Position numbers and translations under genes: made by a program. A stretch of 64,000 nucleotides of DNA from Prochlorococcus marinus str. MIT 9201 (GTDB lineage Bacteria; Cyanobacteriota; Cyanobacteriia; PCC-6307; Cyanobiaceae). How positions within the stretch are numbered: position 1 is the stretch's first letter; the number at the start of each line of letters is the position of its first letter. Below the pieces are notes generated by a model. That model did no database searches. It was not told where the DNA came from and saw only the letters and a list, made by a program, of their open reading frames with translations. Of this stretch, positions 1-64,000 are shown piece by piece. The stretch spans positions 1 to 64,000 of the forward strand of contig NZ_JNAL01000012.1 of the NCBI RefSeq assembly GCF_000759955.1. Direction: 5' to 3'.

Positions 1-225
1 CCATTACCGAATTTAAAAATAAAAGAAAAGTTTGAAACAAAAACCAAGAGTGAAGAAAAGAAAAAAGAATTACCACCATTACCGAATTTAAAAATAAAAG
101 AAAAGTTTGAAACAAAAACTAAGAGTGAAGAAAAGAAAAAAGAATTACCACCATTACCGAATTTAAAAATAAAAGAAAAGGTTGAAACAAAAACTAAGAG
201 TGAAGAAAAGAAAAAAGAATTACCA
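1..225 (+). repeat. 75-bp tandem repeat, three copies plus a partial fourth
   Basis: Copies begin at 1, 76 and 151; a diverged fourth begins at 226. The period is 75 bp, so each copy encodes 25 residues in the same frame. Copies differ by single substitutions (for example acc/act near positions 43 and 118, and ttt/gtt at 181), which implies recent amplification. The array may extend left of the window. Confidence 0.95.
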
Positions 226-366
226 CCATTATCAGATATAAAGGACAGCGAAGATAGAAAAAATGAAGTTAAAAAAGAAGATAAGATTAATAGACAAATA
301 GATAAATCAGAAACTAGGAAAAATAAACCTTTTAAAATGGATACATCATTTTTGAAGAATGACTAG
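1..366 (+). CDS. C-terminal end of a lysine-rich tandem-repeat protein (partial)
   Basis: The gene enters from the left edge in frame 1 and stops with TAG at 364-366. It reads three near-identical 25-residue repeats of the type PLPNLKIKEKFETKTKSEEK followed by KKELP, then a degenerate fourth copy starting PLSDIKDSEDRK, then a charged tail ending FLKND. The composition (Lys, Glu, Pro, Thr) suggests a disordered, highly charged segment with no membrane segment. The start and any folded domain lie outside the window. It converges on pilC, and the two TAG stops interlock in a CTAG. A pilus-related role is possible from position only; I do not recognise the family. Confidence 0.75.
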   Translation, partial: PLPNLKIKEKFETKTKSEEKKKELPPLPNLKIKEKFETKTKSEEKKKELPPLPNLKIKEKVETKTKSEEKKKELPPLSDIKDSEDRKNEVKKEDKINRQIDKSETRKNKPFKMDTSFLKND

Positions 367-1526
367 CCCATTTCATTTATTAGACTAAACATTGGTAAAT
401 AAAGTGAAATAACTATAGTACCTACTATTGCAGCAACAACAAAGATAACAGCAGGCTCCATCGCTTTTGTAAGTACAGTAACCGCCTCTTCCACTTCCCT
501 TTTGTAAAAATTTGCTAGATTTTCTAACATAAAGGATAGTGCGCCAGTTTCTTCTCCTATTTTTATCATTGAGATTAATAACCTCGGGATAACTTTTGCT
601 GACTCTAATGATGTACTTAATTCTTGTCCTTGAGTTACCAAAGATATTGATCTTCTCAAAGCAATTTTTATTATTTCGTTGCTAGATGCATTTATACACC
701 TCTCGATAGATTCAACTATGGAAATTCCAGAATTGATTAAAGTGCTTAAAGTGTCAGACATTGAAGCTAGTTCAGACTTTAAAATTAAATCTCCAAAAAG
801 AGGTACTTTCAAAACTAAATTATCAACGAATTTTCTTCCTGATTGAGTAGTGTAAGTTGTGTTAAAAAGGTAAAAACTAATAAATACTAAAATTGGGGTA
901 ACTATAAGAAATTGCAAAGAAGTCACAACTCGTGATAAGAGCAACATAAATGATGTCAATCCAGGTAATTCAGCTCCCATACTCTTAAACATTTCATCAA
1001 ATGTAGGAACTATAAAAATTAAAAGAGCGAGACTTATCGTCACCGCTAAAACGAGAATTGCCACTGGATAAATTAAAGCTCCAGTTATTTGACCTTTTAT
1101 TTTACTTTGAGATTCAACTAAGGAGGCTAATCTCTCCAAAACTTCAGATAATATTCCTCCTGCTTCACCAGCTTCAATAAGCCCTATCATGATTGGACTA
1201 AAAATTCTAGGGTATCTACCAAGACAGGTTGATAATTCTTCTCCACTTCCAAGTTTTTTTGATACATCAAATATGTTGGCCCCAAACTTTTTGTTCGTCA
1301 TATTCTCTGCTAATAATTCTAATGCCTGTGAGAGAGGTACCCCACTTTTTAGCATTACTGCCATTTGCCGAAAGAAAACTAGTAAATCATTTTGGGGGAC
1401 TTTTAATTTCGAATCAGGTTCATAATCTAAGTAAGAAACTTCCCCGAATGAGATTCCAAAAACAACTAAAGGGGTATTTTTATTTGCCTTTTTCTTGACT
1501 AAGTTAGCGTTTCCATATTCAACCAT
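363..1526 (-). CDS. pilC: Type IV pilus inner-membrane platform protein PilC (GspF family)
   Basis: A 387-residue polytopic protein of the T2SF/GspF family, the inner-membrane platform that couples the pilus ATPases to pilin assembly. Two T2SF repeats are visible: residues about 47-170 (FFRQMAVMLKSGVPLSQALE, then GLIEAGEAGG) and about 249-370 (LASMSDTLSTLINSGISIVE, then MIKIGEETGA). Hydrophobic helices lie near 150-175, 190-225 and 355-380. The start lies 2 bp after the pilT stop, so the two are co-transcribed. The N-terminal region is a little shorter than in many PilC proteins. Family assignment is secure. Confidence 0.95.
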   Translation of the reverse strand: MVEYGNANLVKKKANKNTPLVVFGISFGEVSYLDYEPDSKLKVPQNDLLVFFRQMAVMLKSGVPLSQALELLAENMTNKKFGANIFDVSKKLGSGEELSTCLGRYPRIFSPIMIGLIEAGEAGGILSEVLERLASLVESQSKIKGQITGALIYPVAILVLAVTISLALLIFIVPTFDEMFKSMGAELPGLTSFMLLLSRVVTSLQFLIVTPILVFISFYLFNTTYTTQSGRKFVDNLVLKVPLFGDLILKSELASMSDTLSTLINSGISIVESIERCINASSNEIIKIALRRSISLVTQGQELSTSLESAKVIPRLLISMIKIGEETGALSFMLENLANFYKREVEEAVTVLTKAMEPAVIFVVAAIVGTIVISLYLPMFSLINEMG

Positions 1527-1528
1527 TA

Positions 1529-2572
1529 TTAAAAAATCAGTGCTTTTGGATTTGAAGCTTTTCCTAAAGCTTCTTCTTTAGTAATTAGATTCTGATTATA
1601 AAGATTATTAAGACATTGTTCTAGCGTACTCATCCCATATTGGCTTCCCATTTGCAATTGTGAATAAATCTCGCTAACTTTTTTTTCTCTTATCAAATTG
1701 CCAATAGCAGGAGTATTAACCATTAGTTCGTAGGCGAGTGATCTTTTACCTTTTGTGTTTTTACATAATGTTTGGGACATAATACCAGCTAAAGAAGTTG
1801 AGACTTGCAATCTTGCTTGCTCTTGTTGATCAGCAGGAAATACATCAACTATTCTTTCCACAGTTTTCGCAGCTGATGATGTGTGTAATGTTCCTAATAC
1901 AAGATGACCTGTTTCTGCTGCAGTAATTGCTAGTTGAATAGTTTCTAGATCTCTCATTTCACCAATATAAATTACATCTGGATCTTCTCTAAGAGCTGCC
2001 CTTAATGCAATGGAAAATGAATTTGTATCTCTTTTGACTTCCCTTTGATGGATAATTGAATTCTTAGAATGTTTAAAGATAAACTCTATGGGATCTTCAA
2101 TGGTAAGAATGTGCCTTTGCTGTGTGTCTAGCATGCAATTTATTAAGGCAGCTAAAGTTGTTGACTTGCCTGATCCAGTAGGCCCAGTACATAAGACTAA
2201 GCCTCTATGAAGTTTTGACAATTCTATAAAAGCATTTGGTAATCCTAAATCTTGCCATTTAGGAAGTTGGTCAGGCAGAAGTCTTAGGGTAAGACATCTT
2301 TTTTCATTAGCTATATATGCATTTATTCTTAATCTGGATAATCCTTCCAATCCTATGGAACTATCTAAATCTCCGGTCTGATTAAATTCATTTAGTTTTT
2401 CTTCTCCAAGTAATTCTAATAATAATTGATCCATATCTTCTGATTCTAAGTTCTGGGGGCTAACTTTTATATCGGAATTCACCCTTACCGCAATTGGAGA
2501 ATCTTCTTCTAGATGGATATCAGATGATCCAGCCTCCATCGCGAATTGTACTATCTCTCTTGCTATTGACAT
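1529..2572 (-). CDS. pilT: Type IV pilus retraction ATPase PilT
   Basis: A 347-residue secretion ATPase that powers pilus depolymerisation. Walker A GPTGSGKST is at 130-138. The Asp-box EDPIEF, the Walker B-like region VIYIGEMRDLET and the His-box GTLHTSSAAKT follow in the usual order. The PilT hallmark AIRNLIRE is only partly conserved (IGNLIREKK). Length is typical for PilT. It lies between pilB (7 bp upstream) and pilC (2 bp downstream). Presence of a retraction ATPase implies a dynamic pilus. Confidence 0.95.
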   Translation of the reverse strand: MSIAREIVQFAMEAGSSDIHLEEDSPIAVRVNSDIKVSPQNLESEDMDQLLLELLGEEKLNEFNQTGDLDSSIGLEGLSRLRINAYIANEKRCLTLRLLPDQLPKWQDLGLPNAFIELSKLHRGLVLCTGPTGSGKSTTLAALINCMLDTQQRHILTIEDPIEFIFKHSKNSIIHQREVKRDTNSFSIALRAALREDPDVIYIGEMRDLETIQLAITAAETGHLVLGTLHTSSAAKTVERIVDVFPADQQEQARLQVSTSLAGIMSQTLCKNTKGKRSLAYELMVNTPAIGNLIREKKVSEIYSQLQMGSQYGMSTLEQCLNNLYNQNLITKEEALGKASNPKALIF

Positions 2573-2579
2573 ATTTAAT

Positions 2580-4235
2580 TTAATCTGATTTGCATACTCT
2601 AATTACTTCTGAAAGAGTAGTTAAATGATCCTTCACTAACTCTACACCGTATTGAGTTAGCGTAAGCATTGAATTCTCGTTTACAGCTAAATTCTCAATC
2701 TCTTTATCAGTTAAACCTTGGGATATCGCACTTTGAATTTTTCCATCAACAACAAGAAGTTCGTATGTACCAATTCTTTGATGATAACCAGAACCTTGAC
2801 ATTTTTGGCAAAGAGTATTTTCTCTTTTTCTTTGTGCCTTTTCTTCAGGAGATAAAGCATTTGCATACTTAATTGGAGTATTTTTTTTGATGTTAAATTT
2901 TGCAGCTTCACTTTCTGATATTGGTCTTTCAATTGAACATCCAGTGCAAACTCTTCTAAGTAATCTTTGAGCCAATATTCCTCTAACGCTTGCATTTAAT
3001 TTGTATTTTGGGACTTCCATATCTAATAGCCTTGTCAAGGAACTAGATGATGAATTTGCATGAAGAGTTGTAAAAACTAAATGTCCAGTTTCTGCAGCAT
3101 CCATAGAAGATTCTGCTGTTTCAGGATCTCTTGTTTCACCGATAAGAATTACATCAGGATCTTGCCTAAGAAAAGTTCTCAAGATAGTAGCAAATGTCTG
3201 TCCCTTTGCTCTATTAACTTGTACTTGAGTTATGTCTCCACCCATCTCATATTCAACAGGATCTTCAGCAGTAATAATATTTGTCTCTCCATTATCTTTT
3301 TCTCTAAGTGCAGCTGCAAGAGTAGTTGATTTCCCAGAACCTGTTGGACCTGAAACAATTACTATTCCATTTGTTGAATTCATTATTTTCCTGAAGTTTT
3401 TTCTAACATCTTCTATGTGAATTAAGGTATCTAATTTTAGGGTTTCGGTATCACTTTTTAAGATTCGGAGAACCATTTTTTCACCATGTTTACTTGGGAC
3501 TGTGGAGCATCTAAACTCGAGTCTATTTCCCTGAAACTTTCTCAATATTTTCCCATCTTGACTGGCTCTTTTTTCCGCTACGTCCATCTCATTAGTCATA
3601 GTTTTTAAGCATGAAACTAATTGAATTCCAGATTGTCTTGGAATTGTCATGAGTTTTTGCATTACTCCATCATTCCTAACTCGTATTTTGTATTGTTCGC
3701 TATTTGGTTCTATATGAATATCGGAAAAATTACTTTTTACAGAATGAATCAATATTTTCCCTGCTGCTTTTTGAATTTTGCTTTGCATCATTTCATCCTC
3801 TAGATCTTCCTCTTCAATAGTTTGTTCAATTTGTGCATCATCAAATTCAATGCCACCAATAACAGAATCTTCATTATCAGTTGTATCTTTAAAAGCCTCA
3901 ATAACAGCATCTTCATCAAATTGAGATATTTCTATTGAGTCTCCACTAATAAATCTCTCTTCTGATGCTAAATCTAAAATTTCTTGAATCTCTTCTTGAG
4001 ATCTCTCAACAAATTCACATTTAAAACCAGATTGACTTAACCTTTCTTTGATTGGTGAAGCTATAGTGCCTAAATAAGAGTAATTTGCAATAGCTATTTT
4101 TATAACTCCCTCCTTCATGGGCAAGGAGGTTTCCTCGTAAAGAGGAACTACAAAGTTATCCCTGCACCATTGAAGTGAGAAGAATTTATCAACTAATTTT
4201 CTTACGCTTGTTGGCGTGTATCTATTTTCAGCCAT
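2580..4235 (-). CDS. pilB: Type IV pilus extension ATPase PilB (GspE family)
   Basis: A 551-residue hexameric ATPase driving pilus extension. The N-terminal MshEN-like part (1-100) is followed by an acidic linker (about 105-150), the CxxC-bearing ATPase core with Walker A GPTGSGKST at 296-304, Asp-box TAEDPVEYE, Walker B VILIGETRDPETA and His-box TTLHANSS. A tetracysteine Zn site is visible (C430, C433, C476, C479), typical of PilB/GspE and absent from PilT. Its ATG directly follows the stop of the pilin-like gene (TAAATG), suggesting translational coupling. Confidence 0.96.
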   Translation of the reverse strand: MAENRYTPTSVRKLVDKFFSLQWCRDNFVVPLYEETSLPMKEGVIKIAIANYSYLGTIASPIKERLSQSGFKCEFVERSQEEIQEILDLASEERFISGDSIEISQFDEDAVIEAFKDTTDNEDSVIGGIEFDDAQIEQTIEEEDLEDEMMQSKIQKAAGKILIHSVKSNFSDIHIEPNSEQYKIRVRNDGVMQKLMTIPRQSGIQLVSCLKTMTNEMDVAEKRASQDGKILRKFQGNRLEFRCSTVPSKHGEKMVLRILKSDTETLKLDTLIHIEDVRKNFRKIMNSTNGIVIVSGPTGSGKSTTLAAALREKDNGETNIITAEDPVEYEMGGDITQVQVNRAKGQTFATILRTFLRQDPDVILIGETRDPETAESSMDAAETGHLVFTTLHANSSSSSLTRLLDMEVPKYKLNASVRGILAQRLLRRVCTGCSIERPISESEAAKFNIKKNTPIKYANALSPEEKAQRKRENTLCQKCQGSGYHQRIGTYELLVVDGKIQSAISQGLTDKEIENLAVNENSMLTLTQYGVELVKDHLTTLSEVIRVCKSD

Positions 4236-5405
4236 TTAAGGACACTTACACTGTTTGCTGTTCGCGCTGTAACTTGGCCAACCTCTGAATTGAGGTTTAC
4301 AACGTTTATGTCTCCTGAAATAAGGGGGCTTACAGCGGTCCGGTTGTGGTCTTGGTCTAGGCTTAGGTGGTGGAGGGGGCGGCTTACCACAACTTGTAGT
4401 TCTGTAGGCACTGAGTGATGAATATTCAGACCCATTACATAAATAGACGGCTTGACCACAAGGGGCAGGTCCTGGAGATGGACCGTACCTATATAGCCCC
4501 TTCTTTCTTAGTCTTAAAGCATTTGATCTATCATTCATACATTTTTGTTTTTTTATTTGGTTATCAAAAGCAGTCCATTCTGTTTGAGAACTAAATTCAT
4601 AGCCTGAATGATACCAATATTTTATCCCTCCGCATTCAGGATCTTTAGTTTCAGGTTTGCCATTTCTGCTAATGCTCTTACTTCTTCTTTTTGATGTCCT
4701 CCAATCGAGGCATGCCCTTCCATATTTAGCTTTTAGAGCTTGATCAACAGCTTCAAGAGTATTTACTGGAATTCCCTCGAAAGCATATACTTTTCTTGTA
4801 CAACTTTGCTTATCACTGTCCCAACTTACATTCTCACCACTACCGTCGGCAGCAAGCCAATTATTATATTTCCCAATACATTCTGCTTTAGACTTTGCTA
4901 GAGCTGCTAAACGAGCAAATTCTGCTTTTTGAGCCTCTGATAGCCCGCAATTTTTACCTGCCCAGCCTCTACATGAATTTAAGAATCTAGGATTACTTGA
5001 AGGTGTAGCAGTTTTAAGAATCTTGCCTTCACTTGTCATTTGAAAATCAAAGGCATAAAGATCTTTTTCTTTTTCATTCAAAGGCTTGAGTGCTATGTGG
5101 GAACATTTATTTTTATTGGCATCTATCTGATACCCAAGGGTTTGTAATTTTATATCATCTAATTGATCTGGAGTTGATTGCTCTATAAATTTTACTGGAT
5201 CAGTAGATATTCTATATTTCCCCAAACAATCAGCTGCATACCCATTCATTATTGCTTTAGCTTCTTCAACTTTATTTAACTTTAATGAAGCTAATACGTT
5301 CGGGAATGTAAAACTACCTAAAGCAGCTATACCGGCGATAACTATTATGAGCTCAATTAAAGTAAAGCCACTATTGCTATTATTTCTTATGTTGGATATT
5401 TTCAT
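4236..5405 (-). CDS. Large Cys/Pro-rich pilin-like protein with a class III prepilin signal
   Basis: 389 residues. A prepilin peptidase site is clear: a 13-residue leader ending in Gly, then FTLIELIIVIAGIAALGSF with Glu at +5. The rest is much longer than a pilin (usually 140-200 residues), with about 18 cysteines and a proline/arginine tract near the C-terminus (CGKPPPPPPKPRPRPQPDRC) followed by a Cys-Lys-Pro tail. It sits directly ahead of pilB with a TAAATG junction. It could be a minor pilin or tip adhesin, disulfide-bonded outside the cell; this is inference. The 3' part is locally higher in G+C than its surroundings. Confidence 0.85.
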   Translation of the reverse strand: MKISNIRNNSNSGFTLIELIIVIAGIAALGSFTFPNVLASLKLNKVEEAKAIMNGYAADCLGKYRISTDPVKFIEQSTPDQLDDIKLQTLGYQIDANKNKCSHIALKPLNEKEKDLYAFDFQMTSEGKILKTATPSSNPRFLNSCRGWAGKNCGLSEAQKAEFARLAALAKSKAECIGKYNNWLAADGSGENVSWDSDKQSCTRKVYAFEGIPVNTLEAVDQALKAKYGRACLDWRTSKRRSKSISRNGKPETKDPECGGIKYWYHSGYEFSSQTEWTAFDNQIKKQKCMNDRSNALRLRKKGLYRYGPSPGPAPCGQAVYLCNGSEYSSLSAYRTTSCGKPPPPPPKPRPRPQPDRCKPPYFRRHKRCKPQFRGWPSYSANSKQCKCP

Positions 5406-5488
5406 TTTATATCCAATAAAGCCTGGTTCCTAATTATATTATTTATTTTATATTTATACAAGTTAATCTATTTATTTAGATTTGACTT

Positions 5489-6001
5489 TTATAATTCAAG
5501 AATATAATCTTCATTCTCAAAACTTATAATCAATTTTAATTTTTTAGGATCTATTTTTAATACTTTTGCTCCATTAGGTAATAAATTAGTATTTTCTCCC
5601 CCAATAGATTCCTCAGTAATTGTACCTTCTTGACCTAAGTAACTTACAAAAACATATTTACTTTTTTTTGTGTTGAGAAAACCAATTAATTTGAAATTAG
5701 TATTCAAATTATTTACTTCATCTTTTATACCTTCTTCAGAAAAAGGGTCAATTTTGCCTAGTGGTATTGAACTTAAAATTTCAGATTTATTTTGATAATT
5801 TTTCAGTTCATTTTTAATGATTTCTTTTTTTGTTACTAAGGAATCTTTGCTTTCTAAATTTAAAATTTTTTCATTATTTTTTGGTGGAATTTTAAAATTT
5901 GATAAATCTAAATCAAAATTTTCATTTTTACTATTGCAACTTGATATAAGGATTCCTAGGAGTAGGTACGAAATAAAATTTTTGTGAAAAAATTTATACA
6001 T
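5489..6001 (-). CDS. PilP-like pilus-assembly lipoprotein
   Basis: 170 residues with a lipoprotein signal (hydrophobic run, then LISSC with the lipidated Cys at 22), a low-complexity polar linker, and a C-terminal domain containing GKIDPFSEEG, LIGFLNTKKSKYVFV, GTITEESIGG and LLPNGAKVLKID. That pattern (DPF, then a small beta domain ending 'G-V-I') matches PilP, the inner-membrane lipoprotein that links PilN/O to the secretin. Sequence identity to PilP is weak by eye, so the family call is inference supported by the pilus context. Its ATG sits at the foot of the pilA terminator. Confidence 0.65.
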   Translation of the reverse strand: MYKFFHKNFISYLLLGILISSCNSKNENFDLDLSNFKIPPKNNEKILNLESKDSLVTKKEIIKNELKNYQNKSEILSSIPLGKIDPFSEEGIKDEVNNLNTNFKLIGFLNTKKSKYVFVSYLGQEGTITEESIGGENTNLLPNGAKVLKIDPKKLKLIISFENEDYILEL

Positions 6002-6003
6002 TT

Positions 6004-6035
6004 AAAAAAAATCTCAAGATTTTTAATCTTGAGAT
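6004..6035 (-). terminator. Rho-independent terminator/attenuator after pilA
   Basis: A perfect 10-bp stem (ATCTCAAGAT with ATCTTGAGAT, 6011-6035, loop 5 nt) is followed on the minus strand by a run of eight T. It lies between the pilin stop (6061) and the ATG of the PilP-like gene (6001), so it probably limits read-through from pilin into the downstream machinery genes. Confidence 0.85.
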
Positions 6036-6060
6036 GTGCATCAAAAATTTATGAAACCTA

Positions 6061-6567
6061 TTACCAGTTACCGTCTGTAGTTGTAACGCCCGTAACAGGA
6101 TCAGTAACTGGAGTTCCATTACATCCGGCAGCACCAACATCTGAACAGGTTTTGGAAACTAATCCAGTTTGAGGATTCATAACAATTGTAAAATTGGAAT
6201 CTCCACTACCTGCAGCAGCGGTTGCTGTAGCTGCATAACAGGTGTCTCCTGAGGATGCTTCTTGTCCCATTGTATAACCTTGAAAACTACCTGCAGAAAA
6301 AGATTGAGCATCGGCAAAAAGTGTTGAATCGAAATCTGATGCTCTCACAACACATTCTTTCACTCCATTAACTAAACCATTCTTAACGGCAGATGCTCTT
6401 GCTCGAGCTTGTACCCCAACAAAAGCTGGAATAGCTACAGCAGATAGAATTGCTAAAACAGCAATTACTACAACTAATTCAACAAGAGAGAAGCCCTCCT
6501 CTCCTTGTTTGGTGCTAAGAGTTTTTAAAACTCTTTTATTAATTAAAAAACTTTCTAATAAAGTCAT
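6061..6567 (-). CDS. pilA: Type IV major pilin PilA
   Basis: A 168-residue prepilin. From the ATG at 6565-6567 there is a 25-residue leader ending EEG, then the mature N-terminus FSLVELVVVIAVLAILSAVA with Glu at +5, the classic class III pilin helix that prepilin peptidase cuts and methylates. The mature protein is about 143 residues, with a cysteine pair near the C-terminus (CSDVGAAGC). An upstream ATG at 6636 would add a hydrophobic stretch before the charged leader, which is atypical, so I prefer 6567. Single-gene transcription is suggested by the terminator directly downstream. Confidence 0.9.
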   Translation of the reverse strand: MTLLESFLINKRVLKTLSTKQGEEGFSLVELVVVIAVLAILSAVAIPAFVGVQARARASAVKNGLVNGVKECVVRASDFDSTLFADAQSFSAGSFQGYTMGQEASSGDTCYAATATAAAGSGDSNFTIVMNPQTGLVSKTCSDVGAAGCNGTPVTDPVTGVTTTDGNW

Positions 6568-6645
6568 CGTGAACAATAGAAATTTGGATTTGTAAGTTGA
6601 TAGCAGAATTATATACATTATGCTAGAAAAGTACAACTTTTCAGA

Positions 6646-7464
6646 ATGCTAACTATATTTAATTACTTTCAGTTTTTCATTGTTGGAGTGTGCATAGGGA
6701 GTTTTTTAAATGTTATTGTTTATCGTTTTCAAAATAATTTTTCAATTATTAAACCAAGAAGTTTTTGTCCAAAGTGTAAAATAAAATTAACTTGGAGAGA
6801 AAATATACCTTTAATTAGTTATTTAATACAAAGAAGAAAATGTCTGCATTGCAATAAATCAATATCTTTTAGGTATCCTTTAATTGAATTTCTAACAGGT
6901 ATTCTATTTATTATTTTTACTAATAGTTCTCCTTCTTTCTTAATATCAAATTCAAATTTGTTTTTAAATTTATTTTTTAATTGGATATTTTTGTCGCTTC
7001 TATTTTGTATCGCATTAATTGATATTGATAGTTTTTGGATCCCTCAAGGATTGATAAACTTTGGTTTTCTTTCAGGGATTTCTGGTTTAATATTTATCGG
7101 CTTATTTGATAATAAATATATTGATTTAAACCTAATTAGCAAGGGTTTGTGTACTTCACTAATCGCTTTTTTTATCTTTGAGTCTTTCAGATACTTAGCT
7201 AAATATGTTTTTAAAAAAGATGCAATTGGTAGAGGTGACTCTAAATTAGTAGCAATGCTAGCTTTATGGCTAGGTCCTATTGGAACTTTGTTCGCAGTTG
7301 GCATTTCTTATATAATTGCAGCAATTTTCTGCCTAGTAGGATTATCCTTCAATCTAGTTAGGTTCAGGCAAGTTATACCCTTTGCACCTTTTCTGTCTTT
7401 AGGGGGGCTAATTATGTGGTTCCTTGGGAATGGATTTGTTTTTGAGAAAATACTTCGTATTTAG
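6646..7464 (+). CDS. pilD: Prepilin peptidase PilD (leader peptidase / N-methyltransferase)
   Basis: 272 residues, polytopic. The N-terminal domain carries the two CxxC pairs of the full-length enzyme (CPKC, then CLHC), followed by the A24 peptidase core with the two catalytic aspartate motifs IDIDSFWIPQ and GRGDSKLVAML. About seven hydrophobic segments. It cleaves the leader of PilA and the pilin-like protein and methylates the new N-terminal Phe. It is transcribed divergently from pilA; the 78-bp gap must hold both promoters. Confidence 0.95.
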   Translation: MLTIFNYFQFFIVGVCIGSFLNVIVYRFQNNFSIIKPRSFCPKCKIKLTWRENIPLISYLIQRRKCLHCNKSISFRYPLIEFLTGILFIIFTNSSPSFLISNSNLFLNLFFNWIFLSLLFCIALIDIDSFWIPQGLINFGFLSGISGLIFIGLFDNKYIDLNLISKGLCTSLIAFFIFESFRYLAKYVFKKDAIGRGDSKLVAMLALWLGPIGTLFAVGISYIIAAIFCLVGLSFNLVRFRQVIPFAPFLSLGGLIMWFLGNGFVFEKILRI

Positions 7465-7533
7465 GGCAATTTATTTTGAATCTTTCATAAATAATTTAAA
7501 CTAAAAGTGAAATTCCTATTCAATTTTCTATGG

Positions 7534-7683
7534 TTACCCAAAATTGATATTATCTTGAAAAATGCCAAATAGATTATTCCCAAATATTGCAGCAATAATC
7601 AATACAAATGCAACTATAAAAAAAAGAACACTAACGTCTTTTATATCGTAAGGAGCTTTAAATAAAGGTTTCTGATCGGCCAT
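7534..7683 (-). CDS. Small single-helix membrane protein, unknown
   Basis: 49 residues starting MADQKPLFKAPYDIKD and followed by a hydrophobic helix (VLFFIVAFVLIIAAIFG) and a short polar tail ending NINFG. ATG at 7681-7683, TAA at 7534-7536. Layout (polar N-terminus of about 18 residues, one helix) resembles small subunits of thylakoid complexes, but I do not recognise it as a known photosystem or cytochrome subunit. Confidence 0.6.
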   Translation of the reverse strand: MADQKPLFKAPYDIKDVSVLFFIVAFVLIIAAIFGNNLFGIFQDNINFG

Positions 7684-7972
7684 TACTTTAAATGATGCTG
7701 CTCTAAACCTTATTACTTTAGTGCTTTATTGAACTATTTAGTGATTTCTCTCTTTTCTTAATTTGATAAATTTATATTTAAAGAGGTTTATTAAACAGTT
7801 GATTGCTTTTATTACTTGATAGGACATAAATAAGTGACATCTAAAAATGTGTACTTTTTAACTGTCAATTAATAATAATTAATTTATTTAATGTCTTGAA
7901 GAGGAATTTAATTTATATCTCATTAATACCTTTTCTAATCAAATACTTCTGAAAAAATTAAAAATTTGACAA
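7684..7972. other. Gene-free AT-rich spacer
   Basis: I find no open frame with coding character and no convincing structure here. It separates two minus-strand micro-genes and should contain the promoter of the 49-residue membrane protein. Confidence 0.6.
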
Positions 7973-8003
7973 TAAAAAAAGCCACTTACAGTGGCCTTTT
8001 TAT
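7973..8003 (-). terminator. Rho-independent terminator after the DUF4278-like gene
   Basis: Stem GCCAC/GTGGC (7981-7995) flanked by an A-run on one side and a T-run on the other, so it can act in both directions. On the minus strand it lies 16 nt after the stop of the micro-gene and is followed by seven T. Confidence 0.8.
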
Positions 8004-8018
8004 TTATGGTTATTTGAA

Positions 8019-8120
8019 CTAGCTTGTGTAAGCTTTTCCTCTGTAAGTTAGTTCGTTATGCTGCTTCTTAGCAACGTTTTTGTTCTGGACGTATTTTTGT
8101 CCTCTGTAAATTAGAGTCAT
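8019..8120 (-). CDS. DUF4278-like micro-protein
   Basis: 33 residues: starts MTLIYRGQKYVQ and ends ELTYRGKAYTS. It has two copies of a (L)xYRGxxY motif, the signature of cyanobacterial DUF4278 proteins. The ATG at 8118-8120 is preceded by GGAG nine bases upstream, and that GGAG lies at the 3' end of the structured leader RNA. With the terminator it forms a complete one-gene transcription unit. Function unknown; the RNA context points to nitrogen-status control. Confidence 0.75.
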   Translation of the reverse strand: MTLIYRGQKYVQNKNVAKKQHNELTYRGKAYTS

Positions 8121-8128
8121 TTTTTTAA

Positions 8129-8218
8129 GCTCCGGTTTCGCTCAAGTCCCCGTTCCATGGCTTAAGTCGATTTGCGGCTTGCTAAACGCAAGTTGAACGT
8201 TTTGGTAGCGGTTGCTAC
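8129..8218 (-). ncRNA. Glutamine-riboswitch-type 'Downstream-peptide' RNA
   Basis: Read on the minus strand from 8218: hairpin GTAGC-GCTAC; then CGTTCA (8199-8194) pairing with GGAACG (8156-8151); inside, hairpin CTTGC-GCAAG; then CUUAAG that can pair with the later CUUGAG (one G-U) as a pseudoknot; then GCGAAACCGGAGC ending at 8129, which contains the GGAG of the next gene. The CGUUCA...GGAACGG core and location directly ahead of a tiny ORF match the Downstream-peptide motif, a class of cyanobacterial glutamine riboswitches. The stretch is markedly richer in G+C than its surroundings. A -10-like TAGGATAAG lies just upstream. Confidence 0.72.
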
Positions 8219-8422
8219 AAACTTATCCTAACATCCAAGAAAATTATTTGTCTAGGTTTTTTATAAATAAAATTAAAATTTTTATAAAATTGAAATCTCT
8301 TTAAAATTATTTAATTTTTTGTTTAATAATTTTTACAGGTTACATTTTGTTCGTTTTTAAGAAGTATTTTTTATTTAACGAACTTTTAAATGTAAAATTC
8401 TTAAGATTATAAATTTTGTTTT

Positions 8423-8617
8423 ATGTTTTCTAGAAGCAAAAAACCTACAGTAAAAAAGTCTGCAATAGTTGAAGAGACTCCATTATTTGCTCAATTGCTA
8501 CCTTTCGCTAACAGAATGAACGATAAGGTTCAATTAGTAAATGCTCTAGCTTTTACTTTTATTATGGGGTTTTCAATTTTTGGAATTGCTCTATGGAAAC
8601 TCTCAGGGCTGACCTAA
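8423..8617 (+). CDS. Small single-helix membrane protein, unknown
   Basis: 64 residues. A basic N-terminus (MFSRSKKPTVKKSA) and a conserved-looking middle (LFAQLLPFANRMNDKVQLVN) precede one C-terminal helix (LAFTFIMGFSIFGIALWKL). No signal peptide. It looks like a small thylakoid-associated protein, but I cannot name a family. It converges on the 85-residue minus-strand gene. Confidence 0.65.
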   Translation: MFSRSKKPTVKKSAIVEETPLFAQLLPFANRMNDKVQLVNALAFTFIMGFSIFGIALWKLSGLT

Positions 8618-8621
8618 TTAT

Positions 8622-8879
8622 TCAACTTTTCAAAGAATCAATAATTGATTCTTTATTTTTAATTATTGTTATTAACCATTTAGAGGCTAGTCCTCTAGAT
8701 ATTGATCTGTTTTTAAGAAATCTACATATATGTATATGTAGATTTTTTTCATTTTTGGAGTTAAATTTTTTCTCAAATTCTAGTATTTCTTCTTCTGAGT
8801 TTCTTTTTCTTAGCTCATCCACTAAGGCATGACTGGAGGAATCATTAAATAGGTTCCCAATATTTAGGCTTAATGTCAT
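8622..8879 (-). CDS. Hypothetical protein, mostly charged and helical
   Basis: 85 residues, starting MTLSLNIGNLFNDSSS, with a charged central part (DELRKRNSEEEILEFEKKF). No recognised domain. A strong palindrome followed by T-run (8718-8749) lies inside the frame and reads LHIHICRFL, so part of the frame may double as the terminator of the plus-strand neighbour, or the ORF could be overcalled. Confidence 0.45.
   Translation of the reverse strand: MTLSLNIGNLFNDSSSHALVDELRKRNSEEEILEFEKKFNSKNEKNLHIHICRFLKNRSISRGLASKWLITIIKNKESIIDSLKS
8718..8749 (+). terminator. Possible terminator palindrome inside a minus-strand frame
   Basis: AAATCTACATATA followed by its near-perfect complement TATGTAGATTT and a T-run, about 100 bp after the stop of the 64-residue plus-strand gene. 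It could end that transcript while overlapping the opposite reading frame. Confidence 0.45.
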
Positions 8880-8967
8880 AAATAATTTATGTTCCTACTA
8901 AAGATGTAGCTATAAATTAGATTTTTAAAAACTAATTTATATTTTTTATTTACAAATAATTTAATAT

Positions 8968-11301
8968 TTAATCTTTTGGTTTAGCCAGAGGAAGAAGACA
9001 CTTATCTGAATCACACCCTGCTGGTCCTGCTTCAGATAGTTCTCCAATATCATATTTATTTAGAGCATCAAAGAAATCGTTATTAACTTTCCTCTCTATT
9101 ACTTTATTTTGTAATGAAATATATTCCTCTTTACTTATTGGTTCAAAAGGTAGTCTCGGGAAAGTAGCGTTGGCACTAAATCGAGCTAGTAATGCCGCAG
9201 AAATATATCCTTCATTATTTTCTATTGCATTATGGATAGCCTTAGCTAAATCTTCGATTTCATTTTCTCTAAATTCTACGGTTGCAGAGGTATTATGCTC
9301 TGTATAAAATTTCTGAACTTGCATATAAAAATCAAATTGCGCTAATGCTGAAAAATTATTGATGTCTATCTGGTCTGCGCCATCTATATTGGCCCAGCTA
9401 ACTTCAGTAGGGATTTCAACTAACCATTCTGTGCATCTTGGATCAAATGGATTGTCAAGCAAACAGCCATTTTCATCTTTATCAGATTGAGATGGAACGA
9501 CTGAATAACCATAATCCATGCAAGCTAAAGCAATTGGATCATTTTTCCTGAAAGTTATTCTTCTTATGAATCTTTGAGCCTTTGGAGGATGCCATCCTGG
9601 AGCTGCTCCAGTAAGAAGACTTTTAGTCCCGGCTGGCTGAACTGTTGTGCATCGATTTGGTCTCCTTAGACTATGCTTATCACAATATTCCCATACAGTT
9701 TCTTTTACTATTTTTCTCCAATAATCTAAGAATTTAGCTTCTTTTTCTTTAAATGCTTTCCCTTCTTCATTATTTGGCCTTCCTGCTTCCCACCACTTCA
9801 ACCATGGCGTTCCAAATGCATGGACACAAAAATCAAATAATCCAGTGAAACTTACCCCTACAATAGGATCATATTCCCTACTTTTTCTGTAACGCTCAAC
9901 TTCAAATTCATGATTAAGTAAGCATGCTACTGAAAGAGCTGCAGCTTTAAAAGCCTTTTTTTGCTCTTCAAAGTTTTTTGGATCAATCTGATTTAAATGA
10001 ACTTCAGCCAAATTGCAGTGGAAATCATTCCCCAAGATCTCTCCACAAGGGTTAAGTCCATATCTGCTCATCCTGTGATCTAGCTCTTCTTCAGAGAATG
10101 GACCATAACTACTATTTATCCAATTTCTCGCTTCATCCTTACCTTGTTCTGAGTAGATTTCAATAAATTCTTTCCTCAATTCATCATCTTTGAGAATATC
10201 TGCATTTGACCTTGCGATGGCTTCTGGAGCAAATTGAATAGCTCCTTCACCTGAATGGAATTGTTTTGTTACGGCATCCAAAATAGTTTGGTAAGAGGGT
10301 TTTTCATGATAAACCCTAGTATGATTAGCCATCCTGAGGGCATCTTTTTCAGGATCTATTCTCCAATTACCATTTTCATCTTGACTCCATAAATTTTCTT
10401 TTGCCGATGCTGCTTCCTTATCGTCTGAAGCAAATTGCCTCATCCCAGCACTTCTTCTTATATTTCCAGCAACTATGGTTACTGCAGCTTCATCAATTAA
10501 TAAACAACATTCTACTGTACTTAATTTCCTGCCAATGGCTTTTCCAAGAAGTGATGCAACTCTAGAATATAGATCTTTCAATTTGATAGGATTTGCCATG
10601 CCACCAAAACCTTTTAATGATTCTCCTGCAGGCCTAATATCTTCCAAATCAATATAAACATCAATTTCTCTTTCGAGACTCTCGTTACTTGATGCCTCAA
10701 GAAGATATTTATAGCTATCTACCCAGCCTCTTCTGCTATCTCCAACTTTGATATGGAGATCTTTGCCTTTGATTTCTAATGATGATTTTTCTTCTCTTTG
10801 ATCTTTAGGAGTGATTCCAACTTCACTAACTGATTTAATATTTATTTTATTTATTACTGTAGGTAGATTATTAATAAAATGAGGCTCAATTATTGCACCT
10901 GTTCCACATCCCATCATTGCTAAATCCATCATCAAAGCAAAGGCTTCCCAATCAATTAAGTTTGTTGAAGTACAGTTGTATGCCCCAGAGAAATTTTGGT
11001 TTTTATTAATCCAAGGAGTTCCTCCAATCCATAACCATCTTCCTGAAGGTTGGGCTTTTTGGTTGCTTTGCATTTCTCTCATTAGGATTAATTCTTCATC
11101 AGAAAGTTTTCCTAATTCTTTTAAGCCTGATAAATTTCTATCACCAACTTCACTCCAGTTCTCCCTTTTACCAGAGGAAGTTTTCCTACTGTAAGACCTG
11201 AAAAAAACAGGATAAGCAGCTGGCGCAGTCTTTGGAAAATCATCTTTTTTAAGATTATTGGAATTGCTCTCTGAAGAAGCTTTATTTGGTGCAACAGTCA
11301 C
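8968..11301 (-). CDS. nrdJ: Adenosylcobalamin-dependent (class II) ribonucleotide reductase
   Basis: About 777 residues from the GTG at 11299-11301 (MTVAPNKASSES). It reduces ribonucleoside triphosphates to deoxy forms using B12. It is of the monomeric RTPR type: the active-site motif NPCGEI, the CTSTNLIDW region with the first redox Cys, GCGTGAIIEP, and the C-terminal redox pair CDSDKC are all visible. An ATG at 11376 would add 25 residues (MVRMVADATGRV...) with no family support, so the GTG is preferred. This enzyme replaces oxygen-dependent class I enzymes in marine picocyanobacteria and makes the cell depend on B12 synthesis. Confidence 0.95.
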   Translation of the reverse strand: MTVAPNKASSESNSNNLKKDDFPKTAPAAYPVFFRSYSRKTSSGKRENWSEVGDRNLSGLKELGKLSDEELILMREMQSNQKAQPSGRWLWIGGTPWINKNQNFSGAYNCTSTNLIDWEAFALMMDLAMMGCGTGAIIEPHFINNLPTVINKINIKSVSEVGITPKDQREEKSSLEIKGKDLHIKVGDSRRGWVDSYKYLLEASSNESLEREIDVYIDLEDIRPAGESLKGFGGMANPIKLKDLYSRVASLLGKAIGRKLSTVECCLLIDEAAVTIVAGNIRRSAGMRQFASDDKEAASAKENLWSQDENGNWRIDPEKDALRMANHTRVYHEKPSYQTILDAVTKQFHSGEGAIQFAPEAIARSNADILKDDELRKEFIEIYSEQGKDEARNWINSSYGPFSEEELDHRMSRYGLNPCGEILGNDFHCNLAEVHLNQIDPKNFEEQKKAFKAAALSVACLLNHEFEVERYRKSREYDPIVGVSFTGLFDFCVHAFGTPWLKWWEAGRPNNEEGKAFKEKEAKFLDYWRKIVKETVWEYCDKHSLRRPNRCTTVQPAGTKSLLTGAAPGWHPPKAQRFIRRITFRKNDPIALACMDYGYSVVPSQSDKDENGCLLDNPFDPRCTEWLVEIPTEVSWANIDGADQIDINNFSALAQFDFYMQVQKFYTEHNTSATVEFRENEIEDLAKAIHNAIENNEGYISAALLARFSANATFPRLPFEPISKEEYISLQNKVIERKVNNDFFDALNKYDIGELSEAGPAGCDSDKCLLPLAKPKD

Positions 11302-11434
11302 GATAAAAAAAAGTATGTAAATAACCCGTACTGGAAGAATAACTCTACCTGTGGCGTCTGCAACCATTCTTACCACTATTTAACGGTTTGTGTAGAATTA
11401 TGTTTATTATGAAATCTTTGTTTCAAGAAAGGAT

Positions 11435-12130
11435 ATGGAAAGAGTCCCCGAACCTGAATTAATGGAAGAAAAAGAGCAGGTCATTTCTTATGACGAAGCT
11501 GATTTTTCAGAAGGGGAAGATAATCTAATTAATCAAATAAATCATTATCTTTTGAGAAAAAATATTTTTTTAGGTGAAAAAGATTTAATAGTTGATCTGG
11601 GATGTGGCCCAGGAAATATTTCTGAGAAGTTAGCAATAAAATGGCCTGATACTGAAGTAGTGGGGATAGATGGATCTAAAGAGATGATTTTGAGGGCGGA
11701 ATATAATAAAAAGATTTCTACTAATCAGAAAAAATTAAAAAATTTACGCTATGTATGTTCTGATATCAAAGACATTAAATCCAATAGTCTTTTACTTAAA
11801 AAAAGAATTAGTTTACTTGTAAGCAACAGTTTGATCCATCACATTACGAACCTTGAAGATTTCTTCAACACCATAAGAAGTTTGTCTAGTAATATTACCG
11901 TAAATTTTCATAAGGACTTGAAAAGGCCACTAGATGAAAAGTCCGCTCTAGAACTCAAAGCAGAATGTTCAACTAAATACAATGAGATTTTGACTAATGA
12001 TTATTATGCATCTTTAAGAGCTTCTTATACTTTCAAAGAGCTAAAAAATTTTACCTTGGAGAATGATCTATCTTCTTTAGATGTGTTTGAAGACGGTGAT
12101 AAATATTTAATAGTCTATGGTAATGTTTAA
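11435..12130 (+). CDS. SAM-dependent class I methyltransferase, substrate unknown
   Basis: 231 residues. The Rossmann SAM-binding motif I is clear (IVDLGCGPGNISEKLA, about residues 47-62), followed by motif II (VVGIDGSKEMI) and motif IV (SLLVSNSLIHHI). It resembles UbiE/COQ5-like trans-acting methyltransferases but lacks features that would fix the substrate. It is divergent from nrdJ and 31 bp upstream of prfC, so it may share a transcript with prfC. Confidence 0.8.
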   Translation: MERVPEPELMEEKEQVISYDEADFSEGEDNLINQINHYLLRKNIFLGEKDLIVDLGCGPGNISEKLAIKWPDTEVVGIDGSKEMILRAEYNKKISTNQKKLKNLRYVCSDIKDIKSNSLLLKKRISLLVSNSLIHHITNLEDFFNTIRSLSSNITVNFHKDLKRPLDEKSALELKAECSTKYNEILTNDYYASLRASYTFKELKNFTLENDLSSLDVFEDGDKYLIVYGNV

Positions 12131-12161
12131 GAACCAGGTGTAAGTCCCTTATATTATCTAG

Positions 12162-13799
12162 ATGAACTTAAGTACTAAAATTTTAAATAATAAAGACATA
12201 CTGGAAGCTGTAAATAAAAGAAGAAATTTTGCAATTATTTCACATCCAGATGCTGGGAAAACGACTCTTACTGAGAAGCTTCTTTTATATGGAGGTGCTA
12301 TTCAACAGGCAGGAGCAGTAAAAGCTAGGGGTAATCAGAGAAAAGCTACGTCAGACTGGATGGAACTTGAGAAGCAAAGAGGTATTTCTATTACATCAAC
12401 TGTATTGCAATTTGAATACGAAAGATCAGTAATCAATCTATTAGATACACCAGGACACCAAGATTTCTCCGAAGATACCTATAGAACATTAGCTGCTGCA
12501 GATAATGCAGTAATGTTGGAAGATGCTGCTAAAGGATTAGAACCTCAAACTAGAAAATTGTTTGAAGTTTGCAAGATGCGAAAAATACCAATATTTACTT
12601 TTATAAATAAAATGGATAGACCAGGTAGAGAACCATTTTCTTTACTTGATGAAATCGAATCAGAACTTGGATTAAATACTTTACCTATTAATTGGCCAAT
12701 TGGAAGTGGCGAGGAATTTAGAGGAGTTATTGATAGATTTTCGAGAGAGGTAATTTTATTTGATAAAGCCGTTAGAGGAAAACAATCGAATGAGAAAAGA
12801 TTAAGTCTTGAAGACAAAGAGCTATCAAAATATGTAGAGAGAGATTTACTCGAAAACTCTCTTGAAGAATTGGATGTTCTCGATGAAGCAGGATCTAAAT
12901 TTGAAAAAGAAAAAGTTTTTAATGGCTCTTTAACCCCAGTTTTCTTTGGATCTGCTATGACTAATTTTGGTGTAAGGCCATTTTTAGATAGTTTTTTGAA
13001 AATGGCTCAAAAGCCGACTTCAAGAAATAGTAATAAAGGGGATATTGAACCTGCAAGCGATGAATTTAGTGGGTTTGTTTTTAAGCTTCAAGCAAATATG
13101 GATCCAAAGCACAGAGATAGGGTTGCTTTTGTAAGAGTTTGTAGTGGAAAATTTGAAAAGGATATGTCAGTTAAACATTCCAGAACTGGGAAAACAATCA
13201 GACTATCAAGACCACAAAAAATATTTGGGCAAGATAGAGAAGTAGTAGATGATGCCTATCCTGGAGATGTTATTGGTTTAAATAATCCGGGTATGTTTTC
13301 TATTGGAGATACTCTTTATACTGGTGCGCATCTGGAATATGAGGGCATACCATCCTTTAGTCCTGAAATATTCAGCTGGCTAAGAAATCCAAATCCCTCA
13401 GCATTTAAAAACTTTAGAAAGGGGGTTAATGAACTTCGAGAAGAAGGCGCTGTTCAGATTCTTTATGACTTTGATGAGAGTAAAAGAGACCCTATACTCG
13501 CAGCTGTTGGTCAATTGCAGTTGGAGGTAGTAACTCATAGATTAAAAAGTGAATATGGTGTAGATGCAAATCTTGAAGCAATGCCATATCAATTGGCTAG
13601 ATGGATTTCTGATGGATGGCCAGCTATTGAAAGACTAGGCAGAATATTTAACTGTAAAATAGTTAAAGATTGTTGGAATAGGCCAGTTATTCTTTTCAAA
13701 AATGAGTGGAATCTAAATCAATTTGTTGAAGACAATAACCAATTAAATCTAAACAAAGTTGCGCCCGTTGTTAGTGGAGTCGAACCAATTGTTTTATAA
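12162..13799 (+). CDS. prfC: Peptide chain release factor 3 (GTPase)
   Basis: 545 residues. A translational GTPase that recycles RF1/RF2 from the ribosome. G1 [13 protein letters not shown], switch I region (RGISITSTV), G3 [11 protein letters not shown] and G4 [10 protein letters not shown] are all intact. The following domains II/III include the RF3-typical [21 protein letters not shown]. Length is typical. It is the second gene in a plus-strand run. Confidence 0.96.
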
Positions 13800-13850
13800 A
13801 GTCTTAATGGATTATAAAATTAGTTAATCTGTTAGTATTGGTAAAAAATT

Positions 13851-14525
13851 TTGGATTCAAACAGCAATAAAAATAATAACGAAAAATCACCTTATGAAAT
13901 TTTAGGTGTAAAAGAGGGTGCCGCTTTTGAGGATATTCAGAAGGCTAGAGATATTAAAGTTAAAGAGGCTGGTGAAGATTTAATTTTAAAAGCGAAAATA
14001 GAATCTTCCTTTGACCAATTACTCATGGGGAGTTTGAAAGCCAGGCAATCAGGAAATGTAAGCTATGAAGCTGTGAGTGCCTCAAAAAAAGAAAAACAAA
14101 TTAATCAATTTACCAATAATAATTTCCCACTTCTTTCTAAGATAAAAAATTTAAACAATAACTCTAACAATTCAAGCCAGTTTAGTCTGCCAAAAATAAC
14201 TACCCCCTCATTTGATAATCTTTCAATTAAAATATCTTTTGGGCTATTATTTTTAATTTTGTTATTTATCAGTCCAGACTCTAATAATAGACTTTTACTC
14301 TCTATCTCAACATTAATACTTACCTATACTCAAATTAAATCGGGGAAAAGATTTATAGGTTCTCTGGGTTGGAGTGTTACCTTTCTCTCGATAGGATTAA
14401 TATTTGGTGGATTGCTTGAAAATAATTCATTCATTCAGGAAGTATCAAACAACTCTTTATCAATACAAAAAATTCAAAGTATTCCGGCCATGGTTATTTT
14501 ATGGTTAGGCGTAATTTTTTTATGA
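13851..14525 (+). CDS. CPP1-like protein (DUF3353): J-like domain plus membrane helices
   Basis: 224 residues from a TTG start; no ATG or GTG lies nearby in frame. Residues about 13-75 form a degenerate J-like domain ([20 protein letters not shown], with no HPD motif), and the C-terminal half has about four hydrophobic helices. This is the layout of the plastid CHAPERONE-LIKE PROTEIN OF POR1 family, implicated in stabilising protochlorophyllide oxidoreductase in plants. A thylakoid location is inferred. Its end overlaps the hslO stop by 6 bp, tail to tail. Confidence 0.8.
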
Positions 14526-15428
14526 TTGATTTTCTATCATCGATTTGATTTCTTCATAATTTATAAGATATTTATTTTTACAAAATTCACAAACCAACTC
14601 TGCTTTACCATCTTTCTTAAGGATGTCCTCTAACTCTCTCTTATCAAGCATTTTCATCGCATTTAAACTTCTTTGTTTGGAACACTTGCATTTAAAACTC
14701 ACTTCTTGGGAACGAGCTTTTTCAGAGATTGATTTATCGTCAATATCGGGAAATATATTTCTAATTAATGAAAGAAGATTATCTTTTGACTTAAATAGGT
14801 CTTCGCTAAAAGAATTAATTTCTTTACATCTTTCTTCGAGTAGTGAGATTAGTAGTGGGTCAGTATCTTTTTTAGGTAGAACTTGAGCTAATAAGCCACC
14901 ACTACAAATAACACTTTTATTTTGGATTTTTTCCCCAATAAATACAGCAGAGGGAGTTTGCTCTGAATGATATAAATATGAAGCTAAGTCTTCAGCAATA
15001 TTCCCATTTACTAATTCAACAGTGCTTGTAAAGGGTTCTCCAAATCCACTATCTCTAATTACATTTAAATATCCTGTACCTAATGCTTTTGTGAAATCAA
15101 AAGAATATTTATTATTATCTATTTTGACTAGGTCCAATTCTAAATTAGGATTCCCTACATAACCCCTAACTTTCCCGTCTCTGCCTGCATCAACTAGTAA
15201 TCCCTTTAAAGGTCCGTCAGATCTAACTCTTAAAGTGACTCTCCCATGCATTATTTTCATCGAGCTTGCTAAAAGCAGTGAAGCACTAAATGCTCTGCCT
15301 AAGATACAGGTGGTTAAGTAAGAAAGGCTGTGTCTTTTTTTTGCTTCTAAAGAAGATTCTGTTGTTAAGACCGCAACTAATCTTATTCCTCCATTGGCTG
15401 CAGTAGCCCGAACTATCCTATCCTGCAT
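14520..15428 (-). CDS. hslO: Redox-regulated chaperone Hsp33
   Basis: 302 residues. A holdase activated by oxidative unfolding. The C-terminal zinc site is visible as CKC and CEFC, the four cysteines that switch the chaperone. The N-terminal core ([52 protein letters not shown]) is typical. The start overlaps the end of the ABC ATPase gene upstream by 11 bp, so the two are likely co-transcribed. Confidence 0.95.
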
Positions 15429-16065
15429 GATTTTCTTTCATAAAATTTTTGATTTTCCCTTTTTCCAAGAATAATATCCTAGAAGGAATTCCCTCAAATA
15501 AAGCAGGTTCATGAGTAACAATAATAATTGTATTTTTATTTTTTAAATCAAGAATTAAATTCTTCACATCATTTCTCATTGAATAGTCTAATCCAGCAGT
15601 TGGTTCATCAAGTAAAAGAATTGAAGGGTTTCTAAGTAATTGAACTGCTACAGCTAACCGCCTTTGTTGTCCGCCACTTAGCTGTTCTGGTGGTTGAGTC
15701 AGATTAATTTTTTTCAAACCAACTTTATTTAAAACTATTTCTATATTTTTTTCTCTTAAAGATTTATGGCCTATTTTTAATTCTTTACCAATGGTTGTAC
15801 CTATAAAGTATCTTTCAGGAAATTGGAATACTACTCCACAAAACCATCTTCTTTGTCTGGAAGACAAAATTTTATTATTCCAAGTAATTTTCCCCTTTTG
15901 CGGATTTGTTAATCCACTTATTATTTCGAGTAGTGTTGTTTTCCCAGAACCACTATTGCCGCAAATTAAAATGATTTCATTTTCATGAACTTTTAAATTT
16001 AAATTGTCTATTATTTTTCTTTCACCAGTTTGGGGTTGATAAGATATTTCTTTTAAATCAAGCAT
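15418..16065 (-). CDS. ABC transporter ATP-binding protein (short)
   Basis: 215 residues, a single ABC ATPase domain: Walker [10 protein letters not shown], signature [12 protein letters not shown], Walker [13 protein letters not shown] and the switch His in IIVTHE. It resembles the cobalt/energy-coupling-factor group, but no permease or substrate-binding gene is adjacent, so the substrate cannot be given. It overlaps hslO. Confidence 0.85.
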
Positions 16066-16148
16066 TATTAATTAAGTTATAGGTATGAATTTGAATCTAG
16101 TAATAACTTACTTATAATAGCTTTAGATCTAAAAAGATATTAGTCAAT

Positions 16149-16592
16149 ATGAATATTATTTTTAGGGAAGTTGATCCTTTTAATTGTTGGATATGGATCA
16201 GGTTTTCAGAATCACCAACTCAAGACGAAAAAAATTATTTAGATGGTGTTTTTGATAGTTGGTACGTTTTAGGAAGGTTAGGTGGATTTAATTCTGAAAA
16301 TTTGCAAACTCATGAAGAGGGTTCTGATCTAAGTTGGATGTCCTATGATAATGACCAAAAGAATGCATCTCTTCCAGCCTTAATGCATAATTTAGGAATT
16401 ATGGAATATCAAAATCTTTGGGGAAGATGTTGGGTTGATTTTGGAACTTCAGACTCCATTTCAATAGATATATTAATTAATTCTTTGAATGAGATATCAA
16501 ATAATTATGTAAAAATTGAAGAGTTAATTATTGGGGGTGAAAATAATGATTGGTCAGTTGAAGAACATGAAGATTTAGTTTTCAAAGATTAA
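16149..16592 (+). CDS. DUF3531 family protein
   Basis: 147 residues, soluble and acidic. The pattern FREVDPFNCWIWIRF, then VFDSWYVLGRLGGFN and NLGRCWVDFGTSD-like segments (here NLWGRCWVDFGTSD) matches DUF3531, conserved in cyanobacteria and plastids with no known role. It is the first of a three-gene plus-strand run with rsmE (9 bp gap). Confidence 0.8.
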   Translation: MNIIFREVDPFNCWIWIRFSESPTQDEKNYLDGVFDSWYVLGRLGGFNSENLQTHEEGSDLSWMSYDNDQKNASLPALMHNLGIMEYQNLWGRCWVDFGTSDSISIDILINSLNEISNNYVKIEELIIGGENNDWSVEEHEDLVFKD

Positions 16593-16601
16593 GTGTTTTA
16601 G

Positions 16602-17375
16602 ATGGAAGACTTAACAAGATTAATTATTTCCCATGAAAGAATTGAAAATATTAAGAACAATAATTTAGAACTTTCTAAAGAAGAGGCTCATTATTTAAAT
16701 AAAGTAATGAGGATAAAAAATGGTAAAAAAATATTTATAGCTAACGGAGAGGGTTCATTATGGAAAGCTATAAAAGTTAAAAATGATTGCTTAGAAATAA
16801 TTAAATCAAAAAAACCTTACTTATTTCAAGAACAAGAAATTCACTTATTAGGAATAGCTGTTGTTATACCAAAAAGTGGTTTTGAGGATATTTTAAAAAT
16901 GTGTACTGAAATAGGAATTGATTTTATACAGCCATTATTTTCAGAAAGACAGGTAAACAAAAATTTAAATTTTTCTAGAAAACTTTTGAGATGGAATTTA
17001 ATTATCAATGAAGCTGTTGAGCAAAGTGAGAGATTATGGAAACCATCTATTTTAAATGGAATGGATATTATTGAATGGCTAAAAAGTAGAGATAATCCAG
17101 AAAGAGTTTCAATTTCTATAACTAGAGAAGAAACACTATATGACTTAAATCAATGGTTAAGAAAAAAACAAGAATTTGGAAATAAAAAAGGAGGTATTTT
17201 TTGGAATGTAATTGGTCCTGAAGGAGGTTGGTCCGCTAAAGAAATTGATTTTTTTAAAAAAAATAATATTCCCTTTGTTAAGCTTTCCGACACTATCTTG
17301 AGAACTTCAACGGCTAGTATTAACGCATCATCAATTCTAAATCAGTGGAGAATTGATTTAAAATTAAAGAATTAG
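16602..17375 (+). CDS. rsmE: 16S rRNA m3U1498 methyltransferase RsmE
   Basis: 257 residues. A SPOUT-class enzyme that methylates N3 of U1498 in 16S rRNA. An N-terminal PUA-like part (HYLNKVMRIKNGKKIFIANG) is followed by the knot domain with VIGPEGGWSAKEIDFF and the C-terminal ILRTSTASI motif, both diagnostic. Between DUF3531 and DUF92 genes with short gaps. Confidence 0.93.
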   Translation: MEDLTRLIISHERIENIKNNNLELSKEEAHYLNKVMRIKNGKKIFIANGEGSLWKAIKVKNDCLEIIKSKKPYLFQEQEIHLLGIAVVIPKSGFEDILKMCTEIGIDFIQPLFSERQVNKNLNFSRKLLRWNLIINEAVEQSERLWKPSILNGMDIIEWLKSRDNPERVSISITREETLYDLNQWLRKKQEFGNKKGGIFWNVIGPEGGWSAKEIDFFKKNNIPFVKLSDTILRTSTASINASSILNQWRIDLKLKN

Positions 17376-17381
17376 ATAAAT

Positions 17382-18125
17382 ATGGATTTAATTAGAAATC
17401 AATTTTTTATAGGTTTTTGCATTAATTTTATTTTGATTTATATATTTTGCAGGATTCCTTTGATGACTAAAAGAGGTTGGGTAAGTGCAGGCATCTTAGG
17501 CACAATTTTGTGGGGATGTTTGTCTTGGCAGGGATGGATGTCAGTTGTTATTTATTTATTATTTGGATCCCTCGTTACCAAAATAGGTTTTAAATTTAAA
17601 AAAGCACAAGGAATTGCTGAAAAAAGAGGCGGGAGGAGAGGCCCTGAGAATGTATGGGGCTCAGCAGCTACAGGATTATTTCTTGCCATGATGACAAAAT
17701 TTAATGCTGCCAATGTAGTCATGTTTAAAGTAGGTTTTGCTGCAAGTTTTGCTGCAAAGTTGGCGGATACTTTTGGTAGCGAAATTGGAAAAAGATTTGG
17801 TAAAAATACATACTTAATTACTTCACTCAAAAAGGTGGATAGGGGAACCGAGGGAGGAATAAGTATAGAAGGAACATTAGCTAGTGTTTTGGGATCAATA
17901 TTTATGGCTTTTATAATGCTTCGTCTATCAATTATTTCTACAAAATATCATTTTATAGTTGTTGTAGTTTCTGGATTCTTGGCAACACTTTCCGAAAGTA
18001 TTATTGGTGCTAAATTTCAAAACAAATATAAATTAAGTAATGAATTGGTAAATGCTATTCAGACAAGTATTGCTTCTGTTTTTGCTATCTTTGCTCTTAT
18101 TTTATATTCATATTTTGTAAATTAA
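17382..18125 (+). CDS. DUF92 integral membrane protein (VTE6-like)
   Basis: 247 residues with about six hydrophobic helices. The signature KKAQGIAEKRGGRRGPENVW and the acidic/Gly-rich segment FAAKLADTFGSEIGKRFG define DUF92/TIGR00297. The plant member VTE6 phosphorylates phytyl phosphate for tocopherol and phylloquinone synthesis; phytol salvage is therefore a reasonable inference for a chlorophyll-rich cell. Confidence 0.85.
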   Translation: MDLIRNQFFIGFCINFILIYIFCRIPLMTKRGWVSAGILGTILWGCLSWQGWMSVVIYLLFGSLVTKIGFKFKKAQGIAEKRGGRRGPENVWGSAATGLFLAMMTKFNAANVVMFKVGFAASFAAKLADTFGSEIGKRFGKNTYLITSLKKVDRGTEGGISIEGTLASVLGSIFMAFIMLRLSIISTKYHFIVVVVSGFLATLSESIIGAKFQNKYKLSNELVNAIQTSIASVFAIFALILYSYFVN

Positions 18126-18141
18126 TAATATTTGGAAAGAC

Positions 18142-18786
18142 CTAAGATCCCTTCCATTTTGTAAGCATCTCCCAACTTTTAAGTCTTTGGAAAAGCCAGA
18201 AATGACCTTCTGAATTTAGATGAATTCCATCATGCGTAATCCAATTTTTACTCCTTTTATCAGAGTACATTTCTCTAAAAGTAGGAAGAAATGGGACATT
18301 CTGATTGAGGCATACTTCCTCCATTCTCCTTTCATAAGAATTACAAAAATCATTTGTGTACCATAGACATCCTGCGAACGGCATTTTGCTTTCGTCAACT
18401 GGTGTCAAACCAATAACAAATAAATTTGTTTGAGAGTTCATTGCATTAATTAGCCTTTCTAATCCATATTCAAATCCATCTATATCTAATTGATGTCTTC
18501 CATTTATCTGACCAATTGCTGCAGTGTCGTTAAGACCTACATTTAGTAGGATTGCTTTAGGTTTATTTCTTCTCGTTTCTCCTCTAGATGACCATTCTTT
18601 TTCCCATCTAGATGAAACTTTTTCTATCCCATCTCCTCTAACTCCAAGTTGATAAATAACTGGCCCATTTTGGTTATTACCCCAATCTTTTCTAAGCCTC
18701 TCACACCATCCACCACCCTCGTTATCTCCCCATCCATAAACTGAGCTATCTCCAATTACAACAAGCTGTTTTGGTAAACTAATCAC
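18142..18786 (-). CDS. GDSL/SGNH-family hydrolase
   Basis: 214 residues. Block I VVIGDSSVYGWGDNEGGGW carries the nucleophile Ser, block III LLNVGLNDTA the oxyanion Asn, and block V THDGIHLNSEGH the Asp-x-x-His pair. There is no signal peptide, so a cytoplasmic esterase acting on lipid or carbohydrate esters is likely. Substrate unknown. Confidence 0.88.
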   Translation of the reverse strand: MISLPKQLVVIGDSSVYGWGDNEGGGWCERLRKDWGNNQNGPVIYQLGVRGDGIEKVSSRWEKEWSSRGETRRNKPKAILLNVGLNDTAAIGQINGRHQLDIDGFEYGLERLINAMNSQTNLFVIGLTPVDESKMPFAGCLWYTNDFCNSYERRMEEVCLNQNVPFLPTFREMYSDKRSKNWITHDGIHLNSEGHFWLFQRLKSWEMLTKWKGS

Positions 18787-18797
18787 TATTACCGGAA

Positions 18798-18841
18798 AAA
18801 AATAATTACTTGATTTAACAAATTATTCTTACAAATCAAGT
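18798..18841 (-). terminator. Probable terminator at the end of phnE
   Basis: Stem ACTTGATTT/AAATCAAGT (18808-18816 with 18833-18841, 16-nt loop) overlapping the phnE stop and followed on the minus strand by AATTATTTTTTT. Confidence 0.5.
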
Positions 18842-20338
18842 TAAACTATTCTTGATTTTACCATTTATTAATTCTCCAACTATTGCGATGGAGCTATAAG
18901 CTATCAAAACTATGGTGACTTCCTGCCATGCAAAGGAACTTAGTGATTCTTGTAATTGCCAACCTAGACCAACACTTCCAATAACCCCAACTATTGCAGT
19001 TTCTCTAATAATGATGTCAGATCTATAAGCGCAATATGCTAAGTAACTTTTTGCTTGTTGAGAAAATAAACCTAAAAGCCAACTAGTCTTTTTTGAGATT
19101 CCTAGAGATTTCATTGCAATATAATTTCTCTTGTCTTGGCTATCTAGATTTGTAAAAAGTAATTTGCTAGTAATACCAGCGTTGTGGAGACCTAATGTTA
19201 AAGCTGCTAAAGATAAAGAAGGATTATTAAAAGTTAATAGAGTTAGAAGTATTACAGGTGTAGGTATTAAACGTAATAAAAATGCAAAAATTTTTATAAA
19301 AATTTTAGAACTATTGTTGTTAAAAATTCCTATTACTAATGGAGGTAAACTAATTGCGATTCCTGTTGATAAAAGACTTAAAATTATTGTTTCTAATATA
19401 AGTTTTAAGAAATCAAATAATCCTAAATCTGAGCTTGATTTAAAAAGAGAACTAATGGAATTAAAATTTTCAAAATTATTATTAAAAATAAAATAAAGAA
19501 AATATGAAAAAGAAAATAAAATTGTTATGAAAATAACTGCAATAAAAAAAATAGATACGATTTTATTTGTAGTATTAAATTTTATTTTTTTGAATATTAA
19601 TCTAGAAAGAATTATCAAAATTGCTAAGGACCATAAATAAGTCCATAACTCTCTAAAATTCAAAGTTTGGAAAGATAAAAAAATACTGGTACCTATTCCT
19701 CCAATCCCAAAAATTCCTAAAATCACAGTACTTCTTATTGAACACTCTAATCGATATAAACCAAAGTTTTTAAATGTATTTATTATTGGATTCCATATTA
19801 AAGTTAGTAAAGAAGAAAATTTAGGTGCATTTATTTGATTTATAGATTCAAAACTTTTGTAGTCAATAGTTTCTAATTGTTCAGCAAAAACTTTTGAATT
19901 TACAGCAATATAAGGTATACATATAGCTATTATTCCTATCGAAAAATTTATTCCATATATTTGCATTAATATTATTCCCCAAACCACTTCGTGTATAGAT
20001 CTAATTATTGTTAGAAAAAACCTTATTATGCGGTAGAAAAAATTTGGAATATTAAAGATTTTATAAAAAATATTTGAGGAAATTATTCCAAAAATTACTC
20101 CAAAAATAATACTTACTAACCAACTAAAAAAACCAATTAAGATTGTTTCATTTAATCGCTTAATTACGGTAATAATAATTTCATTATCGATCTTGGGATT
20201 AAATGCAGAAATTAAGAATTCTTGGAATAATTTAAATCCTCCAAAATGAATATTGTTTATTAATTGATACCCTAGAGGTATGCATACCAAAATTGGAAGA
20301 AAAGATAATGAAGTATAGTTTAATTTTAATTTGTTCAA
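18836..20338 (-). CDS. phnE: Phosphonate-type ABC transporter permease, two permease domains fused
   Basis: 500 residues, about twice the length of an ordinary PhnE. Two binding-protein-dependent permease domains follow each other: residues about 45-255 (ending in a loop IRSTVILGIFGIGGIGTSIF) and about 300-500 (IIRETAIVGVIGSVGLGWQL). Each has the EAA-type loop, so one polypeptide may form the whole membrane pore. It lies 4 bp after phnC. Likely substrates are phosphonate, phosphite or a related reduced-P compound; no C-P lyase gene is in the window. Confidence 0.9.
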   Translation of the reverse strand: MNKLKLNYTSLSFLPILVCIPLGYQLINNIHFGGFKLFQEFLISAFNPKIDNEIIITVIKRLNETILIGFFSWLVSIIFGVIFGIISSNIFYKIFNIPNFFYRIIRFFLTIIRSIHEVVWGIILMQIYGINFSIGIIAICIPYIAVNSKVFAEQLETIDYKSFESINQINAPKFSSLLTLIWNPIINTFKNFGLYRLECSIRSTVILGIFGIGGIGTSIFLSFQTLNFRELWTYLWSLAILIILSRLIFKKIKFNTTNKIVSIFFIAVIFITILFSFSYFLYFIFNNNFENFNSISSLFKSSSDLGLFDFLKLILETIILSLLSTGIAISLPPLVIGIFNNNSSKIFIKIFAFLLRLIPTPVILLTLLTFNNPSLSLAALTLGLHNAGITSKLLFTNLDSQDKRNYIAMKSLGISKKTSWLLGLFSQQAKSYLAYCAYRSDIIIRETAIVGVIGSVGLGWQLQESLSSFAWQEVTIVLIAYSSIAIVGELINGKIKNSLT

Positions 20339-20342
20339 CTAA

Positions 20343-21083
20343 TTAATATATTTTCTCTAAATGAATCTTCTTTAAGTTATTTATTTTGATATTGAAAAAA
20401 ATTTTACCATCCCTTATTCCAATAACTTTATCGAAATCGTTCAGCAAATCTAATCTATGTAATGCAACTAATACCGTCTTTGGCGATTTTTTTGCTTTAT
20501 TTTTATCTACATTTTCTAGCAGAAGGTTTTTAATTGTTGTTATCAATTTGGGATCTAGATTATTAAAAGGCTCATCTGCAAGTAATATATTTGATTCTTG
20601 AATTAATGATCTAGCTATAGCCACCCTTTGTTTTTGCCCCCCAGATAGTTTTCTGATTTTTTTGTCGTAAATAGAGTTATGAAGTCTACATAATTTCATA
20701 TATTTATGTGCCTTCTTAAAAGAACTTATATTTAATAAATTTTTAAAAGCGAAATAAAAATTGTTTTCCGCTAGTAGTCCACAATTAACATTTTGTTCTG
20801 CAGAGAGATCTTCTATTAATCTTAAATCTTGCCATATAGTTGTTATTTTACTTTTCTTCTCTCTATCTAATTCCTCGAAACTTTCATTGAATAATTTAAC
20901 CTCACCTTGAGTTGGCTTTATAGTGCCATTAAGTACTGAAATAAGTGTAGTTTTTCCTGAACCGCTTTTACCTAAAAGTGCAATTTTTTCGCCAGAATTT
21001 ATTTTTAGATTTATTTTATTTAGGATCAGATCATTTTTGTATTTATAAGATATATTTTCTAATTCTAAGACAGTATTGTTCAT
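20343..21083 (-). CDS. phnC: Phosphonate-type ABC transporter ATP-binding protein
   Basis: 246 residues. Walker A GKSGSGKTT, signature LSGGQKQRVAIA, Walker B ILLADEPFNNLD and switch His VALHRLD. It overlaps phnD by 4 bp (ATGA) and is followed by phnE after 4 bp, a tight operon order D-C-E. The PhnC call rests mainly on this context. Confidence 0.9.
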   Translation of the reverse strand: MNNTVLELENISYKYKNDLILNKINLKINSGEKIALLGKSGSGKTTLISVLNGTIKPTQGEVKLFNESFEELDREKKSKITTIWQDLRLIEDLSAEQNVNCGLLAENNFYFAFKNLLNISSFKKAHKYMKLCRLHNSIYDKKIRKLSGGQKQRVAIARSLIQESNILLADEPFNNLDPKLITTIKNLLLENVDKNKAKKSPKTVLVALHRLDLLNDFDKVIGIRDGKIFFNIKINNLKKIHLEKIY

Positions 21084-21973
21084 CTAATTTTATTTAATTT
21101 CTTCCCGATTTCCTCTATATTTTTATATTGTTTTGATTCTGCCTTTATAAATCTTTTTGCATTGAACATATCTAATAGCTGTTTATGTGATTTTTGCTTT
21201 ATATCTAAATTTAGAATTACTGATTTAAGTTCTTTTGTAAACCCTTCCCCGAATCTATTTTCAAGATCACCTTGAGCTAACCAATGATAGTCAACATATT
21301 CTGGTGTGATCCAGAATAACTCTAAATTACTTGTTCTTTTGGGATTGTTTTTAAGATTGTTTTCCCAAACCTGTTTATTTAAAGCTCCAGCATCAAATGC
21401 CCCACTATTAACTAAAGCTATAGTGGCATCATGACTCCCACTAAAACCTGCTTTTTTTCCTTTAAAATGTTTAATTCCTACCCCTGCTTGATTTAAAAAA
21501 TATTCTGGCATTAATCTTCCAGATGTTGAGTTTTCAGAGCCAAAAGTAAATCTTAAATTCTTTAGTTTTTTAAGTCCTTTAATGTTTGAAATTGAGTTAA
21601 GTTCTAAATTTTTGTTTACTATAAAAACACTTTTAAATTCCTTATCGATATCTCTTTGAGCTATGACAATTGAATTAGGTGTTTGTAATCTTGCTTGAAC
21701 TCCTGATAAACCGCCAAACCAAACTAAATCTAAATCTTTAGTTCTAAATCCAGTTACTGCTGCAACATAATTAATAACAGGAATGTATTTAACTTCTACA
21801 TCAAGTTGTTTGGATAATTCTTTTGAGAATAAATTAAATCTTTTGTCCAAAACATCTTGGTTTTGATCAGGTATTGCTCCAACTTTTAAAACTTTGGGAT
21901 TTGAAAATACAGGTGATGAAAAAACAGAAAATAATAGAGATGAACTTAGTATGAAATTCTTTAAATTAAACAT
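21080..21973 (-). CDS. phnD: Periplasmic phosphonate-type binding protein
   Basis: 297 residues with a signal peptide (MFNLKNFILSSSLLFSVFSSPVFS). The mature part has the PhnD pattern VGAIPDQNQDVLDKRFN, DLVWFGGLSGVQARLQ, FTFGSENSTSGRLMPEY and GAFDAGALN, which line a small oxyanion/phosphonate pocket. Only 12 bp separate it from the aminotransferase gene upstream, so transcription may begin ahead of aspC. Confidence 0.92.
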   Translation of the reverse strand: MFNLKNFILSSSLLFSVFSSPVFSNPKVLKVGAIPDQNQDVLDKRFNLFSKELSKQLDVEVKYIPVINYVAAVTGFRTKDLDLVWFGGLSGVQARLQTPNSIVIAQRDIDKEFKSVFIVNKNLELNSISNIKGLKKLKNLRFTFGSENSTSGRLMPEYFLNQAGVGIKHFKGKKAGFSGSHDATIALVNSGAFDAGALNKQVWENNLKNNPKRTSNLELFWITPEYVDYHWLAQGDLENRFGEGFTKELKSVILNLDIKQKSHKQLLDMFNAKRFIKAESKQYKNIEEIGKKLNKIR

Positions 21974-21985
21974 AACTTAGTTAAA

Positions 21986-23164
21986 TTAATAGTATTCAGA
22001 GATTGCTTTTTCAAGCCTTTTTAGACCATCTTTTATTTTAATTTCTGAAGCTGCACAAGATAATCTTATACATTCGTCAGCCCCAAAGGCTTTCCCAGGC
22101 ACAACAACTAATCCATAATCTTGAAGAGCTTTATTACAGAAATCAACAGAAGTAATTGAGGAATTGGGTAATTTTGGAAATGCGTAAAATGCTCCATTAG
22201 GTTCTTCAATATAAATCCCATTTATATTATTAAGACCCTCATAGAGAAGTCTTCTTCTTTGATCATAATGGCTATTTATTATTGAGAAAAACTCATTATT
22301 AATTTTTAAAGCCTCTAAAGCACCTTTTTGAACAAAAGAGCAAACATTACTTGTACTTTGACTTTGTAATGCTGAGGATGCTTTGATTACATCTTTGGGA
22401 CCTGCTAAATAACCTATTCTCCAGCCAGTCATAGCCCATCCTTTCGCAAACCCATTTACTATAAAAATTCTATCTTTTAAGTCATTTGCTAATGAAGATA
22501 AACTGTAGTGTTTAAATTCTTTTTTAAGGATTAGTTCGTAAATCTCATCAGAAAGAATATTGATATTTGGATTTTCTCTAGCTAAATCGGCAATTTGTAA
22601 TAATTCTTCCTTTGACATAATTCTCCCAGTAGGGTTATTAGGAGAATTGATAATTATAAATTTAGTTTTTGAAGAGACTTTAGACTTCAAATCTTTTATA
22701 TTTATTTTGAATCCATCTTCTGCAGAAGAATTTGTAAAAATTGGCTTCCCACCCGCCAATCTAACCATCTGGGGATAACTTAACCAATATGGAGAAGGAA
22801 TAATAACTTCGTCTCCATTATTTAATAAGACTTGGAAAAGATTATATATTGCTTGCTTAGCACCATTTGTGACCATTACATTTTCAAATTCATAATTTAA
22901 ATCGTTTTGAATTTGAAGTTTATTTGCAATTGCTTTTCGGAGATCTAAATTCCCCGCTGCGGGCCCGTACTTTGTAAATCCATCAAATATAGCTTTACTT
23001 GTAGCCTCTATAACTTCTTCTGGAGCATTGAAATCAGGTTCTCCTGCACTTAAATTGCAAATATCTACTCCTTCTGCAGATAATTGATTTGCTTTAGCAC
23101 TTATCTGCAATGTAAGAGAAGGCTCAATTGAAAGTGCCCGATCAGATAAATTAACTTGACTCAT
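21986..23164 (-). CDS. aspC: Aspartate (class I) aminotransferase
   Basis: About 392 residues from the ATG at 23162-23164 (MSQVNLSDRALSIEPS); an ATG six codons upstream (23182) is an alternative. PLP fold type I: SAGEPDFNAPEEV, the NSPNNPTG loop binding the cofactor, and the Schiff-base Lys in NGFAKGWAMTGWRIGYL. It transfers amino groups between aspartate/glutamate and oxo acids. It probably heads a unit with phnDCE. Confidence 0.9.
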   Translation of the reverse strand: MSQVNLSDRALSIEPSLTLQISAKANQLSAEGVDICNLSAGEPDFNAPEEVIEATSKAIFDGFTKYGPAAGNLDLRKAIANKLQIQNDLNYEFENVMVTNGAKQAIYNLFQVLLNNGDEVIIPSPYWLSYPQMVRLAGGKPIFTNSSAEDGFKINIKDLKSKVSSKTKFIIINSPNNPTGRIMSKEELLQIADLARENPNINILSDEIYELILKKEFKHYSLSSLANDLKDRIFIVNGFAKGWAMTGWRIGYLAGPKDVIKASSALQSQSTSNVCSFVQKGALEALKINNEFFSIINSHYDQRRRLLYEGLNNINGIYIEEPNGAFYAFPKLPNSSITSVDFCNKALQDYGLVVVPGKAFGADECIRLSCAASEIKIKDGLKRLEKAISEYY

Positions 23165-23325
23165 TGACTTATGACTTTTCAAATATGACTTTTAATAATG
23201 GCAAATGCATAAATTAAGAATAAATAAAACTATCACATAATGGTTTAATTTAGTTCATTTTCTTAATCTATTTTATTTTCATGTTTTGAGTTCTTAAGAT
23301 AAAAATATTTAAAGTTTTATTTTCG

Positions 23326-23829
23326 GTGAAAAGGTTAGTAATTGGGAGAGGAAGTGTATTTGCAGATTTGTTAATAATTGGTGAGGCACCTGGAGCACAG
23401 GAAGATTTAGAAGGAAAACCTTATGTAGGTAAATCTGGTAAGTTATTAAACCGATTATTAATACAGGCTGGGATTGACTATGAGAAGGATGTTTATTTTT
23501 GTAATGTAATTAAATGTCGTCCACCAAATAATAGAAAACCCACTGCTAGAGAAATTAATATTCATAAACCTTGGTTGTTACAGCAAATAAAGCTAGTTGA
23601 TCCAAAATTTATATTACTTACTGGTTCTACTGCTATGAGAGCTATTTTAGAAATTAAAGATCCTATAAGTAATTTAAGAGGTGAATGGATTAAAAAAGAT
23701 GGGAGAGAAATTATGGTAATTTTTCATCCATCTTATTTGTTGAGATTTCCTTCGAAAGAAATCAATAAACCTTATCATCAAACTTTGAAAGACCTAAAGA
23801 ATGTAAGTGGTAAACTATATGCCGTATAA
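23326..23829 (+). CDS. Family-4-type uracil-DNA glycosylase lacking Fe-S ligands
   Basis: 167 residues from a GTG start; an in-frame TGA at 23287 leaves little room upstream. Family-4 motifs are present: IGEAPGAQEDLEGKPYVG (uracil/water activation), NVIKCRPPNNRKPT and the HPSYLLR loop. The family normally has an N-terminal Cys-x-x-Cys and two later Cys binding a 4Fe-4S cluster. Here the N-terminal pair is missing, the third is kept (KCRPP) and the fourth is replaced (IHKPWL where a Cys is usual). It may therefore fold without a cluster. Repair of uracil in DNA is the likely role. Confidence 0.82.
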   Translation: MKRLVIGRGSVFADLLIIGEAPGAQEDLEGKPYVGKSGKLLNRLLIQAGIDYEKDVYFCNVIKCRPPNNRKPTAREINIHKPWLLQQIKLVDPKFILLTGSTAMRAILEIKDPISNLRGEWIKKDGREIMVIFHPSYLLRFPSKEINKPYHQTLKDLKNVSGKLYAV

Positions 23830-23864
23830 TTTAGTGAAATCCTTTTTGAATATCTAGAATTTTA

Positions 23865-25082
23865 ATGTCATTAACTCAATCAAAAGAGGTTAATAGTCTC
23901 TCCAAAAGATATTCAACTCATATTGAGAGAAGGTTAACTAGAACAGTAATGGTGGGTGATGTAGCTATTGGAAGTGATTATCCAGTAAGAGTTCAATCGA
24001 TGATAAATGAAGATACTATGGATGTAGAAAATGCTTACTTGGCTATCAAAAGACTTCATGATGTGGGTTGTGAAATTGTAAGGTTAACTGTTCCTTCTTT
24101 AGCACATGCAAAAGCAGTAGGGGATATAAAAGCAAAATTATTAGAAAATAATATCAACACCCCCTTGGTCGCTGATGTTCACCATAATGGTATGAAAATT
24201 GCAATGGAGGTTGCAAAACATGTTGATAAAGTGAGAATTAATCCTGGATTATTTGTATTTGAGAAATCGGACCCTACAAGGACTGAATATACGGATGAGG
24301 AATTTGAAACTATTAAACAAACAATACTTAAAAGATTTACCCCTTTGGTGGAAGTTTTAAAGGCTGAAAATAAAGCTCTAAGGATTGGAGTTAATCATGG
24401 GTCTCTATCTGAGAGAATGCTTTTTACTTATGGAGATACTCCATTGGGAATGACAGAATCTGCGATGGAATTCGTCAAAATTTGTGATGAGCTTGATTTT
24501 CATAACATAATTATTTCTATGAAAGCTTCCAGGGCCCCAGTTATGATGGCAGCTTACAGAATGATCGCAGATAGGCTTGACTCAGAAGGATATAACTATC
24601 CCTTACATTTAGGAGTGACTGAAGCTGGAGATGGTGATTATGGAAGGATTAAAAGTACTGCTGGAATTGGAACGCTTTTAGCAGAGGGATTAGGAGATAC
24701 CATCAGGGTATCTTTAACGGAAGCCCCAGAGAAGGAAATACCAGTTTGCTATTCAATTTTGCAATCTTTGGGATTAAGAAAAACAATGGTTGAATACATC
24801 AGTTGCCCTAGTTGTGGCAGAACACTTTTCAATCTAGAGGAAGTTGTAGACAAAGTTAGGAACGCAACTTCACATTTGACGGGTCTAGATATAGCAATAA
24901 TGGGATGTATTGTTAATGGCCCTGGAGAAATGGCAGATGCTGATTATGGTTATGTTGGTAAAGGCAAAGGAACTATTGCCTTATATAGAAGAAAAGAAGA
25001 GATAAAAAGAGTACCTGAAGATGAGGGTGTTAATGCTTTAATCCAACTTATTAAGGATGATGGGAAGTGGATTGATCCTTAA
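23865..25082 (+). CDS. ispG: 4-hydroxy-3-methylbut-2-enyl diphosphate synthase
   Basis: 405 residues. The penultimate step of the MEP isoprenoid pathway, a 4Fe-4S enzyme. N-terminal TIM barrel ([30 protein letters not shown]) and C-terminal Fe-S domain with [14 protein letters not shown] and [20 protein letters not shown] supplying the cluster Cys and Glu. Ferredoxin-dependent in cyanobacteria. It feeds carotenoid, phytyl and quinone synthesis. Confidence 0.97.
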
Positions 25083-25159
25083 GGATTTGTCAAATTTTTG
25101 AAATTATAAATAAATTTTTTTTATAATAAAAATATAATGAATTCTTTGAAGATAAGAAA

Positions 25160-26479
25160 TTGCTTAAAAAAAAATTTATAACTATTATTGCAACAACCTT
25201 TTCAGGGCTATTTTTAAATAATTTTGCAGAAGCAACAGTTTTAAATAATAGTTATAAAGAAGTAATTGATCATGTTTGGCAAATTGTATATAGAGATTTT
25301 CTTGATTCAAGCGGTAAATTTCAAAAGTCTAATTGGATTAACCTAAGAAAAGAAGTTTTATCAAAAAAATATTCAGACAGCAATGAAGCATATGATGCGA
25401 TTAGAGATATGCTTTCTAACTTAGATGATTCTTATACAAGATTTTTAGAACCTAAGGAATTTAATCAAATGAGAATTGATACCTCTGGTGAATTAACTGG
25501 AGTTGGTATCCAAATAGTTAAAGATAAAGAATCTGATGATTTAATAATTATTTCTCCCATTGAGGGCACCCCTGCATACGATGCTGGAATTAAAGCTAAA
25601 GATAAAATATTATCTATAGATGATATTTCTACTGAAGGCATGAATATAGAGGAGGCCGTGAAATTAATAAGAGGACAGAGAGGTACTAAAGTTAAGCTTG
25701 AAATTCTAAGAGGTTCTAAATCCTTTTTTGAGATTTTATCGAGAGAAAAGATTGAAATAAAATCTGTATCAAGTAAAGTCAACCGATCCAAAAACGGATT
25801 GTTAATTGGCTATGTGCGAATTAAACAATTTAATGCAAATGCATCTAAAGAGACTAGAGATGCTATTAAAGATTTAGAAACAAGAAAAGTTGCAGGATAT
25901 GTTCTTGACTTGAGAAGTAATCCAGGAGGTTTATTAGAGTCAAGCATTGATATCTCAAGACACTTCATTGATAAAGGAGTAATAGTAAGTACAGTCAGTA
26001 AAGATGGTTTAAAAGAAACAAAAAGAGGAAACGGTCAAGCTCTAACAAAAAAACCTTTAGTTGTTTTAGTTAATGAGGGTTCTGCTAGTGCCAGTGAAAT
26101 AGTTTCTGGCGCAATAAAAGATAATAAAAGAGGAAAATTAGTTGGGAAGAAAACGTTTGGTAAAGGTCTAGTTCAATCTATGAGAACATTAGTTGATGGT
26201 TCAGGATTAACTGTTACAGTTGCTAAGTATTTAACTCCGAACGGCACTGATATAAACAAATCTGGAATTATTCCTGACATAGAAGTGAAAATGAATATCA
26301 ACCCTATTCTCCAAAGAGAGATTGGAACTAGAAGAGATAAACAATATAGAGCTGGTGAAAAAGAGCTAATAAATATAATTAATAGAAAGAATCAGATAAG
26401 TGAATTTAAACCTAAGACTGCAAACCTCAATGCATTCCTACAAATTAATAAGGAAGATAAAGTATTTTCATTAAATTAA
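25160..26479 (+). CDS. Carboxyl-terminal processing protease (S41 family)
   Basis: 439 residues from a TTG start (MLKKKFITIIATTFSGLFL), which gives a normal export signal; the nearby ATG at 25137 is in another frame. PDZ domain (GVGIQIVKDKES, GIKAKDKILSIDD) followed by the S41 core, with Ser in NEGSASASEIVSGA and the general-base Lys in GKKTFGKGLVQ. Members process the D1 precursor or other periplasmic/lumenal proteins (CtpA/B/C); which paralogue this is cannot be decided here. It overlaps nadA by 4 bp tail to tail. Confidence 0.92.
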   Translation: MLKKKFITIIATTFSGLFLNNFAEATVLNNSYKEVIDHVWQIVYRDFLDSSGKFQKSNWINLRKEVLSKKYSDSNEAYDAIRDMLSNLDDSYTRFLEPKEFNQMRIDTSGELTGVGIQIVKDKESDDLIIISPIEGTPAYDAGIKAKDKILSIDDISTEGMNIEEAVKLIRGQRGTKVKLEILRGSKSFFEILSREKIEIKSVSSKVNRSKNGLLIGYVRIKQFNANASKETRDAIKDLETRKVAGYVLDLRSNPGGLLESSIDISRHFIDKGVIVSTVSKDGLKETKRGNGQALTKKPLVVLVNEGSASASEIVSGAIKDNKRGKLVGKKTFGKGLVQSMRTLVDGSGLTVTVAKYLTPNGTDINKSGIIPDIEVKMNINPILQREIGTRRDKQYRAGEKELINIINRKNQISEFKPKTANLNAFLQINKEDKVFSLN

Positions 26480-27390
26480 TTACTCATATCTAGCATTCTC
26501 TTTATTGGAACATAGGCTCTTCTTATTATTTCTGGGTCAAGTTCGATAGACGGTGAATTATTTTTCAAACAATCTAGAATTTTTTCTAAAGTATTCAATT
26601 TCATATATGGACACTCGTTACATTTACAACCTTCTATATCAGGAACTTCAATGAAGATTTTATTAGGTTCTTTCTTCTTCATTTGATGAATTATTCCAGG
26701 CTCAGTTAATACCATGTATGTTTTAGATGGATCTTTACTTACGAAATCAAGCAGTTTACTTGTTGATCCAATAAAGTCTGAGAGAATTAGTAAATTTTGA
26801 CTACATTCAGGATGAGCAATGACTTTTGATCCTGGATTTTGATATTTTAATTTTAGTAGTGCTTCTTCACTAAATGATTCATGGACAATGCAGCTGCCAG
26901 GCCATAATTTAAGATCTCTTCCTGAGTTTTTTTGTACCCATCTCCCAAGGTTCTGATCAGGGGCAAATATTATCTTTTTATCTTCAGGTATCTTTTTAAC
27001 TAATGAGACTGCATTACTGCTTGTGCAGATTAGATCACTTTGCGCTTTTACTTCTGCAGTACAATTTATATAACTTACCACATAGTGCTCTGGATTTTCT
27101 TCCCTAAATTTTTGAAATTTATCTGAGGGACAATCGTCTGCTAATGAGCATCCCGCGTCAATATCTGGTAAAAGGACTGTTTTATTTGGGCTAAGTATTT
27201 TTGCAGTTTCGGCCATAAAGTGTACACCGCAAAAAATTATTATATCTGCATCATTATTTGCAGCTTTCCTTGATAGATCTAATGAATCGCCAATAAAATC
27301 TGCAATTTCTTGAATCTCTGGAGCTTGATAATAGTGCGCAAGAATAATGGCATTAGCTTTTTTGCAATGCTCCTTTATTTCCGAAATCAA
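26476..27390 (-). CDS. nadA: Quinolinate synthase (start uncertain)
   Basis: 304 residues from a TTG at 27388-27390. It condenses iminoaspartate with dihydroxyacetone phosphate in NAD synthesis, using a 4Fe-4S cluster. Motifs: ILAHYYQAPEIQEIADF, FCGVHFMAETAKIL, CTSSNAV, HPECSQ and CKCNECPYMKLNTLEKI. The frame stays open upstream for about 22 codons and contains a plausible N-terminus (TSTAKQKSVQTEEIL) but only ATA, ATC, ATT or CTG as potential starts, so the real start may be non-standard. Confidence 0.92.
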   Translation of the reverse strand: MISEIKEHCKKANAIILAHYYQAPEIQEIADFIGDSLDLSRKAANNDADIIIFCGVHFMAETAKILSPNKTVLLPDIDAGCSLADDCPSDKFQKFREENPEHYVVSYINCTAEVKAQSDLICTSSNAVSLVKKIPEDKKIIFAPDQNLGRWVQKNSGRDLKLWPGSCIVHESFSEEALLKLKYQNPGSKVIAHPECSQNLLILSDFIGSTSKLLDFVSKDPSKTYMVLTEPGIIHQMKKKEPNKIFIEVPDIEGCKCNECPYMKLNTLEKILDCLKNNSPSIELDPEIIRRAYVPIKRMLDMSN

Positions 27391-27481
27391 AATCTCTTCA
27401 GTTTGAACGGATTTCTGTTTTGCAGTAGAAGTTATACTGGTCAGGATTTAGAATATCTCTAAATAGATTATATGCCTTTAA

Positions 27482-28327
27482 ATAGAAAAAATTCTGACAA
27501 ATTTAAAAATTGCTATTGTTGGTGACTGTCATGGACAGTGGTCTGAATTAGACTTGAAAGTCTTATCGACTATCAAACCAAATATTGTTTTATTTGTTGG
27601 TGATATTTCTGATGGGAGTGTCAAAATAATAAAAAAAATCAATGAGATTAAAATTCCTACTTTTGTGATTTTAGGAAATCATGATAGAGGTAAGGATTCT
27701 ACAGGAGAAATTCTCTCAAAGCAGATACGTGTTCTTGGTGAAAAATATTGTGCATGGGATTTAAAAGTTTTTAATAACCAAATTAATTTACTTTCTGCGA
27801 GACCATGTAGTTCTGGAGGTGGTTATTATCTTTCAAAAGAAGTCAAAGGCGTTTATGGACCTATCACCGAACAAGATTCAATAAATAAAATTATCAAATG
27901 TTCAGAGGAGACTATTGAAGATATCCCTTTAATAATTATGTCTCATGCGGGCCCTTCTGGTTTAGGCTCAGAAGCTAAAAGTATTTGTGGGAAAGACTGG
28001 AAATTACCCTCTTTAGATTGGGGAGATAGAGATTTGTCTGTGGCGATTTCTCAAATACAAAAGAAAAGAAAAGTTGAACTTGTAATTTTTGGTCATATGC
28101 ACAATCGTCTTAAAAGAAATCTTGGTTTAAGAGAGATGTTTAAAATTGATAGTAAAGGGACAATTTATTTCAACACTGCAGTAGTGCCAAGGTATAAAAC
28201 TGATGAAGATGGGAAATTATTAATTAACTTTTCATGGATTGAATTTAAAAAAAAGGAATTAATAAATGTTTCTCATCGATGGTATTCAGAGTCTGGTGAA
28301 ATTTGTGAAGAAGATAAATTTTTTTAG
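27482..28327 (+). CDS. Calcineurin-like metallophosphoesterase (start or frame irregular)
   Basis: The first metal-binding motif GDCHGQW is encoded at 27522-27542, ahead of the first standard in-frame start (TTG at 27554), so the gene must begin upstream. The open frame runs back to a stop at 27479 with no ATG, GTG or TTG. An ATG at 27472 would join the frame if one A of the A-run 27486-27491 were absent. Remaining motifs are normal: GDISDG, LGNHDRG, MSHAGPSG and FGHMHNRL. The family hydrolyses phosphomonoesters or phosphodiesters; cyanobacterial members are sometimes annotated as TIGR04168 proteins. Substrate unknown. Confidence 0.8.
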   Translation: MEKILTNLKIAIVGDCHGQWSELDLKVLSTIKPNIVLFVGDISDGSVKIIKKINEIKIPTFVILGNHDRGKDSTGEILSKQIRVLGEKYCAWDLKVFNNQINLLSARPCSSGGGYYLSKEVKGVYGPITEQDSINKIIKCSEETIEDIPLIIMSHAGPSGLGSEAKSICGKDWKLPSLDWGDRDLSVAISQIQKKRKVELVIFGHMHNRLKRNLGLREMFKIDSKGTIYFNTAVVPRYKTDEDGKLLINFSWIEFKKKELINVSHRWYSESGEICEEDKFF

Positions 28328-28349
28328 GAATAGATATTTTGATAAAATT

Positions 28350-29147
28350 TTAATTTTTTTTGGGCTTTTCATATCTGGCAAAGAGAGTTTGAGACAAGAT
28401 ATAACCCGTAATTCCTGCGGCTGTAAAAGCTAAACCATTTTTAAATAAAGGTAATAAATCATTTGTTCTGGATATTATCGGTGCTAAACCAAAAATTCCA
28501 AATAACATACCCCACAAAGGAGAAAGAAGAGCTAAAAATCCAATTGATATAACTTGACCTTCTCTTCTTGGAGCAGATGCGAAACCTGCTACTAGACCTC
28601 CAAGAATAGAAGTACATAAAGTCCATATATATTGCTCTTTGGGTAGGCCAGGGACAACTTGACACCCTCCTTTTTCAAGGCAAATCTTTACTGAATTAAT
28701 TGCATCTAATACTGCACCATCTTCACCGTGATCTTTCACATAATATTGATTACCAAATCTTGTTTGAAGTTCAACCCAAAATAACCTTGGCATAAAATTA
28801 AAATAAGCCTCGCCAACGTTAAAGTTGAGTAAATTTCCTCCTCTAGGATCTGCAACTATTAACAAACTTGTCTCATCTAAATTCCAATAGTCCTTGATTG
28901 CGCTACCAGGAGAACTCTCAAACTGAGATAAATATTTAATTTTCCACCCACTTTCAATTTCAAGATTGTTGAGCTTGTCTTCTAAAGATTTTTTTTGATT
29001 AGGGCTTAATGTTTTAGCTAAATCAATAACGGGTGTTTTTTCTTGAGGTAAGATATTTGGATTATTTATAGCGAAAACGGGTTTTTGTGAAATTAAAACT
29101 AAAATAGATAGAAATATTCCCAATAAATAGTTAATCTTTGAAGGCAT
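28350..29147 (-). CDS. TPM-domain exported membrane protein
   Basis: 265 residues. A signal peptide (MPSKINYLLGIFLSILVLIS) leads into a TPM (TLP18.3/Psb32/MOLO-1) domain (VIDLAKTLSPNQKKSLEDKL, LLIVADPRGGNLLNFNVG), and two or three C-terminal helices. Plastid members are thylakoid acid phosphatases linked to photosystem II repair; that role is inferred, not shown. Confidence 0.82.
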   Translation of the reverse strand: MPSKINYLLGIFLSILVLISQKPVFAINNPNILPQEKTPVIDLAKTLSPNQKKSLEDKLNNLEIESGWKIKYLSQFESSPGSAIKDYWNLDETSLLIVADPRGGNLLNFNVGEAYFNFMPRLFWVELQTRFGNQYYVKDHGEDGAVLDAINSVKICLEKGGCQVVPGLPKEQYIWTLCTSILGGLVAGFASAPRREGQVISIGFLALLSPLWGMLFGIFGLAPIISRTNDLLPLFKNGLAFTAAGITGYILSQTLFARYEKPKKN

Positions 29148-29178
29148 AAATAAGTTTTGTCTCTTTATATTTTCGCCG

Positions 29179-30369
29179 ATGAATAGCTTACCCGCGAATA
29201 ATACAGATTGGTTAGTAAAAAAAATAATAAAAATGGGAGGGACTATAAGTTTTTATGACTTTATGAATTTTGTTTTAAATGATCCTATTAATGGTTATTA
29301 CGGCAGCGGTAAAGCTGAGTTAGGCGTTCGAGGAGATTTTGTCACATCACCTTCTTTATCTGATGATTTTGCTTTTTTGGTTGGTAAACAAATAGAAAAT
29401 TGGCTAATTCAGTTGAAAAATAGTTTTTTATCGAATCAGAAATTAGCTGTAATTGAATTTGGAGCTGGAGATGGAAGCTTTATGAGTGGATTAATTAAAT
29501 ATTTTTTAGAAAACAACAAGAATTTTTTGGAACGAGTTTCTTTTGTAATTATTGAACCCAATGAAGGGATGGTAGGAAAACAAAAAAATAAATTGGATGA
29601 ATTTTTAAACTTAGATATTGATATTTTATGGAAAGATTTGGAAGAAATAGAGGAAAATAGTTTAAATGGAATAGTTCTTGCAAATGAGGTTTTAGATGCT
29701 TTGCCAGTAGAGAGAATAACCTTTTCAAAAGGTAAATTACTTCGACAAGCAGTTTCTATAGACAAAAAATCTCGTAAATTATTTTTTGATGTAATGCCAA
29801 TTACAAGTGAATTGAAAAAAAGTATCGAACTTGCTAGAAGTGACTCGGGAATTAATATTCCACCTGTAGATGCCCTTGATGGATGGTCGACGGAATGGCA
29901 TGTAGATAACTCAAAATGGTTAAAAGCTATTTATGGAAAATTCAGCAATGGTATTTTATTGATAATTGATTACGCTAAAGAAGCTAAAAGATACTACACA
30001 TCTAAGAATTCTGATGGGATGATAGTTTCTTATGAAAATCAAAAGATGAAGAATAATATCCTAGATTCTCCTGGAAATTGCGATTTAACATCTCATGTAT
30101 GTATAGAAACTTTAATTAATGATGCTGAGTCTCTTGGATTTAACACTCTTGGAATAACTAAACAAGGAGAGGCTTTGTTGGCACTTGGATTGGCAGAGAG
30201 ACTTTATGGAATTCAGAAAGAATCTAAGGAGGATTTATCAAATGCCCTTTTAAGAAGAGAGGCATTACTTAGACTCGTTGATCCTGTATGTCTAGGTGAC
30301 TTTAAGTGGTTTGTTTTTAATAAGTTTAAGAAGAAGAAAATGAATATAAATTCAACCTGTTTGCGTTAA
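29179..30369 (+). CDS. NDUFAF7/MidA-like SAM-dependent methyltransferase
   Basis: 396 residues of the COG1565 (DUF185) family. Visible: [40 protein letters not shown] motif [26 protein letters not shown] and [14 protein letters not shown]. The mitochondrial homologue methylates an arginine of complex I subunit NDUFS2; the cyanobacterial target is unknown, with NDH-1 a guess. It overlaps aroB by 4 bp tail to tail. Confidence 0.9.
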
Positions 30370-31457
30370 TAAAAAAACTTTAAAAATAATGAATCCTCTA
30401 CGTCATCATATATATCTACTGCACCAATTTCTTTAGGCAAAATAAATCTCATTTTGCCATCACGAACTTTTTTGTCTCCCATGAGTATTGTTAGAACGTC
30501 TCCTTTATTTATTTTGGGGATCTCGGTAGGAAGATTGTAACTCTCCAAAAGATTCTTCTGTCTCTTTAATTCTTCTTTAGTCCATAACCCTTTCTCGATT
30601 GCTATTCCCCCCGCAATATTCATACCAATTGATATTGCCTCTCCATGCAGAAATTTGCCGTATCCACACAAATTTTCAATAACGTGACCAAAAGAATGTC
30701 CATAATTCAATATTGCTCTAACGCCATTTTCATGTTCGTCTTGAGAAACAATATGAGACTTTGTTTTAATTGAACTTTCAATTATATTAATTAGATATTC
30801 ATTCTTGAGATTTATAAGTTCATTCTTGTTTTTTTCAATTTCTAAGTATTCGAAAAGTTCTTTATCTTTTATTACCCCATATTTTATTACTTCGGCCATG
30901 CCTGCATTAAATTCTCGTTTGGGCAAACTTTTTAAAGTTTCTGGATCAATAAAAACTGCTTTGGGTTGATTGAAAGCCCCAATTAAATTTTTACCTTTTG
31001 GGTGATTCACTCCTGTTTTTCCTCCAACAGACGAATCAACCATCGATAATAATGTTGTTGGAATCTGGATATATTCAATTCCTCTCAGCCAAGTAGCAGC
31101 TGCAAAACCACTTACATCTCCTACAATTCCTCCTCCAAGGGCAATAATTATTGAATTTCTATCTAAACCAAATTCAAATGCAAAATCATATATTTCACTT
31201 AAGGTTTTTAAGTTTTTATATGATTCTCCAGCCTTGATAAGGAACATTTGGGCCTGATATTTATTAACTTTTAAATTATTTAAGAATTTTTCTCCATACA
31301 AATTTGATATTTCTTCATTTGAAATCACGAGTATTTTTCTATTCTTTGTTATTCCAATTTTTAAAAGTTCTTCGCTGATATTATTCAGTATCCCTGCATT
31401 TAGAGTTACTTCGTATGACTTATCACCTAATGGGACTAATATTTTTCTCTTATTCAC
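30366..31457 (-). CDS. aroB: 3-dehydroquinate synthase
   Basis: 363 residues. Second step of the shikimate pathway, NAD- and metal-dependent. The signature [40 protein letters not shown], and the metal ligands in GMAEVIKYG and [11 protein letters not shown] are intact. Length is typical. Confidence 0.97.
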
Positions 31458-31582
31458 AATTGATTACCTAGTTAAAATTTATAAATATTTAGTATTAAAT
31501 ACTTTATATATTAGCAAAATCTAAGCTCTAGATAATTAAAAATTCAGTTGTTAAGAATTAGAAATGGTAATAAAATCATGCT

Positions 31583-32773
31583 ATGAGTTTTAAAAAAAAT
31601 ATAAACGATATTAAGAAAAATTATTCCCTTGGAATAATTGGAGGAGGTCAACTAGCGTTGATGTTAACCGAGGCAGCAAAAAAAAGAGATTTAGAGGTAT
31701 GTGTGCAAACAAAATCTTGTGATGATCCCGCTGGTTTAAAAGCAGATCATGTCATAGAAGCTGATCCTTTAAAGATAAGAGGTAATAAATCATTAATTAA
31801 TGAGTGTGAAAAAATAATTTTTGAAAATGAATGGATAAAAATTGACAAATTAGATTTAATTGACAATAACGATATTTTTGTTCCAAGTCTTAATGCAATT
31901 AAGCCATTAGTAGATAGATTTTCTCAAAAGAAATTAATAAGTAGGATGAATATTCCCTGCCCAAAATGGATAAGTATTGAAGATTTTAAAAAACTCTCGG
32001 ATGAGGAAATCAGTAATTGGACTTTCCCTCTAATGGCAAAATCAAATAAAGGTGGATATGACGGTAAAGGGAACAAAAAAATAAAGTCAAAAGAAGATTT
32101 AGGTTCTTTTTTAATAGACAATAATTCTGATGAATGGTTAATAGAAGAATGGATAGAGTATGAAAAAGAACTAGCTCTTGTTGGTTCGAGAGATAGAACC
32201 GGTAAGATAAGATTTTTCCCAATCGTTGAGACAATTCAATCAAATCATGTTTGTGATTGGGTGCTTGCACCTGCGACAACTGAATATGATTTGAACTTGT
32301 TTGCAATAAATATTTTTTCTTCAATAGTCAATGAACTTAATTATGTTGGAGTTTTAGCTATTGAATTCTTCTATGGGGATAATGGTCTTTTAATTAATGA
32401 AATAGCTCCTAGAACACATAACTCAGCTCATTTCTCTATTGAAGCTTGTACATCAAGTCAGTTTGATCAATATGTTTGCATTTCTTCTGGGATAATGCCA
32501 CCTGAAATCAAAATGAACTGTGAAGGGGCAATTATGATAAATCTACTGGGATTAAAAAAAAATTTCCCCATTTCGATGGAGACAAGAGTCAAAATGTTAT
32601 CTGAAATTGAGGGTTCTAATATTCATTGTTATGGCAAATCTCGAGAAATTCTGGGAAGAAAAATGGCTCACATTACATTTCTATTAAATGGTAAAACACA
32701 TTCAGAAAGATATGATGAGGCACAAGTTTTATTAACTATGGTAAGAGACATTTGGCCATCTCCAAATGGATAA
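31583..32773 (+). CDS. purK: N5-carboxyaminoimidazole ribonucleotide synthetase
   Basis: 396 residues. An ATP-grasp enzyme of purine synthesis that carboxylates AIR using bicarbonate and ATP. N-terminal Rossmann-like part (GIIGGGQLALMLTEAAKKR), ATP-grasp core (KSNKGGYDGKGNK, EEWIEYEKELALVGSRD) and the terminal NEIAPRTHNSAHFSIEAC. 6S RNA follows directly, a gene order known from several cyanobacteria. Confidence 0.97.
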   Translation: MSFKKNINDIKKNYSLGIIGGGQLALMLTEAAKKRDLEVCVQTKSCDDPAGLKADHVIEADPLKIRGNKSLINECEKIIFENEWIKIDKLDLIDNNDIFVPSLNAIKPLVDRFSQKKLISRMNIPCPKWISIEDFKKLSDEEISNWTFPLMAKSNKGGYDGKGNKKIKSKEDLGSFLIDNNSDEWLIEEWIEYEKELALVGSRDRTGKIRFFPIVETIQSNHVCDWVLAPATTEYDLNLFAINIFSSIVNELNYVGVLAIEFFYGDNGLLINEIAPRTHNSAHFSIEACTSSQFDQYVCISSGIMPPEIKMNCEGAIMINLLGLKKNFPISMETRVKMLSEIEGSNIHCYGKSREILGRKMAHITFLLNGKTHSERYDEAQVLLTMVRDIWPSPNG

Positions 32774-32792
32774 AAAAATAAGTTAGAGTTAA

Positions 32793-32973
32793 GTTACTGG
32801 GTCTTTGGTTATGTTCTTCTTTATGTGCTCTGATCTGACTCTCTTTCGACATGAGGAGACTGTCGTGATGCGGTAGTAAACCGATCTTGTAATCGGAAAC
32901 GAAAGCCCACTTTGAATCCTCTTCTGGCATTTCCAGGTCGATGCAGCAGAGAACTAACGGGGATCCGGTATTA
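32793..32973 (+). ncRNA. ssrS: 6S RNA
   Basis: About 180 nt of higher-G+C sequence just downstream of purK, the usual cyanobacterial 6S (ssaA) location. The ends pair as a long closing stem: TACTGGGTC near the 5' end with GGATCCGGTA near the 3' end, and GGTTA with TAAC further in. Internal hairpins include CGACA-TGTCG and CCGAT-ATCGG. This rod with a central open region mimics an open promoter and sequesters RNA polymerase. Exact ends are uncertain by a few bases. Confidence 0.78.
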
Positions 32974-33031
32974 CTTATCACAATAGTTGCTATGAAACGT
33001 TTTTGATAGGTATTTTATTTAGAAGTTATTT

Positions 33032-33259
33032 TTAAGGATAAAAATCCACTTTCCAACGCATTATGCAATAACTTAGATTGTTATATCCATTGCAATTCCA
33101 GAATTTAAATATTTTTACAGTGAAATGGTGGAAACCAGCATCATTGAAAAATGCCCAACCAAAATAAATAGCAAATGCAGTTGCAACAAATGCCGCATAT
33201 TGAAGCCAATGCGTTCCAGACTTGTCTAAACCATTTTTGTCAAAATTAGAGTTGCTCAT
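33032..33259 (-). CDS. Hli-partner small membrane protein, copy 1
   Basis: 75 residues starting MSNSNFDKNGLDKSGTHWLQ followed by one hydrophobic helix (YAAFVATAFAIYFGWAFF) and a Cys-bearing tail. Its start abuts the Hli stop upstream (TAAATG), so the two are coupled. A close paralogue follows the second Hli gene at 37377. No named domain; the constant pairing suggests it works with Hli proteins in the thylakoid. Confidence 0.8.
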   Translation of the reverse strand: MSNSNFDKNGLDKSGTHWLQYAAFVATAFAIYFGWAFFNDAGFHHFTVKIFKFWNCNGYNNLSYCIMRWKVDFYP

Positions 33260-33514
33260 TTAAAGGATTGGATAAGCTATCCAACCAAATAAAGAATAGT
33301 TGATTATGACAGCCATGAAGCCAATCATTGCCAGCCTTCCATTTGTTCTTTCCGCAATAAACCAATATGTATTTGGCCATTCAAAAATTTCCCCCATGTT
33401 GGATATTTGATCTTTTGAAAGTGAAGTCTCTTTGGGAGTATTTTCCTTGTCAATGTAGTAATTACTATCTGGGTAATAGCTTTCGCTTCGAATATTGTAT
33501 TCTTTTTTAATCAT
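33260..33514 (-). CDS. hli: High-light-inducible chlorophyll-binding protein, copy 1
   Basis: 84 residues. A polar N-terminus of about 50 residues precedes the single-helix Hli/CAB motif AERTNGRLAMIGFMAV (chlorophyll-ligating Glu and Asn/Arg) and a terminal FGWIAYPIL. Hli proteins bind chlorophyll and carotenoid and protect photosystem II or newly made chlorophyll under stress. First gene of a two-gene cassette repeated at 37.4-37.9 kb. Confidence 0.93.
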   Translation of the reverse strand: MIKKEYNIRSESYYPDSNYYIDKENTPKETSLSKDQISNMGEIFEWPNTYWFIAERTNGRLAMIGFMAVIINYSLFGWIAYPIL

Positions 33515-33663
33515 TTTTTTTGAGATTTAAATTTTTTATATCATAAAAACTAAAAAGCCTAAATAGGTCAAAAAGATATTTTTAGAGGAAGTTTTGAATA
33601 AGACTTCTACATTCAAAAGCTATTTTTTAATAAGTGTAAATAATAATTTGTTTCCCAAAATAC

Positions 33664-33710
33664 TTGACGATCCATTTCATATACGTATATTTATAGTACA
33701 CATGTATTAT
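33664..33710 (+). promoter_or_regulatory. Promoter with LexA-like dyad, DUF1651 copy 1
   Basis: -35 TTGACG (33664-33669), 16-bp spacer, -10 TATATT (33686-33691). The predicted start falls in AGTACACATGTATTAT (33695-33710), a dyad with TACA/TGTA arms. It agrees with the published cyanobacterial LexA consensus RGTACNNNDGTWCB except at one position. The same arrangement precedes the second DUF1651 gene. Confidence 0.65.
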
Positions 33711-33715
33711 TAGCG

Positions 33716-34009
33716 ATGACTTTAGGAGGAGCTAATGTTTGGACTAATTTTTCTTACGGTTATCGTAATGAGTCCCCAAGTGGTTGGTTACTCAGCCCTG
33801 ACCGCAGCAGATTAATTTTATTTACAATTAATAAAAAATCTCCAAGAAGTAGTACCAGAATTTTTACTCATACATATTATGCAAATGATCTTGGTGAGCC
33901 AATGGCAATTAAATCATCAACTCAAATGTATTTGGATAATGCCTGGGACAAATGGCATGACCTTCAATTAGAAGGTTGGACTTTTGAAGAGCTCGAATTA
34001 CCTGAATAA
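33716..34009 (+). CDS. DUF1651 protein, copy 1
   Basis: 97 residues: SPSGWLLSPDRSRLILF, THTYYANDLGEPMAIKSS and WDKWHDLQLEGW mark it as DUF1651, a family confined to marine picocyanobacteria. Soluble. The ATG is only about 17 nt past the predicted transcription start. Paralogue at 36177 shares the motif YANxLGEP and the promoter. Function unknown; control by a LexA-like operator suggests a stress role. Confidence 0.85.
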   Translation: MTLGGANVWTNFSYGYRNESPSGWLLSPDRSRLILFTINKKSPRSSTRIFTHTYYANDLGEPMAIKSSTQMYLDNAWDKWHDLQLEGWTFEELELPE

Positions 34010-34011
34010 GT

Positions 34012-34152
34012 ATGACTAACTTAAATCCAATCAAAAAAAAACTATCAAAAGTAGATAGAAAGGTATCTATCCAAGAGCCATCAAAATTATTAGCAGAATT
34101 TTTTAATGGTGTTGTTATTGAACTTGATGAAGAATATGAATATGACTCATAA
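34012..34152 (+). CDS. Small hypothetical protein
   Basis: 46 residues, starting MTNLNPIKKKLSKVDRK and ending VIELDEEYEYDS. Basic N-terminal half, acidic tail; no domain recognised. It follows DUF1651 by 2 bp and overlaps the next gene by 11 bp, so all three are probably one transcript. Confidence 0.6.
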   Translation: MTNLNPIKKKLSKVDRKVSIQEPSKLLAEFFNGVVIELDEEYEYDS

Positions 34153-34294
34153 AGAATTGATAGATCATGTTTCCGCAAATTTATTTAAACAAAGTGGAAA
34201 GTTAGAAAGCCGAAGATCTTGGTTAGCAATGAGAAATTATCTCGAACAATTAGATAGCGAACAACTTAAGTCCATGCTTGAGGATCATCGATGA
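34142..34294 (+). CDS. Small hypothetical protein
   Basis: 50 residues from the ATG at 34142 (MTHKELIDHVSANLF); an ATG two codons upstream is equally possible. Helical and charged, with RRSWLAMRNYLEQLD. Overlap with the preceding gene supports translational coupling. No recognised family. Confidence 0.6.
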   Translation: MTHKELIDHVSANLFKQSGKLESRRSWLAMRNYLEQLDSEQLKSMLEDHR

Positions 34295-34318
34295 TTGTGA
34301 AAACTTTTTACTAGATAT

Positions 34319-34432
34319 TTATTTGGTTTTTATTTTTTTCTTAATTCTCAGAAAGCCGTAAGTTCCAAAACCAACCAAAAACATGTCTAGGTAAATATGC
34401 CAAGTAGGAAAAATCTGGTGTATTGATTCCAT
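34319..34432 (-). CDS. Small single-helix protein downstream of the LigA-like gene
   Basis: 37 residues, MESIHQIFPTWHIYLDMFLV then GFGTYGFLRI and a lysine-rich end. Its ATG overlaps the stop of the LigA-like gene by one base (TAATG), typical of coupled translation. Single hydrophobic helix of marginal strength. Unknown function. Confidence 0.55.
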   Translation of the reverse strand: MESIHQIFPTWHIYLDMFLVGFGTYGFLRIKKKIKTK

Positions 34433-35181
34433 TAACTTTTTATTGCTACTTGCCAATAAGGATAATGTAAATTTGATTTTTCTCTAATTAATTGTAATTT
34501 TCTAGAATTTATCTTTACTACTATTCCGTCTATTGGATATTTCCTAAAAAGCTTTCCTTCAAGCCATTGTTTTCTAAATACTTGAACTTCGCTAGTAAAG
34601 TTGCATGAAATATCCTGAGGTATCGTGAAGCCAAGCTTAGAAAGAATCTTTTTGGACTCATATTGGTTAAGTTTTGAATTAAGTATTTGAAATGCGCAGA
34701 AGCTAAGACTTTCAGTAGATCCTTCTTTAGCCCTGAGAAATCCAGAAGCGATTTTCTGGGATATATTTGAACTTTGATTAGTTGCGTATAATTCTCCCCT
34801 AACTTGAAGAACTCCTTGTAAAGGGAGATTATTAGGAACGTCTTGGACTTGAATAAGTTTGCTAGTAACGTCTGCCCCTTTTCTTGTAATCGCCTTCTCC
34901 AATGATCCATCGCTGTATTGCAAAGCAACAGCACAACCATCTATTTTAGGTTCAATTAATAATCTAGTATCTTCTAGTAAGCCTTTCAAGAATTCGTCTA
35001 TCGAATCCCTCTTTAATGTAGGTAAAACTAGTTTATTTTTCTTTTTAAAGTAATCGCAATCAGGATTTATCCTAAATAAATTCCTTTCAAGCTGGTCGAA
35101 CTGCTTATTAGATATTAAAGCATTACCATTTCTATAATTATCGTCATACCATTCAATTCGTTCTTCTAAATAAGTCTTCAT
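34432..35181 (-). CDS. Standalone NAD-dependent-ligase-type nucleotidyltransferase domain (LigA-like)
   Basis: 249 residues against roughly 670 for LigA. Ligase motif I is intact (EPKIDGCA, adenylated Lys), as are a motif III-like VRGELYA, motif IV YPIDGIVVKIN, and motif V, whose Lys is the penultimate residue (WQVAIKS-stop). The OB-fold, Zn finger, HhH and BRCT domains are absent. The N-terminal Ia region is recognisable (YRNGNALISNKQFDQL), but the residues that in E. coli LigA contact NMN (His23, Asp32, Tyr35) appear changed to Arg, Asn and Phe. It could be a stand-alone adenylyltransferase, an accessory repair factor or a relic. Stop/start junctions tie it to the genes on both sides. Confidence 0.8.
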   Translation of the reverse strand: MKTYLEERIEWYDDNYRNGNALISNKQFDQLERNLFRINPDCDYFKKKNKLVLPTLKRDSIDEFLKGLLEDTRLLIEPKIDGCAVALQYSDGSLEKAITRKGADVTSKLIQVQDVPNNLPLQGVLQVRGELYATNQSSNISQKIASGFLRAKEGSTESLSFCAFQILNSKLNQYESKKILSKLGFTIPQDISCNFTSEVQVFRKQWLEGKLFRKYPIDGIVVKINSRKLQLIREKSNLHYPYWQVAIKS

Positions 35182-35388
35182 TTAATACGATGGCTTAAGT
35201 TTTTGGTTAGGTATCCAACTTGGTTTATCAATGATCCATTTTTCTTTATCTTCATAGTGAACAGTCCATAACAGGAACGAAGAAAAATTTTTTAGAGATA
35301 TTCCAACTACATATCTTGTTTTTGGACTTATTGAGATAAAGCAAAGTAACAATATTAATAAAAACATCTTAAACACACCCTTAATCAT
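35182..35388 (-). CDS. Small membrane-anchored hypothetical protein
   Basis: About 68 residues from the ATG at 35386-35388, chosen to avoid overlap; an ATG at 35448 would give 88 residues and overlap the previous gene by 26 bp. One helix (MFLLILLLCFISIS) and a polar domain with WTVHYEDKEKWIIDKPSW. Its TAA abuts the ATG of the LigA-like gene (TAAATG). Unknown family. Confidence 0.55.
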   Translation of the reverse strand: MIKGVFKMFLLILLLCFISISPKTRYVVGISLKNFSSFLLWTVHYEDKEKWIIDKPSWIPNQKLKPSY

Positions 35389-35422
35389 TTGAAAACACAG
35401 CGATATTATTTCAGGATTTTTA

Positions 35423-35677
35423 TTAAATGCAATTTTTATAACCTTCAATTTTCGCTAATTCATTAATGTTCAAACCTGTTTCTTCTAATAAGGTTTCACC
35501 TATATCGTCTTTATTAAATTTAGTTAGTGCTCCTTTAGTGGAATACTTAATGCATTGGTTTTTATATGCTGCTTCTTTGACAACAGGTGATAAATAAAAA
35601 CCAAACAAGATGATAAAAGCCCCATAGGTTACAACTTTTCTATGGTTTTTCCACCATTCATAAAATTTATTAGACAC
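35423..35677 (-). CDS. Small membrane-anchored protein
   Basis: 84 residues: MSNKFYEWWKNHRKVV, a helix (TYGAFIILFGFYLSPVV), and an extracytoplasmic part with two cysteines (NQCIKYS and the terminal GYKNCI). Layout and spacing of the P-V-helix-Cys pattern resemble the protein at 63033. First or second gene of the run leading to the LigA-like gene. Confidence 0.65.
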   Translation of the reverse strand: MSNKFYEWWKNHRKVVTYGAFIILFGFYLSPVVKEAAYKNQCIKYSTKGALTKFNKDDIGETLLEETGLNINELAKIEGYKNCI

Positions 35678-35754
35678 GATAAATTAATAACTAGACTCTA
35701 TTTTAAATTGATTGTCAAGAAATTACTTCTGTAATTGATTGACTACATAATTTT

Positions 35755-35982
35755 TTATTTTTCATTAATAGATCTAAACCAAGAATGATACCTTGATTTT
35801 CTAATCCTTTGTTCTTTCGAGACTAATCTATCTGCAGATTCTAAGGGCGATTCTCCTTTCTCTACTTTTGTTGTAATAGATATACCAAAACCTTTTGCTT
35901 CAATTTTTGCAATGCCACCCTCTAAAAAAAACAGAAAAGACCAACCTTTATTCCATCCTAAAAAGAAGGGATTTCGATACAT
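35755..35982 (-). CDS. Hypothetical protein
   Basis: 75 residues: MYRNPFFLGWNKGWSFLFFL, EGGIAKIEAKGFGIS and a basic C-terminus (SKEQRIRKSRYHSWFRS). Weakly hydrophobic N-terminus, otherwise soluble. Not recognised. Confidence 0.6.
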   Translation of the reverse strand: MYRNPFFLGWNKGWSFLFFLEGGIAKIEAKGFGISITTKVEKGESPLESADRLVSKEQRIRKSRYHSWFRSINEK

Positions 35983-36124
35983 ATTTTTATTTTGCGGATT
36001 TACTCTTTAATGATATTTATCTTTTGATGGAGTTACTTGTATACACTATTACCAAATGAGAAGTTTACGGCTGATTATTTATGGAAAGTAATTTTCGAAT
36101 TTAAATAATTAAAAGGAACGATAC

Positions 36125-36172
36125 TTGACGCTGAGAAGTAGTACATTTATATTATTAGTACAACTGTATTAT
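36125..36172 (+). promoter_or_regulatory. Promoter with LexA-like dyad, DUF1651 copy 2
   Basis: -35 TTGACG (36125-36130), 17-bp spacer, -10 TATATT (36148-36153). The predicted start falls in AGTACAACTGTATTAT (36157-36172). Sequence and layout match copy 1 although the intervening spacer bases differ, which points to selection on these elements. Confidence 0.65.
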
Positions 36173-36176
36173 CTTT

Positions 36177-36467
36177 ATGACATCAGGAGCCTCTTATGTT
36201 CGGACTAATCTTTATTATGGCAGCTTTATTGACGCCCCAACTGGCTGGTTGTTTAACCAAAAAAGTGGTTTATTAATTTCTTTTGAGAATTATGAGAAAT
36301 TTGTATCGAATAACTTAAAAGTATATACTCACCTTTTCTATGCAAATGAATTAGGTGAACCAGCTCAACTTAAAAATTCAAGACTTCATTCTATTGAGTG
36401 TGCTTGTGAAACATGGAATGAATTAATTTCTGGAGGTTGGCAAATTGTTACCAATAAATTCCAGTAA
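36177..36467 (+). CDS. DUF1651 protein, copy 2
   Basis: 96 residues: APTGWLFNQKSGLLISF, THLFYANELGEPAQLKNS and WNELISGGW. Same family as the gene at 33716, with clearly diverged sequence outside the core motifs. ATG lies 4 bp after the conserved dyad, so the leader is very short. Function unknown. Confidence 0.85.
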   Translation: MTSGASYVRTNLYYGSFIDAPTGWLFNQKSGLLISFENYEKFVSNNLKVYTHLFYANELGEPAQLKNSRLHSIECACETWNELISGGWQIVTNKFQ

Positions 36468-36492
36468 TCATGATTAAGGTAAATCCTTCAAA

Positions 36493-36703
36493 ATGGTAAT
36501 ATCTAAAAGAATCTATCCTAAAACGAAAACGTACAAAGATTTGTATTACTTGCAGTCACTTTCGATTCAGCACTATAGAAACTTTTGCTACTGTCTTGAT
36601 CTGTCCAAGATACGAAAAACGAATACCACAGGGTGACCATTTACTTAAAGGTTGTGAGTATTGGCAAAAAAATAGGATTATTTTTTCTCCTGAATCATCT
36701 TAA
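36493..36703 (+). pseudogene. Small Cys-rich (CxxC) protein, apparently frameshifted near its start
   Basis: From 36530 a coding-like frame reads RTKICITCSHFRF, then LICPRYEKRIPQGDHLLKGC and EYWQ to a TAA at 36701. The Cys pattern (CxxC, C, C) suggests a small Zn-binding fold. That frame has no ATG, GTG or TTG start. An ATG at 36493 in another frame (MVISKRIYPK) would join it if one base of the A-rich stretch 36520-36529 were missing. It is either a recent frameshift, a programmed shift, or a non-standard start. Confidence 0.5.
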
Positions 36704-36804
36704 TTATTCTCTAATTAAACTTTCCTAGATAGAGATATTTAATTATGTAAACAAAGCATTATTTTATACAACTTTAAAAAATCTTTTTAATTAATTTGTT
36801 ATTT

Positions 36805-36906
36805 ATGATTCAATTTTACTTTTCCATATTTCTATTAGTAGTGCTTACATTTTTTGCACTTTTATTAGATGCCCCAGAATTGGCTTCTTTAATTCAAACA
36901 TTCTAG
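36805..36906 (+). CDS. Single-helix membrane micro-protein
   Basis: 33 residues, MIQFYFSIFLLVVLTFFALL then DAPELASLIQTF. One helix with a short acidic tail, the shape of a small thylakoid subunit. A terminator hairpin follows within 10 bp of the stop. Confidence 0.5.
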   Translation: MIQFYFSIFLLVVLTFFALLLDAPELASLIQTF

Positions 36907-36911
36907 AAAAA

Positions 36912-36940
36912 AATAAATCAGCATTTTTACTGATTTACTT
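36912..36940 (+). terminator. Probable terminator
   Basis: AAATCAG/CTGATTT stem with a short T-rich loop directly after the 33-residue gene; the T-run after the stem is broken (ACTTACTTT), so termination may be partial. Confidence 0.5.
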
Positions 36941-36988
36941 ACTTTATAGATAAGGCTTAGGTTTAATTTGTTGAATCGGAGGGATCTA

Positions 36989-37030
36989 ATGATTGACAGT
37001 CCACCAGAGGAATTAGATTATAAAATTTAA
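36989..37030 (+). CDS. 13-residue peptide with a strong ribosome-binding site
   Basis: ATG at 36989, TAA at 37028-37030, encoding MIDSPPEELDYKI. CGGAGGGA lies 6-13 bases upstream, unusually strong for this genome. A perfect-stem terminator follows within 30 bp, so a complete tiny transcription unit is visible. It may be a functional peptide, a leader peptide, or the translated part of a small RNA. Confidence 0.4.
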   Translation: MIDSPPEELDYKI

Positions 37031-37058
37031 ATCTAGATAAAACTAATGCTAAAAATGG

Positions 37059-37095
37059 AATGAATCTTCTATTTAAGATTCATTTCTTTTTTTTT
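37059..37095 (+). terminator. Strong rho-independent terminator
   Basis: Perfect 10-bp stem AATGAATCTT/AAGATTCATT with a 6-nt loop, followed by TCTTTTTTTTT. It closes the 13-codon unit. Confidence 0.85.
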
Positions 37096-37187
37096 ATTGC
37101 AAAATAATGGATATTAAATTTTTAAAGTTAGAAATCTATTCTTTAAACTTATTTGTTTTCTCAGAAAGTTCTTTATATTGGCTAACT

Positions 37188-37370
37188 TTACCTGAATCCA
37201 AAACTAGTTTTTTGTTCTTGCTTTTGTTCCCATTCATTCAAAATTAGTTTTAATAAACTTTTAACTTCTAAATTTGAAGTATCAGTTTCTTTTTGAAGAT
37301 TTATACAAATACTTTTAATTTCTTCATAGGCATTATCAATTAAGATAGTTTTTTGATCTGGATTAGCCAT
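37188..37370 (-). CDS. Small helical protein, paralogue of the gene at 39079
   Basis: 60 residues: MANPDQKTILIDNAYEEIKS, INLQKETDTSN, LLKLILNEWEQ. The layout 'YExIK..LQKET...I..EW' recurs in the 69-residue protein at 39079, so they are paralogues. Soluble, probably an alpha-helical hairpin. It follows the Hli-partner gene by 6 bp and is likely co-transcribed with cassette 2. Confidence 0.65.
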   Translation of the reverse strand: MANPDQKTILIDNAYEEIKSICINLQKETDTSNLEVKSLLKLILNEWEQKQEQKTSFGFR

Positions 37371-37376
37371 AGAACT

Positions 37377-37574
37377 CTAAAATGCTCCGTTACAGTTGAA
37401 TCCACTGCAATTAATAACTCTAAAAATATTGATTACAAAGTTGTGGAATCTTTCATCATAAAAAAATGCCCAGGTCGTAAATATAGCAAAACCAGACACA
37501 GCAAAAGCAGCATATTGAAGCCAATGTATTCCATAGCTATCTAATCCATTTTTATCAAAATCAGAATTACTCAA
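37377..37574 (-). CDS. Hli-partner small membrane protein, copy 2
   Basis: 65 residues starting MSNSDFDKNGLDSYGIHWLQ, with one helix (YAAFAVSGFAIFTTWAFF) and a Cys-bearing end (NCSGFNC). Paralogue of 33032. It follows the second Hli gene after 87 bp rather than abutting it. Confidence 0.8.
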   Translation of the reverse strand: MSNSDFDKNGLDSYGIHWLQYAAFAVSGFAIFTTWAFFYDERFHNFVINIFRVINCSGFNCNGAF

Positions 37575-37661
37575 TTGCTTTTTTACTTATATTAAAATTA
37601 TTTTTTTTAAAAGGAGAGTTTGTTTCGAGTGAAAGATTTATTTTCTTAAAAAATTGTTAGC

Positions 37662-37916
37662 CTAAATAAAACCTGGAATTATCCATCCAAAAAAGCCGTA
37701 ATTTATTATTAAAGCAAAAAAACCAATCATAGCTAATCTACCATTTGTTATTTCGGCATTTTTCCAAAATTTACCCATATAGTTTTTAATTTTTTTCGAA
37801 TTTTTTTCTATCAAATAATTTGGTTCTAAAGGTTCCTGCAGTCTTTTGATGGTGTATAAGGAAAATTGTATTGTAATTGCGACTATAACAACTATAAAAC
37901 TTGTAAGAGCATCCAT
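37662..37916 (-). CDS. hli: High-light-inducible chlorophyll-binding protein, copy 2
   Basis: 84 residues from the ATG at 37914-37916; an ATG at 37964 would add 16 residues. The C-terminal Hli motif is AEITNGRLAMIGFFAL followed by NYGFFGWIIPGF, nearly identical to copy 1 in this part. Unlike copy 1, it has an extra N-terminal hydrophobic segment (MDALTSFIVVIVAITIQ), so it may span the membrane twice. Confidence 0.9.
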   Translation of the reverse strand: MDALTSFIVVIVAITIQFSLYTIKRLQEPLEPNYLIEKNSKKIKNYMGKFWKNAEITNGRLAMIGFFALIINYGFFGWIIPGFI

Positions 37917-38056
37917 TTTTAGATTTCGTATGTGATCAATTTGCAGCCAAAGAGTAAATGACATTTGTATGTATTTAACATTTCCTTTTTCTACTTTTAT
38001 GACAAAGGAAAACTTAACTTTAATTATTAATTAATGTAACATGTTTAAAAAAAATA

Positions 38057-38130
38057 GGTATGAATCCTTACATTTTCTTAGGATTTCATGCCGTAAAAAA
38101 CAATAATGGCACATTTATGTGCCATTTATA
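38057..38130 (+). ncRNA. Candidate small RNA: long hairpin plus terminator-like hairpin
   Basis: GGTATGAATCCT (38057-38068) pairs with AGGATTTCATGCC (38080-38092) with one bulge. After a short A-rich linker a second stem ATGGCAC/GTGCCAT (38106-38125) is followed by TTTATAT. It lies upstream of the second Hli cassette and holds no ORF. It could be a small RNA or a pair of bidirectional terminators; strand is uncertain. Confidence 0.4.
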
Positions 38131-38239
38131 TCCAAAGAGAAAAATAATTGAATTATAAATTAGCTCTAAATTTAATTTATCCAAATCAGATAGAATAATG
38201 AAAAGTTTTTTATTGAAATATATTTTCAACAACTATAAA

Positions 38240-38362
38240 TTATTGCTTTTGTTTAATTTCTGGAAGATAAAACTTATTGCCTAATGTGTAACCTATCGAC
38301 ATAAGTACGAAGCCAATGAGTTGAGGTAAATGAGAATTTGCTAGAGACATTTTTTCAATCAT
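38240..38362 (-). CDS. Small single-helix membrane protein
   Basis: 40 residues from the ATG at 38360-38362 (MIEKMSLANSHLPQLIGFVL), with a second ATG four codons in. One helix (LIGFVLMSIGYTLG) followed by a basic tail ending IKQKQ. Unknown. Confidence 0.5.
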   Translation of the reverse strand: MIEKMSLANSHLPQLIGFVLMSIGYTLGNKFYLPEIKQKQ

Positions 38363-38403
38363 TTCTCAATCTATAAAATAATATATTAATAAAAAAATTT
38401 TAA

Positions 38404-38586
38404 TTATGTAAATCTATTTTTTTTTGATTCTTTTATTTCTCCAGATTTTTTTAGTGAATTAACGAGTCTTTCATTTTCTGTTTTTAAATTTTCCAATGCA
38501 GATTTTGTGAATTGTTCTTTGGCTTCAAATTTTGCTGAGCTTATAACTTTTTTATTAGGCAGTTTTTTCTTCGGTTCTGGATTCAT
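38404..38586 (-). CDS. Small charged helical protein, paralogue of the gene at 42387
   Basis: 60 residues, Lys/Glu-rich. The segment ALENLKTENERLVNSLKKSG recurs as KLEVLTNENDFLVKNLKKAG in the protein at 42387. Likely a coiled coil. No family name. Confidence 0.6.
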   Translation of the reverse strand: MNPEPKKKLPNKKVISSAKFEAKEQFTKSALENLKTENERLVNSLKKSGEIKESKKNRFT

Positions 38587-38684
38587 ATTAAATAGCTTTT
38601 TAAAAATCTTATAAGTTATTTTTCTTGTATTAGGTATTATTTTTTACAATTTTCTGGTTAATAATATTTGTTTACATATACAAA

Positions 38685-38897
38685 CTAATCTTTATCTATT
38701 GGGAGCCTCAACCATCCAGTATTCCATTCTGATTTTAGTTTTGCCCATGAGATCCTTTTAATATCTTTTTTATTTTTGGTAGGGAAAATATCAACCCATC
38801 TTTCTTCATTTTTACCACCATAAGCTTTAACTTGAAAATGCCTGTTACCATTAATAGTCTTTGGTGCTGTCCAACACAGAGTAGGAGGCCATTTCAT
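38685..38897 (-). CDS. Trp-rich small protein (TIGR02450-like)
   Basis: 70 residues: KWPPTLCWTAPKTINGNRHF, RWVDIFPTKNKKDIKRISWA and W-x-x-GWLRL at the end. Regular tryptophans plus the 'W-T-A ... RHF' opening match the tryptophan-rich TIGR02450/DUF2389 family of marine bacteria and cyanobacteria. Function unknown. Confidence 0.75.
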   Translation of the reverse strand: MKWPPTLCWTAPKTINGNRHFQVKAYGGKNEERWVDIFPTKNKKDIKRISWAKLKSEWNTGWLRLPIDKD

Positions 38898-38921
38898 GAG
38901 AAATTTTTAAAAGTAAAAAAA

Positions 38922-39008
38922 CTAAAGGTTGCTTTGCCCAGTCAAAACTAAACCATAATATGCAATCGTATCAAGAATTAGTATGATACCTAGTATTCTA
39001 ATAATCAT
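38922..39008 (-). CDS. Single-helix membrane micro-protein
   Basis: 28 residues, starting MIIRILGIILILDTIAYY and ending TGQSNL. Nearly all hydrophobic. Ends 24 bp before the Trp-rich gene, on the same strand. Moderate confidence because of length. Confidence 0.4.
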   Translation of the reverse strand: MIIRILGIILILDTIAYYGLVLTGQSNL

Positions 39009-39078
39009 GCTTTAATATTTTTAAATTCAAAGTTTATTAAAAAATTTTTATAAATTTGAGTTGAAGACTTAATATTTT

Positions 39079-39288
39079 CTAATTTTTCCTTTTTTTATTT
39101 CTAACTATTGAGTGGCAAGATTCTGGTTGCCATTCATTCTGAATCTTGCCAATAAAATCATAAATAAATGAATCGGGACATCCAGTTTCTTTTTGAAGTT
39201 CTGAAAGTTCTTTTTTAATGAATTCATAAACACTTGTTATTATCCCTAAATTTTCTTCTTGAGAGGGAGCCCATTTTTTACTCTTCAT
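39079..39288 (-). CDS. Small helical protein, paralogue of the gene at 37188
   Basis: 69 residues: MKSKKWAPSQEENLGIITSV, ELSELQKETGCPDSFI, GKIQNEWQPES. Shared 'LQKET ... NEW' pattern with 37188. Soluble. Unknown function. Confidence 0.6.
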   Translation of the reverse strand: MKSKKWAPSQEENLGIITSVYEFIKKELSELQKETGCPDSFIYDFIGKIQNEWQPESCHSIVRNKKRKN

Positions 39289-39296
39289 TAATATTT

Positions 39297-39467
39297 TTAA
39301 TTATTTTCCACAATATCGTAATAGGTTATATCTGCATAATCAGCATCTGAACAACATAAATCTCCAAATATTTCTTCTAACAAATCGTATGCATCTGAAT
39401 ACTTATCAAAACTTTGAGCGGTTAATTTGTCCTCTTTCCCATCAAGTCTAATTAATTTGTAAGTCAT
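39297..39467 (-). CDS. Small acidic hypothetical protein
   Basis: 56 residues: MTYKLIRLDGKEDKLTAQSF, DAYDLLEEIFGDLCCSD, ADITYYDIVENN. Acidic and compact, with adjacent cysteines. It lies 8 bp upstream of the 69-residue gene on the same strand. A similar layout occurs in other picocyanobacterial small proteins, but I cannot name the family. Confidence 0.6.
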   Translation of the reverse strand: MTYKLIRLDGKEDKLTAQSFDKYSDAYDLLEEIFGDLCCSDADYADITYYDIVENN

Positions 39468-39527
39468 ATTTTACTTAGATGCAAAAAATATTATTTTGAT
39501 TCATTAGATCAATTTATATATAAAAAA

Positions 39528-39734
39528 TCATTTAGGAGTATTAGTTGGATAAAGCTTTTGAATTTTATTGTTCTGAATTTCTATTTTTCTTTGTTCATAT
39601 TTTTTTGCCATTATTTTTCTGATAAATAATTGTGGGATAAGCCAAACTAATGCAATGGCAATAGTCATGAAAGCAGGATTTCTCCACGTTAACCTAATAA
39701 ATTTTTGTATAAATTCTTGATTGAAAATTTCCAT
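39528..39734 (-). CDS. Single-helix membrane protein
   Basis: 68 residues: amphipathic N-terminus (MEIFNQEFIQKFIRLTWRN), one helix (MTIAIALVWLIPQLFI), then a basic charged tail (RKIMAKKYEQRKIEIQ). Unknown. Confidence 0.6.
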   Translation of the reverse strand: MEIFNQEFIQKFIRLTWRNPAFMTIAIALVWLIPQLFIRKIMAKKYEQRKIEIQNNKIQKLYPTNTPK

Positions 39735-39904
39735 ACATTAAATTTTGATGATAAAGATATCTTGGCTTTCTTTTAAAAATCTTTTAATTACAAGAATTAT
39801 TATAACCTTAAAAAATCTTATGAGGAATTTCATAAATTTTTTCTTTTTCAAGTTTTTTTTTTTATATTTGAATTTAGATTAATTTTTTATTTTTTAGTTT
39901 AGAG

Positions 39905-40570
39905 ATGTCTACTTATCTAGTTACAGGATCAAATAGGGGTATTGGCTTAGAACTATGTAGGCAAATTCATACGAGGGGAGATAATGTAATAGCAACGTGT
40001 AGGAAAGCTTCCAAAGAACTTAGAGAATTAGGAGTGAGAATTGAGGAGAATATAGAAATTTCTTCTAATAAGTCGATAACAAATTTGTGTAAAAAATTAT
40101 CTGGAGTTGATTTAGATTGCTTAATTCATAATGCAGGAATTTATGAATTTAATTCTTTCGAAAACTTGGATAAAACAAGTATTTTGCGTCAATTTGAAGT
40201 CAATGCATTGAGCCCAATATTTATGACTCAATCGCTTAAACATCTTTTAAAAAGATCTTCTAAAGTTGCTTTTATCACAAGTAGAATGGGATCTATTGAA
40301 GATAATACATCTGGAAGTTCTTATGGTTACAGGATGTCTAAAGTCGCCTTGTCCATGGCAGCAAAATCACTTTCTATAGATTTATCAAGAGAAGATATTC
40401 ATGTAGCTATTTTGCATCCTGGGTTGGTGAGTACAAGAATGACTGGCTTTACAAGAAATGGAATTAGCCCTGAAGAATCAGCAAATGGCCTTTTAAAACG
40501 TATTGATTCTTTAAATAAAAATAACTCGGGTACGTTTTGGCATGCCAACGGAGAAGTTTTGCCCTGGTAA
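39905..40570 (+). CDS. Short-chain dehydrogenase/reductase
   Basis: 221 residues. Cofactor motif TGSNRGIG near the N-terminus, LIHNAGIYEF, catalytic Ser in VAFITSRMGS and YGYRMSKVA (Tyr-x-x-x-Lys), then LHPGLVSTRM. It is shorter than typical SDRs (about 250) but has all catalytic residues. NADP preference is suggested by the Arg/Lys-rich segment after beta-2 (ATCRKASK). Substrate unknown. The longest gene in this small-gene stretch after the LigA-like gene. Confidence 0.9.
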   Translation: MSTYLVTGSNRGIGLELCRQIHTRGDNVIATCRKASKELRELGVRIEENIEISSNKSITNLCKKLSGVDLDCLIHNAGIYEFNSFENLDKTSILRQFEVNALSPIFMTQSLKHLLKRSSKVAFITSRMGSIEDNTSGSSYGYRMSKVALSMAAKSLSIDLSREDIHVAILHPGLVSTRMTGFTRNGISPEESANGLLKRIDSLNKNNSGTFWHANGEVLPW

Positions 40571-40687
40571 TATCCTTACCTTTGTATTGAAGAGATTTAT
40601 ATCGTTAATTTGTTAAAAAACTTTTAAATTTTTAACGAATTTCTTTCCTTGTTTATTTCTTTTAGTTATCTTTAGGAAAACATTAGT

Positions 40688-40701
40688 AAAGGAGGTGATT
40701 C
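40688..40701 (+). promoter_or_regulatory. Exceptionally strong Shine-Dalgarno sequence
   Basis: AAAGGAGGTGATTC complements the 3' end of 16S rRNA over 14 positions with one G-U pair. It ends one base before the TTG start of the 40-residue gene. Most genes in this window show little or no SD. Confidence 0.8.
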
Positions 40702-40702
40702 A

Positions 40703-40825
40703 TTGTCGTATCTACCGAAAAATGCGGTTATAAAAGGGGCCGTGAATTCAGTATCTTCATCACATTCATCGGTCTCTTTTTCTTTAATTAAGAAAAAAGG
40801 TTTCATCATCAATAGATTTATATAA
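40703..40825 (+). CDS. 40-residue micro-protein behind a near-perfect SD
   Basis: TTG start at 40703, TAA at 40823-40825. Reads MSYLPKNAVIKGAVNSVSSS, then HSSVSFSLIKKKGF and INRFI. Serine-rich middle, basic end. Start is fixed by the strong SD. A terminator follows after 23 bp. No family recognised; the 14-nt rRNA complementarity may be the functional part. Confidence 0.55.
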   Translation: MSYLPKNAVIKGAVNSVSSSHSSVSFSLIKKKGFIINRFI

Positions 40826-40848
40826 ATCAATCACTTAATAATCAAAAG

Positions 40849-40881
40849 CTCTGCATCTCAAGTAGTTGTAGAGTTTTTTTT
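40849..40881 (+). terminator. Rho-independent terminator
   Basis: Stem CTCTGCA/TGTAGAG (40849-40855 with 40867-40873) followed by eight T, closing the micro-gene transcript. Confidence 0.85.
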
Positions 40882-40911
40882 ATGAATTTAAATAATCTTT
40901 CAAAACATACT

Positions 40912-41013
40912 CTATCTTTTTTGTCCGAAGTAAATTAAGGCTAAAAAAGATAAAGTACTTACCAGAGCGATTAAGTACCACCCAGTAGAGGAGTTGCTGG
41001 TTACTTCGGTCAT
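40912..41013 (-). CDS. Single-helix membrane micro-protein (fourth gene of a micro-operon)
   Basis: 33 residues, MTEVTSNSSTGWYLIALVST then LSFLALIYFGQKR. One helix, short polar N-terminus, the shape of a small photosystem subunit, though not one I can name. Its ATG abuts the stop of the gene upstream (TAAATG). Confidence 0.6.
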   Translation of the reverse strand: MTEVTSNSSTGWYLIALVSTLSFLALIYFGQKR

Positions 41014-41103
41014 TTATTTTGATTTATCGGAGGAATTAATTATTTGAGTGAAAATCACAATTGATATCATTAAAAAAACTAAAAGGATGTAAGTAACGTT
41101 CAT
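41014..41103 (-). CDS. Single-helix membrane micro-protein (third gene of a micro-operon)
   Basis: 29 residues, MNVTYILLVFLMISIVIFTQ then IINSSDKSK. Begins right at the stop of the 84-residue gene and ends right at the next ATG, with TAAATG at both junctions. The tight packing supports it being translated despite its length. Confidence 0.6.
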   Translation of the reverse strand: MNVTYILLVFLMISIVIFTQIINSSDKSK

Positions 41104-41358
41104 TTATAGAAAAATGCTGATTATCAAAAGGATTATTCCTAGAACTACCGTAACAATTGCTCCATCTACTAATAAGTCTCTCCATGTATAACTTTTAAGC
41201 ATCCTTGTTTTATCTTCTTCACTCATAAGGTTCTTTAACCAAGTCCAATCTAAAAGCTGTGTCAATGCAACACCAAAAATTAAATGACCAAACAAAATAC
41301 CAATTAGATCGATTCTCGAAATATCTTTAGTGAGACTTGTAATAATAAAAAAGTCCAC
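41104..41358 (-). CDS. Two-helix membrane protein (second gene of a micro-operon)
   Basis: 84 residues from a GTG start that overlaps the upstream TAG (TAGTG). N-terminal hydrophobic segment (IGILFGHLIFGVALTQLL), a central polar loop with SEEDKTRMLKSYTWRDLL, and a C-terminal helix (AIVTVVLGIILLIISIFL). Not recognised. Confidence 0.7.
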   Translation of the reverse strand: MDFFIITSLTKDISRIDLIGILFGHLIFGVALTQLLDWTWLKNLMSEEDKTRMLKSYTWRDLLVDGAIVTVVLGIILLIISIFL

Positions 41359-41585
41359 TAACTTTTTTCTTTATTAGATAAGGCACCACCTTCTTCTTTG
41401 TATTTTTCCCAAGCTTCGCTTATTTTTGCTTTAGTGAAATTTTGTTTTCCCTCAGAGAATTTATTTTTGAGGTTATTTAAACTATTATTCAATTCTTTTT
41501 TTGTCGGTTCATCAAGAAAGTTTGATGTTAATTTCCATATATACCAGCTGCTAGCTAGAAGAAGAATTAATCCAAGTAATTGCAT
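41358..41585 (-). CDS. Membrane-anchored helical protein (first gene of a micro-operon)
   Basis: 75 residues: one N-terminal helix (MQLLGLILLLASSWYIWKL) and a charged amphipathic part (ELNNSLNNLKNKFSEGKQNF). First of four genes that share stop/start junctions down to 40912. Confidence 0.7.
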   Translation of the reverse strand: MQLLGLILLLASSWYIWKLTSNFLDEPTKKELNNSLNNLKNKFSEGKQNFTKAKISEAWEKYKEEGGALSNKEKS

Positions 41586-41688
41586 ATTAGTTTTTTACTA
41601 TACTACAACTTTTCAAACGGTTTCGATAAATTAATTTCTTTAATACTTGAAGAAATTTTTTTGACCTAAATAAAAATTAAAACTTTAA

Positions 41689-41832
41689 CTAGTGGAAAAA
41701 TATTCTATCCAGCAGCCATATAGTTAGACCTCCTTCAAGGAAAGCCAACCAATACATCCCATAATCAGAAAATCCCATTTGTTTTTTTACTGTTTTAATT
41801 AATTTTTTGTGAGCTTGAATGAGATCTTTCAT
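41689..41832 (-). CDS. Small membrane protein
   Basis: 47 residues: basic helical start (MKDLIQAHKKLIKTVKKQMG), then FSDYGMYWLAFLEGGLTIWL and LDRIFFH. One hydrophobic segment near the end. The F-x-x-x-G-x-x-W-L pattern is faintly like the Hli-partner proteins; this is only suggestive. Confidence 0.55.
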   Translation of the reverse strand: MKDLIQAHKKLIKTVKKQMGFSDYGMYWLAFLEGGLTIWLLDRIFFH

Positions 41833-41847
41833 GAACTATCAAATTTT

Positions 41848-42099
41848 TTAAACCTGCTGAATTTCCTTCATTAAAAAACCCTTCCCGTAGCAAGAAAGAC
41901 ATGTCTTAGTCTCATCTAGTGAAATTCTTAGAAAACCTGCTCCATTACATCTATAGCAATTCACTCTAGTGTTTGAATAAATTTTTGATTTAATTTTAGC
42001 AGCTCGATTTAAGTAAGAAACAGTTTCTTTACGGCCGTTTGCTTTGGCAGCTTTGTTTAGAAGCTTTATGTAGTTGACTTTAAGTTCTTGAGTATTCAT
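41848..42099 (-). CDS. DnaJ-type Zn-finger small protein
   Basis: 83 residues. A basic helical N-terminal half is followed by two CxxCxGxG repeats, CYRCNGAGF and CLSCYGKGF, the zinc-binding motif of the DnaJ cysteine-rich domain. No J domain. Such stand-alone fingers occur in cyanobacterial proteins involved in protein assembly (for example BSD2-like); the role here is unknown. Confidence 0.75.
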   Translation of the reverse strand: MNTQELKVNYIKLLNKAAKANGRKETVSYLNRAAKIKSKIYSNTRVNCYRCNGAGFLRISLDETKTCLSCYGKGFLMKEIQQV

Positions 42100-42181
42100 A
42101 TTTTATTGAAACTAAAATGCAAATACAGGAAAAACTTGAATTTTAAAAAATTAAAAACTTTAGATTTCCTGTTTATATTTC

Positions 42182-42210
42182 TAATCTGATCTCTTACTGA
42201 GATCAGATTA
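42182..42210. terminator. Perfect 12-bp inverted repeat
   Basis: TAATCTGATCTC and GAGATCAGATTA around a 5-nt loop. No strong T-run on either side. It lies between minus-strand genes; it could be a weak terminator or a protein-binding site. Confidence 0.45.
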
Positions 42211-42386
42211 ATATAACTAAGATTTATTTTATATGTTTGGTTTAAACAGAATTAACTTGTATATTTAATAAAAATTTTATATTTGATCAACTTAAACTTT
42301 TTGAGTGATAGTTCAAGAGATATTGTTATGTCTTAGGAAAAAGGTTTAGGAATTTCTATTTCAATAATTTTTGAAGTTTTAGTAGC

Positions 42387-42512
42387 TTATCCAGCCTTCT
42401 TGAGGTTTTTAACTAAAAAATCATTTTCATTAGTAAGAACTTCGAGCTTAGATTTTTGCAACTCTTTTTTGATTTGGGGATTTAAGTCCTTACCTGTCTC
42501 TTTTATATTCAT
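42387..42512 (-). CDS. Small charged helical protein, paralogue of the gene at 38404
   Basis: 41 residues from the ATG at 42510-42512 (MNIKETGKDLNPQIKKEL). The C-terminal KLEVLTNENDFLVKNLKKAG matches the paralogue. The frame is open upstream to 42629, but that part resembles no coding sequence and overlaps a DnaA box, so the shorter start is preferred. Confidence 0.6.
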   Translation of the reverse strand: MNIKETGKDLNPQIKKELQKSKLEVLTNENDFLVKNLKKAG

Positions 42513-42572
42513 ATAATTTTTAATTAAAATTTTTTTTAGACAAATAAAATCATAGTGATCCCCAAAAAAAAT

Positions 42573-42684
42573 TGTGGATAATTTTTTCTTAAAAGAAGAT
42601 AATATTTTATTTTGCACATAGAAATTCAAATTTAATCAACATATTGTGGAAAACCCTGTTGAAAAACGCTTAAAAAGTGGATAA
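42573..42684 (+). other. Cluster of three DnaA boxes
   Basis: TGTGGATAA (42573-42581) is a perfect box; TGTGGAAAA (42645-42653) and AGTGGATAA (42676-42684) each differ by one base. All are in the same orientation within 112 bp of otherwise AT-rich sequence. No dnaA or dnaN is nearby. It could be a secondary origin-like site, a DnaA-titrating site or a DnaA-controlled promoter. Confidence 0.55.
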
Positions 42685-42760
42685 CTCTTCGGGAGCATTA
42701 TCAAAACAAGCTTTTCTCGAAAAATTTTTAAGTATTAATACTTCATCAAAAACCAATTAA

Positions 42761-42904
42761 ATGTATTTTAAAAAGTATCATGATCAAAGGTTATTACTGG
42801 GGGATCATTACTTTTAAAAAAAAGATAAAAAATCTATTCCAGGAACTCATGTTGATAAAAAATTTAAAGAGTTTTTATTCTTGATGTATCAATTTGAAAA
42901 TTAA
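42761..42904 (+). pseudogene. Small gene interrupted by an in-frame TAA
   Basis: From the ATG at 42761: MYFKKYHDQRLLLGDHYF, then TAA at 42815-42817, then in the same frame KKDKKSIPGTHVDKKFKEF followed by LFLMYQFEN and a final TAA at 42902. Both halves look coding. The broken codon sits at the edge of an eight-A run, consistent with AAA having become TAA. Without the stop it would be a 47-residue protein. Stop read-through is the alternative. Confidence 0.5.
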
Positions 42905-43046
42905 AGTGAAGAAAAATCAATCTAAACTTGAAATTTTTAATTTTTGTCTTAGCTAGTCAAAAAATCTTTAATTCGGTTATCTCTATGAAAATATTTCTCA
43001 AACCTAAAACTAATCAAATAGGGTTAACTAAGTTGTTAAATTTTAA

Positions 43047-43283
43047 ATGACAGAAGAAAAAAAGGATTCAAAAAAATGTTCTGGAAAGAAAAATATTATG
43101 TTTGCTTATGGTTTTATACAACTTGGTTCTAGTTTCGTATCTGCAATAGCTTTAGCTGCAATCGCTTTTGGATTCTGTTCAGTAAAAAAAGAGTCTAAAC
43201 TTTTCAATAAATGTGTTGCAGAAATTATTGAAGATGGTGGTACAAATTCTGAGGCCGTAAGGTATTGCAACGGAGGCAATTAA
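43047..43283 (+). CDS. Single-helix membrane protein with Cys
   Basis: 78 residues: charged N-terminus (MTEEKKDSKKCSGKKN), one helix (FVSAIALAAIAFGFCSV), then an outside domain with two cysteines (FNKCVAEIIEDGG and VRYCNGGN). Probably membrane-tethered with a disulfide. Unknown. Confidence 0.65.
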   Translation: MTEEKKDSKKCSGKKNIMFAYGFIQLGSSFVSAIALAAIAFGFCSVKKESKLFNKCVAEIIEDGGTNSEAVRYCNGGN

Positions 43284-43304
43284 AATTTCTCTCAGAATAA
43301 TTAA

Positions 43305-43547
43305 GTGGACTCAACCTGTGATTTGATTATTGACTCTTTAAAAAAGGAGCCAATAGGAGAAACTGATCATTTTATTTGGTTTATAACAGATATTGGTATC
43401 GTTGCATTATTTAAAAGAGAGGAAAACTTTGAAGCCTATGGTTTGAATGTCGAAATTGAGGCAAATAAAATTGCTTTAGATATAACTAAAGAAGAGAAAG
43501 AGTACCTCAAAATAAAAGAGAGACGGGTTTTCTTATTTTATTCATAA
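43305..43547 (+). CDS. Small soluble hypothetical protein
   Basis: 80 residues from a GTG start: MDSTCDLIIDSLKKEPIGET, HFIWFITDIGIVALFKREEN, IALDITKEEKEYLKIKERRV. Acidic alpha/beta composition. 21 bp after the preceding gene on the same strand. Confidence 0.6.
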   Translation: MDSTCDLIIDSLKKEPIGETDHFIWFITDIGIVALFKREENFEAYGLNVEIEANKIALDITKEEKEYLKIKERRVFLFYS

Positions 43548-43567
43548 TCTAGGATTTAGTTCTTGAT

Positions 43568-43762
43568 TTAGTAAGATGGCTCAAGGTTAAAGGCCGGCTC
43601 CATAATATTGCTTTCGCTAACTAATTCGTAGGTTAGCTCTTTATTTAGGGCATTTATATAAGATGTATAAAGTTTTCCCCAAACAAATTCAAATTCATCT
43701 TTACTTAAATTCTTGAAAAGAATTTCTCCTTTGAAGTAAATGTGATAAGAATCATTCATCAT
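43568..43762 (-). CDS. Small hypothetical protein
   Basis: 64 residues: MMNDSYHIYFKGEILFKNLS then DEFEFVWGKLYTSY and ELTYELVSE. The opening 'YHIYxKxxxLFxxLxxxEF' is a pattern I associate with a picocyanobacterial family, without a function. The second Met may be the true start. Confidence 0.65.
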   Translation of the reverse strand: MMNDSYHIYFKGEILFKNLSKDEFEFVWGKLYTSYINALNKELTYELVSESNIMEPAFNLEPSY

Positions 43763-43857
43763 GGAAAATTAATCTTATCCTTTTTAACGCAGTGAAATAT
43801 GTATGTAGTATTAGGTGCTACTAAAAAGAAATTTATATGTAGAAGTTAGAAATACTT

Positions 43858-44169
43858 TTAGACTATCCGTGTATTCATTTTTTGTTTTTTGAATAATCCG
43901 ACTGTCTCATCAAGATCCATACAAGGCTGAATGCTTATATCCATTAACCTTCTCCATGGATGCCATTGCTTCCAAATTGTCTCAAGAGAATCTGCACTCA
44001 CTACAGAATGTCCAATCCCATTTTGAACCATAAAAATCCAAGAATGAACCTCATAGTTTTCAGGTCTATTTTGGGGACCACCTGATTCATACCAATTAAT
44101 TAGCATTTCTGCCCCTTCTTCTTGATCCTCGCCATCAGTAAATTCGTAGGAAATCAAATACCTTTGCAT
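43858..44169 (-). CDS. DUF3303-like protein
   Basis: 103 residues: MQRYLISYEFTDGEDQEEGA, SWIFMVQNGIGHSVVSADSL and WHPWRRLMDISIQPCMDLDE. The order of a beta strand with YxISYEF, an internal 'G-x-S-V-V-x-A-D' and the final 'W...D..I.P..D' fits DUF3303 (a ferredoxin-like fold). No function known. Confidence 0.65.
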   Translation of the reverse strand: MQRYLISYEFTDGEDQEEGAEMLINWYESGGPQNRPENYEVHSWIFMVQNGIGHSVVSADSLETIWKQWHPWRRLMDISIQPCMDLDETVGLFKKQKMNTRIV

Positions 44170-44452
44170 ATAGATTATTATTAAAATCTCTAAACTATTT
44201 TAACTCTAGATTTAGATATTGCCTCCGAATTTAATTAATGCTATGAAGTTTATAGAAGTGATTGTTTTAAATGACAGAAAGATTTGGGAAAATTAAAAAG
44301 AATATTTTGACTAATTTATCTTTTATAAATAAGACAATCTTGAAGTACTTTCAAAACCATGATCTGTTCGTATAGCTTCATTTAATAGATAAAATTTGAT
44401 ACTTTTTAAAATACCTTAAATTAGTTAACATATTTGTACTGTATAGATACCG

Positions 44453-44836
44453 ATGATAAATAAAAAGGATCAAAGCGATCCAATTGATAATTTAGAGTAT
44501 GAAAAAGTTCTAGAAGAAGAAATAATTAATTCGTACGAAAGTAAATTTCAGAAAGGTACTGAAGAAGATAGTAAAAATATTAAATTTTACAGACTTAAAA
44601 GAACCCCATTAGAAATACTAAATAGGACATTTTTCTTTTTCTTTATTGGAAGCTTTCTTTTCTCTTTGTTTTTAGCTTATTCAGAAAGTAAGTTGTGGTT
44701 CTTACTTTATGTAATAAGTGCAATGTCTTGTGTTTTTTATACACCTAATAGAAAAGCACTTAAAGAATTAATAGCAGCTTGGCCAAATATTGAGGATCTC
44801 ATTAAAGGGAGGAGTTTGTGGAGAAAAGGCAAGTAA
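44453..44836 (+). CDS. Two-helix membrane protein
   Basis: 127 residues. An acidic cytoplasmic N-terminal half (NLEYEKVLEEEIINSYESKF) precedes two close helices (TFFFFFIGSFLFSLFLAY and LWFLLYVISAMSCVFY) and a basic end with RSLWRKGK. Heads a three-gene run with 44844 and 44933. Not recognised. Confidence 0.65.
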   Translation: MINKKDQSDPIDNLEYEKVLEEEIINSYESKFQKGTEEDSKNIKFYRLKRTPLEILNRTFFFFFIGSFLFSLFLAYSESKLWFLLYVISAMSCVFYTPNRKALKELIAAWPNIEDLIKGRSLWRKGK

Positions 44837-44843
44837 ATAGATT

Positions 44844-44936
44844 ATGAAATCTTTAAGTGCATTTAAAAAATGGTTATTAAATATCCTTGTTCCATATATC
44901 GAAGGCACCAACAAGAAAAAAGAGGATAAAAAATGA
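44844..44936 (+). CDS. Small basic peptide
   Basis: 30 residues, MKSLSAFKKWLLNILVPYIE then GTNKKKEDKK. ATG 8 bp after the stop of the two-helix protein; overlaps the next ATG in ATGA. Amphipathic helix plus lysine tail. Confidence 0.5.
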   Translation: MKSLSAFKKWLLNILVPYIEGTNKKKEDKK

Positions 44937-45070
44937 GCCTTATACAGCTTGGAATTATTGTTGAAATATTTTTGTTTGTAGGGGTTTTTATATGGGTTAG
45001 GAAACTAACTAGTAAAAAAGGTAGACAACCATCTCTATCAAAAAAAACAATTAAAAATCTCAAATTTTAG
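44933..45070 (+). CDS. Single-helix membrane protein
   Basis: 45 residues, MSLIQLGIIVEIFLFVGVFI then WVRKLTSKKGRQ and a basic tail. ATGA overlap with the preceding gene supports translation. Unknown. Confidence 0.55.
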   Translation: MSLIQLGIIVEIFLFVGVFIWVRKLTSKKGRQPSLSKKTIKNLKF

Positions 45071-45191
45071 AATTTTGATCACAAAATAAGGAATCTTTAT
45101 AAAGAGATCAAATTTATGGGAGAATTCTTTACTTTTTCCCTCTCACTTTGTGTATGAAATCGGTTAGAACATCTATATCGTTTTTAAAAAT

Positions 45192-45545
45192 ATGGTTTCC
45201 TCCATTCAAGGTCTTGCTCCAATAACTAATCCATTAAATAGTGTCTTAATAGAAAAGAAACTAATAAATGTTGATCAAAAGTTCATTCAACTTGTTTCTT
45301 TGGCAGAAGGGTTACCTAGGACAGAAGTTATTGAAAGTGGAAGGAATTATTGGAGAGGTGTTTGTAGAAGCTTGATTTTTAGATTCCCTGATGATCTTGA
45401 AATTTTAAAGCTTGATGTTAGAAGTTATGTAGATAGATCTAAAGGAATCATTCAAATAAGATCTGCAGCAAGATTAGGTCAATCAGATTTAGGCGTTAAT
45501 CTAAGAAGAGTGGAACACTTGTTTAATCAATTAGAGAAATTTTAA
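45192..45545 (+). CDS. DUF1499 family protein
   Basis: 117 residues: FRFPDDLEILKLDVRSYVDR and IIQIRSAARLGQSDLGVNLR with RRVEHLF at the end, which is the DUF1499 signature ('IQVRSASRxGYSDLGVNRKR'). Soluble here, with no lipoprotein signal. Conserved in cyanobacteria and proteobacteria, role unknown. Confidence 0.88.
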   Translation: MVSSIQGLAPITNPLNSVLIEKKLINVDQKFIQLVSLAEGLPRTEVIESGRNYWRGVCRSLIFRFPDDLEILKLDVRSYVDRSKGIIQIRSAARLGQSDLGVNLRRVEHLFNQLEKF

Positions 45546-45622
45546 TTAATCTGTTTTTTATAAATTTAAGGTTCTTTTTACTAAATAGGTGTGCTTTAAT
45601 TCATAAGAATATGTGAATTGCC

Positions 45623-45754
45623 ATGGTAAAGATAATCTTAGTTGGAATTATTGTCGCACTTGTATATTCTCAACCGGACCTTCGTCTTACTGTTGCTGAT
45701 TGGTTAAAAGCAGCTTCTGATTTTCTTATTGAATCAGTACAAGTAAAACCTTGA
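45623..45754 (+). CDS. Small membrane protein
   Basis: 43 residues, MVKIILVGIIVALVYSQPDL then RLTVADWLKAASDFL and IESVQVKP. One short N-terminal helix and an amphipathic second half. Unknown. Confidence 0.5.
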   Translation: MVKIILVGIIVALVYSQPDLRLTVADWLKAASDFLIESVQVKP

Positions 45755-45773
45755 ATTAATTTTTAATGAATTA

Positions 45774-45860
45774 TTAAATAATACCTGAGACAGTAATCAT
45801 TTGTTTAACGCATAGAGCTACGAAAATAAATATTATTATCCTGCTCAATATGTATTTCAC
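45774..45860 (-). CDS. Single-helix membrane micro-protein
   Basis: 28 residues from a GTG start, MKYILSRIIIFIFVALCVKQ then MITVSGII. Almost entirely one helix with basic N-terminus. Low confidence because of size; converges on the 43-residue gene. Confidence 0.35.
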   Translation of the reverse strand: MKYILSRIIIFIFVALCVKQMITVSGII

Positions 45861-45937
45861 TTAAACAAATAAATAGTTTTAGGAACATAATAGAAAATTT
45901 TTTTGAAATTTTTGAATAGTTAACGATAATAAGGGAT

Positions 45938-46993
45938 ATGAAGCTTAGATTATTTGAGTTCTATTTTATTAAAGACTATTTAAGACCTTGGTTTGGTCTT
46001 ATTTATTCTTTATTCTTTCTGTTTTTTTTAGGTGCAATTGGCTATCGAATAACAGAAGGATGGGAATGGAGTGATTGCCTATGGATGGTTCTGATCACAA
46101 TAACCACTATTGGTTTTGGAGAAGTTCAACCTTTAAGCCCTGAAGGCAGGATCGTAACTGTTTTAGTAATCGTTGGCGGATTGATCTTTATTCAATTTAC
46201 CTTTCAAAAAGCTGTTAGATTATTCGAATCCGGCTATTTTCAAAGAGTAAACGAATTACGTTTTAAAAGACTTCTTAGAAAAATGGAAAATCATGTAATT
46301 TTGTGCGGATATGGAAGAGTAGGTCAGGAAATATCTAACCAGATAAAAACACAAAATATTCCTATTATCGTCGTTGAAAGTGATGAAGATAGAAAAAAGA
46401 TTGCAGAAGAAAATGGTCTAGAAGTACTTTGTGCTGATGCCACTCTTGATGAGACTTTAAAACTGGCAGGATTAGAAAAATGCAAAAGTTTGGTCGTTAC
46501 CTTACCCAACGATGCTGCTAATTTATATGTGGTTTTAAGTGCTAAAGGTATAAGAAGCTCTATCAGAGTAATTGCAAGAGCAGGAACTGAAGAGGCCGCA
46601 AGTAAGTTGAGATTAGCTGGTGCAAGTATAGTTGTAAGCCCTTATATCGCGGCAGGCAGAGCAATGGCGTCAATGGCTTTAAGACCAATCGCGATTGACT
46701 TTCTAGATCTTCTCGCAGGTAGTGAATGTGAGATTGAAGAATTTGAATTAAGTAATGATATTAGTCTTTTTGAAACTGCAGAGAAAAGATCACTCTCTGA
46801 ACTAGGAATAGGCAAAAAGAGTGGGGCTAAAATATTAGCCATTAAAGAAAATGAAAAGTTGTTTACTAATCCTGGAGGTAATTTCATCCTTCAACCAGGT
46901 CAGGTATTAATAGCATTTGGTAGCAAAGAACAATTAAATATTTTGAACGGACTTTTAGGAAATCTTGTTGTGGCAGTTGAGCTATTAAAATAG
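45938..46993 (+). CDS. Potassium channel with RCK (TrkA-N) domain
   Basis: 351 residues. Two helices (about 18-40 and 72-92) flank the pore loop with selectivity filter TTIGFGE, a Kch/MthK-type two-helix channel. The cytoplasmic part starts VILCGYGRVGQEI (Rossmann RCK-N, nucleotide or ligand binding) and ends with a TrkA-C-like segment. It gates K+ flux across the plasma membrane, probably as a tetramer. Single transcription unit upstream of pst. Confidence 0.93.
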   Translation: MKLRLFEFYFIKDYLRPWFGLIYSLFFLFFLGAIGYRITEGWEWSDCLWMVLITITTIGFGEVQPLSPEGRIVTVLVIVGGLIFIQFTFQKAVRLFESGYFQRVNELRFKRLLRKMENHVILCGYGRVGQEISNQIKTQNIPIIVVESDEDRKKIAEENGLEVLCADATLDETLKLAGLEKCKSLVVTLPNDAANLYVVLSAKGIRSSIRVIARAGTEEAASKLRLAGASIVVSPYIAAGRAMASMALRPIAIDFLDLLAGSECEIEEFELSNDISLFETAEKRSLSELGIGKKSGAKILAIKENEKLFTNPGGNFILQPGQVLIAFGSKEQLNILNGLLGNLVVAVELLK

Positions 46994-47092
46994 ACATAAC
47001 AAAATAATTTGATTCATAAATCTTTCAATTTTTAAATTTCTTAAGGGCTGTAAATTATCCTTGTATTTAATAAACTTAGTTCTTGTTACATA

Positions 47093-48064
47093 GTGAGCAT
47101 TTTCAAAAAAACCCTCATTTTCTCTTCTGCCATTTCATTAATATTTTCTCCATCTGCGATGGCTTCAAAAAGATTAAGTGGAGCTGGTGCATCATTTCCT
47201 TCTAAAATTTATACCAGGTGGTTTTTTGACTTGGCTAAATCTGGAGGCCCTAGAGTTAATTATCAAGCCATTGGTTCTGGTTCTGGAAGAAAAGCTTTCA
47301 TAGATGAAACTGTTAATTTTGGAGCCTCTGACGATCCAATGAAAGAAGCTGATATAAAAAAAGTTACTAGAGGACTTGTTCAAATACCGATGGTAGGTGG
47401 AACAATTGCGTTTGGATATAACTACGATTGCGACTTGAAACTAACACAAGAACAAGCTGTTCAAGTAGCAATGGGAATGATAAAAAATTGGAAAGATTTA
47501 GGTTGTAAATCAGGGAAATTGACTTGGACTCATCGTTCTGATGGATCAGGTACAACTAAAGCTTTCACAAATTCTATGGAGGCTTTCTCTAAAACCTGGA
47601 ATTTAGGTACTGGTAAATCTGTTAAATGGCCGGCAGGTGTTGGTGCTAAAGGTAATTCTGGAGTTGCAGGTGTTATTCAAAATACTCCAGGTGCAATTGG
47701 TTATGTAAACCAGTCATACATTAAAGGTAATGTTAAGGCTGCAGCTTTACAAAATCTTTCTGGTGAATTTGTTACCCCCAATACTGAATCAGGTGCAATA
47801 GCTTTAAATGGGATAAATCTTGATGAAAACTTGGCTGGTAAAAATCCGAATCCTACTGCTAAAGGAGCTTATCCAATAGCAACCTTGACTTGGATACTTG
47901 CTTATGAAACAGGTAATGGAAGAAATACTAAGGCAATTCAAGATACATTCTATAAATTGCTCAGCGATGAATATCAAGGTAAAGCTCCTGCTCTAGGATT
48001 TGTTCCACTTAAAGGAGATATCCTTAAGAAATCAAGATCAGCTATTAAAAAAATAGGTAGATAA
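47093..48064 (+). CDS. pstS: Periplasmic phosphate-binding protein PstS
   Basis: 323 residues from a GTG start. Signal peptide to about residue 24 (FSPSAMA). Phosphate-pocket motifs: LSGAGASFPSKIYTRWF, YQAIGSGSGRKAF, FGASDDPM, RSDGSGTTKAFT and GAIGYVNQSY. First gene of the phosphate ABC operon; the 105-bp gap to pstC is larger than the later gaps, which fits higher expression of pstS. I did not find a convincing Pho box upstream. Confidence 0.95.
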   Translation: MSIFKKTLIFSSAISLIFSPSAMASKRLSGAGASFPSKIYTRWFFDLAKSGGPRVNYQAIGSGSGRKAFIDETVNFGASDDPMKEADIKKVTRGLVQIPMVGGTIAFGYNYDCDLKLTQEQAVQVAMGMIKNWKDLGCKSGKLTWTHRSDGSGTTKAFTNSMEAFSKTWNLGTGKSVKWPAGVGAKGNSGVAGVIQNTPGAIGYVNQSYIKGNVKAAALQNLSGEFVTPNTESGAIALNGINLDENLAGKNPNPTAKGAYPIATLTWILAYETGNGRNTKAIQDTFYKLLSDEYQGKAPALGFVPLKGDILKKSRSAIKKIGR

Positions 48065-48169
48065 ATTTTTCACTACATTTCAAATTATCATGACTTTCAT
48101 ATACCTTTAACCCCTCTTAAAGTCTTTTACAGCATTTAGTAGTAGATTTATAGAGATATTCTTTTTTTA

Positions 48170-49117
48170 ATGGAAGAGAAATTAACTCTTTTCAAGAATC
48201 GTAAAAGATTCGGTATCGAAAAAAATATAGATATTATCTTCAAGAATACTGCCCTAGTCTTGTCTAGTTTCGTAGCAATAATACTTTTAGGAATTATTTT
48301 AGTAGTCTTTTTTCAGTCATTTGAATCATTTTCAAGGTATGGCTTGAAGTTTTTAGTAACCTCTGAATGGAATCCAGTAAAAGATGAATACGGAGCTTTT
48401 ACCGCAATATATGGGACTTTGGTAACCTCATTTCTTTCGTTATTAATAACTATCCCTTTGGGAGTTGGAACTGCAATATTTATTACCGAAGACTTTGTGC
48501 CTAAAGTTGTTAGAGAAATAATAGGCTCCTTTGTTGAATTACTAGCGGCTATACCATCAGTTGTATTGGGACTTTGGGCAATATTTGTAATGGAACCTTT
48601 TTTTAGAGCCTTTTTTGTCTTTTTACATAATTTCTTTGGTTGGATACCTTTATTCAGTACAGAACCTACAAGCAGGAATTCTTTGTTAGCAATATTGATT
48701 TTAGTAGTTATGCTTTTGCCAATAGTGACATCTATAGCTAGAGATTCTCTTAATCAAGTTCCTAAAAAGTTAAGAAATGCAGCCTATGGAATTGGAGCAA
48801 GTAGATGGAAAACAATATTTTCAGTAATCTTGCCAGCAGCTTTATCAGGAATTATGGCAGGTGTTTTATTGGCTTTAGGCAGGGCAATGGGAGAAACAAT
48901 GGCTGTGACAATGATTATTGGTAATTCCAATGCATTTAGTTGGTCTCTATTATCTCCTGGATATACCATTTCTTCCATGCTTGCAAACCAGTTTGGTGAA
49001 GCTGATGGAAGTCAGGTTTCATCGCTATTTTATGCCGCTTTTGTATTGATGATCCTATCTTTAGTGGTCAATATCTTTGCTCAATGGCTAGTTAAGAAAT
49101 TTAGTCTCAAATATTAG
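48170..49117 (+). CDS. pstC: Phosphate ABC transporter permease PstC
   Basis: 315 residues, six helices. EAA loop region RNAAYGIGASRWKTIFSVIL and the PstC-typical LGRAMGETMAVTMIIGN are visible. Inner-membrane partner of PstA. 6 bp before pstA. Confidence 0.95.
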   Translation: MEEKLTLFKNRKRFGIEKNIDIIFKNTALVLSSFVAIILLGIILVVFFQSFESFSRYGLKFLVTSEWNPVKDEYGAFTAIYGTLVTSFLSLLITIPLGVGTAIFITEDFVPKVVREIIGSFVELLAAIPSVVLGLWAIFVMEPFFRAFFVFLHNFFGWIPLFSTEPTSRNSLLAILILVVMLLPIVTSIARDSLNQVPKKLRNAAYGIGASRWKTIFSVILPAALSGIMAGVLLALGRAMGETMAVTMIIGNSNAFSWSLLSPGYTISSMLANQFGEADGSQVSSLFYAAFVLMILSLVVNIFAQWLVKKFSLKY

Positions 49118-49123
49118 ATAATT

Positions 49124-50017
49124 ATGAATTCACTTTATTACCAGAAAAGATTATCAAGAAATATAGGAGATAAATTCTTTACTTCTTTATCAGTAATTTG
49201 TGCACTGATAGCAATACTGCCTTTGATTTTTCTGGTGACTTATATTCTTATAAAAGGTGGATCTCAAATTACACCAGAACTATTTACTTTAGAACCAAAT
49301 CCTCCTGGAGATGATTTAGATGCAGGAGGTATTAATCCTGCATTGATCGGGACATTAATAATTACTACCATTGCTTCAATTATTGCCATACCAGTAGGTG
49401 TTGGCGGTGGAATATATTTAGCGGAATATTCTAAAGGGGGTGCTTTTTCTAGGTTTATAAGATTTGGGGTAAATGTTTTAGCTGGAGTTCCTTCAATAAT
49501 TGCAGGTGTATTTATTTATGCCTTAATAGTTTCTACAAAGATCCTATTTGGAAGTATGTACAGTGGTTTGGCTGGAGGAATGGCGCTCTCAATATTGATG
49601 TTGCCTACAGTGATTAAGACGACTGATGAAGGTTTAAAGTTAGTGCCAAATGAATTGAGATATGCCTCTCTTGGTGTTGGAGCAAGTATGTATACCACCA
49701 TATTGAAAGTTACTTTGCCCTCTGCCTTTAGGTCTATTGCTACTGGAATTGTACTTGGAATCGCAAGAGCTGCAGGTGAAACAGCACCTTTGATATTTAC
49801 AGCTTTATTCTCTTACTACTACATAACAGGCTTTGGAGACTTGTTTTATGAGATGGGTTCTTTGGCTGTATTGATATATAACTTTGCTCTAGAACCTTAT
49901 GATGCACAGAATAAATTAGCCTGGGCAGCTTCCTTTATTCTTGTTTTATCGATACTATCAGTAAATATATTTTCAAGGATATTAGCCGCTTTTACTGAGA
50001 AAACTAAGAGAGTATAA
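49124..50017 (+). CDS. pstA: Phosphate ABC transporter permease PstA
   Basis: 297 residues, six helices. Motifs GGIYLAEYSKGG, RYASLGVGASMYTTILKVTL (EAA loop) and IARAAGETAPLIFTALF. Its stop is directly followed by the pstB ATG (TAAATG). Confidence 0.95.
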   Translation: MNSLYYQKRLSRNIGDKFFTSLSVICALIAILPLIFLVTYILIKGGSQITPELFTLEPNPPGDDLDAGGINPALIGTLIITTIASIIAIPVGVGGGIYLAEYSKGGAFSRFIRFGVNVLAGVPSIIAGVFIYALIVSTKILFGSMYSGLAGGMALSILMLPTVIKTTDEGLKLVPNELRYASLGVGASMYTTILKVTLPSAFRSIATGIVLGIARAAGETAPLIFTALFSYYYITGFGDLFYEMGSLAVLIYNFALEPYDAQNKLAWAASFILVLSILSVNIFSRILAAFTEKTKRV

Positions 50018-50827
50018 ATGATCAAAACTAATAAAAAAACACAAAAGAATATCATTTTATCTCTTGAGAACGTATCTATTAGCTATGGAACTTTTGAAGC
50101 AGTAAGAAATGTTTTTTGTAACTTTAAAAAAGGAAATATAACCTCTCTTATTGGACCTTCAGGTTGTGGTAAATCAACTGTTCTTAGATCTTTAAACAGA
50201 ATGAACGATTTAATTCCTAATTGTTCGTTAAAAGGCACTGTCCTCTTTGATGGCACTAATATTTACGACAAAAGAGTAGATCCAATTGAAGTAAGAAGAA
50301 GAATTGGGATGGTTTTTCAACAACCTAATCCTTTTCCAAAATCTATTTACGAAAATATCGCATTTGGTGCAAGAATTAATGGCTTTGCGGGAGATATGGA
50401 TGAATTAGTGGAAAGTTCACTTAGAAAAGCTGCCTTGTGGGACGAATGTAAGGATAAACTAAATGACAGTGGTTACTCTTTATCTGGCGGACAACAACAA
50501 AGACTATGTATAGCAAGAACCATCGCAATTGAACCTGAAATAATTCTCATGGATGAGCCATGCTCAGCCTTAGATCCAATCTCTACTTTAAAAATAGAAG
50601 AGACCATGCATGAACTTAAGAAGAATTACACAATAATAATAGTTACTCATAATATGCAGCAGGCTTTAAGAGTTAGTGATATGACTGCATTTTTTAATGC
50701 AATTGAGTATGAAGATGGTGATAGCGGAAAGGTTGGTTACCTTGCAGAATTTAGTTCGACAAAGAAAATTTTTAACTCTCCAAAAGAAAAAACTACTCAG
50801 GAATATATATCGGGCAAATTTGGTTAA
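50018..50827 (+). CDS. pstB: Phosphate ABC transporter ATP-binding protein PstB
   Basis: 269 residues. Walker [10 protein letters not shown], the PstB-specific [19 protein letters not shown], signature [12 protein letters not shown], Walker [13 protein letters not shown] and switch His VTHNMQQ. Last gene of pstSCAB; no phoU or phoB/R follows in the window. Confidence 0.97.
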
Positions 50828-50933
50828 TGTTTGATTTTTACCTTTTTAAGAAAAATATTTACCTTAAAACTCTTCAGGGGTAGACAAACAGTATAAATAC
50901 CTATATAGTTATTTCAAATTAGTAAGTTTATCT

Positions 50934-51023
50934 TTGAAAAACTATCCTTTTCTACCTTTCTTAATTTTTGCAGGTGCTCTGATAACTACCGCAACAGTAG
51001 GTTTGCCGGTATTTACTTCATAA
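50934..51023 (+). CDS. Hydrophobic micro-protein
   Basis: 29 residues from a TTG start, MKNYPFLPFLIFAGALITTA then TVGLPVFTS. One helix. Plausible by composition only. Confidence 0.35.
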   Translation: MKNYPFLPFLIFAGALITTATVGLPVFTS

Positions 51024-51054
51024 TTTAAAAATAATTTTATTAAAGGGTAATCCT

Positions 51055-51192
51055 ATGATTCCAATAATAAATAAACAATTAATTGGAAGTCCACATAAAA
51101 CATTAATAAATGGAAATTTATTTGACTTTGTCAAAAAAAGAGAGAATATGAATTTGTGTGGGAGTGAAAAATCTGTATTAAACCATTTTTAA
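51055..51192 (+). CDS. Small hypothetical protein
   Basis: 45 residues, MIPIINKQLIGSPHKTLING then NLFDFVKKRENM and a short end. No recognised motif; coding status uncertain. Confidence 0.35.
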   Translation: MIPIINKQLIGSPHKTLINGNLFDFVKKRENMNLCGSEKSVLNHF

Positions 51193-51219
51193 AGGTGGTT
51201 AATTTCTAATTTATTTATC

Positions 51220-51366
51220 ATGGATAAAACAAAAGAACAGTTAGAAAAATTGAGAGAAGTAGCTGAAGCATCTCTTACAAAAACGGATGAACTTCAGAAA
51301 GTTCTTGCTCAAATAGAAGCTTTAATGTCCAGGGAAGAATCACAAACTTTATCAAAGAAGAAATAA
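51220..51366 (+). CDS. Small coiled-coil protein
   Basis: 48 residues, charged and helical: MDKTKEQLEKLREVAEASLT, ELQKVLAQIEALMSREES. Heptad-like spacing of Leu. Unknown role. The candidate small RNA/terminator lies 75 bp downstream on the same strand. Confidence 0.6.
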   Translation: MDKTKEQLEKLREVAEASLTKTDELQKVLAQIEALMSREESQTLSKKK

Positions 51367-51439
51367 TTATTTAAAAAATAATTTTAGTTTTTGTACTTTT
51401 AATTACACCTCTAAAATTCCCTCTTAGTTATTAATTAGG

Positions 51440-51519
51440 TATGCAGAACCCGTTCCAAAGTTTTCTGTTAGGTCTCGGGGTCTTACCTTCTTTAAGTAAA
51501 AGACCCCTTTAATTTGTTT
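51440..51519 (+). ncRNA. Candidate small RNA with strong terminator
   Basis: A hairpin CAGAA-TTCTG (51444-51467) is followed by a terminator: GGGGTCTT (51477-51484) with AAGACCCC (51500-51507), then TTTAATTTGTTTGTTTTT. The segment is clearly richer in G+C than its surroundings and contains no ORF. It may be an independent small RNA or the structured 3' end of the preceding transcript. Confidence 0.5.
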
Positions 51520-51549
51520 GTTTTTAATATATTTTTATAACCTGCTTAT

Positions 51550-51852
51550 TTAGTTGATTACTTTATTGATTTCCTTCAAGCAGACATTTACATCGAAATA
51601 TTCAGTATTTACAACCTCTAATCCTGTCTTTTCAGTTACTTCAACTGTGGCATTGCATTCGTCTTGTTTAAGAGCCATGTAACTAGGCGTTTTGTTATTA
51701 TCATCTAGTTCAATTTTAGAATCATTATCTTCTTTATATTGCTCCATCACAAGTGTAAGAGCCTCTATCTCAACAGAAAAATTCTCATTTGCTTTGGTGT
51801 TCAATGGAATAAAAAGAAATGGGAATAAAATAAATGTTATTAATTTTTTCAT
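51550..51852 (-). CDS. Small secreted protein with two cysteines
   Basis: 100 residues. Signal peptide MKKLITFILFPFLFIPLNTK with likely cut after AKA-type site near residue 21, then an acidic mature part with two Cys (QDECNATVEV and VNVCLKEIN) likely forming a disulfide. Not recognised. Confidence 0.65.
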   Translation of the reverse strand: MKKLITFILFPFLFIPLNTKANENFSVEIEALTLVMEQYKEDNDSKIELDDNNKTPSYMALKQDECNATVEVTEKTGLEVVNTEYFDVNVCLKEINKVIN

Positions 51853-52061
51853 TTCTATAAAATGTGTTTATTTTTTTTATAACGTGGATCGTGAACTAAA
51901 GAAAGGGGCATTAGATATAAGTGTGTTTTGAATTATTTATTCTTACTTATTAAGGAAAAATAACTTCCTTAAAATTAATTGATAAATATATTAAACGAGA
52001 CTTTTATGTATAAATTTGTATAGTTAAACGGAAATGAAATTCAGTTAGTTTGATTTTCTGA

Positions 52062-52712
52062 TTAATTTTTTATTTCGATAATTTTTTCTCCAGTAACAAT
52101 TGCCCATTTTTTAAAAGACTGTTTACAAGGATATCCGCCTGTTAAATCTCCAAATGCAGGCAAATATAAAATATTTTTGTTTGTATCCATTGCAAAACAT
52201 CTAAGAGATAATTTATCTCCATTATTTTTTAAATATAATTTTGGATGATAATGTCCACAAATATTCAAAGTTTCTTTATCTGATAAATTTACAGACTCAT
52301 GGCTATAAGTAATATTTTTAGTTCTCTTAATATCAAAAATTTTTATATTTTTAATATCACAACCAACATCATGATTTCCCAGAACAAGTTCCACATTTGT
52401 TTTTAGAAGTCCAGGAAGATCTTCAACTTTTTTTTGAAGAGTTTTTCCTATGGAATATTTACTATGGAACAAATCTCCTAAAATTATTAATTTTTCAGGA
52501 CTATATTGTTTTACAATTTTTTTAATTCTTGCGAAATTATTTTCATCTGAATTATTTGTCAGGGGAATACCATTTTGCTGAAAATAATCAGCTTTCCCAA
52601 GATGAATATCGCAAATTAAAAGTTCTTTTGTTTCGGGTAAAAATAATGCTCTTGAAGGCAGCATTTCTAATAAAGTATCTTCCCAGTAATATTTAAAAGA
52701 ACTTTTTTTCAT
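52062..52712 (-). CDS. Ligase-associated metallophosphoesterase (PdeM-like)
   Basis: 216 residues. Calcineurin-like core: DIHLGKADYFQQNGIP, LGDLFHSKYS, LGNHDVGC and CGHYHPKL. This matches the DNA-ligase-associated phosphoesterase/endonuclease of the four-gene damage-response module (TIGR04123). It starts immediately after the helicase stop (TAAATG), last in the operon. Nuclease activity is inferred from family context. Confidence 0.9.
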   Translation of the reverse strand: MKKSSFKYYWEDTLLEMLPSRALFLPETKELLICDIHLGKADYFQQNGIPLTNNSDENNFARIKKIVKQYSPEKLIILGDLFHSKYSIGKTLQKKVEDLPGLLKTNVELVLGNHDVGCDIKNIKIFDIKRTKNITYSHESVNLSDKETLNICGHYHPKLYLKNNGDKLSLRCFAMDTNKNILYLPAFGDLTGGYPCKQSFKKWAIVTGEKIIEIKN

Positions 52713-55187
52713 TTAATCACTATATTTTTTTATAAGTTTTTCTACTCTTTTTTCTATTGGTTCATTACTTAGAGTATTTTTAAGTCTCTCAACTAATAAA
52801 GGGAAAGCAAAAGGAGTTGGAGTTTTAATCTCGTTTATAATCATCTTTAAGTTTTTTAATCTTTCTAGAGATCTCGATATTCTCTTATTTTCTAATTGAT
52901 ATTCTTTTACTTCTTGATGCGATTGCTGTATTAAAAGATGATCTTCTTCGTATTTGGTAAATACATCGTAAAAAAGACTTGAGCTTATCTGCAGTTGAGA
53001 GGAGGTTTTTGTTTTTGTGGGGCTATTTTGATTTACTAGTCCACTTATTTGTGCAATATTTTTAAATCTTCGTTTTGTTAATTCTGAAAAATTAATTGCA
53101 TTTTCAAGATCTTCTTCTAGTTTTTGGTTATCCAAAAAGTAATTAGCTTCTTTTTTTATTATGGAAAAATCATAATCTTCTGAAGTAGTTAAGCTGAATC
53201 CAAAATCATTAGCAGTAATACTAAATGTGGATTGTTTTAATTTTGTAAATCTTAAAGCCCATAAAAATCCAATTCCTTCATTTACAAATTTGCCATCAAG
53301 GGTAAAAACAAAAAGATTTGAGAAATCCCTAGTTTTATAAATTTCTATAAGGAATTCATCTTTCTTTGGAATATTGGAAAAAACCTTTTGTTTCTTTAAT
53401 ATTGGGAGTAATGAATTTAGCTCAGGATTCAAGTAATCATATTTTTCTAATTTATTGCATATATCTATTTCTTTTCTCAAGCTTTCACAAAGAAGATCAG
53501 AAATTGCCATTTGACCACCAACCCAGGAAGGGATTAGGGAACTTTTTTTTGATGATTTTTTAACGTATAAGATCATGTCTCTCATTCTTATAAATTGGAG
53601 CATTTTCCCAGCAAAGTAAAAGGTATCGCCTGGATTTAATTTTGAGGCAAAATTCTCTTCCAAATTCCCTAGTGATTTACCCTTCATATATTTAACAATT
53701 ACAAATTTGTCGCTTGTTATAGTGCCAATATTAAACTTATGCATTCTTATTAATGATTTGTCTTTTACAAAATATTTAAAGTTTTCACTTTTATTTTGTG
53801 ATTCTTCTTTGACAATCTTTTTATATTTTGGATATGCCTTGAGACATTTCCCACCATATTCTAAAAAGTCTATACACCAATTCCATTCTTGATCTTTTAA
53901 GTTTCTATAACTCCAACAATTTTTTATCCTTTCTTTTTCAATATCTGGATCAAAGCCATTTCCGCAGGCTAGGCTTACAAGATGTTGAAGGAGCACATCA
54001 TATGATAATTCAGGAAGTTTAATTTTTTCAGATATACCGCTTTTTATTATTCTTCTCATTGCACTAATCTCTAATAACTCTAAAGAATTAGTAGGCATAA
54101 AAATTATTTTTGATTTTCCTCCTGGTCTATGAGCACTTCTTCCTGCTCTTTGAATAAGCCTAGCTAAATTTTTTGCACTACCAATTTGAACGATTTGATC
54201 TACAGGTTGAAAGTCAACGCCTAGGTCTAATGAACTGGTACAGACTACCCATTTTATTAATCCGTCTTTAACCCCTTCTTCAACTCTTCTTCTATCTTCC
54301 TTATCAAGGGAACCATGATGAATGGCTATTCTCTCTTCCATCTCAGGCACAAAAAATCTGAGACATTGATACCATCTCTCAGATTGATTTCTTGTATTGG
54401 TAAATAATAAGGTACTTTTATTTTTATCCAAGATTTTTAAAAGTGAAGAATGACTTCTAATTCCTAAATGCCCACTCCATGGAAAAGTTGTTTTCTCCTC
54501 TGGTAAAACACTTATAATTTCAATTTCTTTTTGAATATTTGTATTTATTATTTTGGGTTTATTACCCCTCATTCCTACTATCGCTCTTGCCGCTTCTTCA
54601 ATATTTCCTATAGTGGCCGACATTGCCCAAATTTGTAAATTTTTTATATTCCCTCTTATCCAGCTTAAAGATAATTCGCATTGGTTACCTCTTTTACTGC
54701 CCATTAATTCATGCCATTCGTCAATAATTATTGATGATAATTCTCTAAAAATATTATTAGATTCTTTATTAGAAAGTAAAAGACTAAGAGACTCTGGAGT
54801 GGTAATAAGAATATTAGGTGGTTTCTTTAATTGCTTTTTCTTTTCATATGGAGAAGTATCTCCATTCCTGATTTCAACAGTAATATTTTTATTAAAATGT
54901 AAAGCTGCTAGTTGTATTGAATTCTTTAAATCCCTACTTAAGGCTTTTAAAGGAGTTATTAATAAAATATTTACACTAATATTATTTTTGGGATTTTCTA
55001 TCTTTGATAAAGGACCCATTATTGCTGCATAAGTTTTGCCACATCCAGTTGGGACTTGAATTATTCCATTTTCCCCATTCAAAAATGCTTCCCATGATTC
55101 AATCTGAAATGGTAATGGGTCCCAGCCATTCTTGTAAAAAAAATCTTCAATTTTAGAAATTGAATTAGTTTGCGTAATATTTTTCAT
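52713..55187 (-). CDS. Ligase-associated DExH-box helicase (Lhr-like)
   Basis: 824 residues. Superfamily 2 helicase: motif I VPTGCGKTYAA, motif II DEWHE, motif III SATIG, motif VI QRAGRSAHRPGGKSK, with the Lhr-type winged-helix and C-terminal region after about residue 400. It belongs to the family found with ATP-dependent ligase, phosphoesterase and MBL exonuclease (TIGR04121). Overlaps the ligase stop as TAATG. Confidence 0.93.
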   Translation of the reverse strand: MKNITQTNSISKIEDFFYKNGWDPLPFQIESWEAFLNGENGIIQVPTGCGKTYAAIMGPLSKIENPKNNISVNILLITPLKALSRDLKNSIQLAALHFNKNITVEIRNGDTSPYEKKKQLKKPPNILITTPESLSLLLSNKESNNIFRELSSIIIDEWHELMGSKRGNQCELSLSWIRGNIKNLQIWAMSATIGNIEEAARAIVGMRGNKPKIINTNIQKEIEIISVLPEEKTTFPWSGHLGIRSHSSLLKILDKNKSTLLFTNTRNQSERWYQCLRFFVPEMEERIAIHHGSLDKEDRRRVEEGVKDGLIKWVVCTSSLDLGVDFQPVDQIVQIGSAKNLARLIQRAGRSAHRPGGKSKIIFMPTNSLELLEISAMRRIIKSGISEKIKLPELSYDVLLQHLVSLACGNGFDPDIEKERIKNCWSYRNLKDQEWNWCIDFLEYGGKCLKAYPKYKKIVKEESQNKSENFKYFVKDKSLIRMHKFNIGTITSDKFVIVKYMKGKSLGNLEENFASKLNPGDTFYFAGKMLQFIRMRDMILYVKKSSKKSSLIPSWVGGQMAISDLLCESLRKEIDICNKLEKYDYLNPELNSLLPILKKQKVFSNIPKKDEFLIEIYKTRDFSNLFVFTLDGKFVNEGIGFLWALRFTKLKQSTFSITANDFGFSLTTSEDYDFSIIKKEANYFLDNQKLEEDLENAINFSELTKRRFKNIAQISGLVNQNSPTKTKTSSQLQISSSLFYDVFTKYEEDHLLIQQSHQEVKEYQLENKRISRSLERLKNLKMIINEIKTPTPFAFPLLVERLKNTLSNEPIEKRVEKLIKKYSD

Positions 55188-56824
55188 TATATTTTTTTCA
55201 TTAATTCATAAGCATTTTCTAGACTATTAGCATCGGTAATTTTTTTATCTTTTCTCCATTTTGTTATTCTTGGAAATCTTACTGCTATGCCTGATTTATG
55301 TCGTTTTGAAATTTGTATCTTTTCGAAAGATATTTCGAATACCATTTCTGGTTTTAATGATCGCACAGGACCAAATTTTTCTATTGTATTTTTCCTTATC
55401 CATTTATCAAGCTCTTTAATTTCATTATTCGTTAGACCAGAATAAGCACTAGCAAATTTAATTAATTCTTTGTCTTTCCATAATGCAAAACTATAGTCTG
55501 TATAAAGACCAGCTCTTTTCCCGCTTCCTCCCTTAGCATAAATCAAAACCGCATCTAGTTGCATAGGGTCAACTTTATATTTCCACCAAATACCTTTTTT
55601 TCTTCCAGAAGTATATATGGATCTCTTGTTCTTAATTACTAATCCTTCAGTATTATTTTCTCGAGATTTTTCTTTATAACTTTGAGCATCTGACCAATCT
55701 TTAGGATAGATTAAATCACATATTTTGAAAACATCAGAGATATTATTTTTAGGTTGATTTTGCCATGTTGAAAAATACTTTTCTAACTCAATTCTTCTAT
55801 TTTCTAATTTAATTTCTCTTATATCCCTTCCTTTAATCTCTAAAAGGTCATAAGCAATGAAAATTATTGGATATTTTATTTGTATTGATCTGGTGGGAGA
55901 TTTTCTATTTATTCTTTTTTGAAGAAAAGAAAAATTCAATGCAATTTGCTCTTGAAAATCCCAAACTAATAATTCCCCATCAAGAACAAAATCATCTTTT
56001 ATATTTGACATTTTATCCACTAATTCTGGGAATGATTCATTTACTAATTCTTGACCTCTTGTCCATAACGAAATATTCCCTGATCTTTTAACTAATTGAA
56101 TTCTGATACCATCGTATTTCCATTCAAACTGGAAATCATTTATGGAATTTTTAATAATTCTATCTTCAAAGGTATTTGCTAAAAGAAATGGGAATGGTTT
56201 GGAATTTAATTCTTCAAGTTTTATCTTCTTATTAATTAAAAATTCATATGAATCAACTGAAGGTTTAAAATCTCCCATTAATCTATGAGAAATTATCTCT
56301 TCATCAACATTAATTAGTTTTGCAATTGATTTTGTTATTAATCCAATAGAGACTCCTACTCTAAAGGTGCCTGTAAGAATTTTGTTGAAAATTAGATGGT
56401 CATCTTCTGGCAATGTTTCCCAAATTTTTTTAATTTCTAAATTCTTCTCATATTCATTAAGTTTTGATAAATCAGGTAATGTTTTACTTAATAATTTATT
56501 GAGAGTTATATTTGATATTTTTTTATTTCTAGAATAATTTTTGTTTTTGAGTAATAAAGTAATAACCTCAGCTGAATCACCAACTTTTAAATAACATGTA
56601 TCAATTAACCATTGAGGGTATTCATATACTTGAGAAAAAAGATTTTTTAAATATCTTCCACTAACAAATCTCTTGTTACTTTTCCCAGTTAATAAATATA
56701 TTGCCCATGAGTTATCTATAGGTTTATTTGATAAAAAATAATTTTTTAAAACTTCAATTTTATTATTTGTACTATTAATTGAATCTAGATCTGTAAATAA
56801 TTTTGAAAAATTTTTTAAGCTCAT
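55187..56824 (-). CDS. ATP-dependent DNA ligase (ligase-associated damage-response type)
   Basis: 545 residues. An N-terminal DNA-binding domain of about 200 residues, adenylation motif I EWKYDGIRIQ (nucleophilic Lys), motif III ELLVWDF, motif IV EGLVIKNK, motif V WWKYKVDP, and a C-terminal OB fold with ISKRHKSGIAVRFPRI. It resembles LigB-type bacterial ligases used in repair in addition to the replicative LigA. Overlaps the exonuclease gene by 4 bp. Confidence 0.94.
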   Translation of the reverse strand: MSLKNFSKLFTDLDSINSTNNKIEVLKNYFLSNKPIDNSWAIYLLTGKSNKRFVSGRYLKNLFSQVYEYPQWLIDTCYLKVGDSAEVITLLLKNKNYSRNKKISNITLNKLLSKTLPDLSKLNEYEKNLEIKKIWETLPEDDHLIFNKILTGTFRVGVSIGLITKSIAKLINVDEEIISHRLMGDFKPSVDSYEFLINKKIKLEELNSKPFPFLLANTFEDRIIKNSINDFQFEWKYDGIRIQLVKRSGNISLWTRGQELVNESFPELVDKMSNIKDDFVLDGELLVWDFQEQIALNFSFLQKRINRKSPTRSIQIKYPIIFIAYDLLEIKGRDIREIKLENRRIELEKYFSTWQNQPKNNISDVFKICDLIYPKDWSDAQSYKEKSRENNTEGLVIKNKRSIYTSGRKKGIWWKYKVDPMQLDAVLIYAKGGSGKRAGLYTDYSFALWKDKELIKFASAYSGLTNNEIKELDKWIRKNTIEKFGPVRSLKPEMVFEISFEKIQISKRHKSGIAVRFPRITKWRKDKKITDANSLENAYELMKKI

Positions 56825-57813
56825 ATTATTCCTTGAAAAAAAAGAACATTTATTGATTCCTTCTCAATCAAATATTTACTTATAGATTCACTGTCACCAT
56901 GATGAAAAAATACGTTTTTTGCTTCAGATTTTTTTACTACTTCCAATATTCCATCCCAATCTGCATGATCAGAGATTGCGAATCCTTTATCATACCCTGA
57001 TCTTTTTCTTAAAGCTCTTATTGACATCCATCCACTCGCAAAAGCTGTTTGAATATTTTTGAAATTTTTTAGATAAGAACCCTTACTTAAAGATGGAGGT
57101 AATAATATTAAATTTCCCTTGAGTTTATCAATCTCTTTTTTATTTTCGATTTTAATAGTTTCATTAATATCAATTCCAAGTTTTTTATAACAATTGTTTA
57201 TTTTATTAATACTACTATGGGTATAAATATTGCCTTTAAAATTTGTTTGACTAATTTCGTTCAATAATCTCTGAGCTTTCCCTAGTGAATAGCAGAAAAG
57301 TAAAGAAGTTTTCTCGGGGGAATTAGTTATCCAGTTTGAAATATTATTAGCTATTTTATTTGTTTCATCCCATTTGAATATTGGTAAACCAAAAGTACAT
57401 TCGCTTATTAAATAATCAGTTTTTACTATTTCATAGTGTCTACAAGTCTCATCTTTTTGAATTTTAAAGTCTCCTGAAATCAGCCATTTTTCTTCAGCAA
57501 AGATAAATCTTATTTGACTCGACCCAAGGATGTGGCCAGATGGATGAAAAGAAATATTGATACCATTTATTTTGAAGTTTTCACCATAATCAAAAGTCTT
57601 AATATTTATATTTTCTCCAACTCTCTCTTTAAGAAGTATTGCAGTCTCGTAAGTAGAGATGTACTCTTCACATCCGAATGTAAAGTGATCAAAATGAGCA
57701 TGAGTTACCAATGCTCTACTTACTGGATTCCTTGGGTCGATCCAAACATCAGCAAGCTCACAATAAAGATTTCCATCTTTATATGTAATTAAATCTTTTT
57801 CTTTAGTTCTCAA
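56821..57813 (-). CDS. Ligase-associated MBL-fold exonuclease
   Basis: 330 residues. Metallo-beta-lactamase/beta-CASP-like: metal site THAHFDHF, PSGHILGSSQIRF, SGDFKIQKDE and SDHADWDGI. First gene of the four-gene ligase module (TIGR04122-type). Similar to SNM1/Artemis-class nucleases by fold. Confidence 0.92.
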   Translation of the reverse strand: MRTKEKDLITYKDGNLYCELADVWIDPRNPVSRALVTHAHFDHFTFGCEEYISTYETAILLKERVGENINIKTFDYGENFKINGINISFHPSGHILGSSQIRFIFAEEKWLISGDFKIQKDETCRHYEIVKTDYLISECTFGLPIFKWDETNKIANNISNWITNSPEKTSLLFCYSLGKAQRLLNEISQTNFKGNIYTHSSINKINNCYKKLGIDINETIKIENKKEIDKLKGNLILLPPSLSKGSYLKNFKNIQTAFASGWMSIRALRKRSGYDKGFAISDHADWDGILEVVKKSEAKNVFFHHGDSESISKYLIEKESINVLFFQGII

Positions 57814-57847
57814 AACTAAATCTATTAAATAAAGTTAATTTAGCTAA

Positions 57848-58261
57848 TTATGCCCAGGCTTGTTTTGATAAAGCTATAGCTGAAATTGTAAGTAAAGCAA
57901 TTACTACAAATTTGTTACTCCAATTTATCATAAACAAACTAATTTTATTAGCCGGTACTTTATATAAAAAAGAAACTTTTTCCTCATTTCTTTTGTGTTG
58001 CTTTTCATTATTTTCTAAATAATTTAAATTACTAATTTTATTAATTAATTTAGATTCGCAATTTGATAGTTGTTCAACTTGATTTAATAAATCAAAATCT
58101 TCTGGTCTTAATAGGGTATTTAGTTCTTTAATTTGGACTTTGTTATTTGCGATAAATTCATTAACTATCTGATCGGTATTATGACCGTTCTTTATTTTTA
58201 AAAGAATATCATCTCTTTCCCAGGATTTTTCTAGGGAGTCTAAAATTTTTTTTATGCTCAT
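57848..58261 (-). CDS. Tail-anchored hypothetical protein
   Basis: 137 residues: helical charged N-terminal domain with KSWERDDILLKIKNGHNTDQ and ELNTLLRPEDFDLLNQVEQL, then one C-terminal helix (FVVIALLTISAIALSKQAWA). No signal peptide, so probably tail-anchored. Unknown. Confidence 0.65.
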   Translation of the reverse strand: MSIKKILDSLEKSWERDDILLKIKNGHNTDQIVNEFIANNKVQIKELNTLLRPEDFDLLNQVEQLSNCESKLINKISNLNYLENNEKQHKRNEEKVSFLYKVPANKISLFMINWSNKFVVIALLTISAIALSKQAWA

Positions 58262-58343
58262 TTAAGTATTTTTACTTATGATAGATTATTGCCATTATCT
58301 TATGTGGTTTATTCTTTGAGGAATAACAAAAAATAAGTTTTTT

Positions 58344-58631
58344 TTAAGATTTGCGAATTAGTCTGTTAGCAAAATAATTTATCTTTTCTTTTTCTTCAAT
58401 TTTTTTTGAATTAATTTTTGCTTTTACTTTATTTTCATTTAAATTAACTATTTCATCTGATACATTTTTACCAGTATTGAAATATCTTTTTATTTGTTCT
58501 GATTCTTCTTTATTTAATCTTTTTGTTGAACCTTTCGCATTTATTCCAAGTTTCTTGCAGGCTAAAAGTATTCTATTACTTTCGACATTAAGATCTTTAG
58601 CAAGAGTGAAAATAGGAGTGTTGATAGACAT
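58344..58631 (-). CDS. Standalone IF2 N-terminal-type domain protein
   Basis: 95 residues. Residues 6-52 (PIFTLAKDLNVESNRILLAC, KKLGINAKGSTKRLNKEE) match the IF2_N fold normally found at the N-terminus of translation initiation factor 2, which binds RNA or ribosomal components. The GTPase is absent. The lysine-rich remainder is poorly structured. A ribosome- or RNA-binding regulator is plausible but unproven. Confidence 0.75.
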   Translation of the reverse strand: MSINTPIFTLAKDLNVESNRILLACKKLGINAKGSTKRLNKEESEQIKRYFNTGKNVSDEIVNLNENKVKAKINSKKIEEKEKINYFANRLIRKS

Positions 58632-58726
58632 TATTTTTTTCTATGAAATTTATTATTAATAATATATTTATAAATTAGTAATTAAATCTATTTTTAACTA
58701 TTATTAATTTCAAATATTTTATTTGA

Positions 58727-60046
58727 TTATGCAACTTCATCTTCGAAACTATTTAAATCATTAAACTTTTTCTTCATAGTTGGATTATTTCTAGTTAATT
58801 TCTTAACCGTTAAATCTTGAGATTTGCTGTCAGCAGATAAAAGGTGTTTTTTTGAAAGAATTAGAGCCTCTTTAGTTTTTTGTAAATGAGTTATTGATTT
58901 ATCTATTTCTAAAATTGCATCATTAAATCTATCCTGGGCAAGGGATACATTTTTACCAACTGCATTCTTAAATTGCTCAAGAGTATTTTCAAAATTTGTA
59001 ATGTCATAATTCTCACGTTTCATTAAATCAATTTGTGATTTGTATTTTAAAGTTTCCATAGATGCATTTCTTAGTAAAGAAATAATTGGCAAAAAGAATT
59101 GAGGTCTAATAACATACATTTTTGGGAATCTATGTGAAACATCTACTATCCCTGCATTATATAATTCGCTATTTGGTTCTAATAGAGAAACAAGTACAGC
59201 ATACTCACAAGACTTTTGATTTCTATCTTTATCTAATTCTCTCAAAAAATCTTCGTTTTTTCTTTTAGTGCTGCCATTCAAACTTTCGTTCTTCATCTCA
59301 AACATTATTGATACAATTTCAACTTTGTTTTCATCAAATTCTCTAAAAATATAATCACCTTTACTACCTGAAGAGACATCATTATCCTTTTCAAAATATG
59401 AATTTTTAAATGCCGTAGCGCGATTAAGATTGAATTGATTTTCGCAATGGATTTCTAAGGTTTCTCCTACCATTTTGGTAGACAATCTGGATTTCATTTC
59501 TCTTAGTTCCTGAATAGTCAGGTCCCTTTCGCTAATTTTGCTTTTAAATTTTTCTTCAATTAATTTTTCATTTATTGATTGTTCAAGTCTCATCTTTTCA
59601 ATGGAAGTTGTTAATGCTGAGTTTTCTTTTTCTAATTTAGTAACAGCTTCATTGACTTTATTTTTTAATGATAATTCCGAAATTAAAGATTGGTTTTTAA
59701 TCTCGTCCTTTAATTTGTTTAATTCATTATTCAGAGAATTAATTTTATTTGTAGCTTGATTGGTTAAATCATTTAGAGCATTTTTTTTCTTCTCTTCTGC
59801 GATATTTAATTTAGATTCAAGAGCTTTGATTTCAATCTCTTTAGAGCGTTTATTTTCTATCAATTGCATTTCCATTTCTCGCCTTAGGATTTTCAATGAT
59901 TTTTTATTATCTTCTTCAGCCAATAGAAGTCGTTCCTTTATTTGTTTATTAAATTCTTCATCTTTTATTTGAAGAAGTATTTCTTCAAAGCTGCTGGGAT
60001 CAATTCGGAAAGTTTTGCCACATGAAGGGCATTTAATATCTTTCAT
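58727..60046 (-). CDS. DUF2130 coiled-coil protein
   Basis: 439 residues. Starts with a CxxC (IKCPSCGKTF) and a long Lys/Glu-rich coiled coil (about 25-180), then the DUF2130 core: SSGSKGDYIFREFDENKVEI, SIMFEMKNES, LREL-D-K-R segments and MYVIRPQFFLPIISLL. The core has the look of a restriction-endonuclease-like fold (GD...E-x-K: GDYIF then FEMKNE). Known as a cytoplasmic family with no settled role. A nuclease function would be inference. Confidence 0.85.
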   Translation of the reverse strand: MKDIKCPSCGKTFRIDPSSFEEILLQIKDEEFNKQIKERLLLAEEDNKKSLKILRREMEMQLIENKRSKEIEIKALESKLNIAEEKKKNALNDLTNQATNKINSLNNELNKLKDEIKNQSLISELSLKNKVNEAVTKLEKENSALTTSIEKMRLEQSINEKLIEEKFKSKISERDLTIQELREMKSRLSTKMVGETLEIHCENQFNLNRATAFKNSYFEKDNDVSSGSKGDYIFREFDENKVEIVSIMFEMKNESLNGSTKRKNEDFLRELDKDRNQKSCEYAVLVSLLEPNSELYNAGIVDVSHRFPKMYVIRPQFFLPIISLLRNASMETLKYKSQIDLMKRENYDITNFENTLEQFKNAVGKNVSLAQDRFNDAILEIDKSITHLQKTKEALILSKKHLLSADSKSQDLTVKKLTRNNPTMKKKFNDLNSFEDEVA

Positions 60047-60177
60047 TTTTAAATTACAAAATTAATATTAGGGAGGATTTAATATTCGAATAATGTAGTA
60101 AGAATATTCTTCTTAACTAAGAATAAACAATAGTTATATGTTATGCACTAAAAAATAAAATAAATTTTCGATGAATG

Positions 60178-60558
60178 TTATATTAATCCAGATTCTTTAA
60201 GAATATTAATTTTATTTGCTAATTCAATATCTGCGGATGATATTTTACGATCTAATTTTTTGTAAGAAGAAACTGTGTAACCACTATCATCAACGAATTC
60301 ATCTTCTGCATCTTTTAAATGCACGTTATCATTTTGAATCTCATTGTAAATATCAGATTTGTATATATTTGATTTATTAGTATTACCATACCCAAAATTT
60401 GCAATCCCTCTGGCATCTAATGCTTCCTCAACTAATATTCCAACTACTTTGGATCTACTTATAGATTCGCTTTTTGAAATTTCATCAATAATTTCAAGGA
60501 CCCTTTTTCTTGGAAGATATCCTATTCTTTTAACTTTATTTTCCATGAGGCTTTGCAT
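60178..60558 (-). CDS. Ribbon-helix-helix-like small protein
   Basis: 126 residues; a second ATG at 60546 may be the true start. RIGYLPRKRVLEIIDEISKS then ISRSKVVGILVEEALDARG fits a strand-helix-helix of the CopG/Arc type. The C-terminal half is acidic and polar with no second domain. Possible DNA-binding regulator; target unknown. Confidence 0.6.
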   Translation of the reverse strand: MQSLMENKVKRIGYLPRKRVLEIIDEISKSESISRSKVVGILVEEALDARGIANFGYGNTNKSNIYKSDIYNEIQNDNVHLKDAEDEFVDDSGYTVSSYKKLDRKISSADIELANKINILKESGLI

Positions 60559-60776
60559 ATGTCAGTATTGTAACACTTCTGTCAATTACGATTAAAGTAT
60601 TCTTTGTGGTAATTAAGTGTAAACTTAAATTATTAAAGAAAGTATAATTTTATTGAACCTTATAATAAAACAGTTTCTTAATTAGTTATTCAAAAATTTT
60701 AATATGCTTTCTCTAATTAACCACTCAAATTAGGTCAAATTTAAAATTTTTTTTCTAATATAAATTCTTAATTCTT

Positions 60777-60980
60777 ATGGAAGATAAACTTTATGACAAT
60801 GCTGACAGCTTCGCCATGTCTTTTGACGAGGAATGGAAAAATATTGATTGTGATGATCCGCGATTAAAGATAAATAAAGTATTCGAAATTTTATCTGAGC
60901 ATCCTTTTTTGGTTTCTAATCCAGAAAATGCAAGAAAAATGGCAGAATTTAGAATATTTTCACTAAAAAAATTTCAATAA
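60777..60980 (+). CDS. Small acidic hypothetical protein
   Basis: 67 residues: MEDKLYDNADSFAMSFDEEW, DDPRLKINKVFEILSEHPFL, ENARKMAEFRIFSLKKF. Soluble, helical. Not recognised. Confidence 0.65.
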   Translation: MEDKLYDNADSFAMSFDEEWKNIDCDDPRLKINKVFEILSEHPFLVSNPENARKMAEFRIFSLKKFQ

Positions 60981-61029
60981 TTATTTTTGTACTTTTATTT
61001 AAACTAGAATTTATTTTAATAATTAGGAT

Positions 61030-61203
61030 CTAAATATTTGGCGAATTAAAAAAGCCTTTACTGTACAAAAATATTATGATTCCTATAATTGGGCCTATCC
61101 CAAATACAAAAAGTACTAATTTTGCAGAATTTTTCGTTTGACCTAATTCTTGATTCTTTTTATTTCCCTTAGTTTGAATTTTTTTTGATTTTTTCTTTTT
61201 CAT
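61030..61203 (-). CDS. Single-helix membrane protein with basic N-terminus
   Basis: 57 residues from the ATG at 61201-61203 (MKKKKSKKIQTKGNKKNQEL); an upstream ATG at 61230 is less likely because the lysine block follows it. One helix (LVLFVFGIGPIIGIIIFLY). Basic cytosolic domain may contact nucleic acid or membrane surface. Confidence 0.6.
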   Translation of the reverse strand: MKKKKSKKIQTKGNKKNQELGQTKNSAKLVLFVFGIGPIIGIIIFLYSKGFFNSPNI

Positions 61204-61300
61204 GAAAAATATATTACTACAACGCAACATCGAAAAAATTTTTTGCGTTATAAAATCTTATATATTATTGATTTGGTCAAATTTGTTCAGGAATCGAAAA

Positions 61301-61317
61301 ATACAATATTGTATAAT
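61301..61317 (+). promoter_or_regulatory. Palindrome overlapping a -10 box
   Basis: ATACAATATTGTAT is a perfect 14-bp palindrome; its right arm runs into TATAAT (61312-61317). The ATG of the 68-residue gene follows after 20 bp. A repressor site over the -10 is plausible. Confidence 0.4.
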
Positions 61318-61337
61318 GTAATGAATAGAAAGCAAAT

Positions 61338-61544
61338 ATGAGTGCAACTAAGAGAGAGGAAGTAATTTCTCACCTTCGATATATAAGGTTAGAATTGAGA
61401 GAAATGCATCAAATGCTTATCAAAGAGGATTTGTTACCTGATCTAAGTGAAGCGAAAGAAGTACACGCACAACTTGATGCATTACTTGCTTTGTTATCAG
61501 ATAAAAAAGTAAAGAAAATTAAAAATCAATTTGGAAAATTTTGA
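61338..61544 (+). CDS. Small helical protein, paralogue of the gene at 62780
   Basis: 68 residues: EEVISHLRYIRLELREMHQM, LPDLSEAKEVHAQLDALLAL. Hydrophobic heptads suggest a coiled coil. The same pattern 'HLxxxRxxLxxMH ... LP ... LDxLLxL' appears at 62780 on the other strand. Confidence 0.65.
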   Translation: MSATKREEVISHLRYIRLELREMHQMLIKEDLLPDLSEAKEVHAQLDALLALLSDKKVKKIKNQFGKF

Positions 61545-61558
61545 TGTATTTGGATGTA

Positions 61559-61753
61559 TTATAAATAATTAGTCGCTGATTCAATCTTTTTTCGATTATC
61601 GTGCATTATCTCTAGTTTATTATAAATTTCTTTAATTTGTATTTGTATTGAATCAGTTGAATTTATATTACTCAAAGCATCCATCGCTGATAAAAGACTT
61701 TCCTTAGCTTCTATCAGATGTCTACATTCTTTACTGCCTGCTTCGTATGACAT
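61559..61753 (-). CDS. Small helical hypothetical protein
   Basis: 64 residues: MSYEAGSKECRHLIEAKESL, SAMDALSNINSTDS, IYNKLEIMHDNRKKIE. Probably two helices. Converges on the 68-residue gene with a 14-bp gap. Confidence 0.6.
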   Translation of the reverse strand: MSYEAGSKECRHLIEAKESLLSAMDALSNINSTDSIQIQIKEIYNKLEIMHDNRKKIESATNYL

Positions 61754-61895
61754 AGTATTTAAAGAAACTTATTATCATAAATTTATATGTAATTCTTCCG
61801 TATTGCTTGATACTCTTATCAGATAAAAGTTTATTATTGTCATTTTTAATACACTATAAAGAATAAACTTTACTAATAATTATATAAAAAAACTA

Positions 61896-62078
61896 ATGCA
61901 AGAAAATTTTAAAAATTATGAATTCTGTATTAAAGTAGCCTTAGATAACGCAAAGAAAAGAATAAATCTGCTTGATAATTTAGATAAAAAGTGTGTTTTG
62001 GACGAGTACAAAGAATGGATCAATGATGGTGTAAATAACCATAAAGTTTTAATATTAAGAGAGGACCCAATTATCTAA
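61896..62078 (+). CDS. Small hypothetical protein
   Basis: 60 residues: MQENFKNYEFCIKVALDNAK, INLLDNLDKKCVLDEYKEWI. Soluble, helical, two Cys. Not recognised. Confidence 0.6.
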   Translation: MQENFKNYEFCIKVALDNAKKRINLLDNLDKKCVLDEYKEWINDGVNNHKVLILREDPII

Positions 62079-62097
62079 GAAATAACAAAAGAATTTT

Positions 62098-62193
62098 TCA
62101 ATTATTGGCTTTCGATGTGATTTTAAATAAAAAATAAAGACTTGCAATAAAAGTAATTATTAGAATAATTGTTAAAGGAGAAAAATTATACAT
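62098..62193 (-). CDS. Single-helix membrane micro-protein
   Basis: 31 residues, MYNFSPLTIILIITFIASLY then FLFKITSKANN. AGGAG lies 4-8 bases inside the frame rather than ahead of it, so the start is not supported by an SD. Moderate confidence. Confidence 0.4.
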   Translation of the reverse strand: MYNFSPLTIILIITFIASLYFLFKITSKANN

Positions 62194-62248
62194 AATATAA
62201 TTACAATATTATTTATTAATAATATATTTCATTATAACTGCTTTTAAA

Positions 62249-62377
62249 TCAGTCTTCTTTAAGTAAAGAACAAATAAATTTGTTAAGAATTTCTTTTTCT
62301 AAAAAAATCTCTTTACCTTTATAATTTTTTAACTTCTTAAAAATTAAATCAACTAAATCTTCTAATTTTGGGTCCAT
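62249..62377 (-). CDS. Small helical hypothetical protein
   Basis: 42 residues, MDPKLEDLVDLIFKKLKNYK then EIFLEKEILNKFI and CSLLKED. Starts 9 bp after the lipoprotein gene on the same strand, so probably co-transcribed. Confidence 0.5.
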   Translation of the reverse strand: MDPKLEDLVDLIFKKLKNYKGKEIFLEKEILNKFICSLLKED

Positions 62378-62386
62378 TATATAAAA

Positions 62387-62767
62387 TTATTTTTCTAATA
62401 AATAAATTTTCTCTTCACCAATTTTATCTGGTTTAGTTATTTTACATCCTTTATCTTTTTCCATATCACAATCTTTTGTAGCAGGAATAGATATCCAAGT
62501 ACAAATCTTTTCTTGTGAATCTTCTTTTAAGATAACCCATCCATCATCTAAGTATTTTGATATACCATCCTTGCCACATGAAAACTTTATTTCAATTCTT
62601 TTCTTCTCTGAATTGTTATTCTCATTAATATTTTCTTCAGAATTAATTAAGGGGTATTCTTTCTTGATTAAAGTACTACAAGAACTTAATAAAATTGATA
62701 TGAAAATTATTTGTGAAAAATTTTTTATTCTTTCCAAATTTTTTATTTTTTTAATATTCAATGCCAT
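62387..62767 (-). CDS. Small lipoprotein
   Basis: 126 residues. Lipoprotein signal with FISILLSSC (lipidated Cys about residue 30), Asn/Glu-rich linker, then a domain with four Cys (SCGKDGISKYLDDGW, KICTWIS, DCDMEKDKGC). Membrane-anchored outside the cytoplasm. Unknown. Confidence 0.7.
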   Translation of the reverse strand: MALNIKKIKNLERIKNFSQIIFISILLSSCSTLIKKEYPLINSEENINENNNSEKKRIEIKFSCGKDGISKYLDDGWVILKEDSQEKICTWISIPATKDCDMEKDKGCKITKPDKIGEEKIYLLEK

Positions 62768-62779
62768 TTAAAGTATATT

Positions 62780-62956
62780 TTATTTTGATTCTATTAATTT
62801 TAATAGTTGATCCATTTTAGTCATTAATTTTTTTACATCATCTGGATGTGGTAATACTAATTCTTCAGTAACTTCTAAATGCATTTTCTTTAAGTTTTGC
62901 CTTAAATCCTTTAAATGCATTTTTACGTTTTCTTTCTTTTGTACTACATCATTCAT
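62780..62956 (-). CDS. Small helical protein, paralogue of the gene at 61338
   Basis: 58 residues: MNDVVQKKENVKMHLKDLRQ, NLKKMHLEVTEELVLPHPDD and MTKMDQLLKLIESK. Same spacing of hydrophobic residues and 'LP' break as 61338. Ends 12 bp before the lipoprotein gene on the same strand. Confidence 0.6.
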   Translation of the reverse strand: MNDVVQKKENVKMHLKDLRQNLKKMHLEVTEELVLPHPDDVKKLMTKMDQLLKLIESK

Positions 62957-63032
62957 AGGGTTAAAAATTAGGTTTGTAAAACTTTAAGTAAATATCATAA
63001 TATTTTAAGCGTTTTTACCAAATATTTTAAAT

Positions 63033-63464
63033 TTAAAAATTGTCAATTTCAAATATGGCTCTACCACCATAACAAAAATTAGTAGATAACATTCTTAATT
63101 TCTTATTATTAAATCCATTAGTACTTTTATTTTTAATAATATAATTTTTTGCAAATGATTCACAATCTAACTTGTTTTTTGAATGTTTAATTACTGGATA
63201 AAAATATGCCAACACAATAATTATAAAAAAAATTGTTATGAATGACTTTTTTTCATTTTTGACTAATTCTCTTGCATCCCTGTTTGTTTTTAAAATTTTT
63301 ATGAGTAATCTATCTGGCAGCCCTATTTGAACAAATAACAATTCCACCCACCATGGAAGATCTCTATTATTCTTCTTTTTTGATTTTCCGGAAGTATTCA
63401 TTTTCTTGGCTTCATGATTTTGATTTCTAGCATCTTTTGAATTAAATTTTTCTTCTTTATTCAT
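63033..63464 (-). CDS. Membrane-anchored protein with external Cys pair
   Basis: 143 residues. A long basic N-terminus (about 35 residues), then DLPWWVELLFVQIGLPDRLL, one helix (FITIFFIIIVLAYFYPVI) and an external segment with two Cys (KLDCESFAKNYI and STNFCYGGRA). The helix followed by 'YPVIK...C' and a terminal Cys recalls the 84-residue protein at 35423. Unknown function. Confidence 0.65.
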   Translation of the reverse strand: MNKEEKFNSKDARNQNHEAKKMNTSGKSKKKNNRDLPWWVELLFVQIGLPDRLLIKILKTNRDARELVKNEKKSFITIFFIIIVLAYFYPVIKHSKNKLDCESFAKNYIIKNKSTNGFNNKKLRMLSTNFCYGGRAIFEIDNF

Positions 63465-63597
63465 ATCATCGAATAATTTAATTGGAATATAGAGCTTTTA
63501 TTTTGATTTGGAAACTATATTTTTATTTTATAAGTTTTAATTTAATTTATCTATGAATTTTAGTATTGTTAATTTGTAGTTAATATAGAAATCTTAG

Positions 63598-63867
63598 ATG
63601 CCAAAAAAGAGAAGGAAGTTAAATAAAGATTTCGAGAGGAAAATATATTCATCAAAAAAAAATGTTGAGTTGGTCTTGGCCAAAATTTATGATATCGATG
63701 ATGAAGATATACAAAATGAATATATGAACGCGTTTAACGGAGTTGTTTTTCTATATGACGAAGTGAAAATGGATTATGAAATACAAGGATTTAATGATAA
63801 TTCGGAAGAACTACTCTCAAATTATATGAATGCTTTTAAATTATTCGAATCAGAATTTGAAATTTAA
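63598..63867 (+). CDS. Small acidic hypothetical protein
   Basis: 89 residues: basic start (MPKKRRKLNKDFERKIYSSK), acidic rest (IYDIDDEDIQNEYMNAFNG, LLSNYMNAFKLFESEFEI). The segment 'YMNAF' occurs twice, about 40 residues apart, suggesting an internal repeat. Not recognised. The 133 bp after it hold nothing I can call. Confidence 0.6.
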   Translation: MPKKRRKLNKDFERKIYSSKKNVELVLAKIYDIDDEDIQNEYMNAFNGVVFLYDEVKMDYEIQGFNDNSEELLSNYMNAFKLFESEFEI

Positions 63868-64000
63868 ATTCTGATTGCCTCTATAAGGTATTACGGGTAT
63901 TTCAATTAGATTTCCTTTTTGGAGAAAATACCTTTTCTCTTGCAAATGTTTTATGCACGAGAGCTTCCTTTTTTCTTTATTACAAAATTTTCTTATTTGG

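Follow-up and report, generated by a model that had tools for sequence, protein, structure and literature searches.

Within the 64,000-nucleotide stretch of Prochlorococcus marinus str. MIT 9201 analysed here (the window), an open reading frame at 34432..35181 on the minus strand encodes what looks like half of an NAD+-dependent DNA ligase (LigA), raising the question of whether it is the remains of a lost ligase or a gene with a function of its own. The frame is intact, begins with ATG, and encodes a solo NAD+-ligase-type adenylyltransferase of 249 amino acids, composed of a modified domain Ia (about residues 1–66) and an NTase domain and, unlike LigA, without OB, Zn, HhH, or BRCT domains. 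The domain Ia-like helices, placed by alignment and structure model at residues 1–66 (34984..35181, minus strand; the boundary is approximate), carry the pattern Tyr16-Arg17-x-Gly19 ... Asn25-x2-Phe28-Asp29. When aligned with LigA, the protein shows a shortened domain Ia, motifs I (PKIDG), III (VRGEL), IV (DGIVVK), and V (WQVAIK), and then a stop, with the loop around Arg100 four residues shorter than in LigA. Lys79 of PKIDG, the predicted AMP attachment site, is encoded at 34945..34947 and the motif V lysine, Lys248, at 34438..34440, both on the minus strand; Ser249 is the sole residue between Lys248 and the stop.

The Pfam profile DNA_ligase_aden (PF01653) matches residues 72–248 (9.4e-22, 78.2 bits; cut-off 27), and the NCBIfam LigA profile TIGR00575 gives 79.7 bits and does not reach its equivalog cut-off of 444.45. 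On a full-ligase profile, the protein spans positions 11–304. These scores are far from chance, and equally far from those of a full LigA. An AlphaFold2 model built from a 31-row alignment (pLDDT 85.2, pTM 0.74) was found by Foldseek to match LigA adenylation-domain structures with E-values down to 9e-17, including the NAD-bound 7k72 and 5tt5, at about 20–25% identity, a TM-score of about 0.7, and an rmsd of 3–18 Å, often large; the window protein is about 60–75 residues shorter than most of these structures. Heterodimeric ligase structures of phage PR1 (9hu3/9i5i) were also among the matches. Thus, the description in the earlier note of a standalone LigA-type adenylation domain ending just past motif V is upheld by the reading frame, the PF01653 match, and the position of the stop, and the structure prediction that it had proposed gives the same picture. 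Synechococcus phage S-CAM8 has an uncharacterised protein of 193 residues (BFVD entry G8EY44) with a similar fold, at 18% identity and a TM-score of 0.72 by target length.

Relatives of the gene were sought on GTDB genome contigs, with an alignment of 14 family rows as the query; 433 stretches matched, and the best 80 of 433 were kept, all with 85–89% identity. The named strains among them are MIT 9401, MIT 9107, and MIT 9314, which are taken here to be HLII; the titles of most others name Prochlorococcus single-cell or metagenome assemblies, and those of three of the 80 name Synechococcaceae. In all of these best 80 of 433, the protein is exactly 249 amino acids long and the same neighbourhood surrounds the gene, as far as each contig extends, so that the comparison of gene and neighbours suggested earlier finds the gene kept in one place. 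The median dN/dS was measured to be 0.16 (maximum 0.36) over the 1923 of 3240 pairs with dS > 0.1, pairs with dS of 0.1 or less being excluded; it is not near 1, the value proposed earlier as a mark of absent selection. Overall, 34432..35181 is a real gene under purifying selection, and the window copy is a fixed chromosomal gene in the window's Prochlorococcus clade.

Two small open reading frames lie upstream on the same minus strand, each with one hydrophobic stretch: an 88-aa frame (35182..35448), whose stop abuts the NTase start codon in the window, and an 84-aa frame (35423..35677), present at the loci of 79 of the 80 relatives. Downstream, a 45-aa frame (34319..34456, minus strand) overlaps the 3′ end of the NTase gene by 25 bases, and an open frame starts there in 77 of the 80 relatives. 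The earlier note had placed the gene in a run of tiny membrane proteins, which is apt for the two upstream frames (maximum 19-residue hydropathy of 2.37 and 1.95) but less so for the downstream one (1.01). The small hydrophobic neighbours are conserved as general synteny. Translational coupling of the NTase gene with the upstream frame was considered and dropped, since abutment or a 1-base overlap with the NTase start was detected in just 8 of the 80 relatives. No conserved DNA-metabolism neighbour of the window copy was recognised in the relatives' neighbourhoods or by Pfam scan, and no integrase was seen beside it, integrase adjacency belonging to other copies of the family. On the plus strand, small related proteins of one cluster (33716–34009 and 36177–36467) flank the NTase gene group, the first matching DUF1651, and related Hli-like small proteins, also of one cluster, lie nearby at 33260–33514 and 37662–37964; the former scores 19.2 bits against Chloroa_b-bind, under the cut-off of 22.3.

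More detailed comparison of the NMN site in domain Ia was made by ungapped spacing counted from the D32 position, with residue numbers (Y22, H23, D32, Y35, and D36) that are presumed to be those of E. coli LigA. The NMN contacts had been noted as seemingly replaced, and this is so for two positions of the window protein itself, with Asn25 at the D32 position and Phe28 at the Y35 position (Phe in 53 of the 57 family members that are ungapped there). However, the D36 position is retained (53/57), 52 of 57 ungapped members have Asp at the D32 position, and the H23 position, Tyr16 in the window protein, is likewise Tyr in 9 of 11 LigA rows (10 cyanobacterial, 1 phage). The solo proteins depart from LigA at the Y22 position, which is Tyr in 11/11 LigA rows versus 0/54 solo proteins with a residue there, and in Arg17 and Gly19, which are invariant in the solo proteins (54/54) and are novelties relative to LigA. 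Together with the shorter Arg100 loop, these changes could reflect the use of another adenylate donor. Four of the six members (among 60) that lack the Ia Tyr have also lost two catalytic residues, Asp of motif I and Glu of motif III, versus none of the 54 with the Tyr (Fisher 3e-5, a statistic that ignores the relatedness of members). This joint loss suggests that catalysis depends on the NAD+-binding domain Ia, although the altered Y22 position, Arg17 and Gly19, and the Asn25 of the window protein weigh against it.

The tree and the conservation counts were based on selected rows—80 in total, 64 of them solo and 60 distinct, with the solo viral locus L175 left out. In the 80-row tree, which is unrooted and in which the program flagged long branches, including one joining the T5-like rows to the rest, a 100/98 branch splits the 64 solo rows from LigA, from T5-like subunit A, and from three further viral ligases. 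Within the solo family, rows from cyanobacteria and from marine viruses are intermingled; the gene has therefore passed between viral and picocyanobacterial genomes, in one direction or the other. The solo domains are thus a separate family, common to picocyanobacteria, marine viral contigs, and integrase-bearing regions. A separate clade, purifying selection, and a locus fixed in 80/80 relatives all agree with the earlier view that the gene is not a truncation in progress.

Across the 60 distinct solo proteins, the motif I Lys and Gly are each present in 60/60 and the motif I Asp in 56/60, followed by the motif III Glu (56/60), motif IV Lys (52/60), and motif V Lys (53/60). All six checked catalytic residues are retained in 45 members, at least one being missing in the other 15, and the protein ends 0–11 residues past the motif V column in 60/60. 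A full-length copy scoring at least 447 bits was found in 21/21 near-complete genus genomes searched, and 18 of these 21 contain a second, "type 2" copy, assigned by score, in which Glu replaces the motif V Lys. The window's genome has such a type 2 copy on contig C7 (L002 1441–2190), a comparable copy being located at L218 5001–5750. Because of this replacement and of the 15/60 members lacking at least one checked catalytic residue, part of the solo family may be inactive. Decayed, stop-rich fragments of the family were observed in several genus genomes, and a weak match to a decayed solo copy with 8 stops occurs in the window's genome at C6:6437–6688 (E 2.2e-5).

With respect to mobile elements, 27 of the 28 solo viral loci were examined (L148–L174), and in all 27 one protein cluster adjoins the NTase gene (25) or lies one frame off (2); the loci are not independent, some contigs being near-identical and three pairs having identical NTase rows. 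Of this neighbour cluster, three members were compared with PHROGs and Pfam: each matches phrog_1924 ("minor tail protein"), and Pfam gave no match. Clusters that include the VRR-NUC nuclease and the VapE-like helicase of L157 occur in 22/27 and 21/27 of these viral loci, respectively. A co-conserved partner in cells was sought with a phrog_1924-type profile, which had no match in the window or in the loci outside L148–L178 to which it was applied. Copies in other cyanobacterial genomes adjoin integrases. At L227 (genome G130; 14737–16715), the NTase start overlaps the end of an integrase by 4 bases, and at L233 (genome G334; 3733–5231), a truncated 76-aa NTase copy overlaps an integrase by 1 base. 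PHROGs assigned phrog_1 integrase to L227:14737–15951, L233, and L229; a second L227 integrase candidate (5028–6410), assigned by eye, had no PHROGs match. No tRNA was found in L224, L227, L229, L231, or L233, where an integrase lies near the NTase, and the label of tycheposon, a tRNA-associated element, is accordingly not claimed. Membership in a defence system was rejected, the sole match in a PADLOC scan of six proteins being a weak one of the window protein to PDC-M01A (E 0.0057).

The solo gene is found in cells that have no LigA. The earlier note had named the presence of the missing LigA domains in frame nearby as grounds for refutation; none is there, and a search of the whole genome with the OB domain profile PF03120 gave no match. 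Across the genus, 4 of 101 genomes have the LigA OB domain, but it is absent from all 29 whose completeness is 90% or more and whose contamination does not exceed 5%, whereas in the phylum it was detected in 277 of the 291 genomes with a completeness of 95% or more, no genus member being among these matches. The 14 misses consist of 13 members of the window's genus and G628. The latter is the only genome outside the genus, among the 291 Cyanobacteriota, without an LigA OB match; it is in 170 contigs, and its miss may be a gap. ATP-dependent ligases (PF01068) are present in 96/101 genus genomes and in 29/29 of the high-quality ones. Among the four LigA-bearing genus genomes, G372, G375, and G389 (67–77% complete) have no PF01068 match and G381 has two, so the mutual exclusion of LigA and ATP ligase is not strict.

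The window's genome encodes two PF01068 ligases. One, of 545 amino acids and with the Pfam domains DNA_ligase_A_N, A_M, and A_C, is in the window (55187..56824, minus strand; computed from L033 1114–2751). The other, of 437 amino acids on contig C17, matches PDB 6rau/6ras/6rar nearly end to end and is therefore Pmar-Lig (also PDB 6rce), for which PMC6698739 describes a likeness to phage ligases in the N-terminal part and to bacterial Lig E in the core. A protein search found Pmar-Lig in 6 of 151 family genomes, each from a member of the window's genus (1/59 genera), the weak second matches in those genomes being the other ATP ligase. The Pmar-Lig locus (C17:50500–64000, L214; ATP ligase at 6201–7514) was compared with L215, L216, and L247–L260, that is, across 10 LigA-less genomes and 7 LigA-bearing ones (four of the same genus and three from two other genera), with three loci read in detail. 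The flanking genes are shared by these loci, a 139/140-aa gene on one side and a VTT-like gene, then valS, on the other, and they enclose the ATP ligase in 10/10 LigA-less genomes and ligA in 7/7 LigA-bearing ones. In the gap beside Pmar-Lig in the window's genome, no convincing ligA residue was found, matches being of 10–20 bases at most. Very probably, then, LigA was replaced in place by Pmar-Lig in most of the genus. A phage-like source of Pmar-Lig is plausible, its phage relatives, mostly of Bacillus phages, sharing about 31–33% identity over 97–99% (best listed of 1168 matching records). Pmar-Lig would be the putative replicative nick sealer of these cells. It is a complete, ATP-dependent enzyme of another family and a distant relative of the solo protein, and it occupies the ligA locus of the same cells. 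If LigA has been displaced by this phage-like enzyme, the solo protein is neither an LigA remnant nor, alone, likely to be the replicative ligase.

The reading preferred here, judged evenly balanced between right and wrong, is that the solo protein would be an active NAD+-using adenylyltransferase that loads AMP and needs a partner or another acceptor, rather than a stand-alone ligase. By analogy with the LigA family, domain Ia would bind NAD+, and Lys79 would attack it, with release of NMN and formation of a covalent enzyme-AMP, equivalent to step 1 of LigA. Without an OB domain, the protein alone would not seal nicks. The suggestions in the earlier note of a free adenylyltransferase or of a factor that acts with ligases are thus plausible in part. 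More speculatively, the AMP might be passed to an acceptor, or DNA ends might be worked on in trans with other proteins, and a DNA-processing role, probably inherited from a mobile element, might be envisaged.

One alternative, regarded as unlikely, is that the protein is an NAD+ sensor or shield, which binds NAD+, perhaps forms AMP-lysine, and reports or protects NAD+ levels without acting on DNA. Such a role was proposed, in a passage of PMC9503650, for solo Nlig-Ia proteins in 81 phages, which are likewise free-standing pieces of NAD+ ligase. The viral kinship of the solo family and the two small hydrophobic proteins, not DNA enzymes, upstream of the window copy are in keeping with this idea. 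However, the phage proteins, as described in that passage, consist of domain Ia only, whereas the window protein also has a catalytic NTase with an invariant motif I Lys, which a pure sensor would not need; the weak PADLOC result likewise does not favour a sensor.

Still less likely is an adenylating subunit of a split ligase, acting in trans with a separate OB/DNA-binding subunit as in T5-like heterodimeric NAD+ ligases (phrog_3359 + phrog_3498), in which the adenylation module and the C-terminal half are likewise separate gene products. The genes of subunits A and B stand in tandem in T5-like phages, and the PR1 phage heterodimer is among the fold matches of the window protein. Yet T5-like subunit A, at 323 aa, exceeds the window protein in length by about 70 residues and spans positions 9–381 of the profile on which the window protein covers 11–304; from the LigA domain order, the extra stretch past the NTase is the OB domain, which the window's genome lacks. 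The solo proteins also branch apart from T5-like subunit A, subject to the long-branch warning. The subunit-B family, phrog_3498, had no match in four genus genomes (G000, the window's genome, G152, G095, and G264) or in nine virus records, some of them fragments, but was present in the T5-like record and matched in 11 of 14 control genomes. Profile searches thus turned up neither a B subunit nor an OB protein, and a split ligase with such a detectable partner encoded in the genome was rejected.

Action on RNA or pre-adenylated ends, in the manner of truncated T4 RNA ligase 2, or transfer of AMP to a protein or small molecule, is considered quite improbable. Truncated T4 RNA ligase 2 is about 249 amino acids long. 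Isolated NTase domains can perform single steps in other ligases, which fits such a role, as does the invariance of the altered pocket residues Arg17 and Gly19. On the other hand, no RNA-repair gene was found among the part of the neighbours scanned with Pfam and PHROGs. Finally, a decaying remnant of a lost LigA is scarcely credible and was rejected: LigA is missing from the same genomes and decayed family fragments do exist, but the solo rows are strongly separated from LigA in the tree, other genera carry both solo copies and a full LigA, length and dN/dS indicate selection, and the ligA locus lies elsewhere, occupied by the ATP ligase.

In the literature, NAD+-dependent ligases are said to occur in "all bacteria" and to be essential (PMC5052709), and the bacterial NAD ligase is called universal (PMC9503650). 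The NAD-ligase viral family VFam_517 is given, in an excerpt of PMC11357015, as occurring only in some LL strains, which agrees with a loss of LigA in HL. A full LigA from a Prochlorococcus marinus, NP_876232.1, is included in an alignment of PMC3397958, which means that LigA is present in other Prochlorococcus. A section of PMC6102989 lists two short, LLI-specific "DNA ligase" genes near hli11 in NATL2A, which, judged by gene length, could be solo copies. Other partial sources report a "DNA ligase" missing from some HLII groups (PMC5804319, PMC9040837), "several DNA ligases" in MED4 (PMC2921402), and the ATP-dependent ligase of Synechococcus WH8102 counted as an early Prochlorococcus loss (PMC3940434). 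According to a passage of PMC2663038, MED4 "ligA" transcripts peak in S phase, which stands against a plain "no ligA" unless another ligase bears the name. Among the matches listed, no open-access paper was found on high-light Prochlorococcus without LigA or on the solo family.

The absence of LigA can be hidden by annotation, because solo genes score as NAD-ligase adenylation domains. A free-living and very abundant clade has high-quality genomes without LigA, with a replacement at the very same locus, against the "all bacteria" description, and this raises the question of the role of half a ligase in cells without LigA. The overall picture, held tentatively and somewhat more apt to be wrong than right, is that high-light Prochlorococcus gave up LigA for a phage-like ATP ligase and kept a selected solo NAD+ adenylyltransferase of phage or mobile-element descent, whose AMP transfer would serve something other than autonomous nick sealing, for instance the activation of mobile-DNA ends or an NAD+-responsive covalent switch. 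If true, this would be a new class of enzyme made of half a ligase.
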